Below are positions 1 to 10,051 of a DNA stretch of 10,051 nucleotides, in pieces (position 1 is the first letter of the stretch; each line of letters begins with the position of its first letter). A model generated the notes under the pieces. The model was not told where the DNA came from. It saw only the letters and a list, made by a program, of their open reading frames with translations, and searched no databases. This DNA comes from an uncultured Clostridium sp. (GTDB taxonomy: Bacteria > Bacillota > Clostridia > Lachnospirales > Lachnospiraceae). The position numbers and the translations under genes are program-made. Location of the stretch: NCBI GenBank assembly GCA_900541315.1, contig UQJF01000116.1, positions 1 through 10,051 on the forward strand. Reading direction: 5' to 3'.

Positions 1-103
1 AATGGTATCGTAATTTAAGACACTTCAAGAGACATTTCTTAATGAATCTGATATACTGTAAACACTACAGAAAGAAGGATCATTATTATGTCTCGAACAA
101 GAA

Positions 104-421
104 GAAATCTTCATTAAAGAAAGCAAGTCTGGTTTTGATTTTGCTGCTGTAAGCAGCCATAACCGGATTGTAAATGCAAACAGGGTTCAGGTACATGCTC
201 TTGCGTATAACATATTTAACTGGTTTAGACGACTGGTATTATCCGCAAAAATGCGGAAACAACGTATTGATACCATACGTTTAAAGTTGCTGAAGATTGC
301 CGCAAGGGCAGTGCATTCAGCAAGATATATCATATTCAAGCTGTGCAGTAGCTGCCCTTATAAGGAAGAATTCTATGATACTCTTTCATCAATAGGAAAG
401 CTAAATGTACAGCTGGAATAA
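104..421 (+). pseudogene. IS1380-family transposase, C-terminal remnant
   Basis: The reading frame is open from 62 to the TAA at 419-421. From about codon 110 it reads as the C-terminal roughly 100 residues of an IS1380-type DDE transposase: FIKESKSGFDF, then VNANRVQVHALAYNIFNWFRRLVL, then KLCSSCPYKEEFYDTL near the stop. Intact family members are around 400 residues or more, so the N-terminal three quarters, including the earlier catalytic acidic residues, are absent. Two in-frame stops (11-13 and 59-61) and unrelated-looking sequence lie upstream, so the left break is near 60-110. No plausible start with a ribosome binding site exists, and the piece is not expected to be functional. The family call rests on remembered conserved motifs of IS1380 transposases; the truncation is seen directly. 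Confidence 0.8.
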
Positions 422-584
422 CAACTATTAACGAACCACAACAGCCCAATAATTGTTTCAAAACTGAGCATAGGGATTTTATACCCTTTTTCGGCTGGTT
501 TTGAAAAAGTTATGGCTGCAACGGATTATTTTGGGATTCGCAGAGCAGTCTTTAGATTAGAAATTGCTCTATGAATAATTCAGG
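104..584 (+). mobile_element. Truncated IS1380-like insertion sequence, right part only
   Basis: The element remnant comprises the transposase 3' end plus a non-coding tail. The tail contains a weak hairpin with a T-run at 472-490 (AGGG pairing CCCT, then five Ts), which may be the transposase terminator. It probably ends near 584 at ATGAATAATTCAGG, whose complement starts CCTGAATAATTC, a form expected of IS1380-type terminal inverted repeats. The left end is not in the window, so neither the paired repeat nor a target duplication can be checked. The right boundary is an inference. Confidence 0.5.
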
Positions 585-614
585 ATGAGTGTCCTTTTCT
601 GGATCTTATACCCC

Positions 615-652
615 AAAGCACTGGACTACTGAATAGTGGCAGGTGCTTTTTT
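615..652 (+). terminator. Intrinsic terminator-like hairpin before the operon promoter
   Basis: AAAGCAC at 615-621 pairs with GTGCTTT at 643-649. An inner arm, CTACT at 626-630, pairs with AGTGG at 635-639 with one G-T pair. The stem runs straight into a six-T tract (647-652). This is a convincing Rho-independent terminator shape. It would stop transcripts arriving from the insertion sequence side, insulating the promoter 33 bases downstream. A role as a leader attenuator would need a promoter upstream of it, which I do not see. Confidence 0.65.
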
Positions 653-684
653 CGATTTTAAACAGTAAAGAAGTGATATTTTTC

Positions 685-713
685 TTGTGTACGATGGGGC
701 GTGGGCGTATAAT
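685..713 (+). promoter_or_regulatory. Sigma-A-type promoter for the lipoprotein/kinase operon
   Basis: TTGTGT (685-690) and a perfect TATAAT (708-713) are separated by 17 bases, the optimal spacing. The -10 hexamer matches consensus fully and the -35 matches TTGACA mainly in its first three bases. The start of transcription would fall near 720, giving a leader of about 70 bases. Because downstream genes overlap or abut and I see no equally good promoter between them, this promoter may drive everything to 10006. Confidence 0.6.
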
Positions 714-790
714 AAAATTAGTTTTCTGAATTTTGAGACAACTTGAATGGTCAGCAGAAGAAAACAGGAGAAGACAGGAAAAGTAAAATT

Positions 791-1730
791 ATGAAATTAA
801 GAAAAATACTGTGGGTATCTGTTGCAGCGGTATTGTTTTGTCTTACCGGCTGTGCAGATAAAAATGGATCTGGTGAACATGAAGCGGTCACGATCCTGGC
901 TCCTTTTTTAGATTGCGATTGTCTGGCTGCACTGGTATATGAAAGGTATCCGGAAGTAAACCTGGAGATCCTTTCTTATTCTGGTGCAAATACAACAGCT
1001 TACTTACAGAATAGGTTAGCTGCAGATGATCTGCCGGATATTTGTACGCAGACAATCTATGATCCGGACATCAATGACGTGAGCGATAAAATGATCGATC
1101 TTTCCAGTTATGATTTTATGGATAATTATTATAGAAGCCAGACTGCAGGATATCTCAGATGATGGAGCTATTTATATGCTTCCGTCAGCCTATAGCTGCA
1201 TAGGCATCACTTATAATAAGACTTTATTGGAAGAGCATGGATGGTCTCTTCCAAAATCATTTACTGATCTGGAAAATCTGGCAGCAGAAGCGAAAGAGGC
1301 TGGAGTACAGCTGTGCCTGGCACAGACCGAATATCCGGGTTATGGTTTTCAATATATGTGCAACATTGCGGATACCGCATTTTCAGGCACTTTCCAGGGT
1401 AAGCAGTGGCAGAAGGATCATCTGACAGGAAAGGCAAATGTAAGGGATGCTCAGGGAATGAAAGATTGTATGGAATATATTCAGAAATGGAAAGATATGG
1501 GTATGTTTACTGCGAATGAAAAGAATTCTCGAAGCGATGAGGAGACCAGAAAAGAATTTATGGAAGGAAATACTTTATTTTTGCTGGGAAGTAAAAAGGG
1601 TATTGGGGAAACAGATGATACAGGGGATAAGTTTGGTCTAATGCCATATCTTTCAGAGGATGGAAGCCAGAATGTATACATTTTGAATATGGAACGTTTT
1701 TATGGTCTGAGTAAAAGGTATCACAGATAG
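791..1730 (+). pseudogene. Sugar-type solute-binding lipoprotein, frameshifted and 3'-deleted
   Basis: The start ATG at 791 opens a lipoprotein signal peptide: MKLRKIL, a hydrophobic stretch, then LTGC with the lipidated Cys at residue 21. The mature part resembles family 1 extracellular binding proteins of ABC type: VTILAPF, a YPEVNLEI strand, and a DLPDICTQ segment. This frame stops at 1162. The homologous continuation (SDDGAIYMLPSAYS, then ITYNKTLLEEHGW and FYGLSKR) runs in the +1 frame to 1730. Skipping one base near 1139 restores a continuous protein, so one inserted base (or two lost) explains the break. No homopolymer or slippery heptamer is present there, so programmed slippage is unlikely. 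The second piece ends about 300 residues into the protein, at the FYGLSKR segment, where family members usually continue for another 100 or more residues. The end of the gene is therefore missing, replaced by kinase receiver sequence. A longer TTG start at 743 is less likely because the signal peptide would sit internally. Confidence 0.8.
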
Positions 1731-1765
1731 AAAAAGATGAGCCGGATGGCAATATCCTGAAAGGC

Positions 1766-2209
1766 ATGAGGTTCCTGTGTGCAGAAGATAATGAGCTAAA
1801 TGCGGAGATCTTGACAGAGCTGTTAAAGATCGAGGGTGCAGAGTGTACGATCTGTGAAAACGGTAAAAAGCTTGTGGAGACCTTTGGACAGTCTGTGCCA
1901 GGGGAGTATGACATGATCCTGATGGATGTGCAGATGCCTGTTATGAATGGTTATGAGGCAACAAAGGCGATCCGCCAAAGTTCACATGAACTGGCAAAGA
2001 CGATTCCGGTCATTGCCATGACTGCCAATGCATTTTCAGAGGATATCCAACATTCTCTGGCAGCAGGCATGAATGCCCATATTTCAAAGCCAGTTGAGAT
2101 GGAGGTGCTGAAAAAGACTATAAAAAGCATAAAAATCAATGGGGGGGGGAAACAAATACTGATTAGTAAATTGTACCGACAGGATATGGAAATGAGGTTT
2201 TTAAGGTGA
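1766..2209 (+). CDS. Orphan receiver domain, remnant of a hybrid sensor kinase
   Basis: This is a single CheY-like receiver domain. It has the acidic pair in AEDNE, the phosphoacceptor Asp in ILMDVQMPVMNG, the switch Thr in AMTANAF and the Lys of SKPVE. All phosphorylation residues are present, so the fold could still be active. The same frame is open upstream to the stop at 1712-1714 and reads as an inter-domain linker (IEKDEPDGNILKGM), as found before the last receiver of hybrid kinases. No kinase domain precedes it; upstream lies the broken lipoprotein gene. ATG 1766 has no convincing ribosome binding site (only GAAAGG, one base away). The tail after the receiver contains a run of nine Gs (2141-2149) and an atypical extension to the TGA at 2207-2209, which overlaps the next gene's GTG by four bases. 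It is probably a pseudogene fragment. Expression as a free response regulator or phosphate sink cannot be excluded. Confidence 0.7.
   Translation: MRFLCAEDNELNAEILTELLKIEGAECTICENGKKLVETFGQSVPGEYDMILMDVQMPVMNGYEATKAIRQSSHELAKTIPVIAMTANAFSEDIQHSLAAGMNAHISKPVEMEVLKKTIKSIKINGGGKQILISKLYRQDMEMRFLR
2141..2149 (+). repeat. Homopolymeric G9 tract in the receiver remnant
   Basis: Nine consecutive Gs encode Gly-Gly-Gly near the end of the receiver reading frame. With eight Gs the frame would end GGGNKY at a TGA about 45 bases earlier; with seven it would end GGETNTD at a TAG. Only the present length modulo three carries translation to the overlap with the next gene's GTG. Confidence 0.75.
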
Positions 2210-3036
2210 AAAAAGGGAAAAAAGTTACGGCTGGATTGATATTTCTTATATTAATGACAGTATTAATGACAGCTCTCACAGGATGCAATAAGACAGATAA
2301 AATAACTGACACAACGAAAAATCCTGCTATAAAAATCGGAAGTGATAATTATCCTCCCTATAATTTTCTAAACGAGGATGGCATGCCGACGGGAATAGAT
2401 GTTGATCTAGCGACGGAAGCATTTGGAAGAATGGGATATAAGATAGAGATCATTCCCATCAGCTGGGAACAGAAAAAGAAACTGTTAGAAAATGGAGAAA
2501 TAGACTGTATTATGGGCTGTTTTTCCATGAAAGGACGACTGGATGATTATCAGTGGGCAGGTCCGTATATGATAAGCAGGCAGGTTGTTGCAGTCAATCC
2601 TGGCAGTGATATCTATAAATTAAGTGATCTGAAGGGAAAAAAACTTGCTGTCCAGTCAACAACAAAACCGGAAGAGATATTTCTGCATCGGACAGATGAA
2701 AGGATTCCTAAGCTGGGTAATCTGATCAGTCTGGAAAACAGGGAATTGATATATACTTTTTTAGGAAAAGGCTATGTTGATGCTCTGGGAGCCCATGAGG
2801 AATCTATTATCCAATATATGAAGGATTATAATATGGAACTGCGTATCCTGGATGAACCACTTATGACAGTGGGGCTCGGAGTTGCTTTTGCAAAGGATGA
2901 CACCAGAGGTATTTGCCAGAAATTAGAACAGACATTAGCTGACATGAAAGAAGATGGAACAGCCGCCAAAATCATCGGGAAGTATCTTGATGATCCGGAG
3001 AAATATCTGGAGGTAGATAAAATTGGAGAAGAATAA
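2206..3036 (+). CDS. Family 3 (amino-acid-type) solute-binding lipoprotein
   Basis: The 276-residue exported lipoprotein has a basic N-terminus, a hydrophobic core and LTGC, with the lipidated Cys at residue 27. The mature protein is a type-II periplasmic binding fold of the SBP_bac_3 family: IKIGSDNYPPYNF, GIDVDLATEAF in lobe 1, GRLDDYQWAGPY near the first hinge, LKGKKLAVQ opening lobe 2, and GYVDALGAHEESI. Arg111 sits where family members bind the ligand carboxylate. The lobe-2 Asp that usually binds the alpha-amino group appears replaced, by His in my alignment, so the ligand may not be a standard amino acid. The GTG start overlaps the preceding TGA by four bases and has TGAGG eight bases upstream. 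No permease or ATPase follows; the next gene is a sensor kinase. The likely role is an extracellular co-receptor for that kinase, though docking to an unlinked transporter is possible. Confidence 0.88.
   Translation: MKKGKKVTAGLIFLILMTVLMTALTGCNKTDKITDTTKNPAIKIGSDNYPPYNFLNEDGMPTGIDVDLATEAFGRMGYKIEIIPISWEQKKKLLENGEIDCIMGCFSMKGRLDDYQWAGPYMISRQVVAVNPGSDIYKLSDLKGKKLAVQSTTKPEEIFLHRTDERIPKLGNLISLENRELIYTFLGKGYVDALGAHEESIIQYMKDYNMELRILDEPLMTVGLGVAFAKDDTRGICQKLEQTLADMKEDGTAAKIIGKYLDDPEKYLEVDKIGEE
3009..3014 (+). promoter_or_regulatory. Ribosome binding site fixing the TTG start at 3023
   Basis: GGAGGT ends eight bases before TTG 3023, near-ideal strength and spacing. No ATG nearby gives a comparable start, and the first transmembrane helix begins about 13 residues in. 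The site lies inside the 3' end of the binding-protein gene, so the two genes are coupled by a 14-base overlap. Confidence 0.75.
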
Positions 3037-5233
3037 ACAGGACTGGATAAAAATAAAATTCTGGACTGTCAGTGCAGTCCTGGGTATGTGCCTGATCTGT
3101 TTTACAGTTCTGTATTTTTTCTATTTTAGTAAAGCCCGTGAGGAATCCCGGCTTTTGAATATAGTAAATTATGTGAAGGTACAATGTTCTGTGTATACAC
3201 GTTATAATGAGGTATCAGAATGTAAATGCCTGATACGTGCGATTGACAGTGCAAGACAGGTTAGTGTTGTCATAGATGCAAAAACACAGGACGGAAAAGA
3301 ATTTAACAATCAGCTTTTAGAAGAATGTACAGACCAGTTATGGCTGACAGGTGCTATAGTACTGGATGCAAATGGAAACACGGTAGGTGAATATAGTGAG
3401 AGCGGGAGTAGGGATAGAAGCCGTTTTGCAAAAATACAGGAACATGTTAATAAAGAAACCATACTGGATATTGCAGACCATGAGGAAAAGGTGTATTCCC
3501 AGCAGATCAGCTGTGATGATGGAGGGCATATAGATGTAGCTGCCTGTGCCAGGAGAGATGAACCTGGTATTGTAATTACTTATTATTACACATCTGCTGA
3601 GTTTTTACAAAATTATAAGCTGACCATACAGAGCCTGTTAAATGGATATCAGACCTTTAGTGACGGAACGATCATGATCGTGGATAATGGTGTGGTCATT
3701 GCTTCCAACGATACCAGCCTTATCGGTCAGGATGCGAAAAAACAGGAGGTGATCCAGGCTTTAAAGAAAAATGCAGACAGCAGACATTTAATGCATTTAA
3801 ATGTGGCTGACGATTCCTATTATGGACTGATGATGAAACAAAGGGATTATTACATTTATGCATATATTCCGGAGCGTACCGTATTTCATACGTTGCCCCA
3901 AAATGTGATAATGGTCATGTTTATTTATATGGTGGTGGTGACACTGGTATGGCTGCTTCTTAAAAAATCCAGGGAGAACAGCATTAAAATAGAAAAGGAA
4001 AGAGAACAGGAGTATCAGAGAAAACTTCTGGAAGCAGCTGAAAAGGCAGAGGCGGCCAATCGGGCGAAGACAGAATTTCTCCAGAGGATGAGTCATGATA
4101 TCCGTACACCGATTAATGGGATCTGCGGAATGGTCGATGTGGGGGATCATTACAGCAATGATCTGCAGAAACAGGCAGATTGCAGGAAAAAGATCCGTGA
4201 AGCCTCAAATATTCTTTTAGAGCTGATCAATGAAGTCCTTGATATGAGCAAGCTGGAATCAGGGGAAATTTTGCTGGAAGAAAAGCCTTTTGATGTTTAT
4301 AAGACAATAAATGATGTAATGGACTTGGTTAGCAGACAGGCAGATGAAAGGGGAATAAAGGTTGAACAGACAATAGAGATTAAGAACCGGAAATTACTGG
4401 GAAGCTCCCTTTATCTGAAACGTATGCTAATGAATATCCTGAGTAATGCTGTGAAATACAATAAGGATTATGGAAACATAGATCTAAGCTGCAAAGAAAT
4501 CCCGTCACACAGTACAGAAAGTACAATGCTGGAATTTACATGCCGGGATACAGGTATTGGCATGAGCAGCGGATTTAAAGAGCATGTTTTTGAATCCTTT
4601 GCCAGGGAGCAAAAGGGCGGAGCTTCTAAATTTGGGGGAACAGGTTTAGGGATGACCATCACCAAGAACCTGGCAGAAAAAATGGGCGGAACGATCACCT
4701 TTGAAAGCGAGAGGGACAAAGGTACGACCTTTGTGCTCCGGATCCCATTTAAAATAGACCTGGATGCGGATAAACATAAAGAACAGAAGAATGTATCGGA
4801 AAGATCCATAAAGGATCTGAATATCCTTCTGGTAGAAGATAATGAGCTGAATATGGAAATTGCTGAATTTTTGCTCCAGAATGAGGGCGCCCAGGTGACG
4901 AAAGCATGGAATGGACAGGAAGCGGTTGAGATATTCGAAAAAAGCAGACCTGGTGGATTTGATGTCATCCTTATGGATATTATGATGCCGGTCATGAATG
5001 GCTATGAAGCAGCAAAGATAATCAGGTCTCTGGACAGGAAAGATGCAAAGGTGGTCCCCATCATTGCAATGACAGCAAATGCCTTTACCGAGGATAAGCT
5101 GAAAGCAAAAGAAGCAGGGATGGATGAACATATTGCAAAACCGGTTGATGTGAAATTACTGGTAAAAGTGATCAGCGGATTAGTGGAAAATAGTTTTGGG
5201 GGGATCCGTAATGAAAAAGAAAAAATGGAATAG
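3023..5233 (+). CDS. Hybrid sensor histidine kinase with one receiver
   Basis: The 736-residue membrane kinase presumably detects an extracellular signal and autophosphorylates on His. Order: TM1 (residues 13-35); an extracellular Cache-like domain (about 36-292) with the typical late segment GTIMIVDNGVVIAS; TM2 (about 295-313); a charged helical linker (314-345); and HisKA with His358 in MSHDIRTP. The ATPase domain follows with the N-box NILSNAVKYN, G1 CRDTGIGM and G2 GGTGLGM. A C-terminal receiver (about 598-720) has VEDNE, phosphoacceptor Asp652 in LMDIMMPVMNG, AMTANAF and AKPVD. All catalytic motifs look intact. There is no PAS, HPt or DNA-binding domain, so onward transfer must use a separate protein. 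Its partner is probably the family 3 lipoprotein just upstream, by position and overlap. It starts at TTG and its 3' end overlaps the next lipoprotein gene by 23 bases. Confidence 0.92.
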   Translation: MEKNKQDWIKIKFWTVSAVLGMCLICFTVLYFFYFSKAREESRLLNIVNYVKVQCSVYTRYNEVSECKCLIRAIDSARQVSVVIDAKTQDGKEFNNQLLEECTDQLWLTGAIVLDANGNTVGEYSESGSRDRSRFAKIQEHVNKETILDIADHEEKVYSQQISCDDGGHIDVAACARRDEPGIVITYYYTSAEFLQNYKLTIQSLLNGYQTFSDGTIMIVDNGVVIASNDTSLIGQDAKKQEVIQALKKNADSRHLMHLNVADDSYYGLMMKQRDYYIYAYIPERTVFHTLPQNVIMVMFIYMVVVTLVWLLLKKSRENSIKIEKEREQEYQRKLLEAAEKAEAANRAKTEFLQRMSHDIRTPINGICGMVDVGDHYSNDLQKQADCRKKIREASNILLELINEVLDMSKLESGEILLEEKPFDVYKTINDVMDLVSRQADERGIKVEQTIEIKNRKLLGSSLYLKRMLMNILSNAVKYNKDYGNIDLSCKEIPSHSTESTMLEFTCRDTGIGMSSGFKEHVFESFAREQKGGASKFGGTGLGMTITKNLAEKMGGTITFESERDKGTTFVLRIPFKIDLDADKHKEQKNVSERSIKDLNILLVEDNELNMEIAEFLLQNEGAQVTKAWNGQEAVEIFEKSRPGGFDVILMDIMMPVMNGYEAAKIIRSLDRKDAKVVPIIAMTANAFTEDKLKAKEAGMDEHIAKPVDVKLLVKVISGLVENSFGGIRNEKEKME

Positions 5234-7061
5234 ATTGTTTTCTGTACTTTTTGTGATGGTGACAGTTATATCACTTCTGTCAGGCTGTGGCAGAAAGCGT
5301 GCAGAAAAAGAAGATGCAGAAACGATCACAGTATATTTGTGGACCACGCAGCTGTATGAAAAATATGCACCATACATCCAGAAACAGCTTCCTGATATTA
5401 ATATTGAATTTGTGGTAGGTAATAATGACCTGGATTTCTACCGGTTCCTGAAGGAAAACGGTGGATTGCCGGATGTTATAACCTGCTGCCGTTTTTCACT
5501 CCATGATGCAAGCCCATTTAAAGACAGCCTGATGGATCTTTCCACAACCAATGAGGCAGGTGCTGTCTATAATACATACATTAACAGTTTTACGAACCGG
5601 GATGGCAGCGTAAACTGGCTTCCTGTGTGTGCAGATGCCCATGGCTTTGTAGTGAACAGGGATCTTTTTGAAAAGTATGATATTCCTCTGCCAACGGATT
5701 ACGAAAGCTTTATTTCTGCATGCAAGAAATTTAAAAAAGCAGGTATCCGTGGTTTTGCGGCAGACTATTATTATGATTATACATGTATGGAAACGCTGCA
5801 GGGACTGTCTGCATCAGAGCTTTCTTCTGCAGCCGGACGCAAATGGCGTACCATCTACAGTGATCCGGAAAATACAAAGAGAGAAGGCCTGGACAGTACA
5901 GTCTGGCCGGAGGTCTTTGAACGTATGGAGCAATTCATAAAGGATACAGGATTGAGCCGGGACGATTTGGATATGAATTATGATGATGTGACTGAATTGT
6001 ACAAAAACGGTAAGGTTGCCATGTATTTTGGCAGTTCTTTCGGTGTAAAAATATTTCAGGACCAGGGGATCAACACAACATTTCTGCCATTTTTTCAAGA
6101 GAACGGCGAAAAGTGGCTGATGACTACACCCTATTTCCAGGTGGCATTAAACCGTGATCTGACACAGGATGAAACGCGCCGGCAGAAGGCAATGAAGGTG
6201 CTGAATACAATGCTTTCAGAGGAGGCACAGAACCAGATCGTTTATGAGGGCCAGGATATATTAAGCTACAGTCAGGATGTGGATATCCATCTTACAGAAT
6301 ATCTGAAGAATGTAAAGCCTGTGATCGAAGAAAACCATATGTATATCCGTATTGCGTCAAATGACTTTTTCGCCATTTCCAAGGACGTGGTTTCAAAAAT
6401 GATCTCAGGGGAATACGATGCAGAGCAGGCTTATCAGTCATTTAATACCCAGCTTCTTGAGGAAAGCACCACTTCTGAGAATATCGTGCTGGAGCCACAG
6501 AAAACTTATTCTAATATTTTTCATACCGATGGGGGGAATGAAGCGTATTCTGTTATGGCAAACACTTTGCGGGGTATTTATGGCACAGATGTGCTGATCG
6601 CATCAGGAAACAGCTTTACAGGAAATGTACTTAAGGCAAAGTACAGTGAAAAAATGGCAGGCAGAATGATCATGCCAAATGGTCTTTGGGCTTACAAGTG
6701 TACGATGAGCGGGTCTGAACTGAAGGAGACAGTCAGAAACTTTGTAGAAGGCTATGAGGGAGGTTTCATTCCCTTTAACAGGGGCTCTCTGCCTGTAGTA
6801 AGCGGCATTTCTGTGAAGGTCAGGGAAAATGACGATGGCTATACGCTGGATAAAGTTACAAAGAATGGAAAAGTAGTTGGGGACAATGACAGGTTTACTG
6901 TAACCTGTCTGGCAATACCGCGACACATGGAAGCTGATCCTGCAGGTAAAAATATTGTATTTGACAGTGAAGATATTTCTGTGAAAGATACCTGGACAGG
7001 ACATATTTCGGAGGGTAATGTTATTCTTGCAGAGCCTGAAGACTACATTACTCTGAGGTGA
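5211..7061 (+). CDS. Binding lipoprotein fused to a 5'-nucleotidase C-terminal-like domain
   Basis: This is a 616-residue exported lipoprotein. The signal peptide starts MKKKKW and ends LLSGC, with the lipidated Cys at residue 26. Residues about 40-400 form a family 1 (sugar-type) solute-binding domain: ITVYLWTTQLYEKYAPYIQ, GLPDVITC, GFVVNRDLFEKYDIPLPTDYESF and MYFGSSFGVKIF. Residues about 440-600 match the 5'-nucleotidase C-terminal domain pattern: NEAYSVMANTLRGIYGTDVLIASG, then WAYKCTMSGSELKETV, then VSGISVKVRENDDG and a GKVVGDNDRFTV segment. The N-terminal metallophosphatase that carries nucleotidase catalysis is absent, so hydrolysis is not expected. The UshA aromatic pair that stacks the base is not obviously kept. 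ATG 5211 is preferred over TTG 5196: it has a G-rich ribosome binding site (5198-5204) and leaves a normal signal peptide. It sits between two hybrid kinases and is probably the co-receptor for the downstream one. Expect binding of a sugar or nucleoside-like ligand, not identified. Confidence 0.85.
   Translation: MKKKKWNRLFSVLFVMVTVISLLSGCGRKRAEKEDAETITVYLWTTQLYEKYAPYIQKQLPDINIEFVVGNNDLDFYRFLKENGGLPDVITCCRFSLHDASPFKDSLMDLSTTNEAGAVYNTYINSFTNRDGSVNWLPVCADAHGFVVNRDLFEKYDIPLPTDYESFISACKKFKKAGIRGFAADYYYDYTCMETLQGLSASELSSAAGRKWRTIYSDPENTKREGLDSTVWPEVFERMEQFIKDTGLSRDDLDMNYDDVTELYKNGKVAMYFGSSFGVKIFQDQGINTTFLPFFQENGEKWLMTTPYFQVALNRDLTQDETRRQKAMKVLNTMLSEEAQNQIVYEGQDILSYSQDVDIHLTEYLKNVKPVIEENHMYIRIASNDFFAISKDVVSKMISGEYDAEQAYQSFNTQLLEESTTSENIVLEPQKTYSNIFHTDGGNEAYSVMANTLRGIYGTDVLIASGNSFTGNVLKAKYSEKMAGRMIMPNGLWAYKCTMSGSELKETVRNFVEGYEGGFIPFNRGSLPVVSGISVKVRENDDGYTLDKVTKNGKVVGDNDRFTVTCLAIPRHMEADPAGKNIVFDSEDISVKDTWTGHISEGNVILAEPEDYITLR
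7055..7058 (+). promoter_or_regulatory. Ribosome binding site favouring ATG 7067
   Basis: GAGG ends eight bases before ATG 7067, within a GAGGTGAG stretch that also contains the preceding gene's TGA (7059-7061). A GTG at 7058 is in frame but lies within this site and lacks its own, so ATG 7067 is the better start. The GTG would add three residues. Confidence 0.6.
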
Positions 7062-7066
7062 GAAGA

Positions 7067-10006
7067 ATGAATATTGGAAATCGTAATACAGGCAGAGAGA
7101 ACTTTTTCATAAGAAAACGATTAAGGATAGCTGTCCTTATTGTTTTCTTCATGGGGATCGTTTTGACTGTTTTCCGGTATTTTGAGTTTGTGTCGAAAAC
7201 GGTTTATGAGGAAAGTGTTTCTCATTTGACTGAGGTTTTTCGTCAGTCAAATAATGTGTTAAATGAACTGACAAATAAGAATCTGACCTATCTTCATATG
7301 TGGGGGGAGTATCTGCAGAAGACTTCTGATGAAAGCGAGATCCGTGATTATATAGATAAAGCCCAGGAAGAAGCCGGTTTTTTATATTTTTATTTTCTGT
7401 CAGCTGACGGCAACTATAAGATGTTAACAGGTGAAACCGGCTATCTTGGATTGCAGGAAGATCTTGAAGATAAGATAGCACAGGGGGAGGATATCATAAC
7501 AAATGCAGTAGTTCCCGGAAAACCACAGATGCTTGTATTTGCCAGCCCCCAGTATCATGGAAGCTATCAGGGATTTGAATATGACGCAATTGCCATTGCA
7601 TATGAAAACGCTGATATAGTAGATGTACTGGATATCTCTGCTTTTAATGGAAATGCCAAGAGTTATGTGGTTCATCCAGATGGCCGTGTTGTCATCGATC
7701 ATTCCTTTGAGGCATGGGGAACCGTGTATAATTTCTTTGGTGTTTTAAGAGAGCATTCCAATATGTCCGAAGAAAAGATCCTTGAACTTTCAGGGAAATT
7801 TAAAGAGGGACGTACAGATGCGATGCTGGTGAACCTGGATGGAAGTAACTACTATCTGATTTATGGAAGATCGAAATATCAGGACTGGATATTTCTGGGA
7901 CTTGTCCAGGCTGATATAGTCAATGCCAGCATGAATTCTCTGCAGCTTCGGACTATGCTCCTTGGAGGGGCCATAGTGTTCGGTATTGCTGTTTTTATTA
8001 TTGAACTGATCCTCCAAAAGAACAGGATAAGCCTGAAAAGAAGGGATATTGAGATCCTCTATAGGGATGAGCTGTTTCAAAAGCTGTCAATGAATGTAGA
8101 TGACGTTTTTCTGATGCTGGATGCAAAAACATATAAGGCAGATTATGTAAGTCCCAATGTGGAAAAACTGCTGGGTATTACAGTAGAACAGATCCAGAAG
8201 GATATTGGTGTTTTGGGAAAACTGCATTTTGAAGATCCAAAGAAGAATTATCTGAAAGAGATCCAGGTAAATGAGCAGCAGGAATGGGATTTTGAATATG
8301 TTCACCAGAAAACAGGGGAACAACGCTGGTTTCATATTATTGCAATGGGCAGTGAGGTAAACGGAAAAAAGAAATATATCCTGGTTATGTCTGACCGTAC
8401 CGTTGATAAGAAAATGAACCAGGCCCTTTATGAGGCAGTCCGCGCTGCGGAAACTGCCAACCGGGCAAAGAGCACATTCCTTTCCAACATGTCCCATGAT
8501 ATCCGCACGCCAATGAATGCTGTTATCGGTTTTACTACACTGGCTGTAAGCAACATTGACAATAAGGAAAAAGTCAGGGATTATCTAGGAAAGATCCTTT
8601 CATCCAGCAACCATCTGCTTTCACTGATCAATGATGTACTGGATATGAGCCGTATAGAGAGCGGGAAGATACATCTGGAAGAAACAGAGGTCAGTCTGTC
8701 TGATATGCTCCATGATCTGAAGACGATCATCAGTGGACATATCTATGCGAAGCAGCTGGAGCTTTATATGGATGCCATGGATATTACAGATGAGGATGTT
8801 TATTGTGATAAAACGAGACTGAACCAGGTGCTGTTAAATCTTTTGTCTAATGCGATCAAGTTTACTCCTGCAGGGGGAACCGTTTCTGTCCGGCTGAAGC
8901 AGTTTCCTGGGGCGAAAAAGGGCAGTGGGCTGTACGAGATCCGGGTAAAGGATAGCGGGATCGGTATGAGCCAGGAATTTGTACAGAAGATATTTTCTCC
9001 TTTTGAACGGGAGCGGACATCAACGGTTAGCAGGACTCAGGGCACCGGGCTTGGTATGGCCATTACCAAGAATATTGTTGATATGATGGGGGGAACCATT
9101 GAGGTTCGGACAGAGCAGGGCAAAGGAACTGAATTTATAGTCCGTCTTCCATTGCGGATCCAGTCAGAGCAGCGCAGTATAGAGAAGATCGCAGAGCTGG
9201 AAGACCTTAAGGCATTGGTTGTAGACGATGATTTTAATACCTGTGACAGTGTGACAAAGATGCTTGTAAAGGTTGGAATGCGTTCAGAATGGACGCTTTC
9301 AGGTAAGGAAGCCGTTCTTCGTGCACGCCAGTCCATGGAACTGGGGGATGCATTCCATGCTTATATCATCGACTGGCGTCTGCCGGATATGAATGGTATT
9401 GAAGTCACCCGGCAGATACGCAGTATGGGTGATGATACGCCAATCATTATCCTGACTGCTTATGACTGGTCAGACATTGAAGTAGAAGCCAGAGCAGCAG
9501 GAGTAAATGCATTTTGCGCAAAACCGCTGTTTATGTCAGATATCAGAGAGACACTGATGGCTGCTATCGGTCAGAAGCAGACCGGGGCAGAGGACCGTAT
9601 CCTTCCGGAAGCAGGTCCTGATTTCAGAGGTAGATGTATATTGCTTGTGGAAGACAATGAGTTAAACCGTGAAATTGCTGAGGAGCTTCTTAAACAATAT
9701 GGATTCCTGGTTGATATAGCGGAAAATGGAGCAGAGGCAGTGGAGAAAGTGAAGAATTCAGCACCAGGCACTTATGATCTGGTGCTTATGGATATTCAGA
9801 TGCCTGTAATGAACGGATATGAGGCCACGGAGCAGATCCGGGCACTGGAGGATCCGGCACTGGCGCAGATCCGGATCCTTGCAATGACTGCCAATGCTTT
9901 TGATGAAGACAGAAAGCAAGCACTGAAATGTGGTATGGATGGATTTTTGTCCAAGCCGATCGTAATGGAAGAATTGATCCGTACATTACAAAATAATATG
10001 ATGTAA
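7067..10006 (+). CDS. Hybrid sensor histidine kinase: Cache, PAS and two receivers
   Basis: The 979-residue membrane kinase has, in order: TM1 (about 19-37); an extracellular dCache-like domain (about 40-290) with SYVVHPDGRVVIDH and NYYLIYGRSKYQDWIFLG segments; TM2 (about 297-317); and a cytoplasmic PAS domain (about 326-443; DVFLMLDA, YVSPNVEKLLGI). HisKA follows with His477 in MSHDIRTPMNAVIGF, then the ATPase domain with NLLSNAIKFT, KDSGIGM and GTGLGM. Receiver 1 (about 715-835) is divergent, with VVDDD, Asp769 in IIDWRLPDMNG and AKPL. Receiver 2 (about 857-979) is canonical, with VEDNE, Asp909 in LMDIQMPVMNG, AMTANAF and SKPI. Both receivers keep the phosphorylation set. There is no HPt or DNA-binding output. 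The gene starts five bases after the fusion lipoprotein stop, so that lipoprotein is the obvious partner. The PAS domain adds a possible internal input that the other kinase lacks. Confidence 0.93.
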   Translation: MNIGNRNTGRENFFIRKRLRIAVLIVFFMGIVLTVFRYFEFVSKTVYEESVSHLTEVFRQSNNVLNELTNKNLTYLHMWGEYLQKTSDESEIRDYIDKAQEEAGFLYFYFLSADGNYKMLTGETGYLGLQEDLEDKIAQGEDIITNAVVPGKPQMLVFASPQYHGSYQGFEYDAIAIAYENADIVDVLDISAFNGNAKSYVVHPDGRVVIDHSFEAWGTVYNFFGVLREHSNMSEEKILELSGKFKEGRTDAMLVNLDGSNYYLIYGRSKYQDWIFLGLVQADIVNASMNSLQLRTMLLGGAIVFGIAVFIIELILQKNRISLKRRDIEILYRDELFQKLSMNVDDVFLMLDAKTYKADYVSPNVEKLLGITVEQIQKDIGVLGKLHFEDPKKNYLKEIQVNEQQEWDFEYVHQKTGEQRWFHIIAMGSEVNGKKKYILVMSDRTVDKKMNQALYEAVRAAETANRAKSTFLSNMSHDIRTPMNAVIGFTTLAVSNIDNKEKVRDYLGKILSSSNHLLSLINDVLDMSRIESGKIHLEETEVSLSDMLHDLKTIISGHIYAKQLELYMDAMDITDEDVYCDKTRLNQVLLNLLSNAIKFTPAGGTVSVRLKQFPGAKKGSGLYEIRVKDSGIGMSQEFVQKIFSPFERERTSTVSRTQGTGLGMAITKNIVDMMGGTIEVRTEQGKGTEFIVRLPLRIQSEQRSIEKIAELEDLKALVVDDDFNTCDSVTKMLVKVGMRSEWTLSGKEAVLRARQSMELGDAFHAYIIDWRLPDMNGIEVTRQIRSMGDDTPIIILTAYDWSDIEVEARAAGVNAFCAKPLFMSDIRETLMAAIGQKQTGAEDRILPEAGPDFRGRCILLVEDNELNREIAEELLKQYGFLVDIAENGAEAVEKVKNSAPGTYDLVLMDIQMPVMNGYEATEQIRALEDPALAQIRILAMTANAFDEDRKQALKCGMDGFLSKPIVMEELIRTLQNNMM

Positions 10007-10021
10007 GTGTCAAAAGTATAA

Positions 10022-10051
10022 ATTGCGTTTGTGCTCGCACAAATAAGCAAT
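10022..10051 (+). terminator. Hairpin after the last kinase, possible terminator cut by window edge
   Basis: ATTGC (10022-10026) pairs with GCAAT (10047-10051). Inside it TTTGTG (10028-10033) pairs with CACAAA (10038-10043) around a CTCG loop, with a small asymmetric bulge between the arms. It begins 15 bases after the TAA at 10004-10006, a typical place for a terminator. The window ends at the stem base, so the required T-tract cannot be seen. It could instead be the edge of a longer repeat. Confidence 0.4.

Follow-up and report, generated by a model that had tools for sequence, protein, structure and literature searches.

Why are solute-binding lipoproteins encoded beside hybrid histidine kinases when no transporter accompanies them? 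In gut Firmicute genomes, hybrid kinases that lack an output and binding proteins that lack a transporter are both loose ends, and one testable scheme may fit both. The question is raised by a 10,051-nucleotide stretch of DNA from an uncultured Clostridium sp. (contig UQJF01000116.1; hereafter the window), which carries two whole lipoprotein/hybrid-kinase pairs on its forward strand, at positions 2206–5233 and 5211–10006. We scanned seven window frames and a transposase piece with Pfam; the remaining open reading frames (ORFs) are mostly antisense. In agreement with the initial annotation, no importer part (permease or ATPase), no HPt protein, and no output regulator was found among the seven frames. 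For HPt and output, the statement holds for the window and fails beyond it, as related genomes carry HPt and HD-GYP genes elsewhere. The left neighbour, outside the system, encodes the C-terminal part of a DDE_Tnp_1_4-type IS transposase (92–418, forward strand; PF13701, 114.6 bits).

The first pair begins with SBP3 (2206–3036), a family-3 solute-binding lipoprotein of 276 aa (PF00497, 91 bits; lipobox LTGC by motif) that is 69–72% identical to orthologues in 10 loci. Its gene overlaps by 14 bases (3023–3036) that of HHK1 (3023–5233), a hybrid kinase in which a putative extracellular sensor precedes HisKA, HATPase, and a single REC, the last three by Pfam. HHK1 is 65–68% identical to its orthologues in the core and 45–49% in the sensor, which matches Cache_WalK weakly (19 bits, below the cut-off). 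A 23-base overlap (5211–5233) leads into the second pair, and both overlap lengths previously reported are borne out by the ORF list. SBP1-NucC (5211–7061, 616 aa; lipobox LSGC by motif) is a solute-binding lipoprotein of the sugar type whose C-terminal domain resembles that of 5'-nucleotidases; its ORF opens upstream of 5211, at TTG 5196. It is followed by HHK2 (7058–10006), a Cache-like sensor-PAS-HisKA-HATPase-REC-REC kinase by Pfam. The 5-base gap described before HHK2 exists if translation starts at ATG 7067; with GTG 7058 the genes overlap by 4 bases instead. HHK2 is 70–75% identical to its orthologues in the sensor and 86–89% in the core, and its sensor matches dCache_1 weakly (21 bits, below the cut-off). 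The two lipoproteins belong to unlike families, PF00497 for SBP3 and PF01547/PF13416 for SBP1, as had been noted. The suggestion that the array arose by duplication is plausible for an old event, given that the pairs come from different SBP families and that, in relatives, the cores of HHK1-type and HHK2-type kinases share no more than roughly one-third identity.

The C-terminal domain of SBP1-NucC (residues 425–616; 6483–7058) deserves a closer description. Its identity as a 5'-nucleotidase-C-type domain rests on sequence profiles, with matches to PF02872 and to the nucleotidase 3ivd (E 0.0051). The window copy scores 16.4 bits against PF02872, under the cut-off of 23.6, which the corresponding domains of two relatives exceed (L006, 24.4; L009, 26.4); PF02872 also matches every one of the 19 related domains (E ≤ 0.1; best, 6.8e-12). 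An AlphaFold model of the whole protein reached a pLDDT of 80.7 (34 with a shallow alignment), and the structure-search matches listed for it cover the SBP half. SBP1-NucC probably shares with 5'-nucleotidases (UshA, 3ivd) a PF02872-type C-terminal domain, whereas its N-terminal half is instead an SBP_bac_1/8 protein by Pfam and fold; the metallophosphoesterase catalytic half was not found in it. SBPs with a 5'-nucleotidase-C-type domain can now be named as a putative receptor class, whose relatives in public data run to thousands (each of 7984 scored candidates at E ≤ 0.001).

We then asked how firmly the pairs hold together in related genomes. Of 11 close loci, mostly from Lachnospiraceae, 8 have SBP3, HHK1, SBP1, and HHK2 in this order without interruption, with departures in L002, L005, and L007; SBP1 is kept with HHK2 in all 11, and SBP3 with HHK1 in all 10 that have HHK1. 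Among 40 surveyed SBP1 genes (genes with 100 contiguous identical residues were treated as one, and a relative in L011, a MAG, was left out because other frames had been picked there), 29 have a kinase directly 3'. The other 11 comprise three that are followed directly by a second SBP1, two at contig ends, and six more: in L006 and L061 the next ORF resembles a split or cut kinase, in L045 the stretch ends, L048 has a fragment, L052 has no kinase within 19 kb, and the last is L033. Free SBP3 genes directly precede and overlap a kinase gene in 11 of 12 cases. Among the 47 hybrid kinases of four genomes, 24 are SBP-linked, 9 through a fused SBP3 domain and 15 through an SBP directly upstream; 23 are without SBP1 or SBP3, in a survey by family HMMs that would miss SBPs of other families. 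SBP3-fused kinases also adjoin these arrays in relatives. The pair order persists to an SBP identity as low as 28%, and the linkage, whose loss in relatives would have told against pairing, is strongly conserved. Across 30 pairs, SBP similarity follows sensor similarity when core similarity is held (partial rank correlation 0.53, 0/2000 permutations). Shared ancestry explains part of this correlation, because SBP similarity also tracks the kinase core when the sensor is held (0.43, 0/2000 permutations).

Importer genes, whose presence in the operon would have counted against the initial annotation, are almost absent from the neighbourhood of the pairs in relatives. HMMs for PF00528-type permeases found a single match in 32 surveyed loci (L056, ~4 kb past the kinase), whereas they detected four permeases among 14 control loci, two of which were positive, and we rejected a transporter operon on this near-absence. 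Two control loci (L120 and L124) hold MalF/MalG-type permeases, named by eye. ABC ATPase-like ORFs occur near pairs in L047, L050, and L044, the one in L044 lying directly upstream together with a membrane ORF; L049 and L052 each have a cut one at an end. The lipoproteins might nevertheless serve importers encoded elsewhere, the neighbouring kinases sensing alone. ABC permeases are plentiful (18–64 PF00528 matches per genome in 10 genomes), the ATPase of the clostridial CuaABC importer is encoded elsewhere (PMC10384115, available part), and in two Pseudomonas cases neighbouring SBP and kinase genes did not interact (PMC11113362, available part), so that adjacency can mislead. We consider this explanation quite unlikely in view of the deep persistence of the pair order, the SBP3 domains fused to hybrid kinases, the scarcity of nearby permeases, and a His in the SBP3 orthologues in place of the Asp found in both AncQR and 6h30, a glutamine-binding structure. 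Judged by their pairing with kinases and the one permease in 32 loci, the lipoproteins look like dedicated co-receptors rather than transporter components, each probably contacting the kinase encoded beside it. The anatomy thus favors the co-receptor idea of the initial annotation, with binding to the adjoining kinase as its conjectural part.

Several known systems resemble this arrangement in part. XylFII-LytS couples a Firmicute sugar SBP, as co-receptor, to a sensor kinase and controls a xylose importer via a YesN-type regulator, whereas the window has hybrid kinases and no importer genes. LuxP-LuxQ and TorT-TorS of Gram-negative bacteria combine a binding protein with a hybrid kinase and a phosphorelay; we know of neither as a riboswitch-led array of several pairs. 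In EvgS/BvgS-type kinases a fused SBP3 domain is the input of the hybrid kinase, whereas SBP3 of the window is a separate lipoprotein. A LuxP-type SBP was rejected since the window SBPs are not PF13407, the LsrB/LuxP family (PMC9540692, available part). The precedent for the co-receptor reading, by analogy, is CuaD-CuaS-CuaR of Ruminiclostridium cellulolyticum, where a clostridial SBP is likewise encoded beside a sensor kinase; CuaD binds CuaS, and the sensory SBP is distinct from the transport SBP (PMC10384115, available part). Unlike the window, that system has its own response regulator and a cuaABC importer operon alongside, and the available part of the report makes no mention of a hybrid kinase, an HPt, a c-di-GMP relay, or a NucC domain, which belong to the present scheme. 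In literature searched by titles and the beginnings of abstracts, with preprints outside its scope, we recognized no account of this combination.

Could the Cache-like domains of the kinases sense ligands such as AI-2 or amino acids directly, with the lipoproteins merely modulating the response? Histidine kinases with dCache_1 domains have been proposed as AI-2 receptors in rumen bacteria (PMC9540692, available part), a weak CuaS response without CuaD is possible (PMC10384115, available part), and HHK2 has its weak dCache_1 match. The AI-2 signature of CahR-type receptors, however, comprises five dCache_1 residues (R126-x-W128, Y144-x-D146, and D173; PMC9540692, available part), and a motif scan found no R-x-W in either sensor region; we therefore rejected a CahR-type AI-2 receptor. 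Together with the constant SBP1-HHK2 and SBP3-HHK1 partnerships, this makes direct sensing very improbable.

Upstream of the whole pairs, the window retains the head of an array. A leader/promoter region (643–731, forward strand) shows 71–77% identity to the leaders of related arrays; of the 15 leaders compared, four (L005, the SBP3 leader of L006, L008, and L012) did not score above the best of 50 shuffles, and that of L001 was barely above. Alignment of related leaders gave the promoter motif TTTTTCTTG-N20-TATAAT, found exactly once in the window (679–713) and in none of 200 shuffles; it is absent from the aligned leaders of L001, L001b, L152, and L005. Related genomes yielded 43 matches, 20 of them in a tight form, and 18 of the tight matches head SBP/kinase array genes. 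One tight match (G008:C29) precedes ORFs without SBP or kinase domains. Behind the window promoter lies, on the same strand, the broken third pair already described: an SBP1-type lipoprotein in two pieces in different frames, the first (743–1162) without a Pfam match and 44% identical to SBP1 of L049 over 69 residues, the second (1110–1730) matching PF13416 (51 bits) and PF01547 (31 bits) and 46% identical to SBP1 of L046, then a lone receiver domain (1766–2209; PF00072, 88 bits), the remnant of a lost hybrid kinase. This receiver is 85% identical to that of kinases downstream of SBP1 genes in L006/L009. A search for the c-di-GMP-I riboswitch (RF01051) gave no match in the window even up to E 10, the stretch from the promoter to the broken first gene included. 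The promoter is retained in the window; a riboswitch, an HPt, and an output gene were not found there. The initial annotation mentioned none of the following: the NucC-type domain, the HPt/HD-GYP output elsewhere, the common promoter, and the c-di-GMP riboswitches at the head of related arrays.

Where might the phosphate go? In ten related genomes, picked for carrying the block or its second pair, there are 97 hybrid-kinase matches (a few are fragments) and 14 HPt matches. Every one of the ten has an HPt, with H-x-x-K-G present in 12 of 12 HPt sequences read, and a GGDEF-REC-HD-GYP protein. The parts of a hybrid-kinase phosphorelay, an HPt with the conserved His and a receiver-bearing output, were thus found in relatives only, and the HPt partners of HHK1 and HHK2 are guessed from scarcity and co-location. 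In the same ten genomes, the gene next to a c-di-GMP-I riboswitch encodes an SBP or a hybrid kinase in 24 of 41 cases. In 16 further genomes this is so for 10 of 27 (5 of the 10 had been seen before), with L283/L300 added via an HPt; another gene comes next in 17, 7 of those in G123. These observations suggest that the sensors of related genomes feed a common relay setting c-di-GMP, which often controls the sensor genes in turn. Alternatively, the receivers might act via other response regulators, and the riboswitches would then reflect c-di-GMP control of receptor expression only. Other response regulators do occur in the relatives' stretches examined, and the HPt adjoins a GGDEF-REC-HD-GYP gene in only 5 of the 10 genomes. 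Against this alternative, which we regard as unlikely, L300 carries on one strand the promoter, a riboswitch, an HPt, a REC-HD-GYP, SBP1-NucC, HHK2, and an SBP3-fused kinase; REC-HD-GYP adjoins SBP1 in L002 and L005; and L115 combines SBP3-fused kinases, an HPt, and a REC-HD-GYP.

We therefore favor, as the best reading, that the arrays are a new form of the SBP-coupled three-component system, one that converges on c-di-GMP and is often gated by it. The block of the window is probably a sensory array feeding an HPt to HD-GYP c-di-GMP relay in trans, not a transport system. Each lipoprotein would be tethered outside the membrane and catch a small nutrient, amino-acid-like for SBP3 and a sugar or oligosaccharide for SBP1-NucC, perhaps with a second site in the NucC domain. 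As a co-receptor, it would act on the sensor of the kinase encoded directly downstream, which would phosphorylate its own receiver domain(s). An HPt protein, of which the genome has few, would then receive the phosphate in trans and hand it to REC-HD-GYP or GGDEF-REC-HD-GYP enzymes, which determine how much c-di-GMP is present; we infer such partners for the window's host too. In many relatives, c-di-GMP would feed back, with a sign that we likewise infer, on array expression via a c-di-GMP-I riboswitch behind the common promoter. The scheme runs from the array receptors through a narrow HPt bottleneck to c-di-GMP, the common output, and a riboswitch leads back to the array.

More tentatively, and with somewhat less than even confidence, we picture a modular, self-referential sensing network in gut Lachnospiraceae and their kin, in which several interchangeable pairs per genome, behind one promoter type, would converge on 1–3 HPt proteins plus c-di-GMP enzymes of the HD-GYP type while c-di-GMP riboswitches gate transcription of the pairs themselves, and in which an SBP with a non-catalytic 5'-nucleotidase-C-type domain would sense carbohydrate and nucleoside at once. 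The scheme gives a way to find which ligands drive c-di-GMP in Blautia, Anaerobutyricum, Fusicatenibacter, and their relatives. Array carriers include some human-gut bacteria. Clostridium fessum (L008) belongs to the Clostridiaceae per NCBI, and the five other species checked are Lachnospiraceae.

On the forward strand, the window carries two intact lipoprotein/hybrid-kinase pairs: SBP3, a family-3 solute-binding lipoprotein (2206–3036), with HHK1 (3023–5233), and SBP1-NucC, a sugar-type binding lipoprotein with a 5′-nucleotidase-C-type domain (5211–7061), with HHK2 (7058 or 7067–10006). A third, broken pair lies upstream (743–2209), in agreement with the tandem layout of the initial annotation. 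A promoter-like leader (643–731) aligns with leaders of related arrays, and the C-terminal end of a transposase (92–418; DDE_Tnp_1_4, Pfam PF13701) adjoins the array. Translations inspected by eye showed apparently intact catalytic blocks in HHK1 and HHK2, each with MSHDIRTP, which we take to be the H-box, and what we likewise take to be the receiver Asp in all three window receivers. We also noted that bases 1–114 are 78% identical to positions 17501–17615 of the related locus L044, and that a weak, end-truncated Clostridiales-1 sRNA match (9999–10051; 25 bits against a cut-off of 48) runs off the edge just past HHK2.

Pair order was surveyed in relatives, a check set beforehand, and the linkage was kept. 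Scanning genome contigs with SBP1-NucC yielded 12 loci: one MAG at 53% identity, and 11 close loci at 79–83% in Blautia, Coprococcus catus, Eubacterium ramulus, Hominisplanchenecus, Fusicatenibacter (two loci), Clostridium fessum, Anaerobutyricum and Hominifimenecus records. Taxonomy was checked for six species: five belong to the Lachnospiraceae, and C. fessum is placed in the Clostridiaceae. Eight of the 11 close loci (L001, L003, L004, L006, L008, L009, L010 and L012) have SBP3-HHK1-SBP1-HHK2 without interruption. A REC-HD-GYP gene is inserted in the block of L002, the pair order is swapped in L005 with REC-HD-GYP in front, and L007 has the second pair only. In L007 (4457–9182), the riboswitch-led SBP1-HHK2 pair is immediately preceded by two large ORFs, and one of these looks by eye like a site-specific recombinase. 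Within the family of G001, 22 of 397 genomes have a relative (E ≤ 1e-40, identity down to 28%); within the order, C-domain profile matches (E ≤ 1e-6) occur in 15 of 392 genomes, 9 of them strong.

Across loci, 29 of 40 SBP1 genes directly precede a kinase (gap −39 to 58); three are followed by a second SBP1, four by another ORF, two have a neighbour more than 200 bases off, and two lie at a contig or region edge. Among the six cases with another ORF or a distant neighbour, L006 and L061 have a following ORF that resembles a split or cut kinase N-terminus by eye, the sequence of L045 ends shortly past SBP1, and the SBP1 of L048 is a 166-aa fragment; L033 has no explanation, and no kinase was found in the 19 kb around the SBP1 of L052. 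Two tandem SBP1 lipoproteins occur in L046 (4550–8333) and L049 (6363–10079), in each case before one kinase, and in L054 (1567–5258, contig end), which suggests that in some species a kinase serves two ligands. Free SBP3 genes overlap a kinase gene in 11 of 12 cases, the exception (L155) adjoining a permease and an ABC ATPase by eye. Among 47 hybrid-kinase ORFs in G002, G003, G004 and G007, 10 follow SBP1-NucC, 5 follow SBP3, 9 have SBP3 fused, 4 follow another hybrid kinase, 4 follow another ORF and 15 have none of these. The fusions may act as a 'Rosetta stone', pointing to SBP3 as an input to the kinase.

Importer genes, which the initial annotation had found missing, were also scarce beside the pairs in relatives. 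HMMs built from 50 permeases of these genomes, covering PF00528-type permeases only, gave a single match in 32 surveyed loci (L056, near a contig end); in the 14 control loci they found four permeases, located in L120 and L124. ABC ATPase-like ORFs occur in L044, L047 and L050, and two more are cut at stretch ends (L049 and L052). In L044, the SBP1 gene is preceded by an ATPase and a membrane ORF, presumably metal-importer-like as judged by eye, and a c-di-GMP-I riboswitch separates them from it.

Upon comparison with relatives, SBP3-HHK1 (2206–5233) proved far more diverged than SBP1-HHK2, which is nearly typical. Window SBP3, HHK1 sensor (putative extracellular input region) and HHK1 core (kinase part) are 69–72%, 45–49% and 65–68% identical to the other loci, versus 90–94%, 78–87% and 77–85% between those loci and L003; for SBP1-NucC, HHK2 sensor and HHK2 core, the values are 80–84%, 70–75% and 86–89%, versus 84–92%, 75–85% and 88–93%. 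Since all parts of the first pair are distant and those of the second are not, the first pair diverged, or was replaced, as a unit. SBP3 aligns with glutamine-type SBPs and keeps an Arg that we take to be a ligand-site residue; the Asp position of AncQR (VTDNA) reads AHEES in the window and 10 orthologues and AHDTS in L164, which would point to a changed ligand head group. Over 30 pairs, SBP similarity correlated with that of the sensor when the core was controlled for (0.53) and with that of the core when the sensor was controlled for (0.43; 0 of 2000 permutations each), which is suggestive but not clean. L056 offers a putative natural exchange: against the HHK2 pair, its bit fraction is high in the kinase core (0.84) and low in the sensor (0.04) and the SBP (0.31).

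In the broken pair, the SBP pieces have SBP1 of L046, L049 and L054 as nearest proteins, and its receiver shares 85% identity with that of kinases downstream of SBP1 genes in L006 and L009. In nucleotide comparisons, the receiver stretch shares 86% identity with the gene of a 771-aa kinase that lies after a 592-aa SBP1 in G001 (L203); the SBP stretch shares 70–72% with SBP1 genes of L203 and L216. Given these relatives, the relic is most simply read as the probable remnant of one SBP1/kinase pair after deletion. The start of SBP3 overlaps the last 4 bases of the relic receiver frame.

Many related arrays are led by a c-di-GMP-I riboswitch. Genome-wide searches found 41 (one, G009:C90, below cut-off) in ten genomes chosen for holding the block or its second pair, and none in 14 control genomes. 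The next gene (next same-strand ORF of at least 90 aa, up to 654 bases away) was an SBP or hybrid kinase in 24 cases, another gene in 16 and a contig edge in one; three of the 16 (L005, L212 and L214) enter an array via one intervening gene. In 16 further genomes, picked for SBP1 or C-domain relatives, 10 held 27 riboswitches, with SBP/kinase next in 10 (5 overlapping earlier locus searches) and another gene in 17, L283/L300 among them. Three tandem riboswitches in L297 (28–288; G266) have no SBP/kinase gene next. No riboswitch reached the cut-off in close loci L006, L008 and L012 or in divergent arrays L046–L052, L054, L056, L060 and L061, and none was found in eight loci with hybrid kinases mostly without SBPs, including L158 with its SBP3-fused kinase.

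The window likewise yielded no c-di-GMP-I riboswitch despite its array promoter, an exact match to TTTTTCTTG-N20-TATAAT at 679–713; a promoter without a riboswitch also occurs at the second L006 array (15018) and at the L157 kinase. The motif matched 43 times in the ten genomes, from which it was derived, and 18 of its 20 tighter-form matches there head SBP/kinase or kinase genes. The exceptions are G008:C29, with no SBP/kinase domains after it, and G009:C146 (L211 3779–3923), where promoter and riboswitch precede a LytTR-type regulator by eye. The further genomes gave five tighter-form matches, four just upstream of array riboswitches and one (G294) before an ORF that lacks both SBP and kinase domains.

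SBP-plus-kinase sensing is a known principle (CuaDSR); other examples are XylFII-LytS, LuxPQ and TorTS. Multi-pair arrays without importers and an SBP-NucC receptor are new within the literature searched, as are the proposed HPt bottleneck to HD-GYP enzymes and riboswitch return path. The proposed SBP-kinase contact and phosphate route are the weakest links of the scheme. The window alone presents the receptor half only: the absence of HPt and output regulator holds there, but not for relatives. The ten genomes hold 97 HHK1-core matches (E ≤ 1e-45; 4–13 each, a few partial), 14 HPt matches (1–3 each; one barely above cut-off, one with an internal stop) and one protein of ~650–725 aa per genome, 51–57% identical to REC-HD-GYP. 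The two scanned have GGDEF-REC-HD-GYP architecture by Pfam, and the GGDEF, RxxD, HDIGK and HHERxDGxGYP motifs are intact in all 10 read. HPt adjoins this gene in G002, G005, G006, G008 and G009. L115 carries an uninterrupted run of two SBP3-fused kinases, HPt and REC-HD-GYP, and L059 carries SBP1-NucC, kinase, SBP3-fused kinase and HPt. The strongest single support for the putative kinase-to-HPt-to-HD-GYP wiring comes from L300, where promoter (17020–17054), riboswitch (16907–16982), HPt, REC-HD-GYP, SBP1-NucC, HHK2 and an SBP3-fused kinase lie on a single strand.
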